The notes beneath the pieces were generated by a model, which saw nothing but the letters and a program-made list of their open reading frames with translations, was not told the origin of the DNA and ran no database searches. Below are positions 1-64,000 of a stretch of 64,000 nucleotides of DNA, piece after piece. The DNA lies in assembly GCA_900319235.1 (NCBI GenBank), contig ONNR01000005.1, positions 1 to 64,000 on the forward strand, given 5' to 3'. Numbering within the stretch: position 1 is the first letter of the stretch; every line of letters begins with the position of its first letter. The position numbers were made by a program, and so were the translations under genes. This stretch comes from an uncultured Prevotellaceae bacterium. GTDB lineage: Bacteria > Bacteroidota > Bacteroidia > Bacteroidales > UBA3663.

Positions 1-774
1 GAAGATGAACTGCTGGTTGTGATCGCCGTGGAAGGAATATAAATGCATGGAGTTGTCATCGACATATTCATAGTTGAGAACGTCGAGGCATAGGTTCTTA
101 TCCTGCTGTATTCTTAGGTGGAAAGTTCCCTTTGCCGTTTTTTCGGGAATCCAACGTTCATTCTTTTTGCCCCCGTAAAGGTTGCTGGTGATTTTTGTCC
201 ATTCTCCGACCTCGTCTGACTTGACATGGACGACAAACTTTTCGTTGACCATGCTGCGGATGATGATGGATCCGTCTTTCTGGTTCTCCACTTTCCACTT
301 CTGGGCGTTGGAGTTCTGCCTTTTGTGGACAACAATCTCGTTACCGCTTGTTGCTTTGTTATTCTTCAGCGTCATCACGTAGTTGGGATCGCCAGCACAC
401 TTGATGTAGTAGACACCATCGGAAATGATTTGCTTTGTATTGGTTGTGGTTGAGGTTCCAGTGTTGGTGTTGTTTGTGGTTGTTGTGTTATTTGTTGTGT
501 TGTTTGTGGATTTAGTTGTGGTATTGGTAGAGGTATTGGTTGACTTCGTTCCAGAAGTATTTGTGCCAGATGTTCCTTTGCCGGTATTGCCTTTTTCACC
601 TACCTCAAAAGTAAATGGTGGCTTTTCGGTACTTGTCGTGCCTGTTCCTGGATTGGAGTTCTTGACAAATTCAAAGATGAACTGCTGGTTGTGTTCGCCG
701 TGGAAGGAATATAAATGCAGGGAGTTGTCATCGACGTATTCATAGTTGAGTACGTCGAGGCATAGGTTCTTATC
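1..774 (-). pseudogene. RICIN-lectin gene fragment, runs off the window edge
   Basis: The minus-strand frame is open from about 774 to base 1 but has no start codon of its own here. It begins with the second half of one beta-trefoil unit (DKNLCLDVLNYEYV...), passes through a Thr/Asn/Ser-rich linker (about 420-660) and enters another complete RICIN-like unit (ISDGVYYIKCAGDPNYV, QKWKVE, ERWIPEK, DKNLCLDV). The unit at 60-160 is intact across the site where the two upstream copies are frameshifted, so it serves as the reference for what they lost. It is read as the C-terminal continuation of the gene that starts at 2913, now in a different frame from the piece before it. Function inferred: extracellular carbohydrate binding. 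Confidence 0.6.
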
Positions 775-1618
775 CCGTTTTTTCGGGAATCCAACGTTCA
801 TTCTTTTTGCCACCGTAAAGGTTACTGGTGATCTTTGTCCATTCTCCGACCTCGTTTGACTTGACATGGGCGGCATACTTTTCGTTGACCATACTGCGGA
901 TGATAATGGAGCCATCTTTCAGGTTCTCCACTTTCCACTTCTGATCGTTGGAGTTCTTCTTTTTGCGGACTACAATCTCGTTGCCGCTTGTGGCCTTGCT
1001 ATTCTTCAGCGTTATCACGTAGTTGGGATCGCCTGCACACTTGATATAGTAAACACCATCGGAAATGATCTGCTTAGCAGAAGTATTGGTTGTGGCTGTG
1101 TTGTTTGTGTTTGTTGTGTTGTTAGTGGTTTTGGTTGTGGATGTCTGAGTGGAGGATTGATCGATAGGTGTAACGTCTACGCAGCTTCGGATCTTGAAAC
1201 AACCTTCCGACTTGCCGTAACTGCGGCTTTGTATCCCGTTGTATACCGCTGCCTCATGCTTCTCGTTTGGGCCTTTGACTCTCACTAGCAGCGTTCCCGT
1301 CTGCCCAGGTTGCAGTTTGCCGGCATGTACGGCAGCCGTTGCAAGGTCGGACTTGTCCATGTATCCCCATCCGCTGTTCATACCCCAGATGGTGCCGGTG
1401 GTGCGGCCTGTGACTCGTACCTTCACCATTTCACCCTCCTTGTCACGATACTTCGATATGTCGGGGTCAGTGACTTCGGTTACAGGGACTCCAATGATCT
1501 TGAATGCTCCTTTTGCCTTCTTGTAGCTTTGGCTCTTGATGCCGTTGCGGGTGATGGAGGGATAGCTGCCCTGATCGGCCACGATTTCTATCACTACCTT
1601 ATCTACATTTCCATCCAC
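770..1618 (-). CDS. LCCL plus RICIN lectin fragment (282 aa), probably part of a broken gene
   Basis: The open frame reads the C-terminal half of one LCCL-like domain (residues about 5-45, NGIKSQSYKKAKGAFKI) and a fuller LCCL domain (about 68-145, GTIWGMNSGWGYMDKSDLA, AAVHAG, NGIQSRSYGKSEG). A Thr/Asn linker and a RICIN-type beta-trefoil unit (ISDGVYYIKCAGDPNYV, QKWKVEN, ERWIPEK) follow. It stops early at PEKTG: compared with the intact copy near 60-160, 32 bp are missing at about 775, which puts the stop in frame. There is no signal peptide, and the ATG at 1618 falls inside a domain, so it is better read as an internal piece of the gene starting at 2913 than as an independent protein. If expressed with its neighbours it would be an extracellular binding protein. 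Confidence 0.6.
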   Translation of the reverse strand: MDGNVDKVVIEIVADQGSYPSITRNGIKSQSYKKAKGAFKIIGVPVTEVTDPDISKYRDKEGEMVKVRVTGRTTGTIWGMNSGWGYMDKSDLATAAVHAGKLQPGQTGTLLVRVKGPNEKHEAAVYNGIQSRSYGKSEGCFKIRSCVDVTPIDQSSTQTSTTKTTNNTTNTNNTATTNTSAKQIISDGVYYIKCAGDPNYVITLKNSKATSGNEIVVRKKKNSNDQKWKVENLKDGSIIIRSMVNEKYAAHVKSNEVGEWTKITSNLYGGKKNERWIPEKTG

Positions 1619-1943
1619 TTGGGCATCGCAGTGGAGGCTTGCTGTACGCCTTTACAATGAAAGCGAACCTTTGCCCGATCTTGTCAGAATATGGAGTCAG
1701 GTCATCAGGGGCATTGGGGACAGACGATGTGGACGTGGACGTGGACGTGGACGTGGATGTGGACGTGGATGTGGACGTGGATGTGGAGGTAGATGAGGAT
1801 GTGGATGAGGATGTGGAGGAAGAGGTCCCGTCCACAGGCTCCATGATGAACTGCTGGTTGTGTTCGCCGTGGAAGGAATATAAATGCAGGGAGTTGTCAT
1901 CGACGTATTCATAGTTGAGTACGTCGAGGCATAGGTTCTTATC
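1599..1943 (-). pseudogene. Linker fragment of the broken lectin gene (Ser-Thr repeat and truncated LCCL)
   Basis: In this third frame the sequence continues the beta-trefoil of the upstream piece (DKNLCLDVLNYEYVDDN, HNQQFIMEPVDG), then a long Ser-Thr dipeptide linker, then the start of an LCCL-like domain (SDKIGQRFAFIVKAYS) that ends at a stop at 1599. The next piece resumes in another frame at ASLHCDAQVDGNVDKVV, which aligns with AAVHAGKLQPGQTGTLLV of the second LCCL domain. The central part of the first LCCL domain (the WG...DS segment) is therefore missing at about 1630-1640 together with a frame change. Confidence 0.55.
1726..1823. repeat. Hexanucleotide (GACGTG/GATGTG)n repeat coding a Ser-Thr linker
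   Basis: About sixteen consecutive six-base units of the type GACGTG, drifting to GATGTG, GAGGTA and GATGAG at the right end. On the minus strand they encode the alternating Ser-Thr linker. Because the unit is two codons long, slippage would change linker length without changing frame. Confidence 0.85.
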
Positions 1944-2913
1944 GTATTCTTAGGATGATAGTTCCCTTTGCCGTTTTCTCGGGAATCCAACGTTCATTCT
2001 TTTTGCCACTATACTTGCTGCCGATAACCTTTCCCCATTCGCCTACATCCTGCGGCTTGACACTAAGTGCGTAACCGTTGTAAGAGATGATGATTGAGCC
2101 ATCTTTTTGGTTCTCCACCCTCCAACCTTGGCCTTTTTCAGGTCTCCTCTTATGAATCACGATGCTGGACCCATTTGGGTTCTTTACATCTTCCAGAGTC
2201 ACCTCATATTTGGGATCGCCTGCACATTGAATCCAATAAAGGCCGTCTTTGATCAAAGGTTTCGTTGAGTTCTGAGGAGAATCGTCAGATTTTGTGCCGC
2301 TGTTGTTGTTCGAACCACTGTTATTTGAGCCAGAATCTATGGCAACTTCAGTATTCTTGCCACCATCATTCTTGCCTCCAGTATTATTGTTTGAAGACTT
2401 GGAAGATCCATCAACGGGTTCGAAATAGAACAACTGTATTTCCCCGCGACGGAAGCCATAGAGCTGTAAAGGGGCATTATCAGCGATTTTGGCATTAGAT
2501 ATTTCAAGACAGAATTCCTTATTCTCAATTGCCTTCAATGCAAAACTACCATTGGCCTGCTTTTCAGGAACCCATTGATAGTTCTTCTGATTGTTGGAAA
2601 GCGAGCATATAATCCCCACATATTCTTTTATATCACGTCCATTATGAGCGATGACATAGGTGCTATTAGCCATGCTGTGGATGATGATTGAGCCATCATT
2701 TTGGTTCTCCACCTTCCACTTCTGGGCATTGGTGTTCTGCCATTTGGTGATTACTATACTGTTGTTGGCTGAAGGTTTTCCGCCTTTTGGCGTGACCACA
2801 TAATCGAGATTGCTGGCGCATCTGATGAAATATACCCCGTCAGGAATCAACTGAGCAGCTGACGCGAGCATAAAGACGAGTAAACAGTAGAGGGTCGCGA
2901 TACATTTTTTCAT
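1939..2913 (-). CDS. Secreted RICIN-type lectin, truncated by frameshift
   Basis: The 324-residue product starts with a signal peptide (MKKCIATLYCLLVFMLASAA) and carries one complete beta-trefoil lectin unit (residues about 22-170, with QKWKVENQNDGSI and QWVPEK repeats), an Asn/Ser/Gly-rich linker and most of a second unit (IQCAGDPKYEVTLED, GWRVENQKDGSI, ERWIPEKTAKG). It ends at LRIR because 5 bp present in the intact copy (position about 115) are missing at about 1943. Downstream pieces at 1599-1943, 770-1618 and 1-774 look like the rest of the same gene. It follows the phosphodiesterase gene by 39 bp on the same strand and has no clear promoter of its own. The family binds carbohydrate; ligand unknown. 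Confidence 0.7.
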   Translation of the reverse strand: MKKCIATLYCLLVFMLASAAQLIPDGVYFIRCASNLDYVVTPKGGKPSANNSIVITKWQNTNAQKWKVENQNDGSIIIHSMANSTYVIAHNGRDIKEYVGIICSLSNNQKNYQWVPEKQANGSFALKAIENKEFCLEISNAKIADNAPLQLYGFRRGEIQLFYFEPVDGSSKSSNNNTGGKNDGGKNTEVAIDSGSNNSGSNNNSGTKSDDSPQNSTKPLIKDGLYWIQCAGDPKYEVTLEDVKNPNGSSIVIHKRRPEKGQGWRVENQKDGSIIISYNGYALSVKPQDVGEWGKVIGSKYSGKKNERWIPEKTAKGTIILRIR

Positions 2914-2952
2914 AGTATAGCAGTTTTTATAAATATAGGAATAGATGGTTAA

Positions 2953-3444
2953 TTATGCCAATTCGATGACTTCGAGGTCCTGCACCTTGCCGGCATCGAG
3001 GGCGAAGCGCATGAGGGTGCGGTGGACTTGCGGACCGAAGGTGCCAGCTGCGCCGGGATTGAGCATGAGGGTGGCGAGATGGCGGTCGTACATGGCGCGA
3101 CAGATGTGGCTGTGTCCGCACACGAAGAGGGTGACGGGATGTTGCCGCAATTCGGCGAGGATGTTGCTGGGCCATTTGCCGGGATAGCCTCCGATGTGGG
3201 TCATCCAGACGCTGACGCCCTCGAGCGTGAATCGCTGGTCCTTGGGATAACGAAGGTGCATGTCCTGTCCATCGGCGTTGCCCCAGACGATGCGGCACGT
3301 CTTGCCCGTAGCTTCCAATCGATCGCAGATGGAGATATCGACGACATCGCCGGCGAGCCATATCTCGTCGCAAGCTTCAAAGTGCTTTAGGTAGCGATCG
3401 TCCCACAATCCGTGGGGGTCGCTCATCAGGCCGATAGTTTTCAT
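2953..3444 (-). CDS. YfcE/MJ0936-type metallophosphoesterase
   Basis: The 163-residue protein has the ordered motifs of the small calcineurin-like phosphodiesterases: SDPHG near the N-terminus (usually SDxHG), AGDVVD, GNADG, and the C-terminal pair GHSH and NPGAAG. These supply the two-metal site. The usual THG motif is replaced by THIGGYP, so the site is slightly variant. Length is normal for the family. No signal peptide, so cytoplasmic. It starts 3 bp after the stop of the upstream nuclease gene, so the two are almost certainly co-transcribed. Substrate not predictable; family members hydrolyse artificial phosphodiesters and some cyclic or modified nucleotides. Confidence 0.85.
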   Translation of the reverse strand: MKTIGLMSDPHGLWDDRYLKHFEACDEIWLAGDVVDISICDRLEATGKTCRIVWGNADGQDMHLRYPKDQRFTLEGVSVWMTHIGGYPGKWPSNILAELRQHPVTLFVCGHSHICRAMYDRHLATLMLNPGAAGTFGPQVHRTLMRFALDAGKVQDLEVIELA

Positions 3445-3447
3445 ATA

Positions 3448-4368
3448 TCAATCGTTGCGACGGCGCCAGAAGTTGAAGGTGTCGTCGGCCTCAATCTTGT
3501 CCTCGATGTCATCGGGGAGGTTGTAGAAGAAATCGTGGCCGGTGATGCGCTCGACATCATCGACCGAGTAGGCGTACTGCCAGATGCGGCCCTTGCAGTC
3601 TTCGTTGGGGAAGATGAAGCCAATGGCATGGTAACGGTTGTTCTGTTCGGCGCAGATCACCTTGAAGAAGGACGAGGGTACTGCAATCTTGCTCTTCACC
3701 ATAAGATGGACGTCATCGACGATGGGACCGCAGCATATCCACACCTTGCCATAGCGGCGTGCCCAGGTGCGACTGAGGCTCTCGACCTCCTCCCAAAGCC
3801 CGGCATTGAGTTCCTTGTTCTGTGGACAGATGTTCGAAGTATAGTAACATTCGTTCATGGCATCTTCGTCCCACTTCATGTCGCCTGAAGGAGCCATATG
3901 ACCGCGCGTATATCCCGACTTGGTGTAGTCGTGCGTGGTAATCTTCTTGCCCTCCACAAGAGGGTCGGGCTCGAAATCGCTGTTGCGTTTGCGATAGGGT
4001 GCACGGGTCTCTTCGCGGGTCAGTTCCCAAGCCACCCAGTTAGGCTCGTTCCAGACGTTGTTGTAGGAGACGATGTGGCCGGTGTGCTCGATGATCTGCT
4101 CCCTGGCATCGCTGCGAGTTCCGGCAAGCTCGGTGTTGTCGGCATCAGGATAAGAATGGGTCGGCTTGTCGGCCGGTGCAGTGGTGGGAACAGGGGTCTG
4201 GGCAATGGGAGGTGTACCGCCCTGCTCGGAGGGCTGCTGCATCAGACAGGAGACAAATAACAATGAACAAGGTAAAATTAACAAATAACAATTAACAAAT
4301 AACAATTGAATCGGGAACCGGGGACAATTCTCAATTAACAATCGTGTTATGGAACGGGAGTATTTCAT
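3448..4368 (-). CDS. Secreted DNA/RNA non-specific endonuclease (NUC1 family), probable lipoprotein
   Basis: I start at the ATG ending at 4368 (306 aa) because a good promoter box lies at 4392-4399; the longer frame from 4446 would begin upstream of it. The N-terminus is a hydrophobic signal with a lipobox-like LLFVSC (Cys 41). The nuclease domain has the family signature TRGHMAPSGDM, with His 157 as general base, and a metal-site region TSNICPQN, followed by WEEVE. It would cleave DNA and RNA outside the cytoplasm, for nutrient salvage or defence against free DNA. Odd point: the signal peptide is encoded by a 7-bp tandem repeat (4255-4310), giving a near-heptad repeat LLFVNCY/LLILPCS/LLFVSCL. 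First gene of a unit with the phosphodiesterase. Confidence 0.87.
   Translation of the reverse strand: MKYSRSITRLLIENCPRFPIQLLFVNCYLLILPCSLLFVSCLMQQPSEQGGTPPIAQTPVPTTAPADKPTHSYPDADNTELAGTRSDAREQIIEHTGHIVSYNNVWNEPNWVAWELTREETRAPYRKRNSDFEPDPLVEGKKITTHDYTKSGYTRGHMAPSGDMKWDEDAMNECYYTSNICPQNKELNAGLWEEVESLSRTWARRYGKVWICCGPIVDDVHLMVKSKIAVPSSFFKVICAEQNNRYHAIGFIFPNEDCKGRIWQYAYSVDDVERITGHDFFYNLPDDIEDKIEADDTFNFWRRRND
4255..4310. repeat. Eight 7-bp units (AATTAAC/AAATAAC type) inside a signal-peptide coding region
   Basis: Reading from 4255: AAATAAC, AATGAAC, AAGGTAA, AATTAAC, AAATAAC, AATTAAC, AAATAAC, AATTGAA. The same unit forms an intergenic array at 41919-41953. Here it overlaps the start of the nuclease gene and codes its hydrophobic leader. 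Confidence 0.85.
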
Positions 4369-4391
4369 TGTATTCGGATTGTTTTGCTGTG

Positions 4392-4399
4392 CAAAGATA
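4392..4399 (-). promoter_or_regulatory. Promoter -7 box for the nuclease/phosphodiesterase unit
   Basis: Minus-strand TATCTTTG, an exact match to the Bacteroidetes -7 consensus, 24 bp before the chosen ATG. It faces away from the plus-strand promoter at 4474. Confidence 0.7.
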
Positions 4400-4473
4400 A
4401 GGGAAAAGTTTGGAATAAAAAATTTTTTGAAGGAAAAATAGTGCATTTGTTTTGCGATTTGCCCGAAAATGCC

Positions 4474-4481
4474 TATCTTTG
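4474..4481 (+). promoter_or_regulatory. Promoter -7 box for the helicase/DUF1848 unit
   Basis: TATCTTTG with a TTTG-containing -33 region around 4446-4454. Transcription would begin near 4487, which rules out the upstream in-frame ATG at 4452 and selects the ATG at 4509. Confidence 0.72.
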
Positions 4482-4508
4482 CGGCTAATAACAGGTAGTT
4501 TTTACATT

Positions 4509-7500
4509 ATGAGCTTAAAGGTTTATAAGATATCAGATTATAATCATCGAGTTGAAGAAAAGCAGTTTGAATCAATTCGGCAGTTCCTGTCAAAACATTA
4601 TGCTTTTCGCAATGAGGATGCAATACTCATAGGCAATTACAACATTGAGGGTGTCGAACTTGATGCTCTGCTTATTGCACCAGGTGGTTATCGGATCCTT
4701 GAGTTCAAGAATTGGGGTGGCGACATCATTGCACGTGAGAACGGCTCGTGGACTTCCAACGGCAAGATAATTGAGGGCGGCTCAGGAAAAAAGACTCCCT
4801 ATGAGCAAATCCGCCAGAACAAAAGCAGGGTGACCAAAGGGTTGGGTACGCTATTGGGCGCAACTCACGATATGGTCTCGGCAGCCATCATCTTCTGGCA
4901 AAAATCCAACATCGACAAAAGCCAGATATCAAGTACAGTCAGCCTTTGGCTTCATATATTTGATAACCAGCATCTGGAAAACATCCTGGAAGGGATGAAC
5001 AATTCCAGGCTCACCAATGATTTTATTCGTTCCATTCCCGAGAAACTGAAAATCGAGGAATTCGATATCGATAAACAGAAAGTCAGCCAATCTGTCCCAG
5101 ATGAAATTTATGAACCGGAGGCAGCAACCAATTTCTTTGAGGAACTGGAATATGCTTTGCGAAGTGTGCCCGACTACGAATCGGTTTACGATTCATTGAA
5201 CAGGGTATTCCAGATGAGCCTTAATCAGAAAACAGCGGGATCAAGATTGAATCTGGGAGGTACTTTTGCCAAACTTGACTATATTCTGAAAGAGATGCAG
5301 GCTTCCAAGGCTTTGTATCGAGCAATCAATGACACAAGAAATCGCCTAAGGAAACGGGAAGGGTATTCTGAGCTGGAGCTAAAAGACAATTATCTTTATG
5401 ACCTGAAGAACATCTGCAAATTCATTTCCTTTATATACAATGCCGAGATTCCCAAATCGTTGTCGGATGTATTTCCTGCAGATAGGGAAAAGGCTTCAAT
5501 AGGATCGTTGGTAGGAGAATATCTGCGAGTAATTGTTGAACAATGGGATGATGAATATGTGTGGGTACAGACAGAAGAGGATATGGGAGAGGAAACGGTA
5601 AAGGTCTGCTATGCACACAATCGCATCTTCCAGGACACGGATTGGTCTTATCTCAAGGGATTCTTCTATGCAGGAGCACAGTTGAATCTGATTCGTCCTC
5701 GTGTAGAGGAGAATGTCATCTACCCTGAACTTATTATTTTTGAACCTGATTATCTCATAAACATTTCGACGGTAGCACGTTGCTTTACCAATTATGCAGA
5801 TTCTCCTTTTGTAGATCTGATAAAGAAGATAGAGCCTGTAAAATCCAGTCAGGCTATTGAACTTGGTAATTTCGCCGGCCAATTGCTCGATGAGGAAATA
5901 CACCAATTGCCCAATACCCATTCCTATAACCAGAGCGTGAAGGATTTTTTCAAGGGACATGCAATTAACCTCTTGTCGGCAGGAATTGATAAGAATTTCC
6001 ATACGGAAGCACAAAACCAGAAACGCAACATCACCCAAGCCCTGAGAGTGGATCTGCCACCCATGGTATCCCGGTTCAATCCTCGGGAAGGGATGGTCGA
6101 ACCTTCGTTTGTGTCGGAGATGCTTGGACTTCAAGGTCGTATGGATTACCTTCAGCTTGACTATAAGATATTGTTTGAGCAAAAGTCGGGCAAGGGAGCA
6201 TTCCCCTATGACGATTTCATCAAGCCCAGAAGTACGGAGGAGCATTTGATCCAGTTGACGTTGTATATGCTTCTAATCCGTTACAATTATCGCGAGAGGT
6301 ACGAAAAGAACAAGCAGGAATTGCACGCTTTCCTTCTTTATTCAAAATATAAGGAATCCTTGCTGAATGTGGGATTCTATCCTCAGGAAATCTGCAAGGC
6401 CATTCAAGTAAGAAATGGGTTGGCATACGTAGAGAGCCTTTATACGAAGGAGAACGGCTTCCGTATCCTGGAGTCATTGACGCCAGACCTTCTAAATATG
6501 AAGAAAGCCGATAATCCTCTATGGGTAAGGTTCCAGCGTCCCCAGATTGAAGAAGTATTGGCTCCGATGAAAAAGGCCTCAGACCTGGAGAAGGATTATT
6601 TCTTCCGATTCATGACCTTCATAGCCAATGAACAGACATTATCGAAGATAGGCAGCAAGACCAAGGAGAATTCAGGCTTTGCTTCCATCTGGTACGATTC
6701 GCTTGATGAAAAGAAACTCGCCGGCAATATCTATGAAAACCTGACACTTGTCTCCCCTAATGATATTACCCAGGGAAGCATCGAAAAGGTCATTTTATCC
6801 TATTCTGAAACAAAAGAGAATGATATGTCGAACTTCAGAATAGGAGATATTGTCATCCTTTACCCGTATGAAAAGGGGAAGGAACCTGATGCAAGGAAGA
6901 CCATGGTCCTGAAATGCTCGATTGAAGAACGGACTACCGATAAAATTGTTTTGAAACTGAGAGCTCCGCAATCAGATAGTCGTGTATTTCTCCATGAGAA
7001 GGGAAAACTGTGGGCAATAGAGCCTGATTTCATGGAATCCTCGTATAGCTCTCTGTATAAGGGTATGTATGCTTTCCTTTCTGCTCCAAAGACTCGACGT
7101 GATCTCCTGTTGATGCAGAGAGAACCGGAAACTGATGCATCCGTGACATTGAAACTGGATCATGGAAAATTCAATGATCTGGCCCTAAAGGTAAAAGCCG
7201 CCAAGGATTTCTTCCTGATCATAGGTCCTCCCGGCACCGGCAAGACATCCTTTGGCTTGATGACTACCCTCCTGGAAGAACTTGCTGAAGAAGGGACATC
7301 CGTGCTGCTCCTGTCGTACACCAATCGAGCTGTAGATGAGATATGCAGCAAGTTGAAAAAGGAAGGACTGGATTTCATCAGAATAGGAGTTGAGCAATCG
7401 TGTGGCCTTGAATATCGAGATAATCTATTAAGTATCAGAGCCCAAAATTGCCAGAACCTTGACCAACTCAGAGATATCATCCAGAAAGGCAGGATATTTG

Positions 7501-9389
7501 TAGGGACGACGACATCACTCAATGCCAGCATTGCATTGTTCCGTCTGAAGCAATTCTCCCTGGCAATAATCGATGAGGCATCCCAAATACTCGAGCCCCA
7601 TCTTATAGGATTGTTGAGCGCACATAATAACGGCGTGCCCGCTATCCGAAAATTCGTGATGATAGGCGACCACAAGCAGTTGCCAGCTGTCGTTCAGCAG
7701 GAGCCCAAGGTTTCCAGGGTACATAATGTCAAGCTGAACGAGATAGGGCTTATGGATTGCAGACTGTCCCTGTTCGAAAGATTACTCAACAAATATGGCA
7801 GGGACGATAGTACTACCAGAATGCTGACCCAGCAGGGTCGTATGCATCACGAAATCGCCTTGTTCCCTAATTATACATTCTACGAGAATAGGCTTGAAGA
7901 GGTTCCAGGCCTTGACCGGCAACTGGCGAAGCTGCCTTTGGAAGGATCTGGAAGAAATGGTATAGATGACCTGTTGCGCACGAGACGAGTAGTTTTCCTC
8001 GATGCAGAACGTCCTCAGCCGATGGTTTCGGAGAAGGTCAATCTGATTGAGGCAGAAATGATAGCAGCTACTGTCCTAAGGATTCTTGAAATGGAAAAGG
8101 AGGATTTCAATCCTGATAAGACAGTAGGTGTGATTGTGCCTTACCGCAATCAGATAGCTGCCGTGAGGAGTGCGATAGACAATAAGGGAACTGCAGCATT
8201 GCACAATATCACGATTGATACTGTGGAGCGTTATCAGGGTAGCCAGCGCAAGTATATCATTTATGGTTTTACGGTACAGAAATACTATCAGTTGAATTTT
8301 CTTGCCGGCAACTCTTTCGAAGATGACAAAGGCAATATCATTGACCGCAAGCTGAATGTCGCTATGACACGCGCCGAGGAACACTTGATTCTGGTAGGAA
8401 ATTCAGAACTGTTGGCCAACAACTTTACCTTCTTCAAACTCATTGAATTCATCCGCAGCAAGCAAGGATTCTTCAAAATCGGCAAGGATGAATATGTTAC
8501 GGGAAATTTCAAGATTCCCCAATTCCATCCGGAAGAACTGTCAATCAGCGATGCGGTATTTTCGGTGTCACCACTTTTCAAGAAGGCATTTGACAAGCAT
8601 ATCGCAACCCCACTGAAGGAAATGTCAGATGATAATTGGCCTAAACTTGTGATGGGACACGATATGGCGACCAATCTGAATCTGATTGGATATGGCCGCA
8701 TCAACTTCTCGGACCAATTGCAGATTTTTGGAGGTCTTTCGCCTCAGGAACAGGTACTGTTGTATTGTTACTTTATTATGCGTCAGCATTATTGCAGCAG
8801 TTGTAACCTGCTTTCAAGTTACAGGGAGTGGCTGAATGTGCAAATCAAAGGAGTTCACGGCAGAGTTCACTTGATAGATATCGGTTGTGGGCCTGCCACG
8901 AGCGGTGCGGCTTTTGCTGAGCAATTCCTTGATATGGCACCCAATATGGTCTATACGGGAATTGATGTATCGGCATCGATGAAGAATATGGGCAAGTGTC
9001 TCATCGACGAGATGTTTGATGGCAGATTGAACTATCAATGGAAGGAATCCCTCGGGGAACTGAAAAAGGATTTCTGGGAGGGCTGCTCAGAGACCTCTTC
9101 ACTTGTGATATTCAATATGTCGTATTTCTTCTCAAATGTAAAAGCCGAATTTGCAGAAGGACTGGCAAGACAAATCGTCGAAATCATCAAGACGTATAGC
9201 CTGAATAGATATGTTTTCCTTATCCAGCATTCTGAATGTGACCATGACTTGAACTCCTACAAGGTGTTCAGGAGGGTCTTGTCGACTGAAACTCTTGCAA
9301 TTAAAGAAGAAAAGGCATCCTTCTCCTATCGATTGGGATATAAGGAACAGCATTTGCCTTTCTTCTATGATATCCTGACGAATAAATAA
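4509..9389 (+). CDS. NERD / PD-(D/E)XK-like / SF1 helicase / methyltransferase fusion protein
   Basis: 1626 residues. Order: a NERD domain (about 14-115: ELDALLI, ILEFKNWGG, PYEQIRQNK); a weakly conserved middle; a RecB/Cas4-like nuclease core (GRMDYL with Asp 546, then FEQKSGK with Glu 557 and Lys 559, then QLTLYMLL); and a UPF1/Dna2-type superfamily 1 helicase. Helicase motifs: Walker A GPPGTGKTS 906-914, DEAS at 1022, GDHKQLPA, TVERYQGSQRK and AMTRAEEH with Arg 1288. The last ~190 residues are a class I SAM methyltransferase (IDIGCGPA, 1456-1463, then a YTGIDVSASM strand). All key residues are present. No signal peptide; cytoplasmic nucleic-acid processing is inferred. The DUF1848 gene follows after 9 bp. 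The locus is AT-richer than its flanks (one 60-base line in the pair is 35% GC against 53% in tamB), which suggests transfer. I do not know this architecture as a named system; a defence role is inference. Confidence 0.85.
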   Translation: MSLKVYKISDYNHRVEEKQFESIRQFLSKHYAFRNEDAILIGNYNIEGVELDALLIAPGGYRILEFKNWGGDIIARENGSWTSNGKIIEGGSGKKTPYEQIRQNKSRVTKGLGTLLGATHDMVSAAIIFWQKSNIDKSQISSTVSLWLHIFDNQHLENILEGMNNSRLTNDFIRSIPEKLKIEEFDIDKQKVSQSVPDEIYEPEAATNFFEELEYALRSVPDYESVYDSLNRVFQMSLNQKTAGSRLNLGGTFAKLDYILKEMQASKALYRAINDTRNRLRKREGYSELELKDNYLYDLKNICKFISFIYNAEIPKSLSDVFPADREKASIGSLVGEYLRVIVEQWDDEYVWVQTEEDMGEETVKVCYAHNRIFQDTDWSYLKGFFYAGAQLNLIRPRVEENVIYPELIIFEPDYLINISTVARCFTNYADSPFVDLIKKIEPVKSSQAIELGNFAGQLLDEEIHQLPNTHSYNQSVKDFFKGHAINLLSAGIDKNFHTEAQNQKRNITQALRVDLPPMVSRFNPREGMVEPSFVSEMLGLQGRMDYLQLDYKILFEQKSGKGAFPYDDFIKPRSTEEHLIQLTLYMLLIRYNYRERYEKNKQELHAFLLYSKYKESLLNVGFYPQEICKAIQVRNGLAYVESLYTKENGFRILESLTPDLLNMKKADNPLWVRFQRPQIEEVLAPMKKASDLEKDYFFRFMTFIANEQTLSKIGSKTKENSGFASIWYDSLDEKKLAGNIYENLTLVSPNDITQGSIEKVILSYSETKENDMSNFRIGDIVILYPYEKGKEPDARKTMVLKCSIEERTTDKIVLKLRAPQSDSRVFLHEKGKLWAIEPDFMESSYSSLYKGMYAFLSAPKTRRDLLLMQREPETDASVTLKLDHGKFNDLALKVKAAKDFFLIIGPPGTGKTSFGLMTTLLEELAEEGTSVLLLSYTNRAVDEICSKLKKEGLDFIRIGVEQSCGLEYRDNLLSIRAQNCQNLDQLRDIIQKGRIFVGTTTSLNASIALFRLKQFSLAIIDEASQILEPHLIGLLSAHNNGVPAIRKFVMIGDHKQLPAVVQQEPKVSRVHNVKLNEIGLMDCRLSLFERLLNKYGRDDSTTRMLTQQGRMHHEIALFPNYTFYENRLEEVPGLDRQLAKLPLEGSGRNGIDDLLRTRRVVFLDAERPQPMVSEKVNLIEAEMIAATVLRILEMEKEDFNPDKTVGVIVPYRNQIAAVRSAIDNKGTAALHNITIDTVERYQGSQRKYIIYGFTVQKYYQLNFLAGNSFEDDKGNIIDRKLNVAMTRAEEHLILVGNSELLANNFTFFKLIEFIRSKQGFFKIGKDEYVTGNFKIPQFHPEELSISDAVFSVSPLFKKAFDKHIATPLKEMSDDNWPKLVMGHDMATNLNLIGYGRINFSDQLQIFGGLSPQEQVLLYCYFIMRQHYCSSCNLLSSYREWLNVQIKGVHGRVHLIDIGCGPATSGAAFAEQFLDMAPNMVYTGIDVSASMKNMGKCLIDEMFDGRLNYQWKESLGELKKDFWEGCSETSSLVIFNMSYFFSNVKAEFAEGLARQIVEIIKTYSLNRYVFLIQHSECDHDLNSYKVFRRVLSTETLAIKEEKASFSYRLGYKEQHLPFFYDILTNK

Positions 9390-9398
9390 AAGCGGCTT

Positions 9399-10463
9399 AT
9401 GGGATTTTCTTGGCAAAAAGTACCTTTGCAATTGGAGGATTCCGGAGAATGGGTGGAGGCCCAAGCTCCGGAAATCATATCTGCAAGTCGCAGCACCGAC
9501 ATTCCAGCTTTTTATGCCGATTGGTTTTTCGATAGGCTTAAAAAGGGTTATTCGGATTGGATAAATCCGTTCAATGGCAAGAAAAGCTATGTGTCATATC
9601 AGAATACGAGATTCATCGTCTTCTGGTCCAAGAATCCATATCCCTTGCTTAGTCATCTCGACCAATTGAAGGAGATGGGCATAGGCTGTTATATACAGTA
9701 TTCCCTGAATGATTACGAAAACGAGGGACTGGAAAAAAATGTGCCCAACCTGGATTTCAGAATCAATACATTCAAATTGCTAAGTGAGAAACTAGGTTCA
9801 GAAAGTGTGATCTGGCGCTTCGATCCGCTTTTGCTAACAGACGATATTGATATAAATAGCCTGCTGCATAAAATTGAACGTATCGGGAGCCAATTATATG
9901 GCTATACAGAGAAACTCGTTTTCAGTTTTGCTGATATTGCAATTTACAGCAAGGTAAAGCAGAATCTAATTAAAAACGGCATTGAAGCCCGAGAGTGGAC
10001 AGAATCACAAATGAGAGAATTCGCTCAACGATTAAGTGAATTGAATAATAGCAAAGGCTGGAATTATGAACTTGCAACATGTGGTGAGAAGATAGACTTT
10101 GGTGAATTCAATATAAATGCTAATCATTGCATTGACTATAGTCTTATAGCAAGAATAGCCCACGACGACAAACCCCTGTTGAATTACATTGGTGCAACCA
10201 TAAAGACAAGGGAAGCAGATCTGTTTGGAAATTATGAACCTTTGCCTGCAGATGCCATAGAACTGCCAAATGGAAGATATATTATCAGGGATAAAGGCCA
10301 ACGAGATTATTGCGGTTGTATGAAAAGCAAGGATATTGGACAATATAATACCTGCATTCACCAATGCGAATATTGCTATGCAAATACAAGCAAGCAAATG
10401 GCTATGTTGAATTACAATGAATATTTGAAGAATCCCTATAAAGATACAATAATCGGACTTTAG
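9399..10463 (+). CDS. DUF1848 family protein with C-terminal radical-SAM-like cysteine cluster
   Basis: The 354-residue protein matches the DUF1848 family along its length: ISASRSTDIPAFYADWF near the N-terminus, FIVFWSKNP and YIQYSLNDYE, then WRFDPLLLTDDI. The C-terminal CGC...CIHQCEYCYAN contains Cys 305, 307, 319, 323 and 326. The last three form a CX3CX2C motif like that of radical-SAM enzymes, but it sits at the C-terminus instead of the N-terminal part of the fold. An iron-sulfur cluster is expected; the reaction is unknown, and the family has been compared with spore photoproduct lyase-like proteins. It lies 9 bp after the helicase fusion and shares its low GC, so the two very probably form one transcription unit and arrived together. 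Confidence 0.82.
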   Translation: MGFSWQKVPLQLEDSGEWVEAQAPEIISASRSTDIPAFYADWFFDRLKKGYSDWINPFNGKKSYVSYQNTRFIVFWSKNPYPLLSHLDQLKEMGIGCYIQYSLNDYENEGLEKNVPNLDFRINTFKLLSEKLGSESVIWRFDPLLLTDDIDINSLLHKIERIGSQLYGYTEKLVFSFADIAIYSKVKQNLIKNGIEAREWTESQMREFAQRLSELNNSKGWNYELATCGEKIDFGEFNINANHCIDYSLIARIAHDDKPLLNYIGATIKTREADLFGNYEPLPADAIELPNGRYIIRDKGQRDYCGCMKSKDIGQYNTCIHQCEYCYANTSKQMAMLNYNEYLKNPYKDTIIGL

Positions 10464-10517
10464 TGCAAAAAATATGTAAACTTTGAGAAAAAATTTGGCG
10501 GGAAATAAAAAAACGAT

Positions 10518-10525
10518 TATCTTTG
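10518..10525 (+). promoter_or_regulatory. Promoter -7 box for the tamB-tamA unit
   Basis: TATCTTTG, with TTTGG at about 10494-10498 as a -33 candidate. The leader to the ATG at 10580 is about 50 nt and is mostly the 9-bp array. Confidence 0.7.
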
Positions 10526-10537
10526 CACCCAATGAAT

Positions 10538-10583
10538 GGTTCAGAAAGGTTCGAATAGTTCGAAGGGTTCGAATAGTTCATGG
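10538..10583 (+). repeat. 9-bp periodic array with TTCGAA core, overlapping the tamB start codon
   Basis: Units GGTTCAGAAA (10 bp), GGTTCGAAT, AGTTCGAAG, GGTTCGAAT, AGTTCATGG. The start codon of tamB is inside the last unit. The same unit, inverted, forms the array at 62222-62266. Confidence 0.85.
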
Positions 10584-13500
10584 AAGAACAGAAGGAACAG
10601 ATAACACAACCTGAGAAAAAGAAGTCGGGGATAGGGCGCGTGATACGCGTCGCTATCGTTGCGCTGTTGCTGCTCCTTGTCGGTTTGCCTCTATCGCTCT
10701 ACATTCCGCCGGTGCAGGATGTGGTGTGCCGTGCTGTGGTGTCGTATCTGAACAGGTCGAGCGAAGACCTGGAATACAAGGTGGGGAAGGTGCGCATCGG
10801 TTTCCCGCTTAAACTTAAGGTAAAGGATGTGGACGTGCTGAAACGCAAGGATGGCACAACGCTGGTCCATGTGGGCGAACTCTCGACAGGCCTTGATGAC
10901 ATCCCTATCAGCCAACCCTTCTTTGTGCTGGGCAAAGTTCACGTTGAAGATGTTGTGATAGGTATGGATTCACTCACCGAATCGTTTGGCATGTCAGGAA
11001 CGTTGAAGAGCCTTGATGCCGAACGTTTGGAACTTGACCTTGCCAACAATCAAGTCAGACTGAAAGAGGGGGCTTTGGACAGCCCCGATGTGCGACTCTA
11101 TCTGGGACCATCGCAACCCGACAGCATCGACGAGGAAAGCAGCGGATGGCACGTCACGGTAGGTAAAGTGGCGGTGAAGGACGGTCGTGTAGGTCTTGAC
11201 ATGAGTGACGAGAGCCTTGCTGAAGCATTGGCCAGCGTCAGCACATCGCCTTATCTCGACTACAATCATCTGCTGGTTTCAGGCATCGACCTCGAAGCCG
11301 AAAACATCGCCTATTCGCCCGATGCCATTCATGCCGATGTCAAGTACCTCAAGGCACGCGAGGAGAACAGTGGCCTGGAGGTGACCCGACTGGCTGCCAA
11401 TTTCAACATGGAGGATGATCTCATCACTTTGCATGAAGTCGATCTGGGATTGGGGAATGACGATTATCTGCAAGGCGATGCCGAGCTGCATCTGGGCATG
11501 CTCGACTCCATCCGTACAGGATACGTCGATGCCGACCTTGTGGCTCAAATAGATTCGGCCAACCTCTGTCGGTTGGCAGCGCCTTATCTGCCCGGACTGC
11601 AGAAGCACTGGGTAAATGAGCGCGCTTCACTTGTACTGAAGGGACGTGTTACACCCGATTCGCTCGACCTGCATCAACTGACCCTGCAGATGCCCCGACA
11701 TATCGACGTGACTGCCGATGCCGTGGGAACCTCTATTTTCGACAACCAGCAAAGACAGGCTGCAGCCACCATCAAGGGTTCGCTTCGCGATGCCGACTTC
11801 CTCCTTTCGACATTTGTCGATGAACCCAAGAACCGCTCGTATCGACTCCCCGTTGACCTTGGTCTTGACCTCGAAGGTTCGCAACGCGGACGCCGATTTA
11901 CGGCGCGTGCCGATGTGCAGCATCGAGGACACGACATCGTCAGGGCTGACGGTAATTACGATCTGGTCACAGAGGCCTATCACCTCGATGCGAAGACTTG
12001 GGGGCTCAATGTCAGCGAGTTTGTGCCTGGAGTCATAGCCGACCGTATGACTGCTACAGCCTTGGCTGATGGACGCCACCTCGACTTCCCTGGCAAGCGC
12101 ACACGCCTCGATGCCAAGGTGCAGATTGATACGCTCCACTTTGTGGACAATACGGGACGGCACGACAGCATCACCGGACTGTCGGCCGAAGCATCGATGC
12201 TGAACGGCAACTATGTCGCCGATATCCATTCGACTCATCGCCGATTGGCGCTCGATACGCATCTGGAAGGCATTTTCCTCAAGGACACCATTTCGACCAA
12301 GGGATATATCAATCTGCCCGACATCGACCTTGCCAACCTGCCTTTCGGCCTGGCACGTCCTGACCTTGGTAAGATAAAACTGAACAGTACCGTCGAAGGC
12401 TATTACGACTGGGGCGAGAATGCACATCTGGAACTGAGAATCGATTCGGTGAACTATGAGGATGCCACCCGATCGGATCACTTCAAGGACATTATCATCG
12501 GCCTTAATTCCAGCCCCGGCATGATGGATATCAGCCTGACGGGAGGAGATGCCAACGTGATGATGTGTACCGACCGAAGTATCCAGGACTTGCCTGCCAT
12601 TGTCGATACACTGATGGTGGAGGTGAACCGGCAACTGGATGGATATATGTTCGATTTCAACGCACTCGTCTCTAAGGTGCCCCAGTTGTCGGTCGACCTG
12701 CATATGGCGCAGAACAACCCGTTCTACGATCCCATCGTCTATCACACAGGCTATGAGTTCAGCAGCATAGACGTTATGGCTCTCAATGCCTATCGATTCT
12801 CGCTCGATGGCACGATCGTGAACCTTGTGGAACAGACGGGCAGTGTCGATTTCGACACCATCGCCATTTCTGTTCAGCCTTGCAGACAGGACGTCCAGCG
12901 GGATGCCTACGAGTACGCCGTGCATGCCATGCACATTGACCCCAGGGCTTCGAAGACCTACGATATCCACCTGAACGGCAAGTTCATGCCCGACAGCCTA
13001 ACAGCCGGCATCACCTATATCAATGGTAACTACCTGACCCTTTACGATGCCGAGGCCTCGTTGGCAATTGCCGACGACAGCGTGACACTGCATCTGGAGA
13101 AGGATCCCATCATCTACGAACAACTGTTCGCGGTGAACAAGGACAATTACCTAAGTGTGATGCACTACAAGGACCTGGAGGTACGCAAGCCCAACACCAA
13201 AGCACGCATCATCCTCGATGGACCACGTGGGCTGAATGTGCGTCTTTATACCCGCCAGGATACACGCAAGGCCGATGGCAACCAATTGTTGCTCCTCGTG
13301 CGTAACCTCGACCTTGCCTACACGACAAAACTGATGCAATGGGAGGGTGGCGATGCCGGCGGCAACTTCTCGCTCACGGCTATGGTCAATCTCTATCCCG
13401 ACAGTCTGGGCGCCCGTTTGCGTTCGGGCATCAAGACGTTCCACCTGGGCGATTACCGTGCCGACACGTTGTCGTTCGACGGCAATTTCGCGATGGCAAA

Positions 13501-15337
13501 GAATCGTCGCGATGCCGACGGCATACTCATGGTTGACAGCATCGTGAAGCTGAAGGTAGATGCCCGATTGGCCGACAGCGTCAATGTGATGGCAAGAATC
13601 GACGAGTTCCCTCTGCCCCTGGTCAATACCTTCCTGCCCAGCAACATCAACCTTTGGGGCAACACCACCGGACGACTGACTATGCTTGGCAGGGACTTTG
13701 ACAATGCAAAGGTGAATGCCCACCTGACGATGCATGAGGCCGGAGTCATTTATGACGATCTGGATGCCCAACTGAAGTTCTGCGAAGACACGCTTCGCCT
13801 GGTCAACAATCGTCTTGCCTTCAACAACTACAAGATTTTTGGTGCCAACGCCAATCCCATCAACGTGCGTGGAGAGGTTGATCTCAGCAAGCAGGTGAGC
13901 AATCCGGGCATCACCCTCAATCTTACGGGTGACAGAGTAAGACTAATCGACAACAACAAGTTGCGCCTCAGGGACCAGTATATCACTGGACGACTCCTCA
14001 TCAGTCCGATTATTCGTGTGCGCGGCACGCTCAACAGACTTGACGTCAGTGGCTCGCTGCGTGTGCATTCGGGTACTAACCTTAGTTACTACATGTCGGA
14101 CGATCCATTGTCGGAAAACAGCAGGATTGACGACATCGTCGAATTTGTCAACTTCCGTCAGCAGGACCGTGAGATGGCCATGGCAGGTATGCGTCGCCGT
14201 CAACCGCTGCAGGACCAGGCCGACGAAGGTATGAAGGTGCGTCTCGGCATCGATATAGACAAGGATATGAAGGTCACGGCTTTTCTTGACCAGGAGAACA
14301 ACAAGGTTGACATCGTGGGCGGTGGCAGCCTCAATCTGCAGACCGACAATCAGGGAGAGTTCATTATGAACGGTACCTACGACATCATCAGTGGAAAGGT
14401 GGACTACAAGTTGCCGATTCTGCCGATGGTCAAGACTTTTGACATCAACAGTTCGAGTCTCGTCAATTGGACCGGCAGCGAGCCGAGCGATCCAGAAATC
14501 AACATCGTGGCTTCGGAGGAAGTGAAGGCCACTGTCAATACTGACAACAAGACGAGCCTGGTTAACTTCATCGTTACCATTGCCATCACCGGCACGCTTG
14601 AGAACCTTCATATCACCTTCGACTGCAGCGCTGCCAACAACAGCACCATCAATTCAGGCATCGCATCACTTGACGATGACGAGCGTTCGAAGGTAGCCCT
14701 TATCCTCTTGATTTCGCAGACCTATACGGGTCCGGGAAGCAGCAGTTCGGCAGGTCTTGGCGTTGCCAATGCCGCACTTTCATCGATGATCAACCGCCAG
14801 TTGGAGTCGCTCATCGGCAATATGAAGGGCACGACTATCGACATCGGTGTCGATATGTACAATACCGAGACTGGTGGAGCACGCACCGATTATTCGGTGA
14901 AGGTGACCAAGACACTTTTCAATGAACGTGTGCGAGCCTCCATCGGAGGACAAATGAGCAGCGGCGGAGATGTCAACCGTAACAATGGCGCACAACTTGG
15001 TGATATGTCGCTCGAATACCTGATCAAGAAGGATGGTTCGCACTACATCAAGGTCTATCGTCGGACCAATTATGAGTCGGTACTCGAAGGCGAGGTCGTT
15101 GAGGCAGGTGCCAGTTACATCCAGGAACGTTCGGGCTATCGCTTCAAGCAACTCCTGCTTCCTAACAGTCGCAAGCGCCAGGCCCGCATCGAAGAACACC
15201 TCCGTCAACTCCGTCTGCAGGAAGAAGAGGAGGAGAACAACGAAACTCCAGCCGACACCGACGACCCCCAAGCCATTTCAAAAGAATCCCCAGCCATCAC
15301 AAACGAAAACAATGAAGCAGAAAAGAAGTCAGAATAG
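10580..15337 (+). CDS. tamB: TamB-like envelope transport protein (DUF490)
   Basis: The 1585-residue protein has a short cytoplasmic N-terminus, a single membrane anchor (about residues 19-42), and then a very long stretch of beta-strand repeats typical of AsmA/TamB bridge proteins, ending in the conserved DUF490 region (about residues 1100-1480: INVRGEVDLS, FIMNGTYDIISGKVDYKLP, SDPEINIVASEEV). TamB-type proteins span the periplasm and are thought to move lipids or help barrel assembly together with the outer-membrane partner TamA. That partner follows directly: the tamA start lies 26 bp inside the end of this gene, so translation is probably coupled. The C-terminal tail is charged and Glu-rich. 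Length is typical for Bacteroidales TamB. Confidence 0.9.
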   Translation: MEEQKEQITQPEKKKSGIGRVIRVAIVALLLLLVGLPLSLYIPPVQDVVCRAVVSYLNRSSEDLEYKVGKVRIGFPLKLKVKDVDVLKRKDGTTLVHVGELSTGLDDIPISQPFFVLGKVHVEDVVIGMDSLTESFGMSGTLKSLDAERLELDLANNQVRLKEGALDSPDVRLYLGPSQPDSIDEESSGWHVTVGKVAVKDGRVGLDMSDESLAEALASVSTSPYLDYNHLLVSGIDLEAENIAYSPDAIHADVKYLKAREENSGLEVTRLAANFNMEDDLITLHEVDLGLGNDDYLQGDAELHLGMLDSIRTGYVDADLVAQIDSANLCRLAAPYLPGLQKHWVNERASLVLKGRVTPDSLDLHQLTLQMPRHIDVTADAVGTSIFDNQQRQAAATIKGSLRDADFLLSTFVDEPKNRSYRLPVDLGLDLEGSQRGRRFTARADVQHRGHDIVRADGNYDLVTEAYHLDAKTWGLNVSEFVPGVIADRMTATALADGRHLDFPGKRTRLDAKVQIDTLHFVDNTGRHDSITGLSAEASMLNGNYVADIHSTHRRLALDTHLEGIFLKDTISTKGYINLPDIDLANLPFGLARPDLGKIKLNSTVEGYYDWGENAHLELRIDSVNYEDATRSDHFKDIIIGLNSSPGMMDISLTGGDANVMMCTDRSIQDLPAIVDTLMVEVNRQLDGYMFDFNALVSKVPQLSVDLHMAQNNPFYDPIVYHTGYEFSSIDVMALNAYRFSLDGTIVNLVEQTGSVDFDTIAISVQPCRQDVQRDAYEYAVHAMHIDPRASKTYDIHLNGKFMPDSLTAGITYINGNYLTLYDAEASLAIADDSVTLHLEKDPIIYEQLFAVNKDNYLSVMHYKDLEVRKPNTKARIILDGPRGLNVRLYTRQDTRKADGNQLLLLVRNLDLAYTTKLMQWEGGDAGGNFSLTAMVNLYPDSLGARLRSGIKTFHLGDYRADTLSFDGNFAMAKNRRDADGILMVDSIVKLKVDARLADSVNVMARIDEFPLPLVNTFLPSNINLWGNTTGRLTMLGRDFDNAKVNAHLTMHEAGVIYDDLDAQLKFCEDTLRLVNNRLAFNNYKIFGANANPINVRGEVDLSKQVSNPGITLNLTGDRVRLIDNNKLRLRDQYITGRLLISPIIRVRGTLNRLDVSGSLRVHSGTNLSYYMSDDPLSENSRIDDIVEFVNFRQQDREMAMAGMRRRQPLQDQADEGMKVRLGIDIDKDMKVTAFLDQENNKVDIVGGGSLNLQTDNQGEFIMNGTYDIISGKVDYKLPILPMVKTFDINSSSLVNWTGSEPSDPEINIVASEEVKATVNTDNKTSLVNFIVTIAITGTLENLHITFDCSAANNSTINSGIASLDDDERSKVALILLISQTYTGPGSSSSAGLGVANAALSSMINRQLESLIGNMKGTTIDIGVDMYNTETGGARTDYSVKVTKTLFNERVRASIGGQMSSGGDVNRNNGAQLGDMSLEYLIKKDGSHYIKVYRRTNYESVLEGEVVEAGASYIQERSGYRFKQLLLPNSRKRQARIEEHLRQLRLQEEEEENNETPADTDDPQAISKESPAITNENNEAEKKSE

Positions 15338-17834
15338 TCTCTTGTGGTCATTGTTGCCTCGTCGTTGCAATGGCCTGACATCGCTGTTGGCCCTGGTCCT
15401 TCTGACCATTGGCCTCACGGCATGCAGCATCACCAACAGGCTTCCTGCTGGAGAGGTGCTCTATACGGGTGTGTCGAAAATCAATCACAACAAGGTCGAT
15501 ACAGTCGATGATCTGGTCAAGGAAGCCCTGGCCACCAAACTGGAAGTGGCGCCCAACAGTTCGTTCCTGGGTTCGGCCTATCATATCTCTCCATTCCCCA
15601 TAGGATTGTGGATCTACAACGGACTCTATCCGAAGGAGGAACGCGGATTCCGTCATTGGTTCTGGAAGCACTTCAAGAGTGATCCTACGCTTGTCAGCCA
15701 GGTCAATCCCGAACTGCGTGCCCATGCGGCCGAAGCAGCACTGAAGGATGAGGGCTACTTCGATGCCTCGGTCGATTTCGATACCATTTACAACAAGAAG
15801 GATTCGCTCAAGGCGAAGATAGCCTATACGGTCAACTATGCGCATAAATCGCACTTCGGCACCATCACCTACATGCGCAGCCCGTTCCCTCGCATCGACA
15901 GCATCGTGAGCCATACGCTCGACAAGAGTCTGCTCAGAAGCGGTGATCGTTTCTCGTATACCAATCTGGATGCTGAGCGAATCCGCATTGCCGATGTCCT
16001 GAAGGATTCGGGGTATTATTTCTTCGAACCGAAATTCGTCAAGTATTATGCCGACAGCACGCAGCATGGCAACACGGTGAACCTGCGCGTGATGGTAGGG
16101 CTTGGCGCCGACCAGAAGGCTTTGGCTCCCTGCACCATCGATTCGGTACACTTCACGCTCGATTTGGGAGCAGGCCTTAGATCACAGCATTTCGATACAT
16201 TGCGTTACCTGACAGTGGGTTGGAATGGACCAAGACCGATGATGAAGACCCGACACCTGCGACGTTCGTTGGGATTCCGTCGCCATGCTTTGTTGACTCC
16301 CAAACGAATTGCGATGTCGAAGGAACTGATTTCGCGTCTCAATACATTCAAGTATTATCCGATAGAAACCGAGATTATACATCTGGCAGGAGACTCGCTG
16401 ACACGATCGTTCAGCCGAGTGCAGTTGGAAGAGGGGCAGCATCTGCGTTTGGGACAGGATACCACCAGCGTGCGACTCCACATCAATGCCACCTACGATT
16501 ATCCATGGACGGGAACCACCGAAATCGGTGCCGTCTATAAGGACAATAACCAGGCTGGACCAGGTGCCACATTCAAGGCTATGCGACGCAATCTGTTCGG
16601 CGGTGGCGAAAAACTCACCTTCCAGCTCGATGGTACCTACGAGTGGAGCACTGGAAAGAATGCGAGCGCTGGCAACAAGATGAACAGTTATGATCTGGGA
16701 GGCAAAGTCTCTCTTTCGGTGCCACGACTGCAAATTCCCCATTATTTCCGACCGGTGCGCGAGAAGCCCGTCTCATCGACCTACAGTGTCTCGATAGACT
16801 GGATGCGTCGTGCAGGATGGCTTGATATGGTGAGGGCAAGCGGTTCGGTTGAATACGGGTTTGGTCTGAACAAGTATAATTCAATGACCTTCACGCCTTT
16901 GAAACTTTCTTACGTTTCGGCGTTCAACAAGACCGATGCCTTTGAGGAAATGATTGGACGATACCAAAGTCTGGAGCACGCTTTTGAGAACCAGTTCATT
17001 CCTCAGATGGAAGTGACCTGGACCTTCGACAACGCCACATCGACATCGACGCGTCCGCACAGGGAATATGCGAAGGTGACACTCGCCGAAGCAGGTGGCA
17101 TCACCGACGTACTGATGGGACAAATGGGTTCGCATCGCGTACAAGGCGAACGTCAGCTGTTCTTCCTGAAGTTCTCGCAGTTTCTGAAGGCCACGGCTGA
17201 GTTCCGCTATACGCACACGATTGATGGCGACATCAAGTTCGCCAGCCGCATACAGGGAGGTATCGGCTACGCATACGGCAACTCGGAGGATTTGCCCTAC
17301 AGTGAGCAATTCTACATCGGAGGTCCCAACTCACTGCGCGGTTTTTCGGTGCGTGGTGTTGGCCCTGGTAGTACCAAATGGATATCGAAGTTTGGCGAAG
17401 ATGAGTATTCGTACCTGCAGCGTGTGGGTGACATCAAGTTGGAAGCCAACGTCGAGTTGAGATTCCCGATAGCAGGTGCTTTTCATGGAGCATTGTTTGC
17501 CGATGCGGGCAACGTGTGGAGATTGCGGTCCACCGATTTGACACCGACGGAGTACGATTTTTTGAAGAGTCAAATGGAACCAGAAGATTTCCAGGAAATG
17601 GTTAACATAATGAAAGCCTACTCTGAAGGCGAACAAATCGGCCGGAACTTAGCCGATCAACTTGCTTTCGACGTTGGACTGGGCTTCCGTCTGAACCTCG
17701 ACATGTTCATCATCCGTCTGGATATCGGTGTCCCAATCCATGACCCGAATGATGTAGACGAAAGTTACTTCAACTGTCGTCATGCCTTGCTTAAGAACCT
17801 CGGTTGGAATCTGGCCGTGGGCTATCCATTCTAA
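15312..17834 (+). CDS. tamA: TamA/BamA-like Omp85 outer-membrane protein
   Basis: I choose the ATG at 15312 (840 aa): it overlaps tamB by 26 bp and gives a lipoprotein-type signal ending in LTAC (Cys 38). An earlier in-frame ATG at 15033 would add 93 residues that merely shadow tamB. POTRA-like repeats follow (about 50-430), then a 16-strand-type barrel with the loop-6 signature SLRGFSVRGVGPG (Arg 676) and a C-terminal phenylalanine (NLAVGYPF), both hallmarks of Omp85 proteins. It would sit in the outer membrane as partner of the TamB protein encoded just before it. Bacteroidetes TamA homologues are often lipoproteins of this length. Confidence 0.88.
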   Translation: MKQKRSQNSLLWSLLPRRCNGLTSLLALVLLTIGLTACSITNRLPAGEVLYTGVSKINHNKVDTVDDLVKEALATKLEVAPNSSFLGSAYHISPFPIGLWIYNGLYPKEERGFRHWFWKHFKSDPTLVSQVNPELRAHAAEAALKDEGYFDASVDFDTIYNKKDSLKAKIAYTVNYAHKSHFGTITYMRSPFPRIDSIVSHTLDKSLLRSGDRFSYTNLDAERIRIADVLKDSGYYFFEPKFVKYYADSTQHGNTVNLRVMVGLGADQKALAPCTIDSVHFTLDLGAGLRSQHFDTLRYLTVGWNGPRPMMKTRHLRRSLGFRRHALLTPKRIAMSKELISRLNTFKYYPIETEIIHLAGDSLTRSFSRVQLEEGQHLRLGQDTTSVRLHINATYDYPWTGTTEIGAVYKDNNQAGPGATFKAMRRNLFGGGEKLTFQLDGTYEWSTGKNASAGNKMNSYDLGGKVSLSVPRLQIPHYFRPVREKPVSSTYSVSIDWMRRAGWLDMVRASGSVEYGFGLNKYNSMTFTPLKLSYVSAFNKTDAFEEMIGRYQSLEHAFENQFIPQMEVTWTFDNATSTSTRPHREYAKVTLAEAGGITDVLMGQMGSHRVQGERQLFFLKFSQFLKATAEFRYTHTIDGDIKFASRIQGGIGYAYGNSEDLPYSEQFYIGGPNSLRGFSVRGVGPGSTKWISKFGEDEYSYLQRVGDIKLEANVELRFPIAGAFHGALFADAGNVWRLRSTDLTPTEYDFLKSQMEPEDFQEMVNIMKAYSEGEQIGRNLADQLAFDVGLGFRLNLDMFIIRLDIGVPIHDPNDVDESYFNCRHALLKNLGWNLAVGYPF

Positions 17835-17856
17835 TACATTATCCATTCTAATACAT
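17823..17856 (+). repeat. 17-bp tandem duplication over the tamA stop codon
   Basis: TATCCATTCTAATACAT occurs twice back to back; the first copy includes the TAA stop of tamA. Confidence 0.85.
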
Positions 17857-17864
17857 TATATAAT

Positions 17865-18080
17865 ATGTTACAGAAATTCGCTCGAATCTACACGATTGTA
17901 GTTTCCATCTTCATCCTTGCTGCACTCCTGGGTGCAGGGTATTGTTTCTTCGGCATCGGCTCGATGGCAGGTACCGTGGGCTGTATCTTCATGGCAGTCC
18001 TCTTTGCGCTCATGCTTTTCGTAACGCGCGCATTTGTAAAGCAGAATACCAAAAAGAAGAAGCAATCGCGCTTCAGATAA
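17865..18080 (+). CDS. Small two-helix membrane protein (71 aa)
   Basis: A short protein with two hydrophobic segments (about residues 9-30 and 33-54) and a strongly basic tail (TKKKKQSRFR). It sits 30 bp after tamA and 6 bp before the DUF4838 gene on the same strand, with no antisense gene to explain the open frame, which supports it as real. Not recognised as a named family; inner-membrane location is inferred from the positive-inside rule. Confidence 0.6.
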   Translation: MLQKFARIYTIVVSIFILAALLGAGYCFFGIGSMAGTVGCIFMAVLFALMLFVTRAFVKQNTKKKKQSRFR

Positions 18081-18086
18081 GATCGT

Positions 18087-19841
18087 ATGAAAAGACTTCT
18101 TGCGTTCTTCGCGCTTTTCCTGTTTTTGGGCCTTCAACAGGCTGACGCCCATACGTTGTTCGATTCAGGACGTTCCGCATATCGCATCGTGGTCGCAGAC
18201 GACGCTTCGACCACCGAACGCTATGCGGCTGAAGAACTGCAGTATTGGCTGAAGCAGGTCGGAGGTGCGAACCTGTCGATTGTCGGCGAACGGAAAGGCA
18301 CGATGGGCAAGCGCATTCTGGTCGGTTATGGCAACGAGGTGAAACGCCTTGTCAAGGCAGCGCGTCCGAAAGCTGATGATCAGGGTTTCGTATATGGCAA
18401 CGTGGGTGGAGATGTCTATATCTACGGAGGTAAGGAGATAGGTACGCTTTATGGCGTTTACACCTTCCTTGAGAACGAGATGGGGTGCCGTTGGTACACC
18501 AAGGATTTCTCTTATATCCCACGCAAGAAGAAATACGAGTTTGACAAACTCTACGACAAGGAGGAGCCGGCTTTCCTTTCACGCGATCTGTATTACTATG
18601 ATGCGTTCGATGCCAAATGGACATTGCGCAACAAGACCCATGGACGCAAGAACAGCCTGAAGACGAACCATGGTACAATCCAGGTGCCCAGCGAGGCTTT
18701 CTGGTCGGTGCATACCTTCAACAAACTATGCAAACCGGATGTCTATTTCAAGAAACATCCCGAATACTTCAGTTTGCGCGGAGGAAAACGCACCACCGAC
18801 CAACTCTGCCTGTCGAACAAGGAAGTGCTGCGTATCTGTATCAGCCGCATCAAGGAAGTGATGACCAATTATCCATACTTCCTCATCTATTCGGTGACGC
18901 AGAACGACAATCAGAATCCCTGCCAGTGCAAGGAATGCAAGAAACTGGTGAAGAAATATGGTGGCGAGTCGGGTGCAATGCTATGGTTCGTCAATCAGGT
19001 GGCAGCTGCCGTCGAGAAGGATTTCCCCGACAAGTACATCGGCACCTTTGCCTACCAATACACGCGCAAGGCACCCCAAGGTATCCAACCCCGACAGAAT
19101 GTGGTGATACGCCTCTGCAGTATCGAATGCTGCTTCACGCACACCATCGGCGGATGTAGGCAGAATGCAGCGTTCCTCGAAGACATGAAGGCATGGAGCC
19201 GCATTTCTCCTCACCTATATGTCTGGGACTATGTGACCACCTTCCAGCAGTATCTTCTGCCTTTCCCCAATATCCCTGTGCTCAAGCGCAATCTGCAGAC
19301 GTTCCGCGACAACAAGGCCATCGGCGTGATGGAGGAGGGGTCGTACGATGTCCCTGGTGGCGATTTCGCCGAACTAAAGGCCTATCTGCTTGCCAAACTG
19401 ATGTGGAACCCGGATGCCGATGCCGAGGCCATTATCGACGAATTCATCAAGGCGTATTACGGCAAGGCAGCACCGAGGATGAAGGAGTATCTGACGCTCG
19501 TGAATGGGCTGGTAGGCAAGGAGACACACCTCACTTGCCAGACGAGCATCTATCACGGCAGGTCCACCTACACCGATGCCTTCATCAACAGGGCACTTGC
19601 TATCCTCTCCAAGGCCGAGAAGGACGCAGAATCGGAAACCATCCGTGACCGTGTGCGGCTACAAAAGATGGTGCCTGCATATATGCAATGCCGTGTAATG
19701 ACCAAGGCTGGTGGAAAGTCAGGTAGTTATGATCTTATCAAGAAGATGGCAGCAAAGCACAAGATAGACCGCTTTGCAGAAGGTGGCTCGCTCAAAGACC
19801 CGAAAACCTTCTACGATATGATGGATAAGTACGGAAAGTGA
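18087..19841 (+). CDS. Secreted DUF4838 protein (glycoside-hydrolase-like)
   Basis: 584 residues with a signal peptide (MKRLLAFFALFLFLGLQQADA). The N-terminal part (about 30-140: YRIVVADDAST, AAEELQYWLKQVGG, RILVGYGNEV) resembles the small alpha/beta domain that precedes the catalytic barrel in hexosaminidase-like and GH115-like enzymes. The rest matches DUF4838 (LYGVYTFLENEMGCRWYTKD, YSVTQNDNQNPCQCKECK, YVWDYVTTFQQYLLPFPN). The Cys-rich CQCKEC motif may bind metal. It is presumed to act on a polysaccharide or glycan outside the cytoplasm; the substrate is unknown. It is the fourth gene in line after tamB, tamA and the small membrane protein, but a functional link to them is not evident. Confidence 0.82.
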   Translation: MKRLLAFFALFLFLGLQQADAHTLFDSGRSAYRIVVADDASTTERYAAEELQYWLKQVGGANLSIVGERKGTMGKRILVGYGNEVKRLVKAARPKADDQGFVYGNVGGDVYIYGGKEIGTLYGVYTFLENEMGCRWYTKDFSYIPRKKKYEFDKLYDKEEPAFLSRDLYYYDAFDAKWTLRNKTHGRKNSLKTNHGTIQVPSEAFWSVHTFNKLCKPDVYFKKHPEYFSLRGGKRTTDQLCLSNKEVLRICISRIKEVMTNYPYFLIYSVTQNDNQNPCQCKECKKLVKKYGGESGAMLWFVNQVAAAVEKDFPDKYIGTFAYQYTRKAPQGIQPRQNVVIRLCSIECCFTHTIGGCRQNAAFLEDMKAWSRISPHLYVWDYVTTFQQYLLPFPNIPVLKRNLQTFRDNKAIGVMEEGSYDVPGGDFAELKAYLLAKLMWNPDADAEAIIDEFIKAYYGKAAPRMKEYLTLVNGLVGKETHLTCQTSIYHGRSTYTDAFINRALAILSKAEKDAESETIRDRVRLQKMVPAYMQCRVMTKAGGKSGSYDLIKKMAAKHKIDRFAEGGSLKDPKTFYDMMDKYGK

Positions 19842-19886
19842 AAACACGTTTTACTATGATAATCTAATTGTTTATATTTCTTTGCT

Positions 19887-22124
19887 ATGAACAAAGTGTT
19901 ATCATTGTTGATTTCCCTTACGTTGCTTTGTGGGTCAGCCCAGCAGGGGAACGCACAGACCAAGTCGGATGACAATCGCCCCAAGGTAGGACTTAGTCTC
20001 TCGGGAGGAGGGGCCAAGGGTATGATTCATATTGGTGTGCTGAAAGTTCTTGAGCGTGCCGGAATCCCTGTGGATATTGTTACGGGTACATCGATAGGTG
20101 GCCTTATCGGCGGACTCTACAGCATGGGCTATACTCCCATGCAGATCGATTCGATGGTGAGGGCGCAGGATTGGATGTTCCTGCTCTCTGACGAGGAATA
20201 TTCGGACCGACAGACGCTCGACGACCGCGAGATGAAGAACACCTATTTCTTCAGCCGTGGCGTGACGGTCAACTCTAAGGACAAGGCAGCCAAGGCAGGC
20301 GTGCTGCGAGGAAAGAACCTGGCGACGCTCTTTTATCGCCTGACCAAAGGATATCGTGACAGCATCGACTTCAATGCTTTGCCACGCGCCTTTGCCTGCG
20401 CGGCCACCGATGTCATCTCCGATACGGAATATGATTTCCATAGCGGGCATCTTGCCCAGGCCATGCGTGCCACAATGGCCATCCCCGCTGCTTTTGCGCC
20501 AGTAAGAAAAGGTAATATGATTCTGGCCGATGGTGGCATGAAGAACAATTATCCTGCCGACCTGGCCAAGGAGATGGGTGCCGATTATATCATCGGTGTA
20601 CGTTTTATCGGCGATGAACCCGATCCTGACAAGGTGGCAACAACCTTCGATATGGTGAACCTCTATATCGGCATGAGTACGGGTAACAAGATTGAAGAGA
20701 ATATGGCTATGACCGACCTTCTGATGATGGTCGATCCGCGTCCATACGGCACCATCAGTTTTACGCCCGAGGCTGTCGATACGCTGATGCGCCGTGGCGA
20801 GGAGGCTGCCATGGCGCATTGGGATGAACTTATGGAGCTGAAGAGTAAACTGGGACTGTCGCCTGACTATAAAGTGCAGCCTGTGGCTCATCAGGAGATG
20901 GAAGCAATGGATGCTGCCACCCCCGTGAAGGAGTTCCGCTTTGAAGGAATCAACAAGTACGATGAACGATTTGTCCGCGCGAAATACCATCTGAAGAAAG
21001 CCGACAGCATCGACATCAACACGGCTGAGCAGATTGCCAGTACGCTGCGAGCAGATTTCCTCTATGATGATATCGATTACCAGTTGAACTACGAGGGGCA
21101 GCAGGTGGCCCTGTTCACTGCGGGAACACGTCAGACGGCACGATTCCATGTGGGTGGACGTTTCGATAACGAGGAGATGGCAGCAATCAATCTTCGTATG
21201 GACGTTCCTATGCGTGTCAAGAAGCCCTTTGCGATGTCTTTCTCACTGCGTTTGGGCCGTCGTGTAAAGGCCAAGGCAGAACTGACGCACCAGTCGTTCT
21301 ATTCCACCAAGGGACGACTGTCGTACGAGTATGGATACAATGACATCAGCCTCTATTATAAGGGAGACAAGATGGGCAACGGAACCTATAATTATCATGC
21401 TGTCGACTATTCGCTCGTCGAATTCCATTTCCACAAATTCGACTTCAGACTGGGTGCCAAGTGGGAATATTATCATGTCGGCGACATGCTTACCAACGTC
21501 AACTATGAAGAAGTCAGGAACCTGACCTCGGTGGCAGACGAGAGGAATTACAGTTACTACGCCCGAACCCGTTTCGACACTGAAAACGACTGGTATTTCC
21601 CGACACGCGGTTCATTCTTCAAGGCTGGTTTTACCTTCGTAACCGACAATTTTGCGACCTATAACGATCATATAGGTTTCTCGGCTGTAGATGCCCAGTT
21701 CCGTACATCCATTCCTTTTGGCAGTCGTCTTGCCATACAACCCAGCACCTTCGGTCGTCTGCTTTTTGGTAGCGACATTCATCGTGTACAAGGCAACGTC
21801 ATTGGCGGAAATTACTTCGGACGTTATCTGCCGCAGCAAATGCCATTCCCTGGCATCGGACATTGCGAAGTGGCTGAGAACGCGTTTGTTGCGGCTCAGC
21901 TGAAGGGACAGCTTAAGGTCATCAAGAATGGATATTTGATTGCTAAGGTTGCCGCAGCACAGCAGGCTGACAAAATTAAAAACATCATGTCAGCCCATAC
22001 GATGTGGGGTACAGAAGTGGGTGCTGCCTATCAGACCTTGTTAGGACCGATAAGTGCCGATATGGGTTGGAGCAATCGCACGAAAGAGTTCCGATTCTAC
22101 ATCAGCCTCGGACACACGTTCTAA
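19887..22124 (+). CDS. Patatin-like phospholipase with C-terminal Omp85-type barrel
   Basis: 745 residues, signal peptide (cleavage near GNAQ). The patatin domain (about 33-310) shows the oxyanion loop SGGGAKGMIHIG, the nucleophile GTSIGG (Ser 69) and the DGG motif (Asp 215), so the Ser-Asp dyad is complete. A POTRA-like linker (FRFEGINKYDERFV) and a C-terminal beta-barrel follow, ending in LGHTF. This is the PlpD-like type V secretion layout, in which a lipase is carried by its own outer-membrane barrel; in Bacteroidetes the lipase may stay attached or face the periplasm. The gene overlaps the convergent hypothetical gene by 4 bp at the stop codons. Confidence 0.9.
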   Translation: MNKVLSLLISLTLLCGSAQQGNAQTKSDDNRPKVGLSLSGGGAKGMIHIGVLKVLERAGIPVDIVTGTSIGGLIGGLYSMGYTPMQIDSMVRAQDWMFLLSDEEYSDRQTLDDREMKNTYFFSRGVTVNSKDKAAKAGVLRGKNLATLFYRLTKGYRDSIDFNALPRAFACAATDVISDTEYDFHSGHLAQAMRATMAIPAAFAPVRKGNMILADGGMKNNYPADLAKEMGADYIIGVRFIGDEPDPDKVATTFDMVNLYIGMSTGNKIEENMAMTDLLMMVDPRPYGTISFTPEAVDTLMRRGEEAAMAHWDELMELKSKLGLSPDYKVQPVAHQEMEAMDAATPVKEFRFEGINKYDERFVRAKYHLKKADSIDINTAEQIASTLRADFLYDDIDYQLNYEGQQVALFTAGTRQTARFHVGGRFDNEEMAAINLRMDVPMRVKKPFAMSFSLRLGRRVKAKAELTHQSFYSTKGRLSYEYGYNDISLYYKGDKMGNGTYNYHAVDYSLVEFHFHKFDFRLGAKWEYYHVGDMLTNVNYEEVRNLTSVADERNYSYYARTRFDTENDWYFPTRGSFFKAGFTFVTDNFATYNDHIGFSAVDAQFRTSIPFGSRLAIQPSTFGRLLFGSDIHRVQGNVIGGNYFGRYLPQQMPFPGIGHCEVAENAFVAAQLKGQLKVIKNGYLIAKVAAAQQADKIKNIMSAHTMWGTEVGAAYQTLLGPISADMGWSNRTKEFRFYISLGHTF

Positions 22125-22948
22125 AACTTGTCTGTGTAGTATTTCCAGCCGTATTCCTGTCGCATCCGCTCGAAGATCTTGATGGAGGAGATTTGAGAGA
22201 AGAGGTCGATGCAGGAACGAATCATCTTGATGTCGAAACGCGAGAAGATGTCGAAGATGGAATGGTCGTTCTCGAGGATGGCCTCGCACATCTTGAGCAA
22301 GCGTTTGCGCAGCATCGGATGGTTGATGTAGATGAGCGCCTCCGTTTCGTCGCGCAGACTGTAGTAGAAGGTCGGCAGGTCGCGGTCGGTCTTCATCTGC
22401 GGGAAGAAGTAATTGACCCAGCGTGTGCGTTTGCTGCCTGAGCGAATCTCGGTCATGGCGCGATGGAACGAGGTGTGATCGACGTTCGGATCGTTGCCTC
22501 CTTGCTGGATGGCCAGGAAGCGCTGGAGGTTGTGTCGCTCGGGCCAACGGCTCAAGACGATATTGGCGAGCATCTCGTTGTCGCCCTTGCCATATTCGAT
22601 GAGGTATTTCTCGATGACACGCTGTGCCTCGATGCAGCCGAGCATAGCAAATTCAATGAGGCTTGCGCGCAACGTGCGGACAGTGAGCGGATCCAAAGGC
22701 TTATCGCTGTTGAGCAATTCCTCGCATTTCGGTACGTAATATCCTTGCATGAAGCCATCGTCAAGGCTCATGCTCATCAGTCCATAATTGGTTAACACGG
22801 GAGTGCCATCGGCCAAGTCGGCAGTACTCTCGTGTACTGGCATGGCCTTGGGGTTCTTCTTGAAGGCATCAAGCAACTCGACGTCATGAGGCGTCTTTTC
22901 AATGTTCTTATCAAGATACATTCGGTTGATTTCTTGGATCGACTTCAT
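22121..22948 (-). CDS. Hypothetical cytoplasmic protein
   Basis: Starting at the ATG ending at 22948 gives 275 residues (MKSIQEINRMYLDKN...). A longer frame reaches 23086, but a promoter box at 23045-23052 lies inside it, so the shorter start is preferred. There is no signal peptide or membrane segment. The sequence is mixed alpha-helical (SLIEFAMLGCIEAQRVIEKYL, NLQRFLAIQQGGNDPN) and I do not recognise the family. Convergent with the patatin gene, with stop codons overlapping. Confidence 0.7.
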   Translation of the reverse strand: MKSIQEINRMYLDKNIEKTPHDVELLDAFKKNPKAMPVHESTADLADGTPVLTNYGLMSMSLDDGFMQGYYVPKCEELLNSDKPLDPLTVRTLRASLIEFAMLGCIEAQRVIEKYLIEYGKGDNEMLANIVLSRWPERHNLQRFLAIQQGGNDPNVDHTSFHRAMTEIRSGSKRTRWVNYFFPQMKTDRDLPTFYYSLRDETEALIYINHPMLRKRLLKMCEAILENDHSIFDIFSRFDIKMIRSCIDLFSQISSIKIFERMRQEYGWKYYTDKF

Positions 22949-23044
22949 AGTTTCTAGGTTTTGTTCGATGCTCCAGGACTGACTGGACTGAAGTACCGAG
23001 GGTGAATTAATGGCTTTGAAATCTCTCGCTATCAGTTTTCGCTG

Positions 23045-23052
23045 CAAATATA
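23045..23052 (-). promoter_or_regulatory. Promoter -7 box for the hypothetical gene ending at 22121
   Basis: Minus-strand TATATTTG, with TTTGC about 20 bp upstream as a possible -33 element. The leader to the ATG is about 90 nt. Confidence 0.6.
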
Positions 23053-23136
23053 TGGCTTTTTGTTGAAAGATGCAAATTTTTGCCAACTTTTTTTCAATTT
23101 TTCTATAATCTTGTTGTTAAATCGTCGAAAACTTGA

Positions 23137-23168
23137 AACGCAGGCCATCGTTTGGGATAGCCTGCGTT
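23137..23168 (-). terminator. Hairpin terminator after the porin gene
   Basis: Arms AACGCAGGC (23137-23145) and GCCTGCGTT (23160-23168) pair perfectly. On the minus strand the hairpin lies 22 bp beyond the porin stop and is followed by a moderately T-rich run. Confidence 0.6.
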
Positions 23169-23189
23169 GTCAAAATGCGGAAAGATGAT

Positions 23190-24383
23190 TCAGAAACGTA
23201 CGCCCATTTCGACAGAAACCTCCGTCCAGTTGGTGTCGAGTGTGCGGTCATGTACATAGCCTACACGAGGCTGAAACCATAGGTTCTTGTGGATTTGGAT
23301 GTTGGGGCTGATGGAATAGATTGACCTTGTGCTTCCCCAGCAGGCATCGTCCTGATAGGCGTCGTACTTGAGCCAAAGTTTGAGCCATTCGTTGAAAGGA
23401 ATGCCGAGTGTTGCATACCAGCCCTGTGCCTCTCCTGCACCCGCCCATTCGCCGGTAGCGGCATTGTAGTCGCTGATCTTGTGGCCGGTAGAGTGGGCGA
23501 ATTCAGCGCGTGCTGTCCATTCGTTGACGTCGTAGAATGCCGAGATCATGTAACGATTGCGGGTGATGGTGACGTTGTTGGCCTTGTGGTCGCCCGTCCA
23601 ACCATAGAAAGCGAGATAGAAGCCCTTGATGGGTTGCAGTTGGAAGGTGCCCGAAATGTCCTTCTTGCCGTTTGCGTCACCGGTGTTGATGGTTTGACCG
23701 TTGGAGAGCATGAGCTGGTAGTGGACGAGACGATGCTGGTCCTTGCCCATAGGGAAGAGGTCGCCTTGTACCTGAATGCCCTGGTCACGACCGCCACCGT
23801 TGTCGGTGCCGATGTAGTCCGATTGGGCCGCAAGTTTCTGGGTAATCAAGGCGTAGGCACCATCACGGTATTCGAACGGATTGTAGGGATTCTCAAAGCC
23901 GAACACGCGAATGAACTGGCCTACCTTCACGCTGAACTCGGGATATTTCTTCCACTCCATCCAGAAGTCTTTCATGTGGAAGGCGGCATTGGCAAGTTGC
24001 ACCTGTACAAGGTAGTTGAAGTGTTTGAAGACAGAACCACTCACGTAGAGACGCACGTTCTTCTGTTTGAAGCCGTCACCGTTATGTGCGCCTTCCTGGC
24101 TGCTGTAATAATAGCCCGACATGTAATATCCGCCCACTTTCGGGGCAGTGGCGAAGTCGGTCACAGTGCGTCCATATTTGTATTCCATCTTACGGTCGGC
24201 ACGATGCACGCCGCGTTCGATGGCTTGGTTGATGGGAGTGCCGAGAAATCCGGGCTCGTGGGTCTCTTCGGTGGGGAATTCTGGTTTCGGGGAACATGCC
24301 TCGTTGGCATTTTCGGAGGAGGTTTCTGCATAGCTGGAAAGAACAGGCAGAATGGCAATCAGCAAGGACAATAATCTATTCAT
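23190..24383 (-). CDS. Outer-membrane porin (phosphate-selective porin O/P family)
   Basis: 397 residues, signal peptide ending at SSYA. The mature part alternates short beta-strands throughout (VGGYYMSGYYYSSQEG, NVRLYVSGSVFKHFNYLVQ, FSVKVGQFIRVFGFENPYNP) and ends in phenylalanine (VEMGVRF), as expected for a barrel. The strand pattern and the KVGQF...NP motif fit the OprP/OprO-like porins common in Bacteroidetes. It probably admits anions such as phosphate, but selectivity cannot be read from sequence. Transcribed divergently from ribD, with its own promoter at 24456-24463. Confidence 0.82.
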   Translation of the reverse strand: MNRLLSLLIAILPVLSSYAETSSENANEACSPKPEFPTEETHEPGFLGTPINQAIERGVHRADRKMEYKYGRTVTDFATAPKVGGYYMSGYYYSSQEGAHNGDGFKQKNVRLYVSGSVFKHFNYLVQVQLANAAFHMKDFWMEWKKYPEFSVKVGQFIRVFGFENPYNPFEYRDGAYALITQKLAAQSDYIGTDNGGGRDQGIQVQGDLFPMGKDQHRLVHYQLMLSNGQTINTGDANGKKDISGTFQLQPIKGFYLAFYGWTGDHKANNVTITRNRYMISAFYDVNEWTARAEFAHSTGHKISDYNAATGEWAGAGEAQGWYATLGIPFNEWLKLWLKYDAYQDDACWGSTRSIYSISPNIQIHKNLWFQPRVGYVHDRTLDTNWTEVSVEMGVRF

Positions 24384-24455
24384 ATATGCATGGTTTTAGA
24401 GGGTTTGCTGTTCATGAACTAAAAGGATGAACTTGTTTCGCTTCGAAATGCTTTG

Positions 24456-24463
24456 CAAATATA
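24456..24463 (-). promoter_or_regulatory. Promoter -7 box for the porin gene
   Basis: Minus-strand TATATTTG, giving a leader of about 65 nt to the ATG at 24383. Confidence 0.62.
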
Positions 24464-24547
24464 TGTATTTTTTAGGTATTCTCAAAGTTTTGTCGGTGAA
24501 AAATCACTAAAAGTCCTTTTTTTCTTGGGAATTCGCGGAAAATGCAT

Positions 24548-24555
24548 TATCTTTG
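24548..24555 (+). promoter_or_regulatory. Promoter -7 box for the riboflavin operon
   Basis: TATCTTTG with TTG at 24525-24527 in -33 position. Transcription should begin near 24561, only about 25 nt before the ribD ATG, so there is no room for an FMN riboswitch. Confidence 0.72.
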
Positions 24556-24585
24556 CGCCGTATTTCATCCATTTGTGACGATAAT

Positions 24586-25698
24586 ATGATAACAACCGAC
24601 GATATTGTGCTGATGCGCAAAGCTATGGCACTTGCTCAAAAGGGCGAGGGCGCAGTGAATCCCAATCCGCTTGTGGGTGCACTTATTGTGCGTGATGGAG
24701 AAGTCATTGCCGAAGGTTATCACGAGCGTTATGGCGATTTGCATGCCGAACGAAATGCGTTTGAAGATGCTGCCCGGCGTGGAGTAGATTGCAAGGGTAC
24801 GACGATGTATGTGACCCTTGAGCCTTGTTGTCATCATGGCCATCAACCTCCTTGCACCGATGCCATCATCGAACATCACATCGGTAGAGTGGTTGTGGGT
24901 CTGCGCGACCCGAATCCTCTTGTTGCCGGTAAGGGCATCGAAAAGTTGATGGCTGCTGGTATCGAAGTGGAAGTGATCGATAGTCTTGAGAAGGAGTTGC
25001 GCTATCAGAATCGTGTCTTTCTGAAGTATATCACCACGGGTATGCCTTGGGTTGTGATGAAATATGCCATGACACTTGATGGCAAGATCTGTACCCGCAG
25101 GGGTGACAGCAAATGGGTGTCGGGCGAAGAGGCAAGATTGCGTGTGCATTACCTGCGTCGTGAACTGACGGGCATACTTTGTGGTATTGGCACTGTGTTG
25201 AGTGATAATCCATCGCTGACAACACGCATCGCTAAGTATCCAGCGGCTCGCAATCCTATTCGCATTGTTGCCGATCGCCATGCCCGCTTGCCCCTTGTAA
25301 GCAACTTGGTGCGCACAGCCAAGGATGTCCCTACTGTCGTGGTTTACGCCGAGGGTGCCGACCTGCATCGATTGGCTCAACTCAATCGTGCTGGTGTCAA
25401 GACATGGTGCTGCAACACACCGCAAGACCTGCTTATGCGGGCAGGGAAAGAAAAGATTGACGGCATCCTGCTTGAGGGAGGAGGCACACTGAACGAATCC
25501 TTTATTCGAGAAGGACTTGTCGATGAAGTCTTTGCTTTTATTGCTCCCAAGATTGTTGGTGGTGCCGATGCAAAGACTCCCGTTGAAGGCCTTGGTCTTG
25601 CCAAGATGGCACAGGCATTGAGGCTCGAGGATGTGAAGGTCGAAAGATATGGCGAGGATTTGCTCGTCAGGGGATTGGTTTCGAAGGACTCGGAATAA
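24586..25698 (+). CDS. ribD: Bifunctional riboflavin deaminase/reductase RibD
   Basis: The ATG at 24586 is chosen (370 aa) because the in-frame ATG at 24553 overlaps the promoter. The N-terminal deaminase has the zinc site HAE (His 53, Glu 55) and PCCHHGHQPPC (Cys 81 and Cys 90). The C-terminal reductase domain (from about 150: VVMKYAMTLDGKI, DSKWVSGEEAR, GIGTVLSDNPSLTTR, LLEGGGTLNESF) has the expected NADPH- and substrate-binding segments. It carries out the second and third steps of riboflavin synthesis from the GTP branch. First gene of a complete rib operon; its last codons (DSE-stop) are made by the 9-bp array that fills the gap to ribE. Confidence 0.95.
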   Translation: MITTDDIVLMRKAMALAQKGEGAVNPNPLVGALIVRDGEVIAEGYHERYGDLHAERNAFEDAARRGVDCKGTTMYVTLEPCCHHGHQPPCTDAIIEHHIGRVVVGLRDPNPLVAGKGIEKLMAAGIEVEVIDSLEKELRYQNRVFLKYITTGMPWVVMKYAMTLDGKICTRRGDSKWVSGEEARLRVHYLRRELTGILCGIGTVLSDNPSLTTRIAKYPAARNPIRIVADRHARLPLVSNLVRTAKDVPTVVVYAEGADLHRLAQLNRAGVKTWCCNTPQDLLMRAGKEKIDGILLEGGGTLNESFIREGLVDEVFAFIAPKIVGGADAKTPVEGLGLAKMAQALRLEDVKVERYGEDLLVRGLVSKDSE

Positions 25699-25749
25699 TC
25701 GAGATAATCGGAGTACTCGGAATACTCAGAGTATTCTGAATAACCGGAA
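25687..25749 (+). repeat. 9-bp periodic array (GAnTAnTCg type) between ribD and ribE
   Basis: Seven units: GACTCGGAA, TAATCGAGA, TAATCGGAG, TACTCGGAA, TACTCAGAG, TATTCTGAA, TAACCGGAA. It starts inside the ribD coding end and stops 1 bp before the ribE ATG. It contains the perfect palindrome GAATACTC-A-GAGTATTC (25720-25736). Confidence 0.85.
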
Positions 25750-25750
25750 T

Positions 25751-26386
25751 ATGTTCACAGGAATAATCGAAGAAGTGGGCCATGTGAAGGCCCTGCATAG
25801 AGGAGCCAAGAGCTTCACCCTTGCGGTAGAAGCCGATGTAGTGGTGCAGGATGCCCAGGTGGGTGATAGCATCGCCACTAATGGCGTGTGTCTCACGGTG
25901 ACCAGCCTCAGCGAACATGGCTTTACTGCTGACGTGATGCCAGAGACGGTGGAACGCACGGCATTGGGACAGTTGAAGCCTGGAAGTCCCGTAAACCTTG
26001 AACGTGCTTTGTCATTACAAACCCGATTGGGCGGACATATCGTCTCGGGGCACATCGATGGAACTGGAAGAATTGCTTCACGTCGTCAGGACGATACGGC
26101 GCTTTGGCTCACAGTGGCGTGCGACAGCAAACTTCTCCGATATATAGTCGAGAAGGGAAGTGTGGCTTTGCAGGGTGTCTCGTTGACCGTGGCTCGTGTC
26201 GATGAGCGCAGTTTTTCGGTTTCCCTGATCCCTCACACCCAAGGCGCCACCACGCTCCACAGCGTTCGCGTTGGTGATCTTGTCAACATCGAGAATGACA
26301 TCATTTCCAAGTATGTCGAAAAGCTTCTTGGCAAGACCCCCGATGACAACATTATGGACAAACTCAGAAATAATGGATTTCTCTAA
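25751..26386 (+). CDS. ribE: Riboflavin synthase alpha chain
   Basis: 211 residues from the ATG at 25751, which begins with the family's invariant MFTGIIEEVG; the longer frame from 25649 only shadows ribD. Two lumazine-binding barrels are visible: the first with NGVCLTVTSL, the second starting near GGHIVSGHIDGTG and including GVSLTVARVD. It dismutates two 6,7-dimethyl-8-ribityllumazine molecules to riboflavin, the last step of the pathway, using the product of ribH. Flanked on both sides by 9-bp arrays of different core type. Confidence 0.95.
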   Translation: MFTGIIEEVGHVKALHRGAKSFTLAVEADVVVQDAQVGDSIATNGVCLTVTSLSEHGFTADVMPETVERTALGQLKPGSPVNLERALSLQTRLGGHIVSGHIDGTGRIASRRQDDTALWLTVACDSKLLRYIVEKGSVALQGVSLTVARVDERSFSVSLIPHTQGATTLHSVRVGDLVNIENDIISKYVEKLLGKTPDDNIMDKLRNNGFL

Positions 26387-26458
26387 AACTAGAATATCTA
26401 GAACCTCTAGAATCTCTAGACAATCTAGAACATCTAGACAATGTAGCTAATATAGCAT
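26387..26458 (+). repeat. 9-bp periodic array with TCTAGA core between ribE and ribBA
   Basis: Eight exact 9-bp steps starting directly after the ribE stop: AACTAGAAT, ATCTAGAAC, CTCTAGAAT, CTCTAGACA, ATCTAGAAC, ATCTAGACA, ATGTAGCTA, ATATAGCAT. The same unit recurs at 60504-60566 before secA. Confidence 0.9.
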
Positions 26459-26479
26459 CCCCAAAAAGAAGAAAATAGA

Positions 26480-27715
26480 ATGAATCAATTCAACACCATA
26501 GAAGAGGCCATCACCGCCCTCAAGGCAGGTAAATGCATAGTGGCATTGGATGACCCCGATCGTGAGAATGAGGGCGACCTCATCTGTGCAGCAGAGTTTG
26601 CGACTACCGAGAATGTCAATTTCATGGCATCGGAGGCCAAGGGTTTGATTTGTATGCCCATGAGCCGTGAGATATGCGAAAAACTTGCTTTGCCCCAGAT
26701 GTGTGCCAACAATGGAGACAATCACCTCACCGCATTCACCGTCAGTATCGACCACCGTTCCACTTCGACAGGCATCTCGGCGGTGGAGCGTGGTATCACA
26801 GCTCGTGCTACAGTTGACGATAATGCCAAACCTATGGATTTCCGTCGCCCAGGTCATATGTTCCCGCTTCAGGCACGCGATGGAGGTGTGCTGGTACGAA
26901 CAGGCCACACCGAAGCCACGGTCGATCTCTGCCGTCTCGCCGGACTGAAGGAGTGCGGCCTTTGCTGCGAAATCATGCGTCCAGATGGTACGATGATGCG
27001 TACCACCGAACTGCTTGAGTTTGCAAAGAAACACGACCTTGTAGCCATCACCATTGCCGACCTCGTGAAATATCGTCGCCGCACCGAGAAACTCGTCGAT
27101 CAGGTCACCGATGCTGAACTACCTACCCGCTTTGGTACTTTCAGGGCTTACGGATATGTGAACCGTGTGACTGGTGAGCATCATGTGGCTCTTGTCAAAG
27201 GAGACGTTACGACTGACGAGCCTGTGCTCTGTCGTGTCCATTCGGAATGCCTCACAGGCGATGCTTTCGGCAGCCTGCGTTGCGACTGTGGCGAACAGTT
27301 GGCCGAGGCCATGCGTCGCATTGAGAAGCGTGGTCGTGGCGTGTTGCTTTACCTTCGTCAGGAAGGTCGTGGCATCGGTCTCATCAACAAACTCAAGGCA
27401 TATCGTCTGCAGGACCAGGGCATGGACACTGTGGAGGCCAATCTGGCGCTGGGTTATGCTGCCGATTTACGTGAATACGGCACCGGAGCATCAATCCTTG
27501 CGGATCTTGGCATCCACGAACTTATCCTTATGACCAATAATCCTGCCAAGATAGAAGGTCTCGATGGTTTCGGACTCAAGGTCGTTGGTCGTGAACCTAT
27601 TGAAATGACGTGCAACGAAAAGGATGAGTTCTACATGTACACTAAGTATGCCAAGATGGGACATTTGCTCCACGTCAAGGATTTGCGTAAAAAATATAAA
27701 GATATCAAACAATAG
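26480..27715 (+). CDS. ribBA: DHBP synthase / GTP cyclohydrolase II
   Basis: 411 residues. The N-terminal half is 3,4-dihydroxy-2-butanone-4-phosphate synthase ([46 protein letters not shown]). The C-terminal half is GTP cyclohydrolase II, with the zinc cysteines in [10 protein letters not shown] and the arginine segment [10 protein letters not shown]. It supplies both precursors for the lumazine step: the four-carbon unit and the pyrimidine from GTP. Third gene of the rib operon and normal for the fused family. Confidence 0.95.
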
Positions 27716-27722
27716 AAAGATT

Positions 27723-28184
27723 ATGAAAAGAATTGAAGGTAACCTTTCAGCCGCAGGCCAGAAGATAGGCATCGTGGCTTCGCGTTTCAACGACTTTATC
27801 GTCAACCGTCTCATCGGTGGTGCCGAAGACTGCTTTGTACGTCATGGTGGCAATAGTGAAGATCTCACTTTGACATTCGTGCCCGGTGCATTCGAGATTC
27901 CGTTGGTAGCCTTGAAGATGGCCGAGTCGGGCAAATATGACGCTGTGGTTTGCCTCGGAGCAGTGATTCGTGGCGCTACCCCTCATTTCGATATGGTTGC
28001 CAACGAGAGCGCCAAGGGTATTGCAGCAGCAAGTCTCCGCAGCGGTGTGCCAGTCACCAATGGCATCCTCACCACCGACAGCATCGAGCAGGCCATCGAG
28101 CGAGCTGGAACCAAGGCTGGCAACAAAGGCGCCGACGCCATGATCTCGGCCATCGAGATAGTCAATGTGGTGAAGGGTCTATAA
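27723..28184 (+). CDS. ribH: 6,7-dimethyl-8-ribityllumazine synthase
   Basis: 153 residues from the ATG at 27723, 7 bp after ribBA; the longer frame from 27624 shadows the ribBA end. Motifs: [36 protein letters not shown] with the catalytic histidine, and [12 protein letters not shown]. It forms the icosahedral shell that condenses the two products of RibBA/RibD. Last gene of the operon. Confidence 0.95.
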
Positions 28185-28277
28185 TTACTATATCCCGAAT
28201 TTACGATAATATTGGGTTGGTAGTAATTCATTAATTCAATAATTCGAGATAAATAGGTAACAATACATCGAAACAGA

Positions 28278-28742
28278 ATGGAAGAAAGAAGTCACATTGG
28301 TGCCTCAAGCGTCCAGTTTGTCAACGACCTGGTCAAGGACGTGTGTCTCAAAGGCAAGTCGCTGAAGAACTATCGAAGCGATGTAGGACATTTTTTCCCG
28401 GGGAATGGTGACATCTATGGCCAAATCGAGGAATTTGTCGATGCTGTTGCTTCGGCGAAGAGCGGCAAGACCGAGGTCGATGCTGCATTCCTCGAACTCC
28501 GTACCCTCGCCCAGCATATCTATTTGACGAGCGACACTGTGAATACCGTAGTCGAGCCGCTCCGTTCAATGGTGCAGAAGCCCGAACCTGTCGTCGTCAA
28601 GCAGGGAACAACCAGTATCACAACTCAAAAGCCCAAAGCCCAAGTGCCTGCAAAGAAGAGCAAAAGCAAGAAGGTGCTCTACATCGTGCTCTTCCTGATA
28701 GTAGTTGCAGTGCTGCTGATTCTTTACTTTAATTCGAAGTAA
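28278..28742 (+). CDS. Hypothetical tail-anchored protein (154 aa)
   Basis: The N-terminal ~95 residues are soluble and helical (VQFVNDLVKDVCLKGKSL, FVDAVASAKSGK), then a Thr/Lys/Pro-rich linker, then a single C-terminal membrane helix (VLYIVLFLIVVAVLLILYF) after a cluster of lysines. This is a tail-anchored layout with the body in the cytoplasm. No family recognised. It lies 93 bp after ribH and 10 bp before the MgtC-family gene, so it probably travels with the latter. Confidence 0.7.
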   Translation: MEERSHIGASSVQFVNDLVKDVCLKGKSLKNYRSDVGHFFPGNGDIYGQIEEFVDAVASAKSGKTEVDAAFLELRTLAQHIYLTSDTVNTVVEPLRSMVQKPEPVVVKQGTTSITTQKPKAQVPAKKSKSKKVLYIVLFLIVVAVLLILYFNSK

Positions 28743-28752
28743 TTATTTCGAT

Positions 28753-29475
28753 ATGGAAGCGTTTAATGAGCTTTATTCGCTGATAGCCAGTCCCAACATC
28801 AATCTGGTAGGTGCCATCTACAAGTTGTTGCTTAGTTTTGTGCTCGGTGGCGTGATAGGACTGGAGCGTCATCACAAAGGCCAGTTCGCCGGTATGCGTA
28901 CCTTCTCGCTGATTTGCATGGGTGCTACTATGGCGATGCTCGTGTCAATCTACATTCCTCAGGAATATCTTGGTTTGAAGAACGGTGACCCTGGACGTAT
29001 TGCTGCACAGGTGGTATCGGGTGTAGGTTTCCTGGGTGCGGGTGCCATCATTCAGATGAAGGGCTCGGTGAAGGGACTCACCACTGCTGCCGGCATCTGG
29101 ATGACCGCCTCCATCGGTTTGGCCATCGGAGCCGGTATGTACATCATCTCCACGGTAGCTACGTTGCTCATCATCTTCGTGCTCTCATATGCCGACCGTT
29201 ATGTGACGCGATTCATTCGTGCAGGCGAAAGTAAGATTATCCGTGTGAAGGTGAATGGCATCATGGACGATGTGGCAGTCCTTCGCGACTTGCTCAAGCA
29301 ATATAACATCCACATTTCGGACGAGTTCCTGCGCTACAACTTCACCGAGAAACAGACCATCATCAATTTTGTGGTCGTTTCGTATGGAAAGCCTAACTAT
29401 GTGGCCCTCTTCAACGAAGTCCAAAAGACGGGCAATGTTGCTTCAGTGACTCTGACCAACGAATTGAACAATTAA
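28753..29475 (+). CDS. MgtC/SapB family membrane protein
   Basis: 240 residues. The membrane part has the MgtC signatures GGVIGLERHHKGQFAGMRT and GVGFLGAGAIIQMKGSVKGL, followed by TTAAGIWMTASIGLAIGAG, spanning about four to five helices. The C-terminal ~75 residues are soluble and ACT-like. MgtC-family proteins affect magnesium homeostasis and ATP-synthase activity in other bacteria; here the role is unknown. Confidence 0.85.
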   Translation: MEAFNELYSLIASPNINLVGAIYKLLLSFVLGGVIGLERHHKGQFAGMRTFSLICMGATMAMLVSIYIPQEYLGLKNGDPGRIAAQVVSGVGFLGAGAIIQMKGSVKGLTTAAGIWMTASIGLAIGAGMYIISTVATLLIIFVLSYADRYVTRFIRAGESKIIRVKVNGIMDDVAVLRDLLKQYNIHISDEFLRYNFTEKQTIINFVVVSYGKPNYVALFNEVQKTGNVASVTLTNELNN

Positions 29476-29656
29476 GTATGTCGGACAAGGTCGTCCGAAT
29501 TGTGTCATTTTGTAATGGTTGTATTTCGAAAGGCCTTGCCGACAGGATAATTCTTGACTTTTTGCCATTTTTTGCCCGAATTATTTTGTTATTTCGAGGA
29601 ATTCCATTTAATTTGCACAAGAAACCTAAAGGAAATATAAGAAACCAAGGGACGAT

Positions 29657-30697
29657 ATGCATTTCCCAGCTTGTTATGTAGAGATTCCTGACTGCACTGC
29701 TACAGCCGATTCGCGGTTCGCTGTTCGGCGACGTGCACCCTTCTACCTCGCTGCTGAGGAATGGATTGCCAGCCATTTGCCTGCCTCCAATTATCTTTTC
29801 ACATGGCAATTGGGTCGCACCGTGGTGATGGGTCGCAACCAGGTGGCTCATCAGGAAGTCAACCTGGACTTCTGCCGTGAGAATCACATCGACGTCATCC
29901 GTCGCAAGAGTGGAGGAGGAGCCATCTTTGCCGACGAGGGCAACATTATGATCAGCCTCGTCACGACACAAGGCAAGGTGGAACCCATTTTCTTGGAGTA
30001 TGCCACCACCGTTTCACGCAGTTTGAACGAATTGGGCGCACATACAGAGGTTCACGGACGCAACGACGTCATCCTGATGGGCAAGGGCAAGGTTTGCGGT
30101 AATGCCTTCTACCATATTGCCGACCGCAATATCGTGCATGGAACGATGCTCTATGACACCGATCCCGACTTGATGCAAGGTGCTTTGCATTCCAATCCCC
30201 AAAAACTTCAGTGCAAGGGTGTACCGAGTATCAGGGCAAGAGTGGGAGTGCTGAAAGGCAACCTCAATGCACCCCAAGGACTCTCCGAAGCCGAAGAGAT
30301 AGCATGGCTCCGAGACCAGTTGCGCCAGAAACTTACCGACCGCACCATTGTCCTTGACGCTTCGGCCGTAAACGAAATAGAGCAAATCGAACAGGGTTAT
30401 TATGTCGACGAGTTCCTTTTGGGCAGTTCGGCACACGACGAGGAAGTGCTGCAAGCCCGTATCGAAGGTTGTGGCACCATCGAGATTCGTTTCTCGTTAA
30501 AAGGAAGCCTTGTGCGGAAAGTACGTCTCACGGGAGACTACTTCGAGCTTTTCGATGCCCAGAAGGCTTTTGCTGAAGCCTTCGAGGGCGTGGCATTCAC
30601 CCGAGAGAGCCTTTGGGAAGCCATCGACAGACATCATCCCGAACGGTCGATCCGCAATCTCACCCAGGAGCAGCTGATCGGTTTATGGAACAATTGA
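29657..30697 (+). CDS. lplA: Lipoate-protein ligase
   Basis: 346 residues. The biotin/lipoate ligase core shows YLFTWQLGRTVVMGRNQ, RRKSGGGAIFADEGN (residues 82-96) and GKGKVCGNAFY with the lysine that contacts the lipoyl-adenylate. A C-terminal LplA accessory domain follows (KGSLVRKVRLTGDYF). It joins free lipoate to carrier proteins; the likely main target here is GcvH, encoded two genes downstream. A near-consensus promoter box (TTAATTTG) lies at 29608-29615. It begins the lplA-gcvT-gcvH-gcvPA-gcvPB-lpd row. Confidence 0.9.
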   Translation: MHFPACYVEIPDCTATADSRFAVRRRAPFYLAAEEWIASHLPASNYLFTWQLGRTVVMGRNQVAHQEVNLDFCRENHIDVIRRKSGGGAIFADEGNIMISLVTTQGKVEPIFLEYATTVSRSLNELGAHTEVHGRNDVILMGKGKVCGNAFYHIADRNIVHGTMLYDTDPDLMQGALHSNPQKLQCKGVPSIRARVGVLKGNLNAPQGLSEAEEIAWLRDQLRQKLTDRTIVLDASAVNEIEQIEQGYYVDEFLLGSSAHDEEVLQARIEGCGTIEIRFSLKGSLVRKVRLTGDYFELFDAQKAFAEAFEGVAFTRESLWEAIDRHHPERSIRNLTQEQLIGLWNN

Positions 30698-30745
30698 AAA
30701 GTTGACTCATTCACAAGAAATACAACAATCCAAAAACTATAATCT

Positions 30746-31837
30746 ATGGAAGATAAGAAAACATGTCTCTACGACAGACACATCAGTTTGAATGCGAAAA
30801 TGGTTCCTTTCGGTGGCTTCGTGATGCCACTGCAGTATAGCGACATTGCCGACGAGCACATCGCTGTACGCACGGCTTGTGGCGTCTTCGACGTAAGCCA
30901 TATGGGCGAAGTGCTGGTCACTGGTCCCGAGGCCGAACGCTTTGTGCAGCATATTTTCACCAACGACGTTGCCGGTGCTCCCGTCGGCAAGATCTTCTAT
31001 GGCATGATGCTTCACGAGAATGGTGGCACCGTCGATGACCTCTTGGTCTATAAGGAAGCCGACGATCGCTTCTTCCTCGTCATCAACGCTGCCAACATCG
31101 ACAAGGACTATGCCTGGATCGTTGAGCAGTCGAAGGGCTTCAATGTAGTGACCGAGAACCAGAGCGAATACTACGGACAGATTGCTGTGCAGGGACCTCA
31201 GTCTGAGCGTGTGGTTGAGGAGGTGCTGGGTCTGCCTTGTGCCGAACTCGTGTTCTATACCTTCAAGAAACTGGAGGTTGCAGGTGAGACCATCATCATC
31301 AGCCGTACCGGTTATACGGGCGAAGATGGCTTCGAGATCTATGGCTCGCACGATTTCACCGTTGCACAGTGGGACAAACTCATCGAGAGCGGACGTGTGA
31401 AGCCCTGTGGACTGGGTTGCCGCGACACCCTGCGTTTCGAAGTAGGTCTGCCGCTTTATGGCGACGAACTGACCGATGAACTGAGCCCCATCGAGGCTGG
31501 TCTCGGCATGTTTGTGAAACTCGACAAGGAGGAGTTTGTCGGCAAGGAGGCTTGTGCCAAGCAGAAGGCCGAGGGTGTTACCCGCAAGGTTGTCGGCATT
31601 GAGCTCGAAGGTCGTGCCATCCCGCGTCATGGCTACGAAGTGGTAGTCGGCGACGAGGTTGTCGGTACTGTGACCACAGGCTACAACTCCATCTCGACGG
31701 GCAAGAGCGTCTGCATGGCCCTTGTCAAGATCGAGTATGCCAAGTTGGGCACTCCCGTGCAGGTTCGCATCCATCGCAAGCTTCAGCCGGGTGTCGTTGT
31801 GAAGAAGAAATTTTACGAGAAATCATATAAGAAATAA
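30746..31837 (+). CDS. gcvT: Aminomethyltransferase (glycine cleavage T protein)
   Basis: 363 residues of normal length, with the T-protein landmarks MVPFGGFVMPLQY, GVFDVSHMGEV, GGTVDDLLVYK, SRTGYTGEDGFEIY and the C-terminal barrel segment GIELEGRAIPRHGYEV. It moves the aminomethyl group from the lipoyl arm of GcvH to tetrahydrofolate and releases ammonia. Followed after 16 bp by gcvH. Confidence 0.95.
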   Translation: MEDKKTCLYDRHISLNAKMVPFGGFVMPLQYSDIADEHIAVRTACGVFDVSHMGEVLVTGPEAERFVQHIFTNDVAGAPVGKIFYGMMLHENGGTVDDLLVYKEADDRFFLVINAANIDKDYAWIVEQSKGFNVVTENQSEYYGQIAVQGPQSERVVEEVLGLPCAELVFYTFKKLEVAGETIIISRTGYTGEDGFEIYGSHDFTVAQWDKLIESGRVKPCGLGCRDTLRFEVGLPLYGDELTDELSPIEAGLGMFVKLDKEEFVGKEACAKQKAEGVTRKVVGIELEGRAIPRHGYEVVVGDEVVGTVTTGYNSISTGKSVCMALVKIEYAKLGTPVQVRIHRKLQPGVVVKKKFYEKSYKK

Positions 31838-31853
31838 TTTAAAACAAAAAGTT

Positions 31854-32231
31854 ATGGCAAAAGTTATTGAAGGCCTCTTCTATGCAGAGAGCCACGAGTA
31901 TGTAAGAGTGGAAGGCGAGTATGGCTACATCGGCATTACCGATTATGCACAGTCTCAGCTGGGTAACGTGGTATATGTTGATATGCCAGAGGTTGACGAC
32001 GAAGTAACCGCCGGTGAGGAGTTTGGAGCAGTCGAGTCAGTGAAGGCTGCCAGCGACCTTTTCTCCCCTGTTTCCGGAACTGTTGTCGAAATCAACGAAG
32101 CCCTCGAAGAGCAGCCTGAGCTCGTCAATGCTGACGCTTTCGAGAACTGGATCATCAAGGTAAAGCTTTCCGATCCCTCTGAACTTGACAACCTCCTCGA
32201 TGCCAAGGCTTACGAGGCAATCTGCGAATAA
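31854..32231 (+). CDS. gcvH: Glycine cleavage H protein
   Basis: 125 residues. The lipoyl-attachment lysine is Lys 64 in GAVESVKAASDLFSP. The fold pattern (YIGITDYAQSQLGNVVYVD) is standard. It shuttles the intermediate between the P, T and L proteins. The next gene starts 2 bp after its stop. Confidence 0.95.
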   Translation: MAKVIEGLFYAESHEYVRVEGEYGYIGITDYAQSQLGNVVYVDMPEVDDEVTAGEEFGAVESVKAASDLFSPVSGTVVEINEALEEQPELVNADAFENWIIKVKLSDPSELDNLLDAKAYEAICE

Positions 32232-32233
32232 TT

Positions 32234-33553
32234 ATGTACAAATATTTCCCCCATACGACCGATGACATTCAGCAGATGCTGGATGTCATTGGTGTCAAGA
32301 GCCTTGACGATCTCTATGCCGAGGTTCCTGAGGAACTGAAGTTGAAGCGCGAACTCGACATTCCGTCCGAGAAGTCGGAGATCGAGGTTCGTCGCATCAT
32401 CGGCGGTCTTGCTGCTCAGAACAAGCCTCTCGTCTGCTTTGCCGGTAGTGGCTCCTACGACCACTATACCCCCAGTGTTGTTCCGTTCCTTGCCAGCCGC
32501 AGTGAGTTCTCGACCAGCTACACTCCCTATCAGGCTGAGATCTCGCAGGGTACCTTGCAGTATATCTTCGAGTATCAGACCATGATGGCCGACCTCACTG
32601 GTATGGATCTGTCGAATGCTTCGATGTACGATGGCTCGACAGCTACTGCCGAGGCTATGCTGATGTGCGTGGCCAATGCCAAAAAGCGCAACAAGGTGCT
32701 CATCTCGGCTACATGCAATCCTCAGGTGCTTCGCGTTGTCGAGACCTATGCCCACTATCATGGCGTAGAGTTGGTGAAGGTGCCAGCTGCTGATGGCGTG
32801 ATGGATAAGGCTGTGGCTCAGGAACTCATCGAGAAGGATGACGTGGCAGGTCTTATCGTCAGCCAGCCCAACTACTATGGCATTGTCGAGGACTTCACTG
32901 GCCTTGCCGACCTTTGCCATGCACACAAGGCGCTATTTGCTGTCAATAGCGTAGCCAGCTCACTTGGCGTGCTCCGCACTCCTGGCGAATGGGGTGCCGA
33001 CATCGCGTGCGGCGATGCCCAGAGTCTGGGTATCCCGATGAACTACGGTGGTCCTTATATCGGCTACCTTTGCACCAAGAACGAACTGGTGCGCAAGATG
33101 CCCGGTCGTCTTGTCGGTGCCACTACCGATGCCGAGGGTCGTCGTGCCTTCGTCCTCACCATGCAGGCTCGCGAGCAGCACATTCGTCGTGAGAAGGCTA
33201 CCAGCAACATCTGCACGGCACAAGGCTTCATGTGCCTCTTCGTGGCATCCTACCTCAGCCTGATGGGCGAAAAAGGCTTGCGTGAAGTCAACGAGCAGAG
33301 CTATGCCGGCGCTCATTATCTGCACGATGCATTGCTCAAGACCGGCAAGTTCGAGGATGCCTTTGGTCCCAAGCCTTTCCTCTGTGAGTTCACCGTTCGT
33401 GTCAAGGGTGATGCTGCCGAGCTTCGCAAGGCATTGGCCGAAAAGGGCTTCCTCCTGGGCGTCGAGACCGAGGGTATGCCTGGTTGCCTCACCATCGCTG
33501 TCACCGAAATGCGTTCGAAAGAAGAAATCGATTCACTCATCTCTAATATTTGA
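32234..33553 (+). CDS. gcvPA: Glycine dehydrogenase (decarboxylating) subunit 1
   Basis: 439 residues, the N-terminal half of the split P protein. Motifs include FAGSGSYDHYTPSVVPFL, YTPYQAEISQGTLQ, the loop MSxAS-like LSNASMYDGSTATAEA, and YGGPYIGYL. It pairs with GcvPB (6 bp downstream) to form the PLP enzyme that decarboxylates glycine and loads the H protein. Confidence 0.94.
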   Translation: MYKYFPHTTDDIQQMLDVIGVKSLDDLYAEVPEELKLKRELDIPSEKSEIEVRRIIGGLAAQNKPLVCFAGSGSYDHYTPSVVPFLASRSEFSTSYTPYQAEISQGTLQYIFEYQTMMADLTGMDLSNASMYDGSTATAEAMLMCVANAKKRNKVLISATCNPQVLRVVETYAHYHGVELVKVPAADGVMDKAVAQELIEKDDVAGLIVSQPNYYGIVEDFTGLADLCHAHKALFAVNSVASSLGVLRTPGEWGADIACGDAQSLGIPMNYGGPYIGYLCTKNELVRKMPGRLVGATTDAEGRRAFVLTMQAREQHIRREKATSNICTAQGFMCLFVASYLSLMGEKGLREVNEQSYAGAHYLHDALLKTGKFEDAFGPKPFLCEFTVRVKGDAAELRKALAEKGFLLGVETEGMPGCLTIAVTEMRSKEEIDSLISNI

Positions 33554-33559
33554 TAGGCT

Positions 33560-35038
33560 ATGAACAATGTATATTATGGTAAACTCGTTTTCGAGTTGTC
33601 AAAGCCAGGACGCGTAGGCTATTCACTGCCAAAGTCAGAGATCAGTGGATATTGTATCAGCGAGATGCCTGATGTCTTAAAGCGCCAGAGCAAGACCATT
33701 CTTCCCGAGTGTGACGAACTTACTGTGGTTCGCCATTACACCAACATGTCGAACAATAACTTCGGTGTTGATACGGGCTTCTATCCTTTGGGCTCTTGTA
33801 CTATGAAGTACAATCCGAAGCTCAACGAGGAACTCTGTGCCCTCCCCGGTTTCAATCGCCATCCTTCCACCCCTGTGGAATATGTGCAGGGCAGCCTGAA
33901 GGTTTATGACGAGGTACAGCGTACGCTGGCCGAGATTTCCGGTCTTTCGCGCTTTACGCTCAATCCTTATGCTGGTGCACATGGAGAGTTGACCGGACTT
34001 ATGGTCATCAAGGCATATCATCAGCAGCGTGGCGATGAGGCACGCACCAAGATCATCGTACCAAACTCTGCCCATGGCACCAATCCTGCTTCTGCTGCTG
34101 TAGCTGGCTTCAAGGTGGTCGAGGTAAAGAGCTTGCCCGATGGTACCGTAGATGTGGAGGATCTCAAGCCATTGCTTGGTCCCGATGTGGCTGGCATGAT
34201 GATGACCAACCCGAACACCCTCGGTATCTTCGAAAGAAACATTCCCGTGATTGCTCGTCTCGTTCACGACTGCGGCGGTCTGATGTACTACGATGGAGCC
34301 AACCTCAATCCAATGCTCGGCGTTTGCCGTCCTGGCGACATGGGCTTCGACGTGATGCACATTAACTTGCACAAGACCTTCTCCACACCTCACGGCGGTG
34401 GCGGTCCAGGCAGTGGCCCAGTGGGAGTACGCAAAGGTCTGGAGCATTTGCTGCCTAATCCTCAGGTCGAGAAAAAGTCCGATGGAACCTACGACTTGCA
34501 TTGCGACGAGAAATCGCTCGGCTGTATCTCTAGCTTCCTCAGCAACTTCACCGTCATCATCCGTGCCTACGCCTATTTGCTCAGCATGGGCAAGGAGAAC
34601 ATCCCGATGGCTGGCAAGCTTTCGGTACTCAATGCCAACTACATCAAGGAGTGCCTCAGAAGCCATTACCTGCTGCCTATCGAGGGTCTCTGCAAGCACG
34701 AGTTCGTCTTCGACGGTCTGCGTCCCGAATATGGTGGCGATCATCACGATCCCGCTCACGTCACTACGCTCGATGTGGCCAAGCGCCTGCTCGACTACGG
34801 TTTCCATGCGCCTACGATCTATTTCCCGTTGCTCTTCCACGAGGCATTGATGATCGAACCCACCGAAACCGAAAGCAAGGACACGCTCGACGACTTCATC
34901 GCTGTGATGAAGCGCATCGCCGAGGAGGCACGCGACAATAGCGAAATGGTTCGTACTGCTCCTCACGACACACCCATCCGTCGCCTCGACGATGTGAAGG
35001 CAGTCAAGGAGCCTAAGTTCACTTTCAAGAACCTTTGA
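33560..35038 (+). CDS. gcvPB: Glycine dehydrogenase (decarboxylating) subunit 2
   Basis: 492 residues, the PLP-binding half of the split P protein. The Schiff-base lysine is Lys 272 in NLHKTFSTPHGGGGPGSG. Other landmarks are YPLGSCTMKYNPK, NSAHGTNPASAA and MMTNPNTLGIFE. Length is typical for the two-subunit form. Confidence 0.94.
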   Translation: MNNVYYGKLVFELSKPGRVGYSLPKSEISGYCISEMPDVLKRQSKTILPECDELTVVRHYTNMSNNNFGVDTGFYPLGSCTMKYNPKLNEELCALPGFNRHPSTPVEYVQGSLKVYDEVQRTLAEISGLSRFTLNPYAGAHGELTGLMVIKAYHQQRGDEARTKIIVPNSAHGTNPASAAVAGFKVVEVKSLPDGTVDVEDLKPLLGPDVAGMMMTNPNTLGIFERNIPVIARLVHDCGGLMYYDGANLNPMLGVCRPGDMGFDVMHINLHKTFSTPHGGGGPGSGPVGVRKGLEHLLPNPQVEKKSDGTYDLHCDEKSLGCISSFLSNFTVIIRAYAYLLSMGKENIPMAGKLSVLNANYIKECLRSHYLLPIEGLCKHEFVFDGLRPEYGGDHHDPAHVTTLDVAKRLLDYGFHAPTIYFPLLFHEALMIEPTETESKDTLDDFIAVMKRIAEEARDNSEMVRTAPHDTPIRRLDDVKAVKEPKFTFKNL

Positions 35039-35055
35039 TTCTCTTTATTTTTCAA

Positions 35056-35146
35056 CACGAATTGCCATGAATTAACGTGAATTATTTATAAGTGTAACTA
35101 ACAACACTTGGCAAATGTAATTCATGTCAATTCGTGGCAATTCGTG
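35056..35146. repeat. Long inverted repeat with CACGAATT ends between gcvPB and lpd
   Basis: Left arm 35056-35083 and right arm 35119-35146 pair over 28 bp with three mismatches; one further A-T pair extends it. Each arm is built from three 10-bp-spaced AATT units. The loop itself holds AAGTGT...ACACTT, a smaller stem. The end sequence is shared with 56891-56988. It could act as a terminator or attenuator within the gcv row, but there is no T run. Confidence 0.8.
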
Positions 35147-35188
35147 TAAAAAAGGAAAGTAACTAATGTAAATTTTGGTTCTGTACTT

Positions 35189-36565
35189 ATGAATGAAGTC
35201 AATCTTATCATAATCGGAGCAGGTCCCGGAGGCTACGAGACAGCAGTCAAGGCAGCCAAGGCGGGCTTGAAGACCGTTATCATCGAAAAGGCTGCATTGG
35301 GCGGAACCTGCCTCAATGCAGGGTGCATCCCCACGAAGTGCCTTTGTCATTCGGCCGAAGTTCACGACGAAGTTCTTGCCGCAGGCTATGCCGACGCCGC
35401 AGTCGATATTGCAGCACTTGTGTCACGTAAGGACAGCGTGGTCGATAAACTGCGTCAGGGTGTCGCCATGCTCATGAAAATGCCCAGTATCACGTTGGTC
35501 GAAGGTGAGGCTCGATTTGTCGATGCACATACTGTAGCTGTTCGCAAAGCCGATGGGGAAGAGGAGCAGTTCGTGGCTCCCAATGTCATCATTGCTACGG
35601 GAAGCGTGACCAAGTTCCTGCCCATTCCTGGCGCTCATGCCCAGGGCGTCATCACTTCCACCGAGGCCCTCAACCTGACGACTTTGCCCAAACGTCTTTG
35701 TATCATTGGCGGTGGCGTCATCGGCATGGAGTTCGCCAGCATCTTCCGCAGCTTCGGCGTGGAGGTCGAGGTGGTGGAGTTCATGAAGGAGATCCTTCCC
35801 GCTTTCGATCGTGACATCGCCAAGCGTCTGCGCACCTCGCTCAAGAAGCGCGGCATCGGTTTCCATGTGGGAGCTGCTGCCAAAGCCATCTATGAGGGCG
35901 AACCGATGCGCGTGGAATATGAGGAAAAGGGCAAGCTTCAGTCGCTCGAATGCGACCTTGTGCTTATGGCTGTAGGCCGCGGCGCAAACCTCGAAGCTAT
36001 CAACCTCGACGACATCGGCGTGGCATACACCCGTCGTGGCATCACCGTCGATCAGGATATGCAGACCAACGTTTCCGGCGTCTATGCCATCGGCGACGTC
36101 AATGGCCTCTGCCAGCTCGCACATGCTGCCACCTTCCAGGGTTATTGTGCGCTTCATCACATCCTGCACTCTGTTTCTGACACAGCCATCGATGACTGTG
36201 AAAATCCCTACCACGCCGCCCTCTCAGTCATTCCCGCCGCCGTCTTCACCACTCCCGAAGTTGCTATGGTGGGCCAGACCGAGGAGCAACTCGCCGAGGC
36301 AGGAACAGAATACAAGGCACTCAAGTCTTTCTATCGAGCCAATGGCAAGGCGCTCTCGATGGATGCCGACGACGGACTCGTCAAGATTCTCGTTGCCCCC
36401 AATGGCAAGATTCTCGGCGCTCACATCCTCGGCGCCCATGCCAGCGACCTCATTCACGAGGTCACCGTCCTAATGCGCCAAGGTGGAACGATTCACGACA
36501 TCGCCCACACCGTCCATGCTCATCCTTCATTGAGCGAAATACTCTTGGCTGCTGCCGAAGCTTGA
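35189..36565 (+). CDS. lpdA: Dihydrolipoyl dehydrogenase
   Basis: 458 residues. FAD-binding IIGAGPGGYETA, the redox disulfide in GGTCLNAGCIPTK (Cys 41, Cys 46), the NAD-binding CIIGGGVIGMEFAS, AIGDVNGLCQLAH, and the C-terminal HTVHAHPSLSE carrying the catalytic histidine are all present. It reoxidises the dihydrolipoyl arm of GcvH (L protein). The hairpin element just upstream may lower or uncouple its expression from gcvPB. Confidence 0.94.
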   Translation: MNEVNLIIIGAGPGGYETAVKAAKAGLKTVIIEKAALGGTCLNAGCIPTKCLCHSAEVHDEVLAAGYADAAVDIAALVSRKDSVVDKLRQGVAMLMKMPSITLVEGEARFVDAHTVAVRKADGEEEQFVAPNVIIATGSVTKFLPIPGAHAQGVITSTEALNLTTLPKRLCIIGGGVIGMEFASIFRSFGVEVEVVEFMKEILPAFDRDIAKRLRTSLKKRGIGFHVGAAAKAIYEGEPMRVEYEEKGKLQSLECDLVLMAVGRGANLEAINLDDIGVAYTRRGITVDQDMQTNVSGVYAIGDVNGLCQLAHAATFQGYCALHHILHSVSDTAIDDCENPYHAALSVIPAAVFTTPEVAMVGQTEEQLAEAGTEYKALKSFYRANGKALSMDADDGLVKILVAPNGKILGAHILGAHASDLIHEVTVLMRQGGTIHDIAHTVHAHPSLSEILLAAAEA

Positions 36566-36621
36566 TGCCTTTTTGACCGATTTTTGGCGAACATTAGGCC
36601 AAAATGATATCTCTTTAAGAT

Positions 36622-36660
36622 AAAAGTGCGACAATTTGTTTGTCGCACTTTTCTTGTTTT
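36622..36660 (+). terminator. Rho-independent terminator after lpd
   Basis: Perfect 13-bp stem AAAAGTGCGACAA / TTGTCGCACTTTT (36622-36634 and 36640-36652) with a 5-nt loop and a T-rich tail, 57 bp after the lpd stop. Confidence 0.88.
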
Positions 36661-36797
36661 AGGATATTTAAACTTCAAAATGTCACTGATTGGACGAAAT
36701 TGTTGTGTTTTTATAGGTATTTTATGCAAAAACGAGAAAAAACGTACATTTTTCGAAAATAATCTGACATAAATGTTTGACGAATGAAAATAATGTA

Positions 36798-36805
36798 TAT
36801 CTTTG
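36798..36805 (+). promoter_or_regulatory. Promoter -7 box for the subtilase gene
   Basis: TATCTTTG with TTTGAC at 36776-36781 in -33 position. It rules out the ATG at 36777 and supports the ATG at 36852. Confidence 0.75.
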
Positions 36806-36851
36806 TGGCGTTTTTCGCACAAATACATTACAACTTCTAATTTTTTCTAAC

Positions 36852-39800
36852 ATGAGAAAAGGTTTACTATTCGCTATTATGATGGCATCGGGTATGCTGT
36901 CATTTGGTCAGAGTGACATCAGCAACAAGTTGTCTATTTCAACCAAGATGTTCATTGACGAACGCGATGGAGCGCTCGAAATGAAGCGCCATGCTGTATC
37001 AGAGAAGCAGCTCGGCCTTGACTTCGTTGGCAAGCGTATTCGCCCCAGCAAGAATGATGAACGAATCTATGCTGCCCCAGACACTATCGATGGCCACGTT
37101 TACATTTCGGCTTTCATCCGTATGGAAAACAATGCCGATGTTAGGGATCTGATCAATAAGGGTGTTCAGATTCAGAGCAGCTTCAATAACGGACTTTACA
37201 CCGCCCTTATCCCAGTAGAAAGAATTGAGGAAGTTGCCGGCCTCACTAACGTGAAGCGCATCAACGTATCGATGCTGATGCATCCATTTACCAACAAGGC
37301 ACGTCAGGCAACCAATGTCGATGATGCCCTCACCAAGTCAGCTGATGCCGTTGCCCTCGGTCTCAGCAAGCAGTACGATGGTACGGGTGTTGTCCTTGGT
37401 GTGATTGACACAGGCATCGACTTTCAGCACATAGCATTCAAGGATGCCAGCGGCAATTCTCGTATCAAGCGCGCGTATGTATATAATGGTTCAAGTGCCA
37501 AGGAATATACTTCTATTACCAGCAGCAGTCCCACTACCGACACCAAGAGCGAAGATCACGGCACGCACACCAGTTCAACAGCCGGTGGTTCGAGCGTCAT
37601 CGTCAGCGGCTCGAATGTTACCGTCACCAACGACCATGCCAATGCTACTTATGGTGGAATGGCTCCAGGTGCGGACCTTTACCTCGCCGGCATCAACGGT
37701 CTGTCGAGCACCTATATGGCCAATGCATTCCAGAAGATCTGCGATTATGCCGATGCTCAGGGCAAGCCTGTGGTAATCAGCAACAGTTGGGGTTCTCAGT
37801 ATGGGCCTCACGATGGTACCGGCGATTTTGCCGACATCACTGCACAGTATTTTGGTTCAAGCCATCCCAACCATGTTTGTCTCTTTGCAGCTTCCAACGA
37901 TGGTGGCAAGTCGAAAGACGGTGAGGGTGGTGGATATCACGTGAGTGGTACTGCATCGAGCAGTAGCCCTCTCGGCTCTATCCTTCGTGCTGCTTCCTAC
38001 AGCAACACCGATGCCGGATACTACTACTATGGAATCATCGCCAACGCATGGTCTCGTTCCAAGTTGAGCAGTGGTAGCCTTGCTTGCAAGATTTTCGTCC
38101 TTGACTCCAGCACAGGTGCTGTCAAGACTTCGGTCACCGTCACCCCAAGTACCAGCGGTGCCACGGTGAGCGGACTATCGAGCTATTTCAGCGGAACACT
38201 TTATGCTTATAAGGATTACGTCAGCTCCAACAAGAGCCAGATCATGCTCTACACATCTGGTCTCACCTCGAGAAGCTACACCACTACAACGAAGAACGGC
38301 AGCACCTATTATAAGAGCAAATATACCTTGGCTGTGCAGTTCTATCCAACCAGCGGAAGCTGCACCATCGATGCTTGGGGAGGCAGCTACGGCTACTTCA
38401 CTAATCACCTCTCGACCAGCGGCTATACATGGACCAACGGTTCGGATGATATGTGTGTAAGTGACGAGGCCACTGATCCCAATGTCATCTCCATCGGTGC
38501 TTATGTAACAGCCAATACGTGGAAAGCCGCCAGTGGCTCTTCCTATAGCATGAGTGATGTTTATACCGTCGGCGATATCGCCTATTTCTCCAGCTACGCT
38601 ACCGCCAACCAGAGCCCCACAGGCATTCAGTATCCATGGATCACGGCTCCTGGTGCCCGCCTTGCCGCTGGTGTGAACCACTACCATACAGCCAGTGTCG
38701 ATGACTACAGTTACTATGGAAGCGACTTCAGCAGCGACCTCGTGGTCAACAGTTCGTCCTCACCTTACGCTATGATGGAGGGTACTTCGATGGCAACTCC
38801 CGTGGCCGCCGGTATCGTTGCCCTTTGGCTCCAGGCTGCAAAGGAGTCAGGGCAGTCACTCACCAGCAGTGACATCAAGAACATCATGAAGCAGACGGCA
38901 ATCAAGGATAGCTACACAACCACTGGTGCAAATGCCTCGCATTTTGGCAATGGTAAGATCAATGCTCTTGCAGGCCTCCAGCAGATTCTTGGTTCTACTC
39001 CTGGAACTGTAGTTACGACCCCTGTCATCACTGCCAGCGCTTCGTCACTTGCTTTCTCGGGCACCGTTGGACAGACCTACACCAAGACCTTCACCGTCAC
39101 TGGTACTGATCTTGAGGGCGCAGTTTCTGCCACCATTAGCGGTTCGAGCAGCTACACCGTTTCGCCAAGCTCCATCAGCAAGGCTAACGCAACATTCGGT
39201 GCCACTGTCACCGTCACTTATGCTCCAACGGCAGCAGGCAACACTTCGGCCACCCTTACCCTCGCCAGCAGCAATGCACAGAGCGTCACCATCAGCCTAA
39301 GTGGTTCGGCTGAAGCAGCTCCTGTTCCTGTCATCACCGCCAGTGCTTCCAGCTTGTCGTTCTCTGCTAATGCAGGTGAGACACAGACCAAGTCAATCAC
39401 CGTCAGCGGCAGCAACCTCAGCGGAGCCATCACCGTGGCTGTCAGCGGTTCGGCATTCTCGGCCAACACCACCAGCATCTCCACTACTCAGGCAGCTTCG
39501 GGTAAGGCCGTCAACGTGACCTTCACCGCTCCTTCTACCGCAGGTTCTTACACTGGAACCCTTACTCTCACCAGCGCTTCGGCTGCCACCGTCACAGTGG
39601 CCCTCTCTGGTACTTCGGTAGCACAACAGGTCGATCCCGATCCTCAGCCAACAACTACAAAGGAAGTCTATAAGCTCGTCAGCAGCGTTACTTCGGGCAA
39701 GCAGTATGTGATTGTCAACAAGAATGCAGCTGGTTCAGCCAATGCCGTTACCACCAATTCCAGCCACACTGTTACCAGCAGTTCAGTCAACATCGTGAGC

Positions 39801-41249
39801 GGCAACGACGGTAGTGGTAACACCATCAAGTACATCGAGGAGCCCAGCTCGTATGCAGTTTGGACCTGCAGCACCAGCAGCTCCAGCAAGCGATTCAAGA
39901 ATGGAAGCTATTACCTCTATCACAGCAATAACAAGCTGTCGATGAGCACTTCGACCAGCAAGGCAAACTGGACTGTCGGCTCGAATGCTGCATCGCTCTA
40001 CTATTCAAGCGGTGGCTACAAGTACCTCGCTTACAGCAGCGGTTGGACTATTGCATCAAGCTCTTCTTCTGTTTACTTCTTCGAGAAGACCACCATCACC
40101 GTGCCAGGTGAAGACCCCGTGGTAACTCCCGATCCCGTACTGAATGTATCAAGCTCAGCTCTTAGCTTCAGCACCGAGGAAGGCACTCCTGTCAGCCAGA
40201 CCTTCACAGTCAGCGGTACCGACCTCACCTCGAGTGTCAGCGTACGTCTCACCGACTACAATGGTGTCTATGCCGTTAGTCCTTCGACCATTACCGCTGC
40301 TTCTGCTATGGCAGGTGCCACCGTCACCGTTACCTTCAGTCCTGAGGCAGCCGGCAGCTACAGTGGTAGCATTGCTCTCACCAGCGGTAGTGCTTCGGCC
40401 AGCGTAACACTTTCAGGTACTGCAACCGCAGCTCCTGTGGTAGAAGATCCTGAGGAAGAACCTGCAGGAGGAACAGCCTCCGACTCTTATCTCAACCTCC
40501 ACAAGTACAGCACCATCGACGATGCTGGCTACAGTGGCGTGAAGAACTTCTACACCTATTCGGAGAAGTCCGATGGTTCGGCATGGCTCACCCTCGCACC
40601 TTATGGCGCTTACTATTCGAGCAGCTATCAGGGTTGGCTCACCTACAGCAGCAACAGTTCGACAAGCACAACATGGAGTGCATACGATGTCTTCCAAGGC
40701 AGTTCGGCATACTTCGAAACAACCACCAGCTGGTGGGGAGGCACAAGTTCTTCGGCACGTGCCGTCACTTCAAGCTCGAATGGCACAGCTACCCAGACCT
40801 ACTATGTAAGCAACCTCACTGCTGTCAAGGTCTATGGCTACAATCCGCGTTCAAGCAGCAACACTACCGTCAGTGTCTATGAATGCACAGTATCGTCCAA
40901 CGGCTCTATCAGCGCCTCCTCTACTGCTGTGACTTCAGCTTCGTACAGTACATCTTACAAGAGCTTCATCATCACGCTCGATAACCTCGATGCCAGCAAG
41001 GTTTATAAGGTTGTGGTAAGCTTCAAGAGAACCTACTTCTACGAGATCGCCTTCCAGACCACTCAGTCTTCATGGGCTAACAGCACCAACCATGGCGATA
41101 TGGGCACCGTAGGCATCAGCACGATGAATGCTGATGAGCAGAGCGAGACCCGTATCTTCACCATCAACGGCCAGTATGTGGGCAACGATATCCAGTCGCT
41201 CGACAAGGGTATGTACATCATCGATGGCAAGAAGGTGATGATCAAATAA
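36852..41249 (+). CDS. Secreted subtilisin-like (S8) protease with repeat modules and sorting tail
   Basis: 1465 residues from the ATG at 36852, which gives a signal peptide (MRKGLLFAIMMASGMLSFGQ). The S8 domain has Asp 186 (GVIDTGIDFQH), His 236 (DHGTHTSS) and Ser 646 (EGTSMATPVAAG): a full catalytic triad with a long insert between His and Ser. After it come three Ig-like repeats of the type ITASASSLSFS...VTVTFTP...LSGSA (about 715-805, 815-910 and 1095-1190), with a different beta domain between the second and third. A final beta-rich module precedes the C-terminal RIFTINGQYV...GMYIIDGKKVMIK, which resembles a type IX secretion sorting tail of Prevotella. Extracellular or surface protease; substrate unknown. 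Confidence 0.9.
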   Translation: MRKGLLFAIMMASGMLSFGQSDISNKLSISTKMFIDERDGALEMKRHAVSEKQLGLDFVGKRIRPSKNDERIYAAPDTIDGHVYISAFIRMENNADVRDLINKGVQIQSSFNNGLYTALIPVERIEEVAGLTNVKRINVSMLMHPFTNKARQATNVDDALTKSADAVALGLSKQYDGTGVVLGVIDTGIDFQHIAFKDASGNSRIKRAYVYNGSSAKEYTSITSSSPTTDTKSEDHGTHTSSTAGGSSVIVSGSNVTVTNDHANATYGGMAPGADLYLAGINGLSSTYMANAFQKICDYADAQGKPVVISNSWGSQYGPHDGTGDFADITAQYFGSSHPNHVCLFAASNDGGKSKDGEGGGYHVSGTASSSSPLGSILRAASYSNTDAGYYYYGIIANAWSRSKLSSGSLACKIFVLDSSTGAVKTSVTVTPSTSGATVSGLSSYFSGTLYAYKDYVSSNKSQIMLYTSGLTSRSYTTTTKNGSTYYKSKYTLAVQFYPTSGSCTIDAWGGSYGYFTNHLSTSGYTWTNGSDDMCVSDEATDPNVISIGAYVTANTWKAASGSSYSMSDVYTVGDIAYFSSYATANQSPTGIQYPWITAPGARLAAGVNHYHTASVDDYSYYGSDFSSDLVVNSSSSPYAMMEGTSMATPVAAGIVALWLQAAKESGQSLTSSDIKNIMKQTAIKDSYTTTGANASHFGNGKINALAGLQQILGSTPGTVVTTPVITASASSLAFSGTVGQTYTKTFTVTGTDLEGAVSATISGSSSYTVSPSSISKANATFGATVTVTYAPTAAGNTSATLTLASSNAQSVTISLSGSAEAAPVPVITASASSLSFSANAGETQTKSITVSGSNLSGAITVAVSGSAFSANTTSISTTQAASGKAVNVTFTAPSTAGSYTGTLTLTSASAATVTVALSGTSVAQQVDPDPQPTTTKEVYKLVSSVTSGKQYVIVNKNAAGSANAVTTNSSHTVTSSSVNIVSGNDGSGNTIKYIEEPSSYAVWTCSTSSSSKRFKNGSYYLYHSNNKLSMSTSTSKANWTVGSNAASLYYSSGGYKYLAYSSGWTIASSSSSVYFFEKTTITVPGEDPVVTPDPVLNVSSSALSFSTEEGTPVSQTFTVSGTDLTSSVSVRLTDYNGVYAVSPSTITAASAMAGATVTVTFSPEAAGSYSGSIALTSGSASASVTLSGTATAAPVVEDPEEEPAGGTASDSYLNLHKYSTIDDAGYSGVKNFYTYSEKSDGSAWLTLAPYGAYYSSSYQGWLTYSSNSSTSTTWSAYDVFQGSSAYFETTTSWWGGTSSSARAVTSSSNGTATQTYYVSNLTAVKVYGYNPRSSSNTTVSVYECTVSSNGSISASSTAVTSASYSTSYKSFIITLDNLDASKVYKVVVSFKRTYFYEIAFQTTQSSWANSTNHGDMGTVGISTMNADEQSETRIFTINGQYVGNDIQSLDKGMYIIDGKKVMIK

Positions 41250-41280
41250 TCAGCACAAGTTCCCGTAATTATATTTGAAA

Positions 41281-41320
41281 AAGGGCGTGCCAAAAGTCTT
41301 TCCTGACTTGGCACGCCCTT
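41281..41320 (+). terminator. Terminator-like hairpin after the subtilase gene
   Basis: AAGGGCGTGCCAA (41281-41293) pairs perfectly with TTGGCACGCCCTT (41308-41320); the inner AGTC/GACT lengthens the stem with one bulged base. It starts 31 bp past the stop, directly before the 84-bp repeats. Confidence 0.75.
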
Positions 41321-41323
41321 ATT

Positions 41324-41718
41324 GCACTCTGACGGCCGACAGAATGCTTTCTCCGAAAGGAGAATACCCAATCCTGGCCAAGAATGGTTATGCCGCGATA
41401 GGATGGAGCACTCTGACGGCCGACAGAATGCTTTCGCCGAAAAGAGAATAACCAATCTTGGCCAAGAATGGTTATGCCGCGATAGGATGGTGTACTCTGT
41501 CGGCCGACAGAATGCTTTCTCCGAAAGGAGAATACCCAATCTTGGCCAAGAACGGTCATACTGCGATAGGATGGAGCACTCTGACGGCCGATAGAATGCT
41601 TTCTCTGAATGAAGAATAACCAATCCTGGCCAAGAATGGTCATACTACGATAGAATATAGCACTCTGTCGGCCGTCAGAGTACTTTATACAACATAGCAA
41701 GCATCCTGTCGGCCGACA
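41324..41718. repeat. 84-bp tandem repeat array (four units plus partial copies)
   Basis: Full units at 41324-41407, 41408-41491, 41492-41575 and 41576-41659, then a diverged partial unit from 41660 and a last core at 41703-41718. Each unit opens with CTGWCGGCCGACAG (a perfect palindrome in unit 3), then a TTCTCC-GAAA-GGAGAA hairpin (perfect in units 1 and 3), then CCAATCYTGGCCAAGAA. The array fills the gap between two convergent genes. Because 84 is divisible by 3, several frames stay open on both strands, but none has a recognisable protein. The 519 bp from 41250 to 41768 hold nothing else that I can identify. Confidence 0.85.
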
Positions 41719-41768
41719 AAATGCTTGCTACGGTTATTCGGTGATTTTGTAAGAACGCAACGCAGGAT

Positions 41769-41909
41769 TTACTGCGAGCGACGATTCATTTGCTTTGGAG
41801 CAGCCTTATTGCCCTTGGTCGAAGCAGCACCTGCTTGCTTGCCACCCTTGCCCTTGGGGCCATTCTGTGCACCCTTGTTCAAGAAGTTCTGCCAGGAATT
41901 ATCTTTCAT
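41769..41909 (-). CDS. Small basic Gly/Lys/Gln-rich protein (46 aa)
   Basis: A complete small frame that starts MKDNSWQNFLNKGAQNGPKG and ends KQMNRRSQ. It is rich in Lys, Gly, Gln and Asn, with no hydrophobic segment, and looks like a disordered nucleic-acid-binding peptide. A protein-like N-terminus and a clean stop support it, and the plus-strand open frame over the same bases (41725-41931) is less protein-like. A 7-bp repeat array lies just upstream and the 84-bp array just downstream. Family not recognised with certainty. Confidence 0.55.
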   Translation of the reverse strand: MKDNSWQNFLNKGAQNGPKGKGGKQAGAASTKGNKAAPKQMNRRSQ

Positions 41910-41918
41910 AACTGTTTC

Positions 41919-41953
41919 AATTAACAATTAATAATTAACAATTAACAATGAAT
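41919..41953. repeat. Five 7-bp units (AATTAAC type) upstream of the 46-aa gene
   Basis: AATTAAC, AATTAAT, AATTAAC, AATTAAC, AATGAAT. Same unit as at 4255-4310. Confidence 0.85.
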
Positions 41954-42058
41954 ATTATTTGTCGTAATCTCGTAAAAAACGGTGCGAAGATAGCGAGAAT
42001 TTTTGGTTCTGCCAAGTCTTTTGAAGAAAAAAAGTGGAAAGGTTTGTAAAAAGCAGGG

Positions 42059-43627
42059 TTATTTGGGCAAAATGCAACTTCCCGCTGTCTCAATCCATAG
42101 TTCTGCCATCTTGCGGTGACCGGCAGGGGTCGGGTGAATGCCGTCCCAAATCCAGTAGGAATTGTTCGAAGTGGGATGCTGGTCACGGAGGTCGCGGAAG
42201 AGAGTGTCGAAGGGCACGAGCGTGGCATAATAGTCCTGTGCAAGGCGACGCACTACGGAGGCCATATCGTTCATCAGCTGTTGGCGCTGGTCGAAGTTGT
42301 CGGTCTCGGCCACCCATCCGGCACGGGCGATGAAAGGAGTGCAAAGTACGAGTTGAACACCAGGAAGCGAGTCGCGTGTCTGATCGAGCAGCGTGCGATA
42401 CAGGGCTTCCCACGCCTTGATGTCGAAGGTAAGCGAGGGGTCCTGCTTCTTGCGGTCGAAGAAGGTGCAGGCATCGTTGATGCCGATGAGGATGCTGACC
42501 ACATTGGGATGCAGGTCGATGGCATCCTGCTGCCAGCGGGCAGCGAGTTGTTCGAGCGTATTGCCACTGATGCCACGGTTCCAGCACTTGATTTCGGCTT
42601 CGGGATATTGGCTTTCGAAATAGCTGGCGCACTGCTCGACATAGCCATGTCCATAGACGTGGTTCTTGTCCCACTCATTGCGTTCACTCGATGGTCGCAT
42701 ATCGCCGCCGCTACGTCCCCATCCGCCATCGGTGATGGAGTCGCCAATCCAGAGCACGCGACGCTGGGGCAGCAGGGTGCGCAGCCACTGGCCAAGTTCG
42801 CTGACGTACTGCGGTTTGTAGCGGAAGTTGTCGCGCCAGCACCAGCCGTGACCACCTACGGGATAAAGGTGCATGGTGACGCTTACACCATGGGCTACAA
42901 GGGCGTTGTAATATTCGATGCTGTTGCGAACGGGCACGAGGCCATCGTCGCTGCTTGCGAGGATGAAGGCTGGTGGTGTGTCCTGGGTTACCTGCAGTTC
43001 GTTGCTGTATTGCTGGACGAGTTTCTTCGAAGGTTTGTCACCCAGCAGGAAATGGCTTGACCAATAGTGGGTGAACGAAGGATCAAGCGAGATGACGGGG
43101 TAGAAGAGAATCTGGAAGTCAGGACGGACATCGGGTGAGGTGTAGTGGGTAGCGGCTGTTGAGGCAAGATGTCCACCTGCCGAACAACCTTGCACGCCGA
43201 GTTTCCGGATGTTCCATTCGCTGCTGTGCTCGCGAAGAATACGCATGGCCTGCTGAACGTCGTCGAGAGGCACTTCGGGATGAGCATTGGGCAGACGGTA
43301 CTTCAGCACAGCATAGACGATGCCCTGCTCGTTGTACCATGCAGCGGGCAGATGTCCTTCGTGGTTGTACCATACGCCGCTGTAACCGCCACCTGGGATG
43401 GCAAGCACGGCGAGTCCACAAGGATGCTCGGGCAAATAGACCGAGATGTCGGGGTCTTGTGTATGCTCGAAGTGGGTGCCGAAGTCTTTTTCAGTTTCCA
43501 TATCGCCATTGTCGGTGGGTGCCCCATTGGGCCAGAGTTTTATGACGAGGTTTGGTTGATAGGTTTGGGCATGGAGTCCAAAAGCCATGAAAATCGAGAT
43601 GGCAAGGGTTGAGAAAAGGTGTTTCAT
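42059..43627 (-). CDS. Two-domain secreted esterase: alpha/beta hydrolase plus SGNH hydrolase
   Basis: 522 residues with a signal peptide (MKHLFSTLAISIFMAFGLHA). The N-terminal alpha/beta hydrolase (about 25-285) has the oxyanion segment IPGGGYSG, the nucleophile GCSAGGH (Ser 149), Asp 227/228 and His 260 (VGGHGW). The C-terminal SGNH/GDSL domain (about 290-520) has block I IGDSITDGG (Ser 297), NRGISGNT, GINDACT and DGIHPTPAGH. Both active sites look complete. Such double esterases remove acetyl or similar groups from plant polysaccharides (xylan, pectin). A pectate lyase gene lies 12 kb away, but no complete polysaccharide locus is visible here. Confidence 0.88.
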   Translation of the reverse strand: MKHLFSTLAISIFMAFGLHAQTYQPNLVIKLWPNGAPTDNGDMETEKDFGTHFEHTQDPDISVYLPEHPCGLAVLAIPGGGYSGVWYNHEGHLPAAWYNEQGIVYAVLKYRLPNAHPEVPLDDVQQAMRILREHSSEWNIRKLGVQGCSAGGHLASTAATHYTSPDVRPDFQILFYPVISLDPSFTHYWSSHFLLGDKPSKKLVQQYSNELQVTQDTPPAFILASSDDGLVPVRNSIEYYNALVAHGVSVTMHLYPVGGHGWCWRDNFRYKPQYVSELGQWLRTLLPQRRVLWIGDSITDGGWGRSGGDMRPSSERNEWDKNHVYGHGYVEQCASYFESQYPEAEIKCWNRGISGNTLEQLAARWQQDAIDLHPNVVSILIGINDACTFFDRKKQDPSLTFDIKAWEALYRTLLDQTRDSLPGVQLVLCTPFIARAGWVAETDNFDQRQQLMNDMASVVRRLAQDYYATLVPFDTLFRDLRDQHPTSNNSYWIWDGIHPTPAGHRKMAELWIETAGSCILPK

Positions 43628-43706
43628 TTTGTAATAATAGGTAATGGTGACGGTTTTATTTCATTTAACGAAAAAAGACTGTGTCGTTTACATCTATGGG
43701 TATCGA

Positions 43707-45461
43707 TCAGAAGTTCCATTGAGCAGTGGCGATAACGGCACTGAGGTCGCTATGGAATATGTCGTGCCAATGGAGGCCGATAGAACGATTGGAATGGAAT
43801 CGTTTGATTACCTCGAATCCTCCATAGAAGGGCTTGTCGTCATAGTTGCTTACGCGGTAGGGCATGTCCTTGGAATACCAGATCCATCGCGCACCGAGCA
43901 GCCACTGTCGTGGCAGTGAGAGCTTGGAGGCAAGGCGAGCATCGTGATAGGTTGTGCGGTCGGCATCGGGAATTGCAGCATTCTTGATGGAGTAGATGTT
44001 GTAGCCTGCCGTGAGTGAGAGGTTTCCTACCTTATAGTAGATGGAGGTTCCGGCCTTGTAATATCGGTCGTCGTTGCTGGTGGTGTAATAGCTGCCGTTG
44101 GCTTTGACAGTAAAGTTATGTTGCGTGTAGCCGTAGGCGAGCTTGAACTGATTGACGCGTGTCTCCTCAAGGTCGGCCTTGCCACCGATGAAGGTGCCTG
44201 CGGTATTGGGCCACAGTTCGATGAACACATCGAGGGCACTGGGGTTGGTGAACTTGCGGAAGTAGGCGAGTTGGAACTGATGGCGCGGATGTGGAGTGAA
44301 CACGGTGCTTACCTGGAACATGTTGCGTGTGGAGTTCTTCGACCAGCCGCCCGAATAGCCTTTCTGGTTGTAGTGATAGAACATTGCACGATCGCCTATG
44401 GTGAAGAGCAGGGGTCCACGCCTGTAGTTGAATTGCAGGTAGACATCATGGTGAAAGATGTGGTAGGTGCTTTCCTCGTCGAATGCCAAACCTGTCTCGT
44501 TGTGCTGGTTGATGCCGTAGTCCTGTATGTTATAGCCCGCTTCGATGCCAGACATCATCTTCAATCCTTTGATGTAGGGGATGGGTGTGTTGAGTTCGAG
44601 CAGCCAGGCGGGCAGGTCGTAGCTATTGCGGATGATGCGATGTTCGTTGTCACGGATGGCAAATTGTTCCAACGGATTGTTTTCACGGGTATAGGTAAGC
44701 ATAGTGAGCAGCTCGGTGCCCAGTTGGTTGAAGGTGTGGAACCACCTCGTGCGGATGAGGAACATCTCTTCGCGCAGGTTTTTGCGGAGGTTTTCGGAAG
44801 GCGTGTTGGTGTTCTTGTAGCTCTGGTTTACATAGGAGCGAATAACATCGCGATCGGTCAGCCGGTTTGTCATTTCTGCGTGCAGGTACTGCTGGTCCTT
44901 GTAGATGCTCTTGATGTCTGTGCGGTTGAACTGGGCATTGACGAAGACGTCGGTGTGTTCGTCGCCGTAACGGATGTTGGCGGTTCCGCTGAGCTGATGG
45001 TTGGTGGCATATTGCAGGGCTGTATAGCCGTGAGCATTGTCTTCGGTTTCACGCAGATTGATGTCGATGACGCAACCTTCGCCCGTACGACCCTTTGCTA
45101 CACCTGAGTTGTCGCAAATCTGTATCTTTTGGATGATGCTGGCCTTGATTTGCGACATCAGCAGGCGGCTGTCGCCCGAGATGGCCACATTGTCGAGACG
45201 CAACTGGTAGCTGCCCAGCAGATTGTCATAGCCGCCGATGAGCAGTTCGGGATACATCTGAAGGATGCCCATCAGCGTCTCGTCGCCCTGAAGGTCGAGT
45301 CGCCCCGGATAGATGATGGTTCGGTCGGCAAGCATCTCGATGGCCGGCAGTTGTTCCCTATGGTCACTCCCGGGAGAAGCCTGTGCCTGCAAAGATGGAA
45401 AGGCAGAGAAGGAGGCGAAGAGGGTGAAGAGGGTGAGGACGTGAATGATACTCCTTTTCAT
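43707..45461 (-). CDS. TonB-dependent-receptor-like outer-membrane barrel
   Basis: Start set at the ATG ending at 45461 (584 aa), 29 bp after a promoter box; the longer frame from 45608 lies upstream of it. Signal peptide MKRSIIHVLTLF...LQAQ. A plug-like region follows (about 55-140: GILQMYPELLIGGYDNLLG, RLDNVAISGDSRLLM, IQICDNSGVAKGRTGEGCVI), then a barrel of alternating strands ending in a terminal phenylalanine (ATAQWNF). It is short for a SusC-type receptor and has no carboxypeptidase-like N-terminal domain and no adjacent susD. Transport substrate unknown. Confidence 0.75.
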   Translation of the reverse strand: MKRSIIHVLTLFTLFASFSAFPSLQAQASPGSDHREQLPAIEMLADRTIIYPGRLDLQGDETLMGILQMYPELLIGGYDNLLGSYQLRLDNVAISGDSRLLMSQIKASIIQKIQICDNSGVAKGRTGEGCVIDINLRETEDNAHGYTALQYATNHQLSGTANIRYGDEHTDVFVNAQFNRTDIKSIYKDQQYLHAEMTNRLTDRDVIRSYVNQSYKNTNTPSENLRKNLREEMFLIRTRWFHTFNQLGTELLTMLTYTRENNPLEQFAIRDNEHRIIRNSYDLPAWLLELNTPIPYIKGLKMMSGIEAGYNIQDYGINQHNETGLAFDEESTYHIFHHDVYLQFNYRRGPLLFTIGDRAMFYHYNQKGYSGGWSKNSTRNMFQVSTVFTPHPRHQFQLAYFRKFTNPSALDVFIELWPNTAGTFIGGKADLEETRVNQFKLAYGYTQHNFTVKANGSYYTTSNDDRYYKAGTSIYYKVGNLSLTAGYNIYSIKNAAIPDADRTTYHDARLASKLSLPRQWLLGARWIWYSKDMPYRVSNYDDKPFYGGFEVIKRFHSNRSIGLHWHDIFHSDLSAVIATAQWNF

Positions 45462-45489
45462 AATGGTATAGAAGATGATTATACGGGTG

Positions 45490-45497
45490 CAAAGATA
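45490..45497 (-). promoter_or_regulatory. Promoter -7 box for the barrel gene
   Basis: Minus-strand TATCTTTG, 29 bp before the ATG at 45461. Confidence 0.7.
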
Positions 45498-45590
45498 ATC
45501 AGTTTTGCAGAAAACTCCAAGCAAATGTGAAAAATAATTATTTGTGCGCAGTTTTTTAGTGATTCCAGCTTCTTTTCTCAAAATAATCGT

Positions 45591-45598
45591 TATCTTTG
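45591..45598 (+). promoter_or_regulatory. Promoter -7 box for the beta-helix protein gene
   Basis: TATCTTTG, 41 bp before the ATG at 45639; divergent from the promoter at 45490. Confidence 0.7.
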
Positions 45599-45638
45599 CA
45601 TCGTTCATCTGATTGAAGTAACAAGATCATTTCTGACA

Positions 45639-47942
45639 ATGAGACATACAAGTATATTGATTGGACATCTGGTCCTGTTGCTCGGGATTGTTTCGAGCTA
45701 TTACGCACAGGCCGAAAGCCAGGCGAAGGCTCCGAGCCTTGACCCGAAGAAGTCGGCTGTCTATACTCCGACTGTCCCTGCCGAAGAGCGAGGCATTTAT
45801 GGAAGCAGGATCGGGACAGTTTCTGCTGACACGGTTCGCTATACGCAGGCTTATATCTATGAGAATGTGGCAGACCTTGCTGCGAGCACCAATCTGAAGA
45901 AGGGCGATGTTGCCATCACAAAGGGCTTTTATAGCGCTGGCGATGGTGGTGGAAGCACCTATTACATCAAGAGTCGCCTCGATGCGTCGTTGCTGGTCTA
46001 TGACAATCGGCACAATGTCGTTGGCTATGCCTACGACCTGACATGGAAAGGGATGGCTGGTGAACATACGACGGCTTATCTCGATACGGCCACGCTCATC
46101 CGGCTTGCCAATGCTGAGGCCGAACTATATGCCGATCTGGTAGTGCCAGCCAGCAATGAGGTGAACTTCCTGCAGTTGGGCGCTCGCAGAAAAACGGCCG
46201 ATACGCACGAAGATAATATGCCTTATATGGTCAAATGGATGGCGTTCCTCGATCGCCGTGCTACAACTTATGACCTTTTCCTGCCCGAAGGAGCCTACGC
46301 CTTTTCGCCCACATTGCTTCTTCGTAAGGGAGATAGTTTTTCGGCATTGGGCATCAGCATCAGGGGACCTAAGATGCAGGCCAATGCTTCGGGTGCCCGC
46401 ATCCTACCTTACCGCACTTCGCAGCCTTACATTTTCCGCCTGGGATATCTGGACGACAAGAAATCCCTGTTTATGCGTGGGTGCAAGTTGTGCGATCTTG
46501 CTTTCCTGACAGGCACCGAGTCGATGGTCGATATGGGTTTCGTCCCCAAATACGGAGAAGGCATCACCAAGCGTACCTATCGCTATGTCACCAAGGCAGC
46601 CTTGTGGCTCGATTGCTGTCCGTATGGTCAGTTCGATGGACTCTACTTCCAGCACGTCAAGGGAACGTGCGTCCTGCTGCGTCGCTGCTACGAGAGTCAT
46701 TTTGGCTACACCAATGTGCGTAACTGCGGCAGAATAGACAATGTGGGACGGGCTGCTCCGCTTTTCCTCTTCGATCCACCGGGACCGAGTGATGTATCAG
46801 CCTGCTACTTCTACTACTTCAACTTCGAGGGATGTATGGGCAACTTCTTCTATGGCAAGCCCGGAAAGATGAACTTCACGCATTGCGAATTTGGCGACAT
46901 TCAGGTTGAAGGTTCCTGCCAGGGTGGCAAGGATACGCAACCCATCAAGTGTGCTTCATCAAGTATGAAATACGATAGCGACGAAGGCTATGTTCCGCCC
47001 AAGGGCAGGCTATACAAATGGTTCATCTTCGCTGGCAGCATAGGCTTCCATGACATCATCGTCCAGTCGGTCACTGTGTCGAATTTCGGTAACGGACTGA
47101 AACGTTTTCGCACCTACCGGAGGAACAGAGAAGGAAACATCGTCGATATCGATGGCAATGTCATCACAAGCGGTTACAAGGAAGAGGATGGTAAGATATT
47201 CGCCCTCGATGCTGATGGTCAGAAGATAACCGACTACTATCGCTACTATGCCATCGTCGGTGTGGGCGACGATGGCACGCCTTTGCCGAAGACGGCCTCA
47301 GTCATCAATCTCCGGTCGGTCTATCTACAGCGACTGAGCGGCTTGAACAAGGCCGTGGGACCTTGGGTGGTCTATGCCAAGGGACGTGGAGCCTACCATA
47401 GCATCGCTGTGCAGCAGACGTGGGGACGCGGCGAATATCCCTTCTATCTTGAAGGTGCTCCTCCCATCAAATGCTCCAAACCCGAACTTACAGTGGCAGG
47501 AGCTGTCAGTGCGGTCGATTTGATCAAGTCGGAAGAGAAGAACAAGACATGGGTCTATACAAAGGCGGGAGCTGCTACACCTTACGGAATGACCGTGAAG
47601 CGCGGCGACCTGATGCAGTCGCTGGTCTTCACGGCCAAGCCTGGCAAACGATATGGAGCTCGCGTTTATGTGCCTCAGAAGGTATATGATGCCCTGCCCT
47701 CCGATGCAGAAGGCAATAAGGTCTTTACTTGGGCCAATCAGACCAAGTCACACGTCTATATTGGCAAGGAAAAGCCCGTATTGAGTGACAAATCGAAGTA
47801 TGTGGTCTCCAAGAGCGGATGGACCTTCATCAAGTTCCCCGACTTCAAGCTTTCCTCGCCCCAGTCAATCTATTGGAAGGGTTCTGCCTCGAACGATGGT
47901 TTTATGCGAGAAATCTACATTGACTATATATATGAGTTATAG
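45639..47942 (+). CDS. Secreted right-handed beta-helix (tailspike/pectate-lyase-like) protein
   Basis: 767 residues with a signal peptide (cleavage near SSYYAQA). Residues about 75-115 (DLAASTNLKKGDVAITKG, then FYSAGDGGGSTYYI) match the entry module seen before beta-helices in phage tailspikes and preneck appendages. A pectate-lyase-like solenoid follows (DRRATTYDLFLPEGAYAF, GCKLCDLAFLTGT, HVKGTCVLLRRCYESHFGY). The C-terminal part is beta-rich and may carry a sugar-binding module. It would act on, or bind, a polysaccharide outside the cell. There are no phage structural genes around it, so it is a chromosomal relative and not prophage. Confidence 0.75.
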   Translation: MRHTSILIGHLVLLLGIVSSYYAQAESQAKAPSLDPKKSAVYTPTVPAEERGIYGSRIGTVSADTVRYTQAYIYENVADLAASTNLKKGDVAITKGFYSAGDGGGSTYYIKSRLDASLLVYDNRHNVVGYAYDLTWKGMAGEHTTAYLDTATLIRLANAEAELYADLVVPASNEVNFLQLGARRKTADTHEDNMPYMVKWMAFLDRRATTYDLFLPEGAYAFSPTLLLRKGDSFSALGISIRGPKMQANASGARILPYRTSQPYIFRLGYLDDKKSLFMRGCKLCDLAFLTGTESMVDMGFVPKYGEGITKRTYRYVTKAALWLDCCPYGQFDGLYFQHVKGTCVLLRRCYESHFGYTNVRNCGRIDNVGRAAPLFLFDPPGPSDVSACYFYYFNFEGCMGNFFYGKPGKMNFTHCEFGDIQVEGSCQGGKDTQPIKCASSSMKYDSDEGYVPPKGRLYKWFIFAGSIGFHDIIVQSVTVSNFGNGLKRFRTYRRNREGNIVDIDGNVITSGYKEEDGKIFALDADGQKITDYYRYYAIVGVGDDGTPLPKTASVINLRSVYLQRLSGLNKAVGPWVVYAKGRGAYHSIAVQQTWGRGEYPFYLEGAPPIKCSKPELTVAGAVSAVDLIKSEEKNKTWVYTKAGAATPYGMTVKRGDLMQSLVFTAKPGKRYGARVYVPQKVYDALPSDAEGNKVFTWANQTKSHVYIGKEKPVLSDKSKYVVSKSGWTFIKFPDFKLSSPQSIYWKGSASNDGFMREIYIDYIYEL

Positions 47943-47945
47943 CCC

Positions 47946-49658
47946 TTATTTGAAGAACACATTGACACGGGAGTCGACATAACATGTGCCATCGTAATCA
48001 TGGGAGATGCGGAGACGTTCGAAATAGAGTAGGACAGAGTCTCCGCGTTCCTTTTCTGGGTAGTAGATTGGACGAATGCCCTGTGCCTTCTTTCTGCGGA
48101 ATTCCTCCAGATTGACCTCGAAGAAGAGGTCCTCATTATTTATTCCCGTGGTATGGAGATGCAGAATACTGTCGTTCAGACTGGTCTTTGAGGCCGCGAT
48201 TAATATGCTGTCATTCTGATTATCGGTCGAAGAAAGGATGTCATATTCGCCATTGGTCACGAGACGATGGTAGCCTTCGGGGATGGTGATGTGATTGGCT
48301 GTCGTTTCGTAGAAGAAAGTTTCGGTATTATTATTGCGACTGCTTCTCCAGAGAGGCACATCATCGCTTATCCACTGTGCCGTTTGTCCCTTGTAGAAAT
48401 CATTCAGATAATTCAATTGGTCATACACCTGATCGCTAACATTTTCGGGCAGAGAATTCACCCAGGTGCTGAACTCGTCCCGATTCATCGGCAGGTGTTC
48501 CGGCTGGTATTGTGCGATGGTCTCGGCCATCTTCTGCTTGAAGTGAAGTTTGACGATCTCGCAGTAGTTCATCGGCTGGGCTGAAGTGAGCAGTAGGATG
48601 GCGCCAAATGAAAGTGGTATCCAATGGATGCGACGAGCCTTGAGAATAAAGAGACCGATGCAGACAGCATAGAACCAAAGGTTGAGCGTAAGAACATACA
48701 AGCGATTGACCGTGATTCCATAGTCTCCGAAGCGGCGTGCAATGCCTACTGTCATCAGGATAACTAGGGGAAGGGCAAGAATGGGGAACCATCTTACTAC
48801 CCAACGCTCGAACGTCTTGGATTCCTGACTGCGCATCGATGGATAAAGGAGGAATTCGACAGCAATGATGCCGAACATCATAGCGGTCACGAGCCAAGAA
48901 ATAGTGCCTTTGGGCAATTCCCAAGAAAATAGAATTCGAGCGAGATAACAATAGAGCACCAGCATATAGCAGCCTACCAAGGGGATGAACAGATATCGGG
49001 TCGTGCCTGTCAGGAAGCGGGAGACGATAATCGTATCATCGTGCTTTCTTTCTCCTGAAGGAACACGCGAAAGGAATAGCAGCATGGGCAGAAGTTGACC
49101 AAAGAGGATGGAGACGATGAGGTACACCTTGGAGTCAATCTTGATGTTGAACAGACTTTTGATTCCCGAAAGGAGTCCCTCGATGCCGCCAGTCATCACA
49201 CCTCCGATGATGAACGACAGAACCAGTGCAACAATCATTCGGAACGTGAAATTCCACGATTTCACGTCATTCTTTTCCTTGTAGAAAGAAAGAAAAAGAA
49301 TGCCCAAGGCAAAGGCTACGTAGACAGCAGCACGTGCTATGTAAAGAACGGCACTGAAGCGTGAGAGGTCAAGATTCCATAGGTAGATGGCATCGATGAG
49401 CAACAAGATATGCGCTATGGCTGTGACTGACCATACCATTCGTTTGTTGTGGTATTCCTCATTCCAAAGCGCAAGCATCAGCGAGAGCAGGAATGCTGCC
49501 GTGCAATAATAAATGGGCACACCACGATACTCCTCAACAATCACCATGATGATGAGTGCAATGGACAATGCTATGGCAAAACAACATGACGCAGGGAATC
49601 GACGTGACATATTGACAATCGATTCGCGCAACGAAGAGAATGAAGGAATGAGTGACAT
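47946..49658 (-). CDS. DUF4153 multi-pass membrane protein
   Basis: 570 residues. About ten hydrophobic helices fill the first ~380 residues (FAIALSIALIIMVIVEEY, FLLSLMLALWNEE, IVALVLSFIIGGVMTGGIEGLL, LVILMTVGIARRFGDYGIT). A soluble C-terminal region of about 190 residues follows (QPEHLPMNRDEFSTWVNS, HITIPEGYHRLV). This fits the DUF4153 family common in Bacteroidales; function unknown. A 9-bp array lies just before the start codon. The stop sits 3 bp from the convergent beta-helix gene. Confidence 0.82.
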   Translation of the reverse strand: MSLIPSFSSLRESIVNMSRRFPASCCFAIALSIALIIMVIVEEYRGVPIYYCTAAFLLSLMLALWNEEYHNKRMVWSVTAIAHILLLIDAIYLWNLDLSRFSAVLYIARAAVYVAFALGILFLSFYKEKNDVKSWNFTFRMIVALVLSFIIGGVMTGGIEGLLSGIKSLFNIKIDSKVYLIVSILFGQLLPMLLFLSRVPSGERKHDDTIIVSRFLTGTTRYLFIPLVGCYMLVLYCYLARILFSWELPKGTISWLVTAMMFGIIAVEFLLYPSMRSQESKTFERWVVRWFPILALPLVILMTVGIARRFGDYGITVNRLYVLTLNLWFYAVCIGLFILKARRIHWIPLSFGAILLLTSAQPMNYCEIVKLHFKQKMAETIAQYQPEHLPMNRDEFSTWVNSLPENVSDQVYDQLNYLNDFYKGQTAQWISDDVPLWRSSRNNNTETFFYETTANHITIPEGYHRLVTNGEYDILSSTDNQNDSILIAASKTSLNDSILHLHTTGINNEDLFFEVNLEEFRRKKAQGIRPIYYPEKERGDSVLLYFERLRISHDYDGTCYVDSRVNVFFK

Positions 49659-49680
49659 GGAATTGAAGGTAAGATAGGAA

Positions 49681-49743
49681 TTATAGTAATAGTGCCTATA
49701 GTGGTTATAGTAACTATAAAGACTATAGGCACTATTTATTAAA
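49681..49743. repeat. 9-bp periodic array with CTATAG core before the DUF4153 gene
   Basis: Units TTATAGTAA, TAGTGCCTA, TAGTGGTTA, TAGTAACTA, TAAAGACTA, TAGGCACTA, TTTATTAAA. Joined ends form CTATAG. The array is also an inverted repeat: ATAGTGCCTATAG (49689-49701) pairs exactly with CTATAGGCACTAT (49723-49735). Confidence 0.85.
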
Positions 49744-49751
49744 ATGAATAA

Positions 49752-52700
49752 TTACTTGACAGTAATCCGATAAGCGCGGGTATGAGCCACGAATTCGGTG
49801 GCATAGGCGCACTGGGCGGTGGTGATGCCCGAGAGGTACTGGCCCTTGCGATCGACGTTGAAATCGATGTCGTAGGTCGTAGTGCCCTTGGTGAACATGT
49901 CGAAGAAGATGTCGGTTGAGGCATCGTGCATGCTGACGTATCCACCGCGACCATTCATCCAGCGGTAGCCGGAGTATTGGGTGACGGGTTCGAAGCAGGC
50001 AGGACGCTGGGCACGAATCTGCACGAAGTCCATATCGCGGTCGGCAGTGATGATGACGCGGAGTGTCACCTTGTCGCCTACCTTGAGCGTCTCGGTTTCA
50101 GGATTGAAATCCTTGCCGTCCTTCATGAACTTGATAGCCACCTTGAGTTCGCCTGTGGTCTGGTTGTTCAGACGGTCCATATCCTCGAGGTACTGTGCAT
50201 AGAGGGCACCCCAAGAGATGACGGGCATTTCGGAAGCCGAGGCATTGGCCTTGATGCTGAGATCTCGGATGGGCGAAGTAGTGATGGCGTCATCAACATT
50301 GGTGCGCACATAGCCGAGTTGTTCGGCCAGGAAGCGTGTAGTGTCGATAGGCGTTGGGAGCATGCTGTTGTCGATGCTGAACGAACGCTGCAAGCCGTGT
50401 GGACGAGCGGTAATCGGCTTGCCGTCGGTCTGATTACCTGCAAGCAGGAAATCGAGGGCACCGAGGGTGTTCATCTCGTTGTCCCAAGTCTGGGTCTGCT
50501 TCTGACGCAGGAGCCATACCTGCATCTCGTTGAGGAGTTGCTCCTTGTCAGTGCGCGATGACTGACGGATGGCGCGCATGGCAGCCAGCTGGGTCGGGAT
50601 GCGATAGTCACGCCACGAATAGTAGGCTTGGTCGGTAGCGTAGTAGCGACCCATGCCGGGCTTCGTGATGGTGTATTCGACAGCGGACTCCAGGAAGTCG
50701 TCGGCACTCTGGGTGTGGCCGAAGGTACGCAGAACGCAGGCTGCCACGGTGCGTCCGTGGATGGTGAGGTCGCGCACGTTCTTCTCTATGTAACTCAGAT
50801 AGGCTTCGCGCATGGTGCTGACCTTCTTGCTCACCTTGTGGTCGGGAGCAAGCGAACTGGTGTAGAGGTAGCTGATCGTATTGTTGCTGGCCGTGATGGG
50901 AATCTTCTTGCTGATGCAGTACTCGTAGTGTTCGAGTTCCTTGTTGTCGAGGAAGTCCAAGCCCTTTTCGAGCATCTTGGCCTCGACATCGAGACCCTTG
51001 ACGCCCTCGGAGTTGATCAGCATGGCGAGGTCCTCGCAGATGGCGAGCGTCATGTAGTAACTTCCGGGCATTCCTTCGAACCAGCTCCATGAGCCGTCGC
51101 CCTGCTGCAGTTTCTGGAGACGTGTGCGAGCCTTGTCGATGCGTTCCTGCATAAGACGGTCGTTGAAGAGGTCGAGCATACGGGCACGCTGTTCGGCTTC
51201 GCGAAGTGCATCGTTGACCCATGGGGATTCCTGGAGCACGATGTCGCGCAAATCGTCATTGCGGTCGAGCTGGCTCTGCTGGTCGGTGCCAGTTTTTTTG
51301 GCTTCATTCAGGGCATCCTCAAAGCCAGGGATACTTTGGGCAATGCGACGTGCCACGATGTTTGCATAGAGCGAAGCTGCGTAGGCGGTAGCGCAGTCAC
51401 GATCGGGCACCTTGATGCCGTCGAGGGCTGAGATGACGGTCCATTCGGGGCGGTCGGTGTATTCGAAGAGCAGACGCTTGTGGGTGGCAGTCTGACTGCC
51501 CTCGTTGAAGAGGCTGCTGATGTCGATGTGCTTCTCCTGCTCGTCGCTGGTCACGTAGAAGGGGATGGCTTCGGTGACGTACTTCTTCGAAGTGAGCACG
51601 GGCAGATAGTTGCGCTCGCCGTCGGAGAAGTCACCGCTTACGGCGCTTACTTCGCAGATGAGCATCGGATAGCGGTCGTCGATGTCGATGCTGAAGGTGA
51701 CCGAAGTGGTCTGTTCCACATCTACCGAGAAGGGCTGGGTGGCCGAATAGACTTCCTTTTCGGTCTCGGCATCGAGCAGACGCAGGCGTGCTGTGCCTTT
51801 CAGAGGCTTGTCTCCCTGGTTGATGATGCGAGAGGCGATGGAGGCCTTGTCGCCCTCACGTACAAAGCGTGGCAGGTTGGGCTGCACCATGAAATCCTTG
51901 CGGCTCACGGCAGTGGCGAGGATCTTACCGTAGTTGACGTCCTTGTCGTGGGCCAGGCCGAGGAACTTCCATTCGGTGAGGCTTTCGGGCAAGGTGAAAC
52001 TGATGCTGACGTTGCCCTTGGCATCTGAAAGGAGGTGGGGATAGAAGAAGGCTGTCTCGGCAAAGTTGCTGCGAAGTTGCAGAGTAGGAGAGGTGCCTCC
52101 GGCTTCGCCTTGCTCTGTTATTATTTCTTCCTCCATGCCGGCTGCATCATTCGTGGAATCTGATTTCCTCATCATGACCATGTCATTAGCAGCGAATTCC
52201 ATCGGCATTGCTTCTTCCGAGACCATCTCGTCATCCATTTCCATCGCAGACGATTGGGCCATCGCCATCATGGGTCTGCCCGCAGTTGCGCCAAAGACAC
52301 CACGCACGAGGAAACGTCTTTGACGCCAGCGCTGGTGGATGTATTCGGTAAGTTGGTCATAACTGCGGCTGCGGATTGACTTTCCGGAATATGCGCGGGT
52401 TGCATGAATGGTAGTGCCATAGTTGCTGTTCGTCACGTTATTGTTGAACGAGCGAATCAGTCGCTGGAACGACAGTAAGAACGGCAGGGAGTGGCTAGCG
52501 AACTGTTCGAGAGAAGCATCGTACATTGTGGCCAGCAGTTCTGCACCACTGACGGGCTTGCCATCCTTACCTTGGATGGTGAGGGTCCACGTCTCGTCCT
52601 GTCCGGGATAGAGGCGGTCGCGGAACGTGCTCCACGAAAGTTTGAGTTGCTTGTCGGGCTTCACGTAGGTCAACGTAGCAGATTCGCTACATATCTGGCC

Positions 52701-55466
52701 ATCGCGTGCGTACCAAATGAAAAGTCGGACACCATCGCCATAACTGCGGTCATAGGGAATGGTGAGTCGATAGAGATCACGACCCAATTCGATGGTTCCG
52801 CGCTCGACGATGCGTTCGTTGGCAAGAATCATGTAGCCCACATAGACATCCTTTCTGCCGGGACTGAAGAACACTTCGGCAGGCTTTTGCTCTGAGAACT
52901 CTTTGTCGGCAACGTGGAAGAAGTCGCCATCGAAGCGTGTGATGTCCTTTTGTACTTCGTCGCGGCTCATCTTGCCGGGTTTGAGCGGGATGGCAGCCTT
53001 CGAGTCGAAAAGCCTGAGTGATTCGGTACGGCGGTTTCCGACCTTGTTGCCGGCTTCATCGGTAGCATATGCTTCGATGTAGTATTGCCCTGGGGCCAAG
53101 GCGGGCAGTTCGATGGGCACACCGGTCTGGAAGGTGCCGGAATGGATGGACTCAGAACTGTAGCTCTTGGTCAGAATGTTGTAGATGCCTGAGACGTTGA
53201 CTTCCTCGCCGCTGGCATTGCGGGCCTTGACGACGATTTGTTCTTTGCTGCTTACATCGAATGGATTGGGCAAACTGATGCTGATGCTGAACGGCTGACG
53301 CGAAACGGCAGTAGTGTAGGTGGCACTGTGTGTTTCGCCTGCCATGTCGGTGACGTCGAAAGTGACGCGATATCGCAGCATCTGGTCGTCATCGTAGTCA
53401 TCGAGTTTCTTCGGGTCAAGATAGACGGGTACGGCAATGCGTCCCTTCTCGTCGGTCTTGCCTTCGCCTTCTGTGAGTTGTTCCCAACCGGAACCACCCC
53501 AGAACCAGAAACTGCACTTGGCGGTCTCGATGGTGTATTTGACCTGTGCATCCTGCACGGGGACATCAGCATAGGTCTTGGCTATGACTTCCACTTCGAT
53601 GGTATCGCCGATGCTGATCTTGCGACCGTGGTTTTCAGCAGCCTTTGCCTTGACATCGAAAGTGGGGCGCTTGTATTCCTCGACACGGAAACTGGTGCTG
53701 CCGCTGTTGTTGTCCGAAATGGAGAATCGGCCCGGCAGTCGGTCAGTCGGAATCACGAAGTCGCAGTCGTAACTGCCGTATTGGTTGGTCACCACTTCGC
53801 GCTTGTCGATTTCCTTGCCATTGGCATCCTTGAATCTGAGCGTGATTGTGCGATCGGCTACCACTCGCGTGTTATCGCCATGCTGATGATAGACGATAGC
53901 CGAGACGTGGACGGTCTGACCGGGACGATAGATGGCACGATCGGTGAAGAGCGAGCTGTGCAAATCGCCGTCCTTCTCATGGACTTCACTGGAATAGAGA
54001 TAGACTTTGCTTGTCTGGTCGTTAGTGCCCTTGATGCAGGCCCATGCGTAGTTGTTGCGGTCTCGGCGTGGGATAATGACCTCGCCTTTGACGTTGCATG
54101 CAAAGAACTGCTGGTCGTTGCCCGAATAGTCTTCCACAACGACAGTAGCATTGGGCACAGGACGTCCTGTCTCGATGTTGCCGACAAAAGCAAGTGATTC
54201 CTTCGAAGGAAGTTCGAAGAGGAAGAGGCGGAGCGAGGTGATCTCGATGTCATCGATGGCTACGCGCTGAGGAGTACGTGCAATGATGATGTAATGACCG
54301 GCGGGCAGTGAGAACTGGTCCTTGCGTTCGCCGCTAGTAGGTAAGTTTTCGGCTCGACGCGCCACGCTGAGACTGTCATCGCCTAAGGTGTAGTCGCGCT
54401 TTTCGATGAGCTTGCCGTCGGTCTTCAACAGGCGATTCTTGTCCTTGCCATTGTAAAGGCGTACTTCAACCGTGGCCTGGGTCTGATTCTTGTAGCGCAA
54501 TTCAATATCGAAGGGACGGTTGGGGAGAATGCCTGATGGAACATCGAGGGTGCAAGTGGGGTTCATCAACTCTCCTTCGACGTTGGTGAAGAAGGGCGCG
54601 ATGTGCGAGCCCTTGTATTGTTTTTGTGCCCAGCGGGCAAAGGTCAACCTTTCGTCATCGTTGTAGATTTGCTTGCAATAGGCTTGTGCGACATCGGCAC
54701 CTGCTTCGATATCCTTGGTTTCCTCGACGAGTGTCTTGAGTGCCTCCACAAATGCCTCGGATGGCATACGCAGGTTGTAATCCTCGTGCTGGCGTTGCTT
54801 ATATAGGTATTCAAGTTGGGTCAGCGCGTATGCATCGCGTGGACCGTTCTGCTTGTAGTAGGCTGCCACTTCGCCCAGAAGTTGTGCCTCTTCGCTTTCC
54901 TTCATCTGTGCATTTTGGAGCACAAAGCGGGTGAGCAGCGACAGCATATCATGCTGATAGAGACGACTGTCCTCGCCTTCCTGGATAAGAGGCTCGTAGC
55001 CCAAAGCCGAAGACTTGGCTAATGCAGCCTTATCCTTCAGCGACAGGGTAAAGAGTTCACGTGCCTTGGCACTGTATTCGCTCTGCGTCTCCTCGTCGAA
55101 ATCGGAGATGTGGCTGTCGGCCATAGCCAGATATGCCGAACCCATGACGGCGTTATAGACGGCATCTTCGACAAGTCCCTTGTGCGGGAAAGGTGGGAAA
55201 TTGGCGATGCGGAAACTATCGGGATCAAGATCGCATTTGGTTTCGACGATGGTGATCCACGCCTTGGCAAGATGAGGGAAGTTCTTCTCCTTCTGTGCCT
55301 TGTCGTAGATCTTCTGTGCCTCATCGATCACCTTGCGGGGCATATCCTTCTGCTTGAGGTCAGAGACGTTGTTCCAAAGTTCATTGTAACTTTGGCCGTC
55401 AGAACTGAAAATGTTCATAATGTTCATGATAATAGTCAGAGTGGCAATAAAAAAATTCCGTTTCAT
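49752..55466 (-). CDS. Alpha-2-macroglobulin family protein
   Basis: 1904 residues with a signal-like N-terminus (MKRNFFIATLTIIMNIMNIF). After an N-terminal helical region come macroglobulin beta-domains: MG2-type (TDRAIYRPGQTVHVSAIVYH), a bait-like Met/Glu-rich low-complexity stretch around residues 1070-1130, the A2M domain (AETAFFYPHLLSDAKGNVS), and a helical toroid (DGSWSWFEGMPGSYYMT). The usual thioester CxEQ is absent: the aligned site is RDCATAYAAS (Cys 1358 kept, Glu/Gln lost), so covalent trapping is not expected. Bacterial relatives are thought to protect the envelope from proteases. There is no lipobox, so it may be periplasmic. No penicillin-binding-protein partner gene is adjacent. 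Confidence 0.88.
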   Translation of the reverse strand: MKRNFFIATLTIIMNIMNIFSSDGQSYNELWNNVSDLKQKDMPRKVIDEAQKIYDKAQKEKNFPHLAKAWITIVETKCDLDPDSFRIANFPPFPHKGLVEDAVYNAVMGSAYLAMADSHISDFDEETQSEYSAKARELFTLSLKDKAALAKSSALGYEPLIQEGEDSRLYQHDMLSLLTRFVLQNAQMKESEEAQLLGEVAAYYKQNGPRDAYALTQLEYLYKQRQHEDYNLRMPSEAFVEALKTLVEETKDIEAGADVAQAYCKQIYNDDERLTFARWAQKQYKGSHIAPFFTNVEGELMNPTCTLDVPSGILPNRPFDIELRYKNQTQATVEVRLYNGKDKNRLLKTDGKLIEKRDYTLGDDSLSVARRAENLPTSGERKDQFSLPAGHYIIIARTPQRVAIDDIEITSLRLFLFELPSKESLAFVGNIETGRPVPNATVVVEDYSGNDQQFFACNVKGEVIIPRRDRNNYAWACIKGTNDQTSKVYLYSSEVHEKDGDLHSSLFTDRAIYRPGQTVHVSAIVYHQHGDNTRVVADRTITLRFKDANGKEIDKREVVTNQYGSYDCDFVIPTDRLPGRFSISDNNSGSTSFRVEEYKRPTFDVKAKAAENHGRKISIGDTIEVEVIAKTYADVPVQDAQVKYTIETAKCSFWFWGGSGWEQLTEGEGKTDEKGRIAVPVYLDPKKLDDYDDDQMLRYRVTFDVTDMAGETHSATYTTAVSRQPFSISISLPNPFDVSSKEQIVVKARNASGEEVNVSGIYNILTKSYSSESIHSGTFQTGVPIELPALAPGQYYIEAYATDEAGNKVGNRRTESLRLFDSKAAIPLKPGKMSRDEVQKDITRFDGDFFHVADKEFSEQKPAEVFFSPGRKDVYVGYMILANERIVERGTIELGRDLYRLTIPYDRSYGDGVRLFIWYARDGQICSESATLTYVKPDKQLKLSWSTFRDRLYPGQDETWTLTIQGKDGKPVSGAELLATMYDASLEQFASHSLPFLLSFQRLIRSFNNNVTNSNYGTTIHATRAYSGKSIRSRSYDQLTEYIHQRWRQRRFLVRGVFGATAGRPMMAMAQSSAMEMDDEMVSEEAMPMEFAANDMVMMRKSDSTNDAAGMEEEIITEQGEAGGTSPTLQLRSNFAETAFFYPHLLSDAKGNVSISFTLPESLTEWKFLGLAHDKDVNYGKILATAVSRKDFMVQPNLPRFVREGDKASIASRIINQGDKPLKGTARLRLLDAETEKEVYSATQPFSVDVEQTTSVTFSIDIDDRYPMLICEVSAVSGDFSDGERNYLPVLTSKKYVTEAIPFYVTSDEQEKHIDISSLFNEGSQTATHKRLLFEYTDRPEWTVISALDGIKVPDRDCATAYAASLYANIVARRIAQSIPGFEDALNEAKKTGTDQQSQLDRNDDLRDIVLQESPWVNDALREAEQRARMLDLFNDRLMQERIDKARTRLQKLQQGDGSWSWFEGMPGSYYMTLAICEDLAMLINSEGVKGLDVEAKMLEKGLDFLDNKELEHYEYCISKKIPITASNNTISYLYTSSLAPDHKVSKKVSTMREAYLSYIEKNVRDLTIHGRTVAACVLRTFGHTQSADDFLESAVEYTITKPGMGRYYATDQAYYSWRDYRIPTQLAAMRAIRQSSRTDKEQLLNEMQVWLLRQKQTQTWDNEMNTLGALDFLLAGNQTDGKPITARPHGLQRSFSIDNSMLPTPIDTTRFLAEQLGYVRTNVDDAITTSPIRDLSIKANASASEMPVISWGALYAQYLEDMDRLNNQTTGELKVAIKFMKDGKDFNPETETLKVGDKVTLRVIITADRDMDFVQIRAQRPACFEPVTQYSGYRWMNGRGGYVSMHDASTDIFFDMFTKGTTTYDIDFNVDRKGQYLSGITTAQCAYATEFVAHTRAYRITVK

Positions 55467-55491
55467 GATGCAAGGATTTTATAGGGATTAG

Positions 55492-55520
55492 ATCGGGATG
55501 GAAGGTGTCTCCATCCCGAT
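55492..55520 (-). terminator. Hairpin after the pectate lyase gene
   Basis: ATCGGGATGGA (55492-55502) pairs perfectly with TCCATCCCGAT (55510-55520), 7-nt loop, between the pectate lyase stop and the macroglobulin start. There is no clear T run, so termination is probable but not certain. Confidence 0.6.
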
Positions 55521-55536
55521 TATGTGGTAGACTGGC

Positions 55537-56763
55537 TTATTTCGACTCCTCTGCGATGTTCAGCGGGTCGGAGAGGGTGGCACCCACATGTTCGCTCACC
55601 ACCTTCGGGACATCCTCGACGGGAATGACCTCGTAGCGATAGGGGAGGGTGACATTGCCAAGATCGTCGGGCTGCTTGAACTTCTCGGTATAGTGATTAT
55701 CGACAAAGACGAAAGCCTTGGCATCCTTTTGCGAGAAGATTTTCTTGACGCCTTCGGCAAAATAGCAACCCTCGATGCGGAACTCGGCTTGGAAGCGCGG
55801 ATTGGCGGCTGCCGAATTGCCGGCGCAGGTATAATAGTCGTTGAGCAGATGGATGGTGCCGAAACGTACCATCGGCATACGCTGGTCGCAGCCTTCGCCC
55901 CACTCACAGAAGGCGTAGGTGACGTTCAGGTTGTCCTCGCCATTCTGTTCGGCACGATCGCTGGAGCCCACAAGGTTGGTGTTGGCGTGGATGTAGGTGC
56001 GCTCGGTGTAATGGAAACGACACCACGATACGGTGATGAAGTCCGAGAAGCTGTTGATGTCGAAGTTGCCGTCCATGCCGTCGCAGAAATCCACGTGGTC
56101 CACCCAAATGTGCTTTGAACCACGACTGAAGGTGAGCAGGTCGTTGCCACCTACGTCAATAGCACCCGGCCCTTGCAGGGACAGGTTGCGGATGATGATA
56201 TTCTGGCAGTTGGAAAAGCTGAAGAGACCGGCATTGCGGAACTTCTCTTCGGGATCCTGCATCTTGTCGATGAGAGTTTGACGTACAAGGTATTCGCGTG
56301 GCTCGCTCACGCTCTTGCCATTCGAAAGGGTAAGTTTCTCTTTGGCTTTCGATGTGTTCTGTTCGAGCACCTTCTTGTCGTTCATCAGTTGATGTAACTC
56401 AGGCGAAAGATAGAACTCAGTGCAGACGCGTGCATTGTTGATGCCTACGATGGTCTTGTTCTGCAGGTCCTTCAACTGCATCGAGCTGCTGACGATGAAG
56501 TCACCTTTGCTGCCATCGAGGATGATGATGTCGTTCTCGTTGATGGCCTTGATGATGGTTTTGCGCATGTCGCTGCCCGTGCTGGTGAGCGTGATGGTAC
56601 TGGGGCTAGCTACGGCCTTGCCGCCTGTAACGCGGTAATCGTCACCCGAAGTGAGCGTCGTACAATTTGCCCAGCCGAAGGGTCGGTTGAGGTCTGGATG
56701 CTGTGCCGAGAGAGAGGGGGCGAGCATCGACAGTGAGAGGATGAGTGTTAGTGGGTGTTTCAT
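55537..56763 (-). CDS. Pectate lyase (polysaccharide lyase family 1)
   Basis: 408 residues with a signal peptide (MKHPLTLILSLSMLAPSLSA). The beta-helix shows PL1 landmarks: IRNLSLQGPGAIDVGGNDLL, HIWVDHVDFCDGMDGNFDI, the SDFITVSWCRF strand and RMPMVRFGTIHLLNDYY, with the Asp residues of the VDH...DGMDGNFD segment as likely calcium ligands. It would cleave polygalacturonate by beta-elimination outside the cell. Its upstream region (56764-57016) carries a long inverted repeat with a G-rich loop; no clear promoter box was found. Confidence 0.9.
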   Translation of the reverse strand: MKHPLTLILSLSMLAPSLSAQHPDLNRPFGWANCTTLTSGDDYRVTGGKAVASPSTITLTSTGSDMRKTIIKAINENDIIILDGSKGDFIVSSSMQLKDLQNKTIVGINNARVCTEFYLSPELHQLMNDKKVLEQNTSKAKEKLTLSNGKSVSEPREYLVRQTLIDKMQDPEEKFRNAGLFSFSNCQNIIIRNLSLQGPGAIDVGGNDLLTFSRGSKHIWVDHVDFCDGMDGNFDINSFSDFITVSWCRFHYTERTYIHANTNLVGSSDRAEQNGEDNLNVTYAFCEWGEGCDQRMPMVRFGTIHLLNDYYTCAGNSAAANPRFQAEFRIEGCYFAEGVKKIFSQKDAKAFVFVDNHYTEKFKQPDDLGNVTLPYRYEVIPVEDVPKVVSEHVGATLSDPLNIAEESK

Positions 56764-56890
56764 AACTATAAGACGTGTTTCGCAAGGTAAGTTTAATATA
56801 TATATATTTAAAAGGTATTAAAAGGGTATTAAAAAAGTGTAACAGGATAGTGACGATTGACACAAAACGTAGTGATTTGAATCGAAAAAA

Positions 56891-56988
56891 ACACGAATTA
56901 TCATTTGTTCACGAATTCCGAGGGATGGGGTTAAGGGATTTGGGGATTGGGAGTTCGATAATTCATGAACAGGAATGATAATTCGTGT
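56891..56988. repeat. Inverted repeat with ACACGAATT ends and a G-rich loop
   Basis: Left arm 56891-56917 pairs with 56960-56988 apart from a 2-nt bulge and one mismatch. The loop contains five G runs (56922-56951: GGG, GGGG, GGG, GGGG, GGG with spacers of 2-4 nt), a good G-quadruplex pattern on the plus strand. The end sequence is shared with 35056-35146. It lies between the secA stop and the pectate lyase start. Confidence 0.8.
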
Positions 56989-57016
56989 ATTCGAAAAGGT
57001 CTATGTTAACCTTTTA

Positions 57017-60463
<3,447 letters not shown>

Positions 60464-60503
60464 GTATTCTGTTATTTTTGTTGTTTTTGTTTCAGTTGTT
60501 TTG

Positions 60504-60566
60504 TTCTAGTTTTTCTAGATTCTCTAGATTCTCTAGATAGTCTAGATATTCTAGATGTTCTAGAGA
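60504..60566. repeat. 9-bp periodic array with TCTAGA core upstream of secA
   Basis: Seven units: TTCTAGTTT, TTCTAGATT, CTCTAGATT, CTCTAGATA, GTCTAGATA, TTCTAGATG, TTCTAGAGA. Same core and period as 26387-26458, 34 kb away. Confidence 0.9.
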
Positions 60567-60571
60567 AAAAA

Positions 60572-62218
60572 TTAGAAGAGCGGCAGTGCGCGGCAAGCGC
60601 TTGGAGCCCTGATTCTAATGATCTTGGCAACAGTTGGGGCGATGGTTGTAGCCTCAACAGGAGCGTGGATGCGCTCAGCCTTGACCAGTGAGGGGGCAAA
60701 AATGATGGCAGGGCCAGGATAAACGTCAAAACGTTTCTGTGGCTGGGGACGACTGTTGTCGTCAAGCCTGAGGTTCCATCCAGGTTGAAGGATGATGACC
60801 AGATCGCCACCGCCGTTCTTGCGGTAACTGTTGCGGATGCGTTCGATGCGCTGGCTGTAGTCTTCGTGAAGAAGTTGCTGGGCTGTGAAGACCTCATCGA
60901 CACCACTGAAAAGTGCCACGAATTTTGCAGCCTCACGGGCAACGTCGTCCAGTTGCAGTTGCTTCTGTTCGATGAGCTTGTGGTTGAGGTAAATCTGGTT
61001 GTCTTCGAAACCTTCAATCCACTGTCCCTGTCCATAGAGCGAATTGAGTTGGATGTTGAGCAGGGCTGTGCATCGGTTGGCGTTGAATTCGCCCAGCGAA
61101 AGGCCCAGTATTTCATCCGTATCTTTTCGTGTGTCGCCTGTCCCCATCACGTAGATGAGGGTGTTCTTGAGGCCTACTTGCTTGTCGATGAAGTTGAGCA
61201 GTTCCTCCAGTGTCTGGTCGAGGCGCAGATAGGTCTCCTCAAGTTCACAGGGATAGACCTCCTTGGCAACGTGCTGATAGGTGCCGGCATAGAACGTAAG
61301 CTGCAGCATGTCGGTGCGCTTCTCGGCAGTGCCAACACGTCCGTTGTTGATGAAGAGTTGCGCCATCTTGGACACCGCCTCGTTGATGACGGGAGAGGTC
61401 TTTATCCAGCTGTACATCACCTGCTTGCTTTCCTGGAACTTATGGGAGAAGTAGGGGTTGCAGGGCTGATAGGGCGAAAGGGCGCATACGCCGTTCTGTG
61501 TCAGCAGCTGCGAATCCCATCCCTTGCTCTCGGGGTCGCAGAAGAGCGGGCGATTGTTGTTCAGGTTGGTGACATACGAAGGGAAATCCGTATAATATGT
61601 GGTCGAACACCAGTTGCCTCGCTTGTCATCGACCCAGAATGCACCATCCGACGAATGTCCGGCAGTGATGAGTGCCTCGTGTGCATTGGGAGCGATGCTG
61701 TAGATCTTGCTGTTCTGCATCGAGGCGAGTTTCAGTTCGTCGGCTATCGTGCTGCTCAGAAGAGCGCGTGGCGACCAGTATCCATCGGTGGAATTGCCGA
61801 TATACTTGACATCGAAGAAAATAGGACGGCGGCGCAGTGTCTCTTTGTCGAAGGAAAACTCCCCGCTGATGCCATTCTGAAAAGGATAACTTCCTGTGGC
61901 TAGTACGGCAATGGCAGCTGTGGCATCGGGATGATCAAGTTCGAAGGTCACCTGGTCATAGACTCTGCCTTCTTGCATCAGGCGGCGAAAACCTCCTTGC
62001 CCGAAGCGGTTTTGCAGGATGTCGAGGTAGTCGGTGCGCAGTTGGTCGATGGTGATGCCGATGATGAGTCGCGGCATCGTCTGGTTTTCACTACTGCTCA
62101 CACTGGCAGCAGGGTAGCGCTGGTCAGCAGCAACTACATAGGCTGGCAGCGCTTGGAGCGCCGTCAGCAGCAGGGCCAGTTGGGCAAGTGTCTGTATCTC
62201 TGTCTTATGGGAATTCAT
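60572..62218 (-). CDS. Alkaline-phosphatase-superfamily phosphodiesterase/phosphatase
   Basis: 548 residues with a signal peptide (cleavage near YVVAADQ). The first metal ligand is Asp 58 in LIIGITIDQLRTDYLD; DQVTFELDHPDATAA lies where the nucleophile is expected (Thr 91 is a candidate, not certain). The C-terminal metal region includes VMGTGDTRKDTDE instead of the more usual SDHG. The layout fits the type I phosphodiesterase/PafA-like group of Bacteroidetes, periplasmic enzymes that release phosphate. The variant C-terminal metal motif leaves open that it is inactive or has another activity. Confidence 0.78.
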   Translation of the reverse strand: MNSHKTEIQTLAQLALLLTALQALPAYVVAADQRYPAASVSSSENQTMPRLIIGITIDQLRTDYLDILQNRFGQGGFRRLMQEGRVYDQVTFELDHPDATAAIAVLATGSYPFQNGISGEFSFDKETLRRRPIFFDVKYIGNSTDGYWSPRALLSSTIADELKLASMQNSKIYSIAPNAHEALITAGHSSDGAFWVDDKRGNWCSTTYYTDFPSYVTNLNNNRPLFCDPESKGWDSQLLTQNGVCALSPYQPCNPYFSHKFQESKQVMYSWIKTSPVINEAVSKMAQLFINNGRVGTAEKRTDMLQLTFYAGTYQHVAKEVYPCELEETYLRLDQTLEELLNFIDKQVGLKNTLIYVMGTGDTRKDTDEILGLSLGEFNANRCTALLNIQLNSLYGQGQWIEGFEDNQIYLNHKLIEQKQLQLDDVAREAAKFVALFSGVDEVFTAQQLLHEDYSQRIERIRNSYRKNGGGDLVIILQPGWNLRLDDNSRPQPQKRFDVYPGPAIIFAPSLVKAERIHAPVEATTIAPTVAKIIRIRAPSACRALPLF

Positions 62219-62221
62219 TTA

Positions 62222-62266
62222 CCTTTCGAACCTTTCGAACCTTTCAAACTTCTCGAACCTCTCAGA
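62222..62266. repeat. 9-bp periodic array with TTCGAA core before the phosphatase gene
   Basis: CCTTTCGAA, CCTTTCGAA, CCTTTCAAA, CTTCTCGAA, CCTCTCAGA. On the minus strand this is GGTTCGAAA-like, matching the array before tamB. It begins 4 bp before the phosphatase ATG and its last unit covers the stop codon of the DUF4105 gene. Confidence 0.88.
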
Positions 62267-63515
62267 ACCTTGAGCGAAGCGAACTGTCAAACCTCATGTA
62301 GCTGCGGAGCAACAGGGTCGCCAACAGCAGAAGGAAGGCGGGAGGACAATATTGTCCGATGATCCAATCGAGGATCACATATGCGATAATCAGTGCAAAT
62401 GTTATGCCAAAATAGATGCTGCACCATTTCTTCAAGCCATTGAACCAGATGAGAACTGCCATAATGATATGCGTCGGCAGGAGCCAGAAGCAGTTCAGGT
62501 TGCTGTCAACGGCTGGATGTAGCGAGAAGAAATTCAGGAACCACACGATGCATCCTGCCAAGCCGGCAGCCAGGAGCAGCAAGGTGTCAAAGGTGTTTGC
62601 CAGCACGGGCACTTTGAAGGGTCGTCTCTTCTGCTCGGCATCTTTCTTCTTGTGCCATTCCCATGCCGAAATGACGAGGGCGACGAGGAGCACTATGCCA
62701 AAGACGGTGTTCGGAGCAATGCGGTCGGGAGCTGCAATCTTGGCTGCAATGTCGGGCCGCATGGTAAGCAGCGTATCGCTTTCGGTCACAAAAGGCACAT
62801 GCCAACGGTTTGAGGCTGTGGACTTCTCGACCTTGGCATTGCTCACGGCCAGACTCAGGTAATCGGGCAGGAACATCTGCTCCTCGAACCAGGCTCGCTG
62901 GTCGGAACGAGCGGCTACGGCCAAAGCGATGCCGAAGTCGAGCCAGTTGTTGCGGTGAGTCTTTTCCTGCACCATCTGGCGCAAAGTGATGTCCTTCACC
63001 CACGCTGTGTCGTAACGTAGTGTATTGCCCACCGAAGCGTTGATGAGGTGATAGGGTCGGGTGGCGCAGTTGTCGAAGAAATAGGAATAGCGATAGGTGC
63101 GGTTCTCGGGCAGGTAGTTGATGAGGAGTCTTTGCAGCATGTCCTTTGCCTGTGCCGAGTCGAGGCGCAGCCATTGCTCGGTCATACCCAGTCCGCGCTG
63201 TCGGTATTCCTCGATGAAGCTTTGTGTATAGACAGCCCCCAGCTGGTAGTCGGTCTCGCCTTTGACGAAGCGATAGATGAAGTGGGGGGTATTAAACGAA
63301 AAAACTCCGTAGTGGAAGGTGACGTCCATCTGCGGATTGCGCTGATCCTGGACACGCAAACCAGTATGCCCGAAGCGTTCGTACGCATCGGGTCCGGGGG
63401 AACAGGTCAGCAAACTGATGCGCAGCGAGTCGGAGAAATCTTTTTGCGCACGCGCGGGTAAAAAATAAGTCAGCGCCAGTAACGCTGCTACGAGAAGTTG
63501 CTTCATAGACCACAT
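62262..63515 (-). CDS. DUF4105 protein (Lnb-like), periplasmic domain plus membrane helices
   Basis: 417 residues with a signal peptide. The periplasmic domain (about 25-260) has the DUF4105 signatures CSPGPDAYERFGHTGLRV and YSYFFDNCATRPYHLI, with His, Cys and Arg positions that suggest a catalytic site. Five hydrophobic helices follow to the C-terminus (FGIVLLVALVISAWEW, TLLLLAAGLAGCIVWFLNF, IMAVLIWFNGL, ITFALIIAYVILDWIIG, AFLLLLATLLL). From memory, members of this family have been reported as Lnb, the lipoprotein N-acylation enzyme of Bacteroides. That assignment is likely here but is not shown by the sequence alone. A second ATG lies three codons in and could be the true start. Confidence 0.8.
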   Translation of the reverse strand: MWSMKQLLVAALLALTYFLPARAQKDFSDSLRISLLTCSPGPDAYERFGHTGLRVQDQRNPQMDVTFHYGVFSFNTPHFIYRFVKGETDYQLGAVYTQSFIEEYRQRGLGMTEQWLRLDSAQAKDMLQRLLINYLPENRTYRYSYFFDNCATRPYHLINASVGNTLRYDTAWVKDITLRQMVQEKTHRNNWLDFGIALAVAARSDQRAWFEEQMFLPDYLSLAVSNAKVEKSTASNRWHVPFVTESDTLLTMRPDIAAKIAAPDRIAPNTVFGIVLLVALVISAWEWHKKKDAEQKRRPFKVPVLANTFDTLLLLAAGLAGCIVWFLNFFSLHPAVDSNLNCFWLLPTHIIMAVLIWFNGLKKWCSIYFGITFALIIAYVILDWIIGQYCPPAFLLLLATLLLRSYMRFDSSLRSRF

Positions 63516-63594
63516 AACAAGACATCCACGTGCGTAGGTGTGCCCATGGATGCCTCATTTCAAATGGGGAATGGTGATTAAAAGGTAAAAGGGG

Positions 63595-63771
63595 TTACTC
63601 CTTGGCCTTCTCCACCGATGCTTTACGGAACTCCTTCAGGAGATTGATGAGTTCGAGGGCGTTCTTGCGGGCACGGAGGCCGGCAGCCTTGTTGCCCTTT
63701 ACAGCCTGTGCAGAAGCGTCAGCAGCGAAAGCGGCTGAAAGTTCATTGATTTTCTGAACCAATTCTTCCAT
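63595..63771 (-). CDS. Histone-H1-like small protein (58 aa)
   Basis: A complete small frame: MEELVQKINELSAAFAADAS at the start, then GNKAAGLRARK, then LINLLKEFRKASVEKAKE. It matches the short Bacteroidetes histone H1 homologues in length and in the GNKAAG-RARK core. Helical and basic; expected to bind DNA in the nucleoid. A consensus promoter box lies at 63841-63848, giving a leader of about 65 nt. Confidence 0.85.
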   Translation of the reverse strand: MEELVQKINELSAAFAADASAQAVKGNKAAGLRARKNALELINLLKEFRKASVEKAKE

Positions 63772-63840
63772 AGTGTTAATTAAAAATTATTAGTGTTTAT
63801 GTTGCGTCTTATTTTGGGAAAAACCCGGTCTTTGACGTTG

Positions 63841-63848
63841 CAAATTTA
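63841..63848 (-). promoter_or_regulatory. Promoter -7 box for the H1-like gene
   Basis: Minus-strand TAAATTTG with TTTG about 20 bp upstream (63870 region). Confidence 0.6.
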
Positions 63849-63975
63849 ATAAGAATATTCGATAACTCACAAACTTTTCGCGAAAAAATTGTACTTTTGT
63901 TGCATTTTTTTATAGTTTTAGGCTTTTTTTATACTTTTTAAGGTTCAAAAAGGTCCAATTTAACAAAAAAAAGAC

Positions 63976-63983
63976 TACCTTTG
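63976..63983 (+). promoter_or_regulatory. Promoter -7 box for a gene beyond the right edge
   Basis: TACCTTTG, matching TAnnTTTG, on the plus strand. The expected gene would start beyond base 64000. Confidence 0.55.
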
Positions 63984-64000
63984 CCGCGGAATTCTTTAAA

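Follow-up and report, generated by a model that had tools for sequence, protein, structure and literature searches.

The window is the whole stretch of DNA analysed here, 64,000 nucleotides from an uncultured Prevotellaceae bacterium (contig ONNR01000005.1, positions 1 to 64,000). Near its left end two genes lie directly next to each other on the plus strand, a large fused gene and, starting 9 bases downstream of it, a gene for a DUF1848 protein. The following features were assigned:

4509..9389, plus strand: fused gene, NERD - DNA2-like nuclease-helicase - class I methyltransferase (MTase), 1626 aa; same architecture in genome G442 (1650 aa)
4509..5093, plus strand: NERD nuclease domain, aa 1-195, D and E-x-K motif intact (Pfam, PADLOC, relatives)
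5106..8513, plus strand: DNA2-like core, aa 200-1335 (family alignment; hmmsearch to mouse DNA2)
6099..6269, plus strand: RecB/Cas4/DNA2-type nuclease motifs E531, GRxD546, E557-x-K559 and Q-x3-Y, aa 531-587 (alignment)
7224..8375, plus strand: SF1B (UPF1/DNA2-like) helicase motifs I-VI, aa 906-1289 (Pfam, alignment)
8514..9386, plus strand: class I SAM MTase domain, aa 1336-1626, motif I intact (library profiles)
9399..10463, plus strand: DUF1848 gene, 354 aa, predicted radical-SAM-like, CX3CX2C at C319/C323/C326 (Pfam DUF1848 4e-90; AF2 model)

The frame of the fused gene runs uninterrupted from the ATG at 4509 to the stop at 9389. A preliminary description of this DNA had read the product as NERD, a second nuclease, a UPF1/DNA2-like helicase and an MTase, with all key motifs intact in one frame of 1626 residues. 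Profiles and the family alignment uphold this domain reading, and each motif was found in place: VELDALLI (residues 49-56) and EFKNW (65-69) in NERD; GLQGRMD (540-546) and EQKSGK (557-562), containing D546, E557 and K559, in the second nuclease; Walker A (906-913), IIDEASQ (1020-1026) and NVAMTRA (1283-1289) in the helicase; and LIDIGCGPAT (1455-1464) as motif I of the MTase. The architecture is no assembly artefact, since the independent genome G442 has all three parts at 58-60% identity. In the source genome, an 86%-complete draft assembly, the fused gene is present in single copy. Two further matches belong to one other locus of 31-39% identity, which is a general helicase paralogue. The fused gene had also been described as lying in an AT-rich island. 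Indeed, the fused gene has a GC3 of 0.50 and the DUF1848 gene one of 0.40, compared to 0.65 in the flanking genes and 0.68-0.71 in the plain gene of genus-mates at the same locus. On the minus strand, the genes at positions 1-2913 of the window encode secreted proteins in which ricin-B-like segments (DGVYYIKCAGDPNYVI...) are repeated and Ser-Thr linkers of low complexity occur; in antisense the reading is VDVDVD.

Judged by its alignments, the middle of the fused protein is a bacterial DNA2-like nuclease-helicase. The helicase was detected by Pfam with AAA_12 (E 1.7e-31) and AAA_11 (E 1.5e-23). The second nuclease is marginal in Pfam as a single sequence (PDDEXK_1, E 0.055); it is secured by its motif residues, which align to DNA2 and are invariant in 28 relatives. 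In core numbering (add 199 for the residue of the fused protein) these are E332, G344-R345-x-D347, E358-x-K360 and Q383-x3-Y387, and the helicase motifs are also conserved in this 28-sequence alignment. By hmmsearch, the core profile matched mouse DNA2 with an E value of 4e-75, core 212-1121 lying collinearly on DNA2 117-1042, and it scored higher against DNA2 than against UPF1, SEN1 or SMUBP2. Eukaryotic DNA2 thus shares the order of nuclease and SF1B helicase as well as the aligned E, GxxD, ExK and QxxxY residues over 910 positions. It differs in having a four-cysteine Fe-S cluster around the nuclease, with three of the cysteines after QxxxY. No conserved cysteine was found at the place of its C-x2-C-x5-C in the core family alignment, and ahead of the nuclease only C226 (core) is widely conserved. 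Because the Fe-S cysteines are not conserved, the core is called DNA2-like and not DNA2 in the strict sense. The window protein is furthermore bacterial and, unlike eukaryotic DNA2, comes with an extra NERD, an MTase and a partner gene.

Most relatives match residues ~200-1335 only and carry neither NERD nor MTase. They are free-standing proteins, mostly of 1000-1170 aa, and occur in many Bacteroidota. Of the 393 genomes sampled from the order, 47 had the core, as did 13 of the window's 14 genus-mates. In the family that probably contains Bacteroides it was present in 101 of 121 genomes, covering 26 of 30 genera, with one gene per genome (two core matches in one genome were pieces of a single gene). 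Bacteroides was placed in this family through locus L052 of B. finegoldii, which groups with the f60 genomes and has the neighbours on the tatC side in common with them. Since nearly all genomes of the Bacteroidaceae-like family and of the window's genus have it, the plain core looks like a housekeeping gene. We noticed that in Bacteroides/Phocaeicola-type genomes (L051, L052, L078, L079) it lies at a conserved locus of housekeeping-like context, with a MurF/alanine racemase gene upstream; in B. finegoldii L052, where this gene is annotated, tatA-tatC lie between the two. In L089 and L092, from two distant families, a second, smaller UPF1-like helicase (~600 aa) directly adjoins the DNA2-like gene. 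Viral contigs searched for the core gave no close relative and generic helicases only, phage records gave two weak helicase matches, and a literature search for bacterial DNA2 found no report.

The two ends of the fused protein are additions to this family. NERD was detected by Pfam at aa 25-112 (E 1e-8, 36.1 bits against a cut-off of 22.1) and by the N-terminus of the PADLOC profile PDC-M16A (97.6 bits). It is 60-62% identical to the NERD of G442 and G481, and the motif is kept in both. The window MTase is weak in Pfam as a single sequence (E 0.006-0.02, below cut-off). The PADLOC methyltransferase profile C3a159 matched all four intact fused MTases (window 4.4e-12, best 8.5e-19), Pfam Methyltransf_31 likewise matched all four (best 1.4e-5, the window itself being below the Pfam cut-off), and Rsm22 matched two of the four (best 4.3e-5). 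With motif I intact and C3a159 recovered in every one of these relatives, the earlier assignment of the C-terminal part to the methyltransferases stands. An AF2 model of the MTase, made from the single sequence without relatives, reached a pLDDT of 47.5, too low for a judgement of the fold, and gave no significant structural match in a fold search. The search of viral contigs with the window MTase also returned generic helicases only and no close relative.

Besides the complete NERD-core-MTase of G442, partial versions were found. G481 encodes NERD-core, interrupted by a contig end, and G464 encodes core-MTase, lacking both NERD and DUF1848. Core-MTase was also found in four genomes of one genus (G270, G439, G495, G510) and in G736 from another order of the class. 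Motif I is degenerate in the four-genome group and intact in the other fused MTases. Of the DNA2-MTase fusions with degenerate motif I at L071, L128, L129 and L130, three are directly followed by a short-chain dehydrogenase-like gene; the degenerate motif suggests that the MTase is dead or repurposed.

Five genus-mates (G003, G004, G006, G007, G011) carry a core-only gene at the locus of the fused gene. There it adjoins TamB (10580-15337 in the window); on the opposite side, where the contigs of the mates reach, come the genes for the endonuclease (3448-4446) and the phosphodiesterase (2953-3444). The flanking genes of window and genus-mates are 80-96% identical (TamB 78-85%), whereas the cores share ~50%. 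At the DNA level, similarity ends ~18 bases ahead of the start codon and is regained either within the intergenic region or where TamB starts. In the core tree, the window groups with G464, G442 and G481 (support 98), the Bacteroidaceae carriers of NERD or MTase, and a grouping with the same-locus genus-mates was rejected (AU test, p 0.00045). The contrast between flanks and core, GC3 and the tree together show that a foreign cassette displaced the resident gene, and since the genome (an incomplete assembly) has no second core copy, this was a replacement and not an addition. Hence, a horizontally acquired two-gene cassette took the place of a plain DNA2-like gene. Vertical descent of a local gene to which domains were added had also been considered, and was ruled out by flank and core identities, GC3 and the AU test.

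The same cassette is found in G442, a genome of another family, where 4 bases separate the fused gene from the start of a DUF1848 gene that is 57% identical. Both genes are 57-60% identical throughout between window and G442. The neighbours are unrelated to those of the window, with a pectinase/glycosidase-like pair upstream, and the GC3 of the fused gene (0.35) and of DUF1848 (0.30) is again below that of the flanks (~0.61). The conserved unit therefore consists of two genes. In this respect the preliminary description, which saw a self-contained machine on one chain, has to be corrected: the unit includes DUF1848, and NERD and MTase were added to a separate, widespread DNA2-like family. It had also held that its reading would be refuted by homologues occurring throughout the Bacteroidales at one and the same locus. 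The plain core does lie at this locus in the five genus-mates, whereas the version with three domains is rare, has a foreign composition and is elsewhere placed between unrelated neighbours.

DUF1848 itself is rare in the genus and was found among 15 genomes only in the window genome and in G010. The cysteines C319, C323 and C326 (CX3CX2C) are invariant among 30 and 27 relatives in two alignments, and C228, C244, C305 and C307 are invariant as well. An AF2 model of high confidence (pLDDT 90, pTM 0.90) was compared with known structures by VIA-align. The top 19 rows were all radical-SAM enzymes with Z scores of 7.6-9.1, among them Elp3 (9.1), SuiB (9.1), spore photoproduct lyase (8.8) and biotin synthase (8.7), and also NifB, PFL activase and Cfr; other barrels scored at most 7.5. 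Foldseek alone gave no significant match with this model, no match to PDB sequences was obtained, and Pfam Radical_SAM reached an E value of 0.06 only. The cysteine loop is located C-terminally, behind the barrel and not at its beginning, and we therefore propose that DUF1848 adopts a circularly permuted radical-SAM fold. The protein also matches the PADLOC profile RTasDUF1848. A literature search found no mention of DUF1848, C3a159 or C3a187.

DUF1848 neighbourhoods were gathered from Bacteroidales genomes and viral contigs. A class I MTase, always on the same strand, was found nearby in 20 of 50 loci with at least 45% identity to the DUF1848 of the window and in none of 42 more distant ones (Fisher, 8e-7; the test compares clades, kinship is uncorrected and the profiles stem partly from the same loci). 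In the remaining 30 of the 50 close loci, no neighbouring gene encodes an MTase of these families. Several forms of the linkage were distinguished. In the first, MTase, UvrD-like helicase and a 700-800-aa protein accompany DUF1848 (L161, L207, L218, L222, L248). L161 stems from G010, the sole genus-mate of the window without a detectable DNA2-like core; there the order is MTase (475 aa), UvrD-like helicase (354 aa), an 800-aa protein and DUF1848, beside a Fic gene. In the second, MTase, NERD and UvrD form a single chain of 780-837 aa next to DUF1848 (L164, L229, L238, L239). These fusions reached a comparable set of domains independently; the window NERD is not measurably close to theirs. The third form has a Sel1-repeat MTase, with or without a UvrD-like helicase and a 2CompART protein of ADP-ribosyltransferase type (L210, L212, L230, L216, L211, L234, L235, L244); in L210, L212 and L230, DUF1848 adjoins the helicase, the 2CompART protein and the MTase. 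The NERD-DNA2-MTase protein with DUF1848, in the window and G442, is the fourth. Across these operons the MTases are related to that of the window at superfamily level only. DUF1848 homologues were also frequent in IMG/VR contigs (54 loci, L238-L291), with MTase-NERD-UvrD alongside in L238 and L239, so that phages or prophages may carry such modules.

A search with the MTase family of the window showed that it also occurs as a separate protein of 486-498 aa in other Bacteroidia. Here the order is UvrD-like helicase, a 600-700-aa protein, MTase and AlkB (G853, G908, G530), or MTase and AlkB only (G1006, G862), and in G736 a DNA2-MTase fusion is followed by an overlapping AlkB gene (Pfam 2OG-FeII_Oxy_2, 7.6e-24). 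The compact four-gene operon with the AlkB dioxygenase was seen in several Bacteroidia (L301, L302, L303, L304); in L301, which was tested, no PADLOC family matched the 600/700-aa protein or the AlkB gene. AlkB and DUF1848 operons share one family of UvrD-like helicases (HMM, E 3e-67). Homology between the 600-700-aa protein of the former and the 700-800-aa protein of the latter was not supported (hhalign probability 1.7).

The linkage of MTase, helicase and DUF1848 or AlkB is thus recurrent. DUF1848 and AlkB therefore look, from these gene orders, like alternative partners of an MTase/helicase pair. Because relatives of DUF1848 and of the MTase recur in such operons, the window cassette can be regarded as the fused variant of an unnamed modular system. 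This system looks to consist of an SF1 helicase or nuclease-helicase, an MTase and DUF1848 or AlkB. In its other versions a compact UvrD-like helicase, a class I MTase and DUF1848 or AlkB are mostly encoded by separate genes.

No match to a named system had been seen before, and comparison with Mokosh, Nhi and PLuB leaves the cassette outside all three. In Mokosh, MkoA (4e-51) and MkoC (1e-23) match the SF1 helicase region of the window protein, but this match is confined to aa 980-1313, the remainder of MkoA is unmatched and no MkoB-like partner is present, while the window system carries NERD, MTase and DUF1848. Nhi also joins a nuclease and an SF1 helicase on one chain; the window protein is however much larger and DNA2-like instead of UvrD-like. 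Of the 27 PADLOC families recovered with an E value of at most 1, the best 25 do not include Nhi, and the other two are weaker than E 0.03. The PLuB helicase-like protein (NCBIfam NF040671) aligns with the helicase half over 520 residues, but with 188.5 bits it stays far below the cut-off of 999, and a literature search found no description of a PLuB system. Closer in content are PADLOC profiles of type III CRISPR-linked or phage-defence candidates: C3a159 resembles the MTase, the N-terminus of PDC-M16A resembles NERD, RTasDUF1848 resembles DUF1848, and related loci match C3a187 (NERD+UvrD). These are single-gene profiles with no mechanism described, and the window helicase is DNA2-like, not UvrD. 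Neither CRISPR nor a reverse transcriptase was noticed next to the two genes of the window.

The following mechanism is proposed as the most likely. The helicase would load on invading or aberrant nucleic acid, unwind it and hand one of the strands over to the nuclease of DNA2 type, and NERD might serve as a second cutter. MTase and the radical-SAM (or AlkB) enzyme might place a modification on bases or ends, or take one away, and this modification could distinguish self from non-self or shield host nucleic acid. Loading, unwinding and strand feeding are what would be expected by analogy with the DNA2-like family. The methyl mark and the radical-SAM or dioxygenase step are derived purely from the predicted chemistry, while the action on invaders, the order of steps and the marking of self by modification are what we infer. 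A role in mobile immunity against phages and plasmids, of restriction or modification type, has in our estimate an even chance. Its grounds are the foreign and patchy cassette, the presence of two nucleases and an MTase, and the relation of each part to a phage-defence candidate profile. In a rough test, PADLOC families near MTase-linked DUF1848 loci and near plain cores gave scattered matches in both sets and were not clearly commoner near the DUF1848 loci than near the plain cores. In the plain-core control most were generic ATPases and helicases, whereas the DUF1848 set had matches to Fic, type I MTase and candidate families.

In the main rival reading, the same genes would instead constitute an upgraded repair gene. 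The fused protein would then keep a DNA2-like role in end resection or in the processing of flaps and stalled forks, and MTase and DUF1848 (AlkB in relatives) would reverse or cap damaged bases or ends. Since it replaces a near-universal plain core, the fused version presumably still does the job of that core, which is single-copy and near-universal in family and genus. In eukaryotes DNA2 works in repair and replication, AlkB acts by direct reversal, and the DUF1848 model resembles spore photoproduct lyase among other radical-SAM enzymes. Against this reading stand the foreign composition and patchy distribution of the cassette; two nucleases with an MTase are also commoner in conflict systems, and the parts match phage-defence candidates. 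On balance we think a repair unit somewhat unlikely.

An RNA-directed function would have the MTase, DUF1848 and AlkB set modify tRNA or rRNA and the helicase-nuclease act on RNA or RNA-DNA hybrids, for instance in tRNA protection during phage conflict. Elp3, a radical-SAM enzyme, the MTase Trm9 and ALKBH8, which combines AlkB and MTase, are the analogues behind this idea. Elp3 is a joint top structural match of DUF1848 (Z 9.1), yet likeness of the radical-SAM barrel is uninformative on substrate. The Rsm22-type rRNA MTase profile matches two of the four fused MTases, MTase-AlkB pairs exist, and the UPF1 clade includes RNA helicases; by score, however, the core is nearer DNA2 than UPF1, SEN1 or SMUBP2, and a nuclease of this type is normally a DNase. 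We regard this function as distinctly improbable. A selfish or neutral passenger, in which NERD, MTase and DUF1848 spread by homologous recombination through the conserved core without a selected function, would fit the allele-like replacement with boundaries close to the gene ends and relatives with a degenerate MTase motif I (g175 genomes) or without NERD and DUF1848 (G464), but is very unlikely, as carriers ~60% identical to one another keep the catalytic motifs of every part intact and the MTase-helicase-DUF1848/AlkB linkage recurs across several architectures.

The reading as a whole, in which an acquired two-gene cassette is the fused variant of an unnamed modular system and acts by the proposed mechanism, may be right or wrong with about equal probability. 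The broader set of MTase, helicase and DUF1848 or AlkB may be categorically new. More tentatively, and with a doubtful rather than a good chance of being correct, it might represent an undescribed modular class in which an MTase and either a permuted radical-SAM DUF1848 or AlkB, being interchangeable, write, rewrite or erase a nucleic-acid mark and are coupled to SF1 helicases or nuclease-helicases; here the whole set would have been added to a DNA2-like protein, which took the place of the host's housekeeping copy.

The analysis brings to light a widespread family of bacterial DNA2-like proteins and shows an apparent housekeeping nuclease-helicase displaced by a foreign, enlarged version. DUF1848 gains a testable chemistry, that of radical SAM, and a partner, an MTase coupled to a nuclease-helicase. 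The interchange of DUF1848 and AlkB beside like MTases and helicases suggests a common substrate. If they do share one, the unnamed defence-candidate profiles C3a159, C3a187, PDC-M16A and RTasDUF1848 would become experimentally tractable.

Follow-up and report, generated by a model that had tools for sequence, protein, structure and literature searches.

The Pfam text on the DUF1848 family (PF08902) presumably likens the C-terminal cysteines of the family to the radical-SAM motif. In the PADLOC collection, DUF1848 and NERD-helicases are placed among RT-associated genes; the models for DUF1848, NERD-helicase, and methyltransferase are listed separately, and no named system combining them was found. 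To our knowledge, the radical-SAM enzymes known in defence are the prokaryotic viperins. In the open-access literature (subscription papers and preprints were outside this scope), no paper named DUF1848 or the PLuB system, and none was found on the gene set described below.

The window analysed here is a stretch of 64,000 nucleotides from an uncultured Prevotellaceae bacterium (contig ONNR01000005.1, positions 1–64,000), which contains a DUF1848 gene directly behind a helicase gene. We lean, at slightly better than even confidence, towards reading the unit as a permuted radical-SAM protein in a foreign two-gene unit, which belongs to a recurring gene set with nucleic acid as its target in genome conflict.

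Organization of the helicase–DUF1848 unit

The unit and its flanking promoter-like sites were composed of the following features.

4451–4481, forward strand: promoter-like site TTTG-N19-TATCTTTG of the helicase–DUF1848 unit, a pattern match of the Bacteroidota primary sigma type
4509–9389, forward strand: NERD–helicase–methyltransferase fusion (open reading frame from TTG 4452; likely start at ATG 4509, residue 20)
4581–4844, forward strand: NERD nuclease-related domain (residues 44–131)
6078–6404, forward strand: Cas4-like segment (residues 543–651), a weak match of 18.9 bits
7182–8405, forward strand: SF1 helicase core, AAA_19/AAA_11/AAA_12 (residues 911–1318)
8628–9389, forward strand: C-terminal class I SAM methyltransferase domain with the motif IDIGCGPA
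9399–10463, forward strand: DUF1848 gene (354 residues; PF08902), a predicted circularly permuted radical-SAM protein
10494–10525, forward strand: promoter-like site ahead of tamB, 3' of the helicase–DUF1848 unit, a pattern match

The open reading frame at 9399–10463 matched PF08902 in a profile scan over 262 of 262 positions with 302.5 bits (E 4e-90; curated cut-off 30.5). The helicase stop codon ended at 9389, which left the 9-bp gap that the original prediction had reported. The AT-rich character noted there (35% GC in the line starting at 10021 against 53% in a tamB line) was also reproduced. Positions 10021–10080 had 35% GC, and the values for the genes were 39% (DUF1848), 44% (helicase), and 53.5% (tamB).

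The N-terminal region of the fusion shared 39% identity over 156 residues with the NERD region of a methyltransferase from another DUF1848 cluster (L085). The methyltransferase domain was modelled with moderate confidence (pLDDT 62), and the structure matches listed for it were class I SAM methyltransferase folds, with a best Z of 12.8. The domain did not match a classical DNA methylase family of restriction systems; its profile matches were weak and of a generic class I methyltransferase kind. The domain was not found in 196 related genomes or in the viral contigs searched.

When the window was scanned with the Bacteroidota-type promoter pattern TTTG-N18–22-TAnnTTTG, six matches were obtained in 64 kb against 0.63 expected. 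One match was located just 5' of the likely helicase start and another before tamB, and none fell at the helicase/DUF1848 junction, where the original prediction had taken independent promoters as the sign of two unlinked genes. From this distribution of pattern matches, helicase and DUF1848 probably form one transcription unit that is separate from tamB.

The gene order endonuclease, helicase, and tamB was common to four congeners (G003, G004, G006, and G007) and was partly present in a fifth (G011). The helicase of the congeners was 1141–1171 residues long and carried no NERD domain, no methyltransferase domain, and no DUF1848 partner. When the window was compared with the congeners, the flanking genes were 78–96% identical, whereas the helicase core was only ~51% identical and was as distant from the congeners as from another family, represented by G155. 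The GC content of the native helicase was 55–56% in five congeners, against 44% in the window. Given these differences in composition and identity, the helicase–DUF1848 unit is most likely a foreign replacement of the native helicase gene. Accelerated evolution of the resident helicase is less likely than replacement, in view of the same GC difference and of a core distance equal to that between families.

Elsewhere in the window, a tandem repeat at positions 1599–1914, encoding (Ser-Thr)n or (Asp-Val)n, adjoined the lectin-like proteins at 770–2913.

Conserved cysteines of DUF1848

Eight cysteines were present in the DUF1848 protein, at residues 97, 228, 244, 305, 307, 319, 323, and 326. The conserved ones formed three groups.

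10080–10130, forward strand: Cys228 and Cys244, invariant
10311–10319, forward strand: CGC pair, Cys305 and Cys307, invariant
10353–10376, forward strand: CX3CX2C, Cys319, Cys323, and Cys326, invariant, the counterpart of the cluster loop near the N-terminus of radical-SAM proteins

These seven residues were invariant in two alignments of DUF1848 relatives (17 of 17 and 33 of 33 sequences), and Cys97 was not. Because all cysteines other than Cys97 were invariant in both alignments, the pattern is not a product of chance. The CX3CX2C cluster and the CGC pair of the original prediction were thereby confirmed; Cys228 and Cys244, which it had not listed, were equally invariant and possibly form a second, putative metal site with Cys305 and Cys307. 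The family occurred here in Bacteroidota, Clostridia, one cyanobacterium, one archaeal plasmid, and phages.

DUF1848 as a predicted circularly permuted radical-SAM protein

The structure of DUF1848 was predicted with AlphaFold2 using 33 sequences (pLDDT 91.7; pTM 0.90). A Foldseek search of the PDB with this model gave no significant match; the best hit, a glycoside hydrolase (E 1.8e-3), was likewise not significant and was not used. Two matches below 1e-3 were found by Foldseek in viral models, and the DUF1848 profile had no match among PDB sequences. When the model was re-aligned with VIA-align, the 18 best chains (Z values of 7.8–9.3) were, with few exceptions, radical-SAM enzymes, including Elp3, SuiB, biotin synthase, NifB, and pyruvate formate-lyase activase (9.3, 9.0, 8.4, 8.3, and 8.1, respectively). 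These chains matched the predicted model in order from strand 2 onward. In pyruvate formate-lyase activase, for example, residue 63 onward, past the cluster loop, was aligned to residue 21 onward of the model. Taken alone, Z values of 8–9 are middling, and the sequence comparison below is the stronger evidence for permutation.

The DUF1848 profile matched a classical, PA0069/Rv2578c-like radical-SAM protein of a Roseburia plasmid as two pieces in swapped order. The position of the cut was examined with hhalign, using the DUF1848 alignment and an alignment of 28 PA0069/Rv2578c-like proteins. In the native order, the cysteine segment was aligned alone over 31 columns (P 6.7e-7) and the body separately over 168 columns (P 1.2e-5). 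When DUF1848 was re-cut at any position from residue 235 to residue 310, which brings the C-terminal cysteine segment to the front, one continuous alignment of 227–229 columns was obtained (P ~3e-11), whereas cuts at 140–220 gave a partial gain and cuts at 20–120 had no effect. Unrelated templates gave a flat response, and 30 column-shuffled templates reached a maximum score of 26, against 86. With individual radical-SAM proteins from other families, taken from the genome of the window, re-permutation brought hardly any gain or none, which argues for a kinship of DUF1848 to the PA0069/Rv2578c-like branch.

The Pfam Radical_SAM profile matched DUF1848 with 14 bits, below its cut-off of 29.5, and over residues 317–335 only. 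This is a matter of the annotation threshold, since a permuted chain cannot be aligned end to end, and membership rests on the other tests. Re-permuted DUF1848 sequences gained nothing over the native ones in a Pfam scan, which shows that family-level profiles are needed. The protein had the CX3CX2C motif and, in the predicted model, a beta/alpha barrel topology in permuted order. Its last segment, comprising strand 1, the CX3CX2C loop, and the next helix, corresponded computationally to the opening segment of ordinary radical-SAM domains. Judged from the model and the alignments, membership of DUF1848 in the radical-SAM superfamily, in circularly permuted form, is thus a well-supported prediction.

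The original prediction had left a choice between a permuted and a convergent iron-sulfur enzyme. Convergence would mean that an unrelated TIM barrel carries the cysteine cluster at its end as a zinc or iron-sulfur site, with which the non-significant Foldseek E-values against the PDB and the sub-threshold Pfam match are consistent. However, a single radical-SAM family was matched by both the body and the cysteine segment, with their order swapped, and the joint P of 3e-11 appeared only after re-permutation. We therefore regard convergence as very improbable; the permuted alternative stood, on both the structure comparison and the cut-point test with its controls.

Recurrence of the gene set

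A conserved pairing of DUF1848 with the helicase family of the window was considered and rejected. The two families were carried by 34 and 35 of 198 genomes and were adjacent in the window alone, so the co-occurrence count proposed in the original prediction yielded no second genome. The two-gene system suggested there does not hold for this helicase family; in a broader form it stood, since operons repeatedly joined DUF1848 to class I methyltransferases and to SF1 helicases from outside this family, fusions included.

Of the 183 operonic genes in 83 non-redundant DUF1848 loci, 15 carried a methyltransferase motif and 11 an SF1 helicase, compared with 5 and 1, respectively, of 722 distant genes. 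By family profiles, which were built partly from these same loci, partners were assigned to 28 DUF1848 loci (some of them near-duplicates), mostly with gaps of 2–12 bp. Because the partner families were partly defined in DUF1848 loci, the reverse test was also run. Two methyltransferase profiles matched 4 and 7 of 196 genomes, and all 11 carried DUF1848, against 34 of 198 overall (p 8e-10). Three of the 11 genomes had not contributed to the profiles; two of them had the same four-gene order, and in the third (G069) the methyltransferase and DUF1848 were on different contigs.

Several arrangements were observed. DUF1848 accompanied a methyltransferase–helicase fusion in L034 and L075, which belonged to the same supported DUF1848 clade as the window and were the closest analogues of its unit. 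The order DUF1848, SF1 helicase, 2CompART-type protein, and methyltransferase was found in L036, L037, and L235, and in L168, where it was ended by the contig end; in L236, which was of this type, DUF1848 remained as a remnant at the contig start. The 2CompART-type ADP-ribosyltransferase protein was thus present in five DUF1848 loci, two of which were shown to have a 2CompARG domain as well. In L031 and L085, the order was methyltransferase, helicase, large protein, and DUF1848, and the methyltransferase of L085 carried a NERD region. In viral contigs of Clostridia-like type (L094–L103), DUF1848 was located behind other methyltransferases. The methyltransferase families beside DUF1848 were treated as diverse because their mutual relatedness was mostly weak. 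Computationally, DUF1848, methyltransferase, and SF1 helicase constitute a recurring, shuffled gene set, in which NERD and an ADP-ribosyltransferase/glycohydrolase protein are optional members.

Two further kinds of protein were noted in these clusters. DUF1848-type methyltransferases with C-terminal sulfatase-modifying-factor (FGE) domains or BspA-type leucine-rich repeats were encoded at L167:9009–11873 and L237:943–2973, and the fused parts look like swappable recognition domains. Large unassigned proteins, one with a topoisomerase-type zinc ribbon, were encoded at L031:3962–6364, L040:5112–7238, and L085:5558–7981. They may stand in for the ADP-ribosyltransferase protein; homology between the two large partner kinds (c22 and the 2CompART family) was considered and was not supported.

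About two thirds of the sampled DUF1848 loci had neither partner, and DUF1848 was near-universal in two genera. For these two reasons, DUF1848 is not dedicated to the gene set and has a wider role.

Defence and repair genes near DUF1848

Several DUF1848 clusters had defence genes as neighbours, namely HsdM (L040), HsdR (L103), HsdS (L102), a Mrr-type endonuclease (L168), YhcG (L237), and an adjoining retron-type reverse transcriptase with an AAA ATPase (L162). In another genus, umuD-umuC was located upstream of DUF1848, and umuC was present in 8 of 30 short loci. An AlkB gene was found near DUF1848 on a Planktothrix plasmid. These neighbourhoods suggest a link with nucleic acids, in a setting of conflict or damage.

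Other arrangements were also recorded. umuD-umuC followed by DUF1848 was seen in L170, L172, L173, L174, and some of L117–L143, from a genus where DUF1848 was near-universal. On the Roseburia plasmid (L150:1773–9986), genes for a macrodomain hydrolase, Sir2, and DUF1848 were consecutive; close to them lay a radical-SAM peptide cluster of the ACGX type and another radical-SAM gene that was PA0069-like. The viral contigs L104–L114 shared a conserved gene order, in which DUF1848 had two small genes on one side and ParB-like genes on the other.

Proposed function

The best reading of the gene set is a nucleic-acid-directed conflict system, for defence or repair, with a chemistry that we infer. The helicase/NERD part would engage foreign or damaged DNA or RNA. 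DUF1848, with a [4Fe-4S] cluster and SAM, would then carry out radical chemistry on a base, either modification or adduct repair, jointly with the methyltransferase. The contexts with helicase, NERD, restriction-modification, reverse-transcriptase, and umuDC genes raise the likelihood that the unit modifies or repairs nucleic acid, as originally suggested.

Defence against mobile elements is somewhat more likely than pure repair. In its most specific form, which we put forward tentatively, the gene set would be an undescribed anti-mobile-element system in which a dedicated methyltransferase and the circularly permuted radical-SAM enzyme together install or remove a radical-chemistry modification of nucleic acid, steered by the NERD/SF1 helicase and gated in some versions by the ADP-ribosyltransferase/glycohydrolase protein. 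Repair by damage reversal, with a radical-SAM enzyme that reverses a lesion or adduct and a helicase and methyltransferase that assist it, is a somewhat unlikely alternative; spore photoproduct lyase is a radical-SAM enzyme that reverses a lesion in this manner. The umuD-umuC operon link, the AlkB gene on the Planktothrix plasmid, the ADP-ribosyltransferase/glycohydrolase, macrodomain, and Sir2 partners, and methyltransferases that did not match classical DNA methylase families are all in keeping with repair, whereas patchy, mobile, and shuffled partners and restriction-system neighbours are more typical of defence. It is improbable that DUF1848 works alone as a housekeeping modification enzyme, acting for example on tRNA or a metabolite, and that its position behind the helicase in the window and next to methyltransferases at other loci reflects coincidence or generic mobility. 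The absence of partners from most loci and the near-universal presence in two genera would fit such an enzyme; however, two methyltransferase families were confined to DUF1848-carrying genomes, the gaps were as short as noted above, five loci shared the helicase–ADP-ribosyltransferase order, and there were two further fusion pairings.

The recurring gene set beside defence genes is directly assayable for phage defence, DNA repair, or a new nucleic-acid modification. Furthermore, a widespread, uncharacterised family is assigned to an enzyme class that can be tested, with a chain permutation that is unusual.

Comparison with known systems

In PADLOC, a collection of models for defence-linked proteins, the DUF1848 protein matched RTasDUF1848 with 122 bits, and the methyltransferase domain of the window matched C3a159 (methyltransferase). 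The NERD-UvrD proteins of sister loci matched a model among RTasNERD-Hel and C3a187 (NERD+UvrD). Among the neighbours of the unit in the window, which were read as open reading frames and in part scanned by profile, no reverse transcriptase was noticed.

The resemblance to Mokosh and PLuB was confined to the helicase part. The helicase core of the window matched MkoA of Mokosh with 172 bits; Mokosh is defined by MkoA with a PLD nuclease, and scans of the fusion, of DUF1848, and of two flanking genes showed no PLD domain. The PLuB helicase profile (NF040671) matched the same core with 188 bits, below its cut-off of 999. Other components of Mokosh or PLuB were not seen with the window helicase.

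DarTG and other ADP-ribosylation conflict systems resembled the five sister loci with a 2CompART-type protein. The window differed from them in having no ADP-ribosyltransferase protein, and DUF1848, helicase, and methyltransferase were additional to such systems.

The PA0069/Rv2578c-like radical-SAM proteins were similar to DUF1848 in the barrel body and the CX3CX2C loop, over 229 columns after re-permutation. They differed in the position of the cysteine segment, which is C-terminal in DUF1848, and in the four extra invariant cysteines of DUF1848 (Cys228, Cys244, Cys305, and Cys307). If the defence reading is true, DUF1848 would represent a second, differently built kind of radical-SAM defence enzyme beside the viperins, which would be notable.
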